From Clostridia bacterium (GTDB taxonomy: Bacteria; UBA6262; WVXT01; JAUXBS01), in the NCBI GenBank assembly GCA_030618495.1, contig JAUXDE010000056.1:1-10908 (forward strand): a stretch of DNA of 10,908 nt. Direction: 5' to 3'. The notes under the pieces are model-generated. The model did no database searches and was not told the DNA's origin. It worked only from the letters and a program-made list of their open reading frames with translations. A program made the translations under genes and the position numbers. Positions 1 through 10,908 of the stretch are shown here, piece by piece. Numbering within the stretch: position 1 is the first letter of the stretch; every line of letters begins with the position of its first letter.

Positions 1-14
1 CCCTTCCCGAAGGG
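1..14. repeat. Short GC-rich inverted repeat (possible hairpin)
   Basis: CCCTTC and GAAGGG are inverted copies separated by two bases, so the practical hairpin is a 5-bp stem with a CCCG loop. On the opposite strand the loop region reads TTCG-like. It touches the left edge of the window, so any flanking structure is cut off. Only a weak T-rich stretch (about 21-26) follows, so it is not a convincing terminator. It could be the end of an upstream terminator or part of a dispersed repeat. Confidence 0.3.
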
Positions 15-108
15 CTGTCGTCTTTTGTACATCGTCGGCGTTACTCATCATTCACATACGTACAGTATTCTCACTCTTCGTTCCTTGACGCTGAAACAAA
101 ATACTTCC

Positions 109-186
109 AGCATATGTAAAGATATGTTAGACTCACCACACTAGAATACCTATAGCAAATGTCAAGATATGTTAGAAACACCACAC
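109..186. repeat. Two copies of a 33-base direct repeat, 45-base period
   Basis: Copy 1 spans 109-141 and copy 2 spans 154-186. They match at 29 of 33 positions by direct comparison and are separated by 12 bases. The invariant core includes AAGATATGTTAGA followed, after two variable bases, by CACCACAC. The second copy ends immediately before the ribosome binding site of the UPF0182 gene, so the pair lies where a promoter or operator would sit. It could be a tandem regulatory site, or the remains of a duplicated intergenic repeat. The core is not palindromic, which argues mildly against a simple dimer operator. Confidence 0.75.
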
Positions 187-195
187 AAGGGAGAG
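187..195 (+). promoter_or_regulatory. Ribosome binding site of the UPF0182 gene
   Basis: AAGGGAGAG contains GGGAG at 189-193, nine bases before the ATG at 203. It is the best Shine-Dalgarno sequence near this start and supports the chosen start codon. Confidence 0.7.
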
Positions 196-202
196 TAATT
201 AT

Positions 203-2875
203 ATGAAATTAAAAATCTGGCAGTACATTTTAATAGGTGGTTTTATTTTGCTTATGCTTTTTTCCGGGCAAGCTGTTTCATTATACACGGAATTGATGTG
301 GTTTATTGAAGTTGGTTACCAGCAGGTGTTTTTAAAGGTAATTTTAACACAGGTTGTTCTTGGGTTGTTGATGGGCGCTTTTTTCTTAGTTTTTACAGGT
401 TTTAATTTCTTTATAGCGGGAAAATCAAAACAGCTTGAAGTGAGAGTTCTTGCAAATAATGTGATAGAAATCCCGGATTTATCAAATGTAAGGATGCTAA
501 TTCAAAAGTTTGCCTGGTTTGGGATAATTACAGCAAGTTTGTTAATAACTTTAAGCGGGCATCTTGACTGGGAATCATTCCTGAATTTTGTTAACGGGGT
601 AAAGGTAGGAGTCGTTGACCCGTTGTTTAATGTTGACCTGGGTTTTTATTTGTTTAAACTGCCGTTCCTGCAGAGCTTGTACGGCAGGTTAACAATAATG
701 CTTATCATAACCACTCTCCTGGTAATCGGGGTTTATTTTGTCCGCGGCAATGTTCAGTTCCGTGGGAGGGGGATTAGCTTTTCCGCTCAGGCAAGGAATC
801 ACATCTGGGTTCTTGCGTCGCTGATGTTCATATTAAAAGCCGCAGGCTATAAATTGGATATATACAATTTAATGTATTCAGTAAGGGGGGTTGTCTACGG
901 CGCTACATATGCAGATGTCCACGCGCAGCTGCCTGCCATAAACCTTTGCTTCTGGGTAAGCCTTATTATTGCATTTCTCTTCATTGTTGATTTATTCCTG
1001 AGAAAGTGGCTACTTCCCGTAACGGGAATAGGCGTTCTTCTGTTAACCTCGATATTAGGCGTGAATATTTATCCTGAAATCGTCCAGAAGTTCAGGGTAA
1101 CGCCCAATGAAATCAATATGGAGACGCCGTATATAACGCAGAATATCGAGTCAACAAGAATGGCTTACAACCTGGATAAGATTGTTGAAAAACCGTTTTC
1201 GGCAGACCAGGGATTGTCCATGCGCGATATAAGAAAAAACAGTCCCACCATTGACAACATAAGACTCTGGGATCACAGGCCGCTGCTGAGCACCTTCAGC
1301 CAGTTACAGGAGATACGGACATATTACAGTTTTGAAAGCGTGGATAATGACAGGTACACCATAAACGATAAGTACAGACAGGTGATGATATCCGGAAGGG
1401 AGTTGGACCACAACAAGCTTTCAAGCAAAATATGGATTAATGAGCACCTTACTTATACTCATGGGTATGGTTTTGTTATGAGTCCCGTGAACGAAGTGAC
1501 CGATGAAGGCCTTCCGAAGTTCATGGTCAGGGACATACCCCCTGTTTCCGGGGTGGATATTGAGATTGACAGGCCTGAAATATATTATGGTAACCTTGCT
1601 AACGATTACATTATCGCCAACACCATGTCCAAGGAACTCGATTATCCATCAGGGGATAAAAACGTGTATACGTCCTATGAGGGTAACGGCGGGGTCAGGC
1701 TGGATTCAATAATAAAGAAGATTGTCTATGCCGTACGCTTCGGTTCATTGAAGATACTGCTATCCCGGGATATTACTTCCGACAGTCGTATCCTTTATTA
1801 CCGCAAAGTGGATGAAAGGGTAAGGAAGGTTACGAGTCTTATCAGGTACGACGGTGATCCCTACCTGGTTGTTTCCGGGGGAAGGTTGTACTGGATCATA
1901 GACGGATATACGATAACGGACAGGTATCCTTATTCGCAGCCTTTTAGTAAAGGGATAAATTATATACGTAACTCGGTTAAGGCGGTAGTAGACGCTTATG
2001 ACGGTAAAATGAATTTTTATGTTTCGGACCCGGAAGACCCTCTCATAAGGACTTATGGCAGGATATTTCCTTCGCTGTTTCATTCCCTGGCTGATATGCC
2101 GCAGGACCTGTTGAAGCATATAAGGTATCCCCGGGATATGTTTTCAATTCAATGTCAGATGTTTTCCACCTACCACATGACAGACCCCCAGGTTTTTTAT
2201 AACAAGGAAGACATATGGGCTATTCCCAATGAAATATTCAGGGGCATGGAAGAGAAGATGGAACCTTACTATACGATAATGAGATTGCCTGAAGAGGAAA
2301 AAGAGGAGTATATGCTGATGCAGCCGTTTACGCCAATCAGGAGGGATAATATGATTTCCTGGATGGCGGCGCGCAGTGATTTTCCTCATTACGGCGGCCT
2401 TGTCGTGTACAGGTTTCCCAAGGAAAAACTCATATACGGCCCGATGCAGATAGAAGCGCGTATTGACCAGGATGCCTACATTTCACAGCAGTTTACCCTG
2501 TGGGGGCAGGGAGGGTCTCAAATTATAAGGGGTAACTTGCTGGTTATTCCCGTTGAGAAATCATTATTATACGTGGAGCCTGTTTACCTTCAGGCTGAGA
2601 GGGGAAGGATCCCCGAGTTACGGAGGGTTATCGTTGCCTTTGGCGATAGACTTGTCATGGAAAGGACGCTGGAAGAGGCGTTGAACAGCATGTTTACCGG
2701 GACAGGTTACAAAAAAGATATTAAAACAGAACCAGGGGTTAATGAAGGGAATCTTAATTCCATTGCCTGGGAACATTTTCAGCGCGCAAAGAGGTACCAG
2801 AAGGAAGGCAACTGGAAGGGGTACGGAGAGGAACTCAGTAAACTGGAGGATGTACTCCGTAGAATGAAGAAGTAA
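203..2875 (+). CDS. UPF0182 (COG1615) family membrane protein
   Basis: This 890-residue protein belongs to the UPF0182 family, whose biochemical function is unknown. About seven hydrophobic segments fill the first 290 residues (roughly 6-25, 45-72, 103-119, 162-180, 200-215, 246-266, 268-290). They are followed by a large, mostly hydrophilic domain of about 600 residues. Family hallmarks recognised are DPLFNVDLGFYLFKLPF at 139-155, RVTPNEINMETPYITQNIE at about 298-316, the RLWDHRPLLSTFSQLQEIRT segment, THGYGFVMSPVN and, near the C-terminus, NLLVIPVEKSLLYVEPVYLQ. The tail, with its alternating charged residues ending in RRMKK, also fits the family. The length is close to other members. Start and ribosome binding site are clear, and the stop lies two bases before the next start, so it is probably co-transcribed with the formate dehydrogenase genes. 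The T-rich first 700 bases reflect hydrophobic codons rather than obvious transfer. Family assignment is firm; the role is unknown. Confidence 0.93.
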   Translation: MKLKIWQYILIGGFILLMLFSGQAVSLYTELMWFIEVGYQQVFLKVILTQVVLGLLMGAFFLVFTGFNFFIAGKSKQLEVRVLANNVIEIPDLSNVRMLIQKFAWFGIITASLLITLSGHLDWESFLNFVNGVKVGVVDPLFNVDLGFYLFKLPFLQSLYGRLTIMLIITTLLVIGVYFVRGNVQFRGRGISFSAQARNHIWVLASLMFILKAAGYKLDIYNLMYSVRGVVYGATYADVHAQLPAINLCFWVSLIIAFLFIVDLFLRKWLLPVTGIGVLLLTSILGVNIYPEIVQKFRVTPNEINMETPYITQNIESTRMAYNLDKIVEKPFSADQGLSMRDIRKNSPTIDNIRLWDHRPLLSTFSQLQEIRTYYSFESVDNDRYTINDKYRQVMISGRELDHNKLSSKIWINEHLTYTHGYGFVMSPVNEVTDEGLPKFMVRDIPPVSGVDIEIDRPEIYYGNLANDYIIANTMSKELDYPSGDKNVYTSYEGNGGVRLDSIIKKIVYAVRFGSLKILLSRDITSDSRILYYRKVDERVRKVTSLIRYDGDPYLVVSGGRLYWIIDGYTITDRYPYSQPFSKGINYIRNSVKAVVDAYDGKMNFYVSDPEDPLIRTYGRIFPSLFHSLADMPQDLLKHIRYPRDMFSIQCQMFSTYHMTDPQVFYNKEDIWAIPNEIFRGMEEKMEPYYTIMRLPEEEKEEYMLMQPFTPIRRDNMISWMAARSDFPHYGGLVVYRFPKEKLIYGPMQIEARIDQDAYISQQFTLWGQGGSQIIRGNLLVIPVEKSLLYVEPVYLQAERGRIPELRRVIVAFGDRLVMERTLEEALNSMFTGTGYKKDIKTEPGVNEGNLNSIAWEHFQRAKRYQKEGNWKGYGEELSKLEDVLRRMKK

Positions 2876-2877
2876 AA

Positions 2878-3339
2878 ATGCAAGCAAAACTAAAAAAGAT
2901 TTTCAATTCATATAAACCTGAGAGAAAAGAATTAATTCCCATACTACAGGATATCCAGGAGACAATGGGGTATCTTCCCGCCAAGATGTTGTTTGAAACA
3001 TCAAACTATTTAAAGATTCCCCCTGCAAAGGTGTTTGGTGTAGTAACATTCTATACACAGTTCCATCTAACGCGACAGGGGAAGCACAGGATAAGCGTTT
3101 GCTGCGGCACTGCCTGTCACGTTAAAGGCAGTACCCGTATAATAAAGGCCGTAAGCAGGAAGTTGAAGATAGAACCCGGGCAAACCACGGGGGATTTTGA
3201 GTTCAGCGTTGAACGTGTGGCGTGTTTTGGTTCCTGCGCGCTTGCGCCGGTAATGGTGGTTGACGGCAAGGTTTACGGTAACGTTACCGATAGGAAGGCA
3301 GAGGAAATAATAGATGGTATCAGGAGTAAAAAAAAGTAA
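2878..3339 (+). CDS. nuoE: NuoE/HydC-like [2Fe-2S] subunit of NAD-linked formate dehydrogenase
   Basis: This 153-residue protein has the full-length thioredoxin-like fold of the 24-kDa subunit family (NuoE, HndA, HydC, FdsG). An N-terminal helical region with the family pattern LIPILQDIQETMGYLP (19-34) precedes the cluster domain. The four [2Fe-2S] ligands are expected to be C75, C80, C116 and C120, from VCCGTACHVKG and ACFGSC; C76 is an extra cysteine next to the first ligand. In the known complexes this subunit docks on the flavin subunit and places a [2Fe-2S] cluster near FMN. The gene starts 2 bases after the UPF0182 stop with only a weak purine-rich leader, which suggests translational coupling. 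It overlaps the next gene by 26 bases. With formate dehydrogenase, not complex I membrane subunits, as neighbour, the symbol nuoE is used only as a family label. Confidence 0.93.
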   Translation: MQAKLKKIFNSYKPERKELIPILQDIQETMGYLPAKMLFETSNYLKIPPAKVFGVVTFYTQFHLTRQGKHRISVCCGTACHVKGSTRIIKAVSRKLKIEPGQTTGDFEFSVERVACFGSCALAPVMVVDGKVYGNVTDRKAEEIIDGIRSKKK

Positions 3340-5185
3340 TTGGCATGATACGAAAATCCGCGCTCGCAAGGAATGGGAATCCTTTACAGAAGAGGGCAAA
3401 CCGCGCATTCTTGTTGGTTCTGCCACCTGCGGCAGGGCGTGCGGTTCACTGGATGTTATAGGCGCGGCGCGGGCCCACCTGAAGAAAAAAAACCTTAAAG
3501 TTCCTGTTACTGAAGTAGGATGCCTCGGTTTATGCTATGCCGAAGTCCTCATGGAAGTGGTTGACAAAAAAGGGATAAGGGTGCTTTACAGTCAGGTCAC
3601 TCCGGAATCAGCCTGTCGTATCATCGATAGTTTTCTTGTCAAAAATAAACCGAAGCATGAACTTGCGCTTGCCGTGATGGGCGATAAAGAAGTGGATGGT
3701 ATTAATAAGTTCAGCGAACTTGCCATGATAAAACCACAGGTGAGGGTGGCATTAAGGAACTGCGGGAATATTAATCCTAAGAACATTTACCACTACATTG
3801 CAAACGATGGTTATAATGGATTTGTGAAGGCGCTTGAAATCGGCTGTGAAAATATAATAAAGGAAATAAAGAAAGCCGGTCTCCGCGGGCGCGGAGGCGC
3901 GGGATTTCCCACATGGAAGAAATGGGAACTTTGCCGCAATGCCGAAGGGGATGAAAAGTACCTGATATGTAATGCGGACGAGGGGGATCCCGGAGCCTTC
4001 ATGAACAGGGCTTTACTTGAAGGAGACCCCCATACCGTGATTGAAGGTATGCTCATTGCAGGCTACGCCATGGGGGCGGGGCAGGGTTATATTTATGCAA
4101 GAGCTGAATATCCCCTTGCAATAGAAACGCTTGAGACAGCAATTAAACAGGCAGAGGAAATAGGGCTGCTGGGTGATAACGTTTTCGGTTCCGGATTCAG
4201 TTTCCACTTGAAGATAAAAAAAGGCGCGGGCGCTTTCGTGTGCGGTGAAGAAACAGCATTGATAGCTTCCATTGAAGGAAACAGGGGGATGCCAAGAACC
4301 AGGCCCCCGTTCCCGGCGCAAAAGGGACTATTCGGTAAGCCCACCAATATTAACAACGTGGAAACTTTTGCCGGTGTTTCATCGATACTTTCAAGAGGGA
4401 GCGCGTGGTATAGTTCACTCGGCACGGAAAACAGCCGCGGCACCAAGACTTTTTCACTGGCGGGAAAGATTGTGCGTACAGGATTAATAGAAGTGCCCAT
4501 GGGTATAACGCTTCATCAGATAATCTACGATATAGGGGGTGGAATACCCGGGGGGAACAAATTCAAGGCGGTGCAGACAGGCGGGCCGTCAGGCGGCTGC
4601 CTGCCGGCAGCTATGCTGGATTTGCCGGTGGATTACGATAACCTGAGTAAGGCGGGCTCAATCATGGGCTCGGGCGGCATGGTGGTTATGGACGAAGAGA
4701 CATGTATGGTTGATATTGCCCGGTACTTCCTTGAGTTTACATTCAACGAATCATGCGGGAAGTGCGTACCCTGCAGGCTTGGGACGAAGCAATTACTTGA
4801 AATACTAAAAGATATAACCCGCGGAAAAGCAAAACCTGCGGATATTGATTTACTTTATGAATTAGGAAATATGGTTAAAAGCAGTTCATTATGCGGACTG
4901 GGCCAGACTGCGCCCAATCCGGTGTTGACAACTCTTAAATACTTCATGGATGAATACGAAGCTCATATTAAGCATAAGAAATGTCCCGCGGGTGTTTGCA
5001 GGGAACTTGCTGAGTATTCCGTTATAAAGGCAAAATGCACAGGTTGCACTTTGTGCATGAAGAAATGTCCTGAAAAAGCAATCAGTGGAAAACCAAAGGA
5101 AGTTCATGTGATTGACAAATCCAAATGCGTAAAATGCGGGATTTGTTATGATGTTTGCAGATTCGAGGCAATAAAGGTTGAATAA
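3314..5185 (+). CDS. nuoF: HydB/NuoF-like FMN- and NAD(H)-binding flavin subunit
   Basis: This 623-residue protein is the diaphorase subunit that exchanges electrons with NAD(P)H. Domains in order: a thioredoxin-like [2Fe-2S] domain (about 30-110) with C39, C43, C70 and C74; the NuoF core with GRGGAGFPTWKKW (192-204), CNADEGDPGAFMNR (219-232), GAGAFVCGEETALI (304-317) and GKPTNINNVET (341-351), which form the FMN/NADH site; the N3-type [4Fe-4S] site with C481, C484, C487 and C527; a CPAGVC hinge (557-562); and a 2x[4Fe-4S] ferredoxin domain with C575, C578, C581, C585 and C605, C608, C611, C615. C464, H551 or H554, C557 and C562 could form the zinc site described for bifurcating hydrogenase HydB. 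Plain complex I NuoF lacks the first and last domains. The ATG lies inside the end of the upstream gene, with GAGG at 3301-3304 nine bases ahead. Function as flavin subunit is secure; bifurcation is inference. Confidence 0.95.
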   Translation: MVSGVKKSNWHDTKIRARKEWESFTEEGKPRILVGSATCGRACGSLDVIGAARAHLKKKNLKVPVTEVGCLGLCYAEVLMEVVDKKGIRVLYSQVTPESACRIIDSFLVKNKPKHELALAVMGDKEVDGINKFSELAMIKPQVRVALRNCGNINPKNIYHYIANDGYNGFVKALEIGCENIIKEIKKAGLRGRGGAGFPTWKKWELCRNAEGDEKYLICNADEGDPGAFMNRALLEGDPHTVIEGMLIAGYAMGAGQGYIYARAEYPLAIETLETAIKQAEEIGLLGDNVFGSGFSFHLKIKKGAGAFVCGEETALIASIEGNRGMPRTRPPFPAQKGLFGKPTNINNVETFAGVSSILSRGSAWYSSLGTENSRGTKTFSLAGKIVRTGLIEVPMGITLHQIIYDIGGGIPGGNKFKAVQTGGPSGGCLPAAMLDLPVDYDNLSKAGSIMGSGGMVVMDEETCMVDIARYFLEFTFNESCGKCVPCRLGTKQLLEILKDITRGKAKPADIDLLYELGNMVKSSSLCGLGQTAPNPVLTTLKYFMDEYEAHIKHKKCPAGVCRELAEYSVIKAKCTGCTLCMKKCPEKAISGKPKEVHVIDKSKCVKCGICYDVCRFEAIKVE

Positions 5186-5192
5186 AACAAAC

Positions 5193-7868
5193 ATGGTTGA
5201 GATTAGTATTAACGGCCGGAAAGTCACAGCGACTGAAGGAACCAGCGTGCTTAAGGCGGCGCTTGATGCCGGCATATACATACCAAACCTGTGTTACGAT
5301 GAAAGGCTGGAGCCGTACGGCGGTTGCCGGTTGTGTATAGTCAGGATTGAAGGTATGAGAGGGTTGCCCACTGCCTGTACCACTTTGGTGAAAGCCGGGA
5401 TGGCTGTAACAACAGCCGACAGGGAAATAAATAATATAAGGAAGCTTATAGCGGAACTGCTTATTTCCGACCATCCGCAGGACTGTCTGACATGTTCTTC
5501 AAACCAGAAATGCGAACTGCAGAAGGTTGCGGCGTACCTGGGTATAGGAGAGAGCAGGTTAAGAAGGAATGTCAGAAAAATTGAAATCGATGACAGCAAC
5601 CCGTTCTTCGGCAGGGATATGTCCAAATGTATATTATGCGGCAGGTGCGTGCGCGCTTGCGAAGAGATAAGAGGGATAGGCGTGATTGATTTTGCTTTCA
5701 GGGGTTATGATACAAGAATAAGTACTCTTGGAGACGGTCCCATAGCGGATTCCGACTGCAAGTCATGCGGTGAGTGCGTTGATGCCTGTCCTACCGGGGC
5801 GCTTTATACAAAGTCCGAGGTTATGATTCCGGAAAAAGAAATAAGAACCATATGCCCGTACTGCGGTTGCGGCTGCGGGTTGGTTCTCGGGGTGCGGGAT
5901 AATACCATAATAAAGGTAAGGGGTGATTCCGGTGATCCCGTCAGTAAAGGCAGTCTCTGCGTGAAAGGGCGTTTCGGCCTTGATTTTGTAGGCTCTGATA
6001 AACGCCTCACAGCTCCGCTTATTAAAAAGAAAGATAAGTTTGTAGAGGTAAGCTGGGACGAAGCTTTGGATTACGTCGCCGGCAGGTTCAAGGATGTTAT
6101 TCACAAGCACGGTCCGAACGCCATGGCCGGACTCTCATCGGCAAAGTGCACAAACGAGGAGAATTACCTGATGCAGAAGTTCATGCGCTCCGTCATAGGG
6201 ACCAATAACGTTGACCACTGCGCCAGGTTATGCCACGCCTCCACGGTTGCGGGGCTTGCCCGCGCTTTCGGTAGCGGCGCGATGACCAATTCGACCAACG
6301 AACTGGAAAACGCCGATTGCATACTCGTAACGGGCTCCAACACCACCGAGGCCCATCCGATAATCGCCCTTAAAATTAAAAATGCCGTAAAAAGAAATAA
6401 CGCGAAACTTATAGTGGCTGACCCCAGGAAAATAGAACTCACTGAAATTGCCGCTCTTCACGTGAGCCAGAAACCGGGAACGGATGTCGCGCTGTTCAAT
6501 GCAATGATGAACGTTATCATATCGGAGAATTTATGGGATGAGAAGAAGGTGCTGTCAAAGACCGAAAATTTTTCAGAGTTTAAAAAGGTCGTAAAGAAAT
6601 ACACTCCCGAAGTCTCCGAAAAAATAACCGGCGTTAAGGCTGAGGATATCAAGAATGCCGCGCGGATGTACGCCGGGGCCCAAAGGGCTTCAATAGTCTA
6701 CAGTATGGGCATTACGCAGCATACGACGGGAACGGACAATGTTCTTGCCCTTGCCAACCTTGCGATGATGACTGATAACGTAGGATACGAGAGCGCGGGG
6801 GTCAATCCCCTTCGTGGGCAGAATAACGTGCAGGGCGCCTGTGACGTGGCGGCCCTTCCGAACGTGTTTCCCGGTTACCAGCCGCTTGCTGACAAGGAGG
6901 TCAGGGAGAAGTTCAGGAGGGAGTGGGGAAAGATTCCTCCCGAAGAACCGGGGTTGACGGTGGTTGAAATAATGCACGAAGCGGAAAAGGGTAACATAAA
7001 AGCATTGTACATAATGGGTGAGAACCCCATGATTTCAGACCCGAACACCAACAGGACGGGAAAGGCGCTTGAAAACCTGGATTTCCTGGTAGTACAGGAT
7101 ATATTCCTTACAGAGACTGCCGAGTATGCGGATGTGGTTCTTCCCGGGGTGAGTTTTGCGGAAAAGGAAGGCACTTTCACGAGTACGGAAAGACGCGTTC
7201 AACTGTTAAGAAAGGTTGTTGACCCGCCCGGCAAGGCAAGGCAGGACTGGGAGATAATATCGGATATTGCCGGGAGAATAGATTATGACAGGAAGTACGA
7301 GACCGTTTCGCGGATAATGGACGAGATAAACTCGCTTATGCCCATTTACGGCGGCATAACGCATGAAAGGATAAAGAAAGTGGGACTCCAGTGGCCCTGT
7401 CCCGATGACAAGCATCCCGGAACCGCATACCTGCACAAGGATGGTTTTAAGCGGGGAAAGGGCAGGTTTCATCCTACAACTTATAAGGACCCTGATGAAC
7501 TTACAGATAAGAACTATCCCTACATACTTACAACCGGACGGCTCCTTCATTACTTCCATACGGGCACTCTTTCAAGAAAGACTCCCGGTTTTGAAGAACT
7601 TTCACCGCCAGCGCTGGTTGAGATAAATCCGGCTGACGCCGCTGCAAATAAAATCAAGGAAGCTCAAAAGGTTGAGCTTATATCGCGCAGAGGAAGGATT
7701 ACGGCAACGGCAAAGGTAACCGAAAAATCCCCCGCGGGCGTAATATTTATGCCGTTTCATTTTGCGGAGGCGGTAGCGAACGTTCTTACCAACGACGCTC
7801 TTGACCCGGTAGCGAAGATACCTGAACTTAAGGTCTGCGCAATAAAAATAAGGAAGGTAAAAAAATGA
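5193..7868 (+). CDS. fdhA: Formate dehydrogenase catalytic subunit, NuoG-type Fe-S module fused to Mo/W domain
   Basis: This 891-residue enzyme (from ATG 5193) interconverts formate and CO2. The N-terminal NuoG-like part carries a [2Fe-2S] site (C34, C45, C48, C62), a His-ligated [4Fe-4S] site (H94, C98, C101, C107) and a two-cluster ferredoxin domain (C146, C149, C152, C156; C189, C192, C195, C199). The molybdopterin part begins with a [4Fe-4S] site (C221, C224, C228, C256) followed by conserved K258. The metal ligand is C347 (TGC at 6231-6233) next to H348, where E. coli FdhF has selenocysteine. R541 in NPLRGQNNVQGACD matches the formate-binding arginine. GSNTTEAHP, TGRLLHYFHTGTLSRKTPG and FHFAEAVANVLTNDALDP are typical of formate dehydrogenase rather than NuoG or nitrate reductase. 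The residue before MVEISINGRKV is not needed by the family. However, TTG at 5178 is in frame, has GAGG nine bases upstream, and would overlap the previous gene by 8 bases, so five more residues are possible. No TAT signal is present, so it is cytoplasmic. Confidence 0.95.
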   Translation: MVEISINGRKVTATEGTSVLKAALDAGIYIPNLCYDERLEPYGGCRLCIVRIEGMRGLPTACTTLVKAGMAVTTADREINNIRKLIAELLISDHPQDCLTCSSNQKCELQKVAAYLGIGESRLRRNVRKIEIDDSNPFFGRDMSKCILCGRCVRACEEIRGIGVIDFAFRGYDTRISTLGDGPIADSDCKSCGECVDACPTGALYTKSEVMIPEKEIRTICPYCGCGCGLVLGVRDNTIIKVRGDSGDPVSKGSLCVKGRFGLDFVGSDKRLTAPLIKKKDKFVEVSWDEALDYVAGRFKDVIHKHGPNAMAGLSSAKCTNEENYLMQKFMRSVIGTNNVDHCARLCHASTVAGLARAFGSGAMTNSTNELENADCILVTGSNTTEAHPIIALKIKNAVKRNNAKLIVADPRKIELTEIAALHVSQKPGTDVALFNAMMNVIISENLWDEKKVLSKTENFSEFKKVVKKYTPEVSEKITGVKAEDIKNAARMYAGAQRASIVYSMGITQHTTGTDNVLALANLAMMTDNVGYESAGVNPLRGQNNVQGACDVAALPNVFPGYQPLADKEVREKFRREWGKIPPEEPGLTVVEIMHEAEKGNIKALYIMGENPMISDPNTNRTGKALENLDFLVVQDIFLTETAEYADVVLPGVSFAEKEGTFTSTERRVQLLRKVVDPPGKARQDWEIISDIAGRIDYDRKYETVSRIMDEINSLMPIYGGITHERIKKVGLQWPCPDDKHPGTAYLHKDGFKRGKGRFHPTTYKDPDELTDKNYPYILTTGRLLHYFHTGTLSRKTPGFEELSPPALVEINPADAAANKIKEAQKVELISRRGRITATAKVTEKSPAGVIFMPFHFAEAVANVLTNDALDPVAKIPELKVCAIKIRKVKK
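7851..7857 (+). promoter_or_regulatory. Ribosome binding site of the Omp85-like gene, inside fdhA
   Basis: AGGAAGG lies within the last codons of fdhA, seven bases before the ATG at 7865. It supports that start and the ATGA stop/start overlap with fdhA, so the outer-membrane gene can be translated from the formate dehydrogenase message. Confidence 0.7.
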
Positions 7869-9547
7869 AAATCACAGGAACACTCATAACCGTTGTTGCT
7901 GTTTATTGTTTTACCGCAGGCGTTTCTTTTTCTGAAGAAACTGCCCTGGTGAAAGAAACCACATCCACGGTAAAGTATGCCGTGGAGGATAGTACGACAA
8001 CAGCCCAAGGCGCTGTGGCTGAATCAACGCCCACCATAAAGTACGTCTTCGTTATTGACATTGATTTTGACGCGGAGATAACCATTGAAGTTTATGATTC
8101 AGATAACAATCCCGTGATGAGTACGGGAAGCTTCAAAATAATGACCGGAACAGTCGCCGTCAGGATTGACTGGGACGGTAAAGATAACAATAAAGCGCTC
8201 CTGAGGGACGCGACGTACTATTACGATATGTACGCTTTCCTGCCGGTTGAAAAAGCGGTAAGGATGGTTTCGGGAAAGTTTGAAATAGTAACTGATACCA
8301 TGGTAGCTGAACCACCGGAGATAAACCAATCCTTTAAGAAAGATTTCATAGTTATCGACAAATCCGCGTTTAAGATAAACAAAATCGAAATAAAGGGCAA
8401 CACCAGGACAAATACGAAGGATATCCTTAATAAATTCAATATTAAGCAGAGGAGTTTTTACACCGCCGGGCAGATTGAAGACAGGATGAAATCGATGGAA
8501 GGGTCCCCGTTCGCGGAAGTGGCTGAGCATAGTATCGTCTCAGACAAAACCATAATGGATGCGGTTTTAAGGGTAAAAATCAGCGAGAAGACGTTAAACT
8601 CTGTCAGGTTAAGGGGCGGCTACAGTTCAAATGCTTTGGGCGGAGAGGGACAGCTTATAGGCGCGCTGGATTTTTCATCGAAAAACCTGTATGACGGCGT
8701 GCACAGGGAAATCGACGTATTTACCGAAGGGCCGTATACAGGCAGGGCGGTTTATGACATCAATTATTTAGAATCAATAGGAGATATGTTCTATAGCATA
8801 AACTTCCACAATGAAAGCGAGTTGTTCTCCCAGGGTGCATATGACGCCATGGGGATTGATACGGACCCGGGGGCTTGCAGTTATGAAAAAAGGAGTATAG
8901 GAATATCCTTCGTAGAGCTGTTTGAGGGGAAAGGGAAGGGTGTCCTGGGATACAGGTGGGAGAACATCGAGCTTTACAGTTCTCCGGGGCGTTCAAAGAA
9001 TAATTTTCTGCTGGGCCTCATTTTTGACAAGAAAGAGGATTGCTGGTTGGTTATGAGCCGGTTATTCAACGAGATTTTCATGGAAGTCGGGCTTGACTCC
9101 GCTGACGATAGAAGACACGTTACAAAGCTTGAAACTTCGGTAAGCCATGAGTTCTCCATGGGCGAAGGCATTGTCCTGGAATTCATGGAGGGAGACGGGA
9201 TAATGTTTACCAGGAGGCCGGATTTATGTTATTATGACCTGTTCAGGCTCGGGGGCATGAAGAACCTGAGGGGGTTCACCGAGGATGCTTTCACGTGCCT
9301 GTTCTACATCTGGGGGTCTTTGGAACTTACTGTGCCCTTGTGGAGGGATTTATATTTCTGTTTGTTCGGCAGCGCGGGCGTATGGTCTGATTCTTATGTT
9401 AACCTGTTAGAAGACGGCGGGGTAGGTTACGGGGCCGGTTTTAAACTTGACAACGACAGGTGGTCATTTGATATCAGCCTTGCAACGAATAACCAGCAGA
9501 GCCCCAATGACTTCCGGCTGTACCTTGGGTCAGAGCTTGAATTCTGA
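7865..9547 (+). CDS. Omp85-superfamily outer-membrane protein with FlgD-type Ig domain and one POTRA
   Basis: This 560-residue protein starts with a signal peptide (hydrophobic core about 4-20, likely cleavage after VSFS at 23). A Thr/Ser-rich linker with a degenerate repeat (STVKYAVEDS, STPTIKYVFV) follows. Residues about 60-142 look like a FlgD-type Ig-like domain, with the signature DWDGKDNNKALLRDATYYYDM at 102-122. A single POTRA-like module spans about 168-240 (KINKIEIKGNTRTNTKDILNKF start). The rest is a beta-barrel of the BamA/TamA/D15 type. It carries the loop-6 motif LRGF (R469, G470, F471) after FRLGGMKN and ends in ELEF with the C-terminal Phe expected of BAM substrates. BamA normally has five POTRAs and TamA three, so this is neither. 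One or two POTRAs occur in TpsB-type and other small Omp85 proteins. Its ATG overlaps the fdhA stop (ATGA). Function, such as protein or lipid transport or assembly, cannot be named. Confidence 0.85.
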   Translation: MKITGTLITVVAVYCFTAGVSFSEETALVKETTSTVKYAVEDSTTTAQGAVAESTPTIKYVFVIDIDFDAEITIEVYDSDNNPVMSTGSFKIMTGTVAVRIDWDGKDNNKALLRDATYYYDMYAFLPVEKAVRMVSGKFEIVTDTMVAEPPEINQSFKKDFIVIDKSAFKINKIEIKGNTRTNTKDILNKFNIKQRSFYTAGQIEDRMKSMEGSPFAEVAEHSIVSDKTIMDAVLRVKISEKTLNSVRLRGGYSSNALGGEGQLIGALDFSSKNLYDGVHREIDVFTEGPYTGRAVYDINYLESIGDMFYSINFHNESELFSQGAYDAMGIDTDPGACSYEKRSIGISFVELFEGKGKGVLGYRWENIELYSSPGRSKNNFLLGLIFDKKEDCWLVMSRLFNEIFMEVGLDSADDRRHVTKLETSVSHEFSMGEGIVLEFMEGDGIMFTRRPDLCYYDLFRLGGMKNLRGFTEDAFTCLFYIWGSLELTVPLWRDLYFCLFGSAGVWSDSYVNLLEDGGVGYGAGFKLDNDRWSFDISLATNNQQSPNDFRLYLGSELEF

Positions 9548-9564
9548 TAAAGGTTTTAATAAAA

Positions 9565-10680
9565 ATGGACAAGGTTGACATAACGATTATCGGCGCCGGT
9601 GTTGTGGGGCTGGCGGTTGCCGCAAAACTCTCTGAAAAAAACAGGGAAATCCTGGTATTGGAAAAAAACGATAACTTCGGCCGGGAATCAAGCAGCAGGA
9701 ACAGCGAGGTTATACATTCAGGTATATATTATCCTGCCCAATCACTCAAGGCAATGTTATGCATAGAAGGAAATAAAAGACTCTATAAAATATGCGAGGA
9801 GAACAACATTGGATACGGCAGGCCGGAGAAACTGATAGTCGCGGATTCAAAAGATGAAACTGAAGCGATGGAGAAGCTCTTTGAAAACGGAAAGAACAAC
9901 GGTTTAAAGGATTTAAAGCTTTTATCGGGACAGGAGGCGGGAAAACTGGAGCCGAACCTGGATGTTGCGGCGGCGCTCCACTGCCCTTCAACGGGCATAA
10001 TAGATTCCCACCGGCTGATGCAATACTTCAAGTCCGTGGCGGAAGAAAAAGGCGCCATGGTATCCTTCTCAAATGAAGTGACCGGTATCGGGAAAACAGG
10101 TAATGAGTATACGCTCACAGCCAGGGATTCGTCCGGGAAGCAGTTTTCTTTTTTAACCAAAATAGTTATAAACTGCGCGGGGCTGGGAGCCGATAGTATA
10201 GCGCGGATGGCGGGGATTGATATACACAGGGCAAATTATAAGACAAGTTACTGCAAGGGTGAGTATTTTCACGTGAATGATTCGTACAGGGATGTTTTCA
10301 CCAGGTTGATATACCCGCTTCCCGCGGAAAACAGCCTGGGTATACACACCGTAAAGGACCTGCAGGGACGCATGAAAGCCGGGCCGAACGCCTTCAATGT
10401 GAATGAAATCGATTATACGGTGGATGAAAACCACAAGAAGGATTTCCGGGATGGGCTAAAGAGGTTCATCCCTTCGATAAAAATGGAAGACCTTGAACCG
10501 GACATGGCGGGAATAAGGCCACAGGTACAACCGGACAAAAACGGGTTCAGGGATTTCATAATCGCCGAAGAGAGCGCCAGGGGGCTGCCGTCATTTATAA
10601 ATCTCATTGGAATAGAGTCCCCGGGATTGACCGCTTCGCCGGCAATAGCGGAGTACGTTTACAGAAAAATATATTCCTGA
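9565..10680 (+). CDS. FAD-dependent oxidoreductase, L-2-hydroxyglutarate oxidase (LhgO/L2HGDH) family
   Basis: This 371-residue DAO-fold flavoprotein has an N-terminal Rossmann dinucleotide motif (DITIIGAGVVGLAVA, G10, G12, G15) and an acidic residue ending the second strand (VLEK, E33). The segment SSRNSEVIHSGIYY (43-56), the HRL element (149-151), INCAGLGAD (202-210), GIHTVKDLQGRMKAGPNA (259-276) and ESPGLTASPAIAEYV (351-365) are the pattern of the L-2-hydroxyglutarate dehydrogenase/oxidase group (E. coli LhgO, formerly YgaF, and mitochondrial L2HGDH). Members oxidise 2-hydroxy acids with FAD and pass electrons to quinone or oxygen; the true substrate here is uncertain. No membrane segment or signal peptide is seen. 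The start lies 17 bases after the Omp85-like stop with a weak AAAGG (9549-9553), 11 bases ahead. It is the last gene before the terminator, so it probably belongs to the same transcript. Confidence 0.88.
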   Translation: MDKVDITIIGAGVVGLAVAAKLSEKNREILVLEKNDNFGRESSSRNSEVIHSGIYYPAQSLKAMLCIEGNKRLYKICEENNIGYGRPEKLIVADSKDETEAMEKLFENGKNNGLKDLKLLSGQEAGKLEPNLDVAAALHCPSTGIIDSHRLMQYFKSVAEEKGAMVSFSNEVTGIGKTGNEYTLTARDSSGKQFSFLTKIVINCAGLGADSIARMAGIDIHRANYKTSYCKGEYFHVNDSYRDVFTRLIYPLPAENSLGIHTVKDLQGRMKAGPNAFNVNEIDYTVDENHKKDFRDGLKRFIPSIKMEDLEPDMAGIRPQVQPDKNGFRDFIIAEESARGLPSFINLIGIESPGLTASPAIAEYVYRKIYS

Positions 10681-10701
10681 CAGCAATAAATATGTACCAA
10701 T

Positions 10702-10733
10702 AAAAAAGGCGGGTAAAAAACCCGCCCTTTTTT
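10702..10733. terminator. Rho-independent terminator, likely bidirectional
   Basis: GGCGGG (10708-10713) pairs with CCCGCC (10721-10726) across a TAAAAAA loop. Six As precede the stem and six Ts (10728-10733) follow it after one C. It begins 21 bases after the stop of the FAD oxidoreductase gene, so it closes the cluster. The flanking A-run gives a U-run on the opposite strand as well, so it could also stop transcription coming from the right. Confidence 0.93.
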
Positions 10734-10878
10734 ATTTGTGCCAAACCTGTCTTAAAATCAACCCTGAGTCGCTTCTCCCGTGCCGATGTCGTAGGTCTGT
10801 CCATAATAAAGTATAAGTGTATACCATAACATGAGTGTTGTTAAGTAAAATAATTGTAAGAATTGTAAGAAAAAATCT
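10734..10878. other. Non-coding intergenic stretch after the terminator
   Basis: No credible gene is visible. It changes from mixed-composition sequence (about 10741-10802) to AT-rich sequence. The only frame of any length, on the minus strand, runs back through the terminator into the end of the FAD oxidoreductase gene and is not convincing. The AT-rich part leads into a strong promoter at the right edge. Confidence 0.6.
10852..10869. repeat. Perfect tandem 9-base repeat upstream of the right-edge promoter
   Basis: AATTGTAAG occurs twice back to back (10852-10860 and 10861-10869), ending nine bases before the -35 box. An A-run follows. It could be an activator site or an AT-rich UP-like element, or simply a slippage repeat. 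Confidence 0.6.
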
Positions 10879-10906
10879 TTAACACCCGGGTGTTTTTTTG
10901 TATAAT
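10879..10906 (+). promoter_or_regulatory. Sigma70-type promoter with embedded palindrome, reading out of the window
   Basis: TTAACA (10879-10884) matches five of six bases of the -35 consensus. TATAAT (10901-10906) is a perfect -10, and the spacer is 16 bases. A perfect 14-base palindrome AACACCCGGGTGTT (10881-10894) overlaps the end of the -35 and fills most of the spacer, the position of a repressor operator. A run of seven Ts follows the palindrome, so a weak terminator-like hairpin is an alternative, but with no loop its usable stem is only about 5 bp. The gene it would drive lies beyond the window. Confidence 0.7.
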
Positions 10907-10908
10907 GG

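Follow-up and report, generated by a model that had tools for sequence, protein, structure and literature searches.

Ten Omp85/TpsB subfamilies have been described, several of which carry unrelated N-terminal domains; members of the BamA-like subfamily possess one to three POTRA domains and all of them occur alongside a true BamA (PMC4104836, Heinz and Lithgow 2014). An extra N-terminal domain is also characteristic of the patatin-Omp85 protein PlpD, where it is followed by a POTRA and a 16-strand barrel and was found to be periplasmic and to lie against the POTRA (PMC11116518). The lid lock of Omp85 proteins is a salt bridge between the Arg of the loop-6 motif (V/I)RG(Y/F) and the Asp of the strand-13 motif (F/G)xDxG (PMC4490367).

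The stretch of DNA analysed here (10,908 nt; hereafter the window) contains an intact open reading frame for a 560-aa protein (Table 1). The sequence-only reading had assigned to it a signal peptide, an Ig-like domain, one POTRA and a barrel with the loop-6 RGF motif, in this order; the order is correct and recurs in an orthologue, which has its own SPI-like signal peptide site (sequence inspection). In the window protein a second linker lies between the Ig-like domain and the POTRA. The arrangement does differ, as had been proposed, from those of BamA, TamA and classical TpsB. However, to regard the protein as a poorly described type was an overstatement, given the precedents of BamA-like proteins with one to three POTRAs (PMC4104836) and of PlpD (PMC11116518). 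Single-POTRA barrels without an Ig-like domain are also encoded in unrelated genomes (L084, 437 aa; L137, 413 aa, the domains of the latter read by inspection). The protein thus fits a new combination within a known Omp85 pattern, that of few POTRAs and an unrelated N-terminal domain. No description of the Ig-POTRA-Omp85 architecture was found in a search of largely open-access literature.

Table 1. Features of the Ig-POTRA-Omp85 gene and its product (window coordinates)
Feature	Position	Strand	Basis
CDS, Ig-POTRA-Omp85 protein, 560 aa	7865..9547	+	ORF and orthologue
4-base overlap ATGA, start codon with formate dehydrogenase stop	7865..7868	+	sequence
Sec signal peptide, residues about 1-23, without lipobox	7865..7933	+	sequence inspection
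Ser/Thr-rich linker, residues 24-57, with KYAVEDST motif	7934..8035	+	sequence; further exported proteins of the genus carry similar motifs
Putative FlgD-type Ig-like domain, residues about 58-142	8036..8290	+	Pfam (sub-threshold) and profile-profile comparison
Single POTRA, residues about 169-243; counterpart in the BamA-like paralogue: its barrel-proximal POTRA	8369..8593	+	Pfam, profile comparison
Omp85 beta-barrel, residues 244-560, terminal aromatic F560	8594..9544	+	profile matches
Loop-6 motif LRGF, residues 468-471	9266..9277	+	sequence; motif definition PMC4490367
Strand-13 motif FGSAG, residues 501-505; Ser503 in place of the Asp of canonical (F/G)xDxG	9365..9379	+	sequence; PMC4490367

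The POTRA, which had been placed at residues 168-240, matched Pfam family PF07244 above the cut-off (25.9 versus 21.3 bits, residues 170-225), and residues 161-246 matched POTRA profiles. The Omp85 barrel profile PF01103 (cut-off 24) scored below threshold in the window protein (13.9 bits) and above it in the orthologue (28.2 bits). A phmmer search of the protein against PDB sequences gave no match. The claim of a FlgD-type Ig-like domain at residues 60-142 was borne out by profile-profile comparison but not by Pfam alone. The Pfam family FlgD_ig (PF13860, cut-off 27) reached only 14.1 bits here (residues 71-124) and 19.9 bits in the orthologue. Alignment of residues 61-124 with hhalign to a profile of 19 FlgD_ig segments, all from the same phylum, gave a probability of 96.9% (score 58.4, E 1.4e-10), with the WDG...YYY stretch in register; none of 100 column shuffles scored above 22.5, and the reversed profile scored 10.2. 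The possibility that residues 58-142 constitute another POTRA was ruled out, the hhalign score against 20 POTRAs being at shuffle level (8.8). In the reciprocal control, residues 161-246 scored 41.0 against POTRAs (shuffles ≤16.1) and had no match to Ig. AlphaFold2 models built from the two-sequence alignment carried no confidence (mean pLDDT 27.5 for the full protein and 32.1 for Ig plus POTRA). The predicted Ig-like fold of residues 58-142 is therefore assigned from sequence profiles.

A search for other proteins with this domain order, as had been suggested, yielded one further case, the orthologue in a congeneric genome (G001; L050, JAUXBS010000004.1), which shares the formate dehydrogenase context. 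Its frame is intact, the available sequence ending at a contig edge near residue 523, and it is 46% identical to the window protein (Ig 53%, POTRA 56%, barrel 41%). Since the formate dehydrogenases of the two congeners are 84% identical, the Omp85 gene evolves much faster than the enzyme gene. In three overlapping sets of 386, 387 and 385 genomes, a profile of the Ig-POTRA pair detected the combination of the two domains in the congeners alone; the profile consisted of two rows and its first pass was limited to eight scored candidates per genome, which means that a diverged relative could escape. The remaining matches contained one of the domains only or, where checked, were ordinary BamA proteins. 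A scan of genome contigs retrieved only the same congeneric orthologue, and the POTRA and Omp85 matches in the sister genus were all of types other than Ig-POTRA-barrel. The architecture would appear to be known so far from one genus only, and its restriction to a single genus within a sparsely sampled lineage narrows its general significance. The congener record is titled 'Clostridia bacterium'. This label is probably wrong, because the lineage possesses BamA and LptD-like, LpxC-like, LpxD-like and Skp-like genes, that is, it is diderm.

The upstream cluster in the window encodes a thioredoxin-like 2Fe-2S protein, a NuoF-like subunit and the catalytic subunit of formate dehydrogenase, which scored 877 bits against TIGR01591 (Fdh-alpha). 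The overlap with the latter gene is likely to reflect translational coupling. The downstream neighbour is an FAD oxidoreductase gene, the product of which is nearest to L-2-hydroxyglutarate oxidase, albeit below the cut-off of that model. The orthologue is likewise located behind formate dehydrogenase genes. In the congener alone, a gene for an additional exported or membrane protein of 235 aa (L050:7223-7930) lies between the formate dehydrogenase and Omp85 genes; this protein had no Pfam match, and no homologue was found in the window genome or the sister genus. In the two sister-genus genomes examined, the genes behind formate dehydrogenase are iron-sulfur, MobA-, FdhD- and Rex-like (identified by inspection), with no Omp85 gene among them, which indicates that the linkage is a genus-level trait. 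The formate dehydrogenase operon offers no clear hint as to a substrate of the Omp85 protein.

The genome retains a canonical BamA, split over two contigs (C157 and C152) and accompanied by TamB-like, Skp-like, LpxD-like and LpxC-like genes (named by inspection); the Ig-POTRA-barrel protein is therefore an extra Omp85. It matched the BamA equivalog model TIGR03303 weakly, over the POTRA and barrel (39.3 bits versus a cut-off of 297), and differs from BamA in having one POTRA instead of five. A closer relative is encoded in the same genome, namely a 644-aa BamA-like protein with three POTRAs (G000:C68, L072:6749-8683). Positions 174-521 of the two-sequence family profile aligned with residues 236-577 of this paralogue, i.e. 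with its third POTRA and barrel, over about 340 residues (57 bits; E 1e-18, as computed in a small sequence set). The paralogue has two more POTRAs where the window protein has the Ig-like domain. In a FastTree phylogeny of the POTRA and barrel, built from few sequences with long branches, the pair of orthologues grouped with the paralogue (support 0.87), together with two multi-POTRA proteins of other lineages, and stood apart from BamA and the unrelated single-POTRA barrels. The tree is suggestive of a sister relation to the paralogue. Taken together with the alignment, this suggests that the outer POTRAs were lost and the Ig module gained. A source for such a module would be at hand, because genomes of the phylum are rich in FlgD_ig modules, with 9 to 37 matches each, and the window genome itself has them in abundance. 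The sequence-only reading considered these domains to be more often C-terminal; in this phylum they were encountered internally as well as at the C-terminus.

Several other proteins of the lineage were noted. The gene directly upstream of the three-POTRA gene (L072:2244-6614) encodes an exported protein of 1456 aa that contains internal repeats and had no Pfam match; this protein is a possible substrate of the BamA-like paralogue. The motif Y-x-(V/I)-E-x-S-T, found in the linker that follows the signal peptide of the window protein (7973-7996), is present in three copies near the N-terminus of the 1456-aa protein, and the congener has it in an LptD-like protein (G001:C98, L074). The corresponding DNA pattern had ten matches in the window genome versus none in the reversed control, although only about half of the ten fall in credible genes and sister genomes were at background. 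A 943-aa protein (L067:139-2970, G000:C12) combines a Peptidase-MA-like domain, a WD40-like propeller and an Omp85 barrel and can be classed as a WD40-Omp85 protein to which a peptidase-like domain has been added; Omp85 frames of similar size were present in 5/5 sister genomes. Like the window protein, it has a beta-rich extra domain fused N-terminally to an Omp85 barrel, but its extra domains are peptidase-like and beta-propeller, and no POTRA was matched.

Set against the published BamA-like subfamily by description, the window protein is alike in its Omp85 barrel, in a POTRA of the PF07244 type whose number, one, falls within the range of one to three, and in being additional to a true BamA encoded elsewhere in the genome. 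It is unlike that subfamily in the FlgD-type Ig-like domain ahead of the POTRA and in the replacement of the lid-lock Asp by Ser. This Asp is conserved in insertases and translocases alike. Both orthologues retain the loop-6 Arg, within LRGF in the window protein (Leu in place of Val/Ile) and IRGL in the congener. The strand-13 motif is FGSAG in the former (Ser503, codon AGC) and the canonical FSDAG in the latter; the Asp is also kept in the BamAs and in the three-POTRA paralogue, whose motif is a canonical FxDxG. The lid-lock ion pair is thus predicted to be absent from the window protein. Because the orthologue keeps FSDAG, the change is read as a loss within the Omp85 family and not an exclusion from it. 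Canonical Omp85 activity may nevertheless be altered or lost, considering Ser503 here and RGL in the orthologue.

As the POTRA and barrel most resemble the BamA-like paralogue with three POTRAs, we favour, with a probability of about 0.55, an accessory BamA-like outer-membrane insertase or translocase in which a periplasmic Ig module serves for docking or gating. The protein would be exported by Sec and inserted into the outer membrane, with assistance of BAM, as a 16-strand barrel; the POTRA and Ig-like domain would remain periplasmic, by analogy with PlpD (PMC11116518). The Ig-like domain would take the place of the lost outer POTRAs in the docking or gating of a partner or substrate; recruitment of either had been suggested in the sequence-only reading. 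The barrel would then assist the insertion or translocation of a limited number of outer-membrane or surface proteins specific to the lineage, leaving the bulk of the work to the separate full-length BamA.

The plan of the protein (extra N-terminal domain, POTRA and Omp85 barrel, in the same order) is also that of the patatin-like Omp85 proteins PlpD and FplA ('type Vd'), which raises the possibility that the barrel serves chiefly as an anchor and neither inserts nor translocates proteins, and that the periplasmic Ig-like domain is the working part, binding cell wall, lipid or a partner. The extra domain is a patatin lipase in those proteins and an Ig in the window protein, with no sign of shared descent. 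The different erosion of the lid-lock motifs in the two orthologues and the faster divergence of the barrel than of the Ig and POTRA are in line with such an anchor. However, the window protein lacks a catalytic domain, the barrel of the orthologue still matches Omp85 and both proteins keep the loop-6 Arg. We therefore consider a mere anchor rather unlikely.

Ig domains are common at bacterial surfaces, and proteins of this phylum often contain FlgD_ig copies. Both points favour a passenger role, in which the Ig-like domain would be carried to the cell surface through the barrel, as in the original type Vd idea. This is improbable, since the POTRA, a periplasmic module, stands between the Ig-like domain and the barrel, and the analogous domain of PlpD was found to be periplasmic (PMC11116518). 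A TpsB transporter for a dedicated exoprotein is highly improbable: some Omp85 relatives do score weakly to ShlB, but the window protein matched neither ShlB (PF03865) nor the TpsB POTRA_2 model (PF08479) in a Pfam scan to E 1, its only POTRA is of the PF07244 type, and no large exoprotein gene is adjacent within the window.

A bolder reading, which we put forward as distinctly speculative, is a genus-specific Omp85 in which the Ig-like domain functionally replaces the POTRA array as substrate or partner receptor, possibly pairing with the many FlgD-Ig proteins of the secretome, and the barrel works without the lid-lock ion pair. With one of the two orthologues lacking the lid-lock Asp, the pair provides a useful natural variant. 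It also suggests that the outer POTRAs of an Omp85 protein may be exchangeable for an unrelated periplasmic beta-sandwich, which would make this family a natural test of the need for POTRAs.
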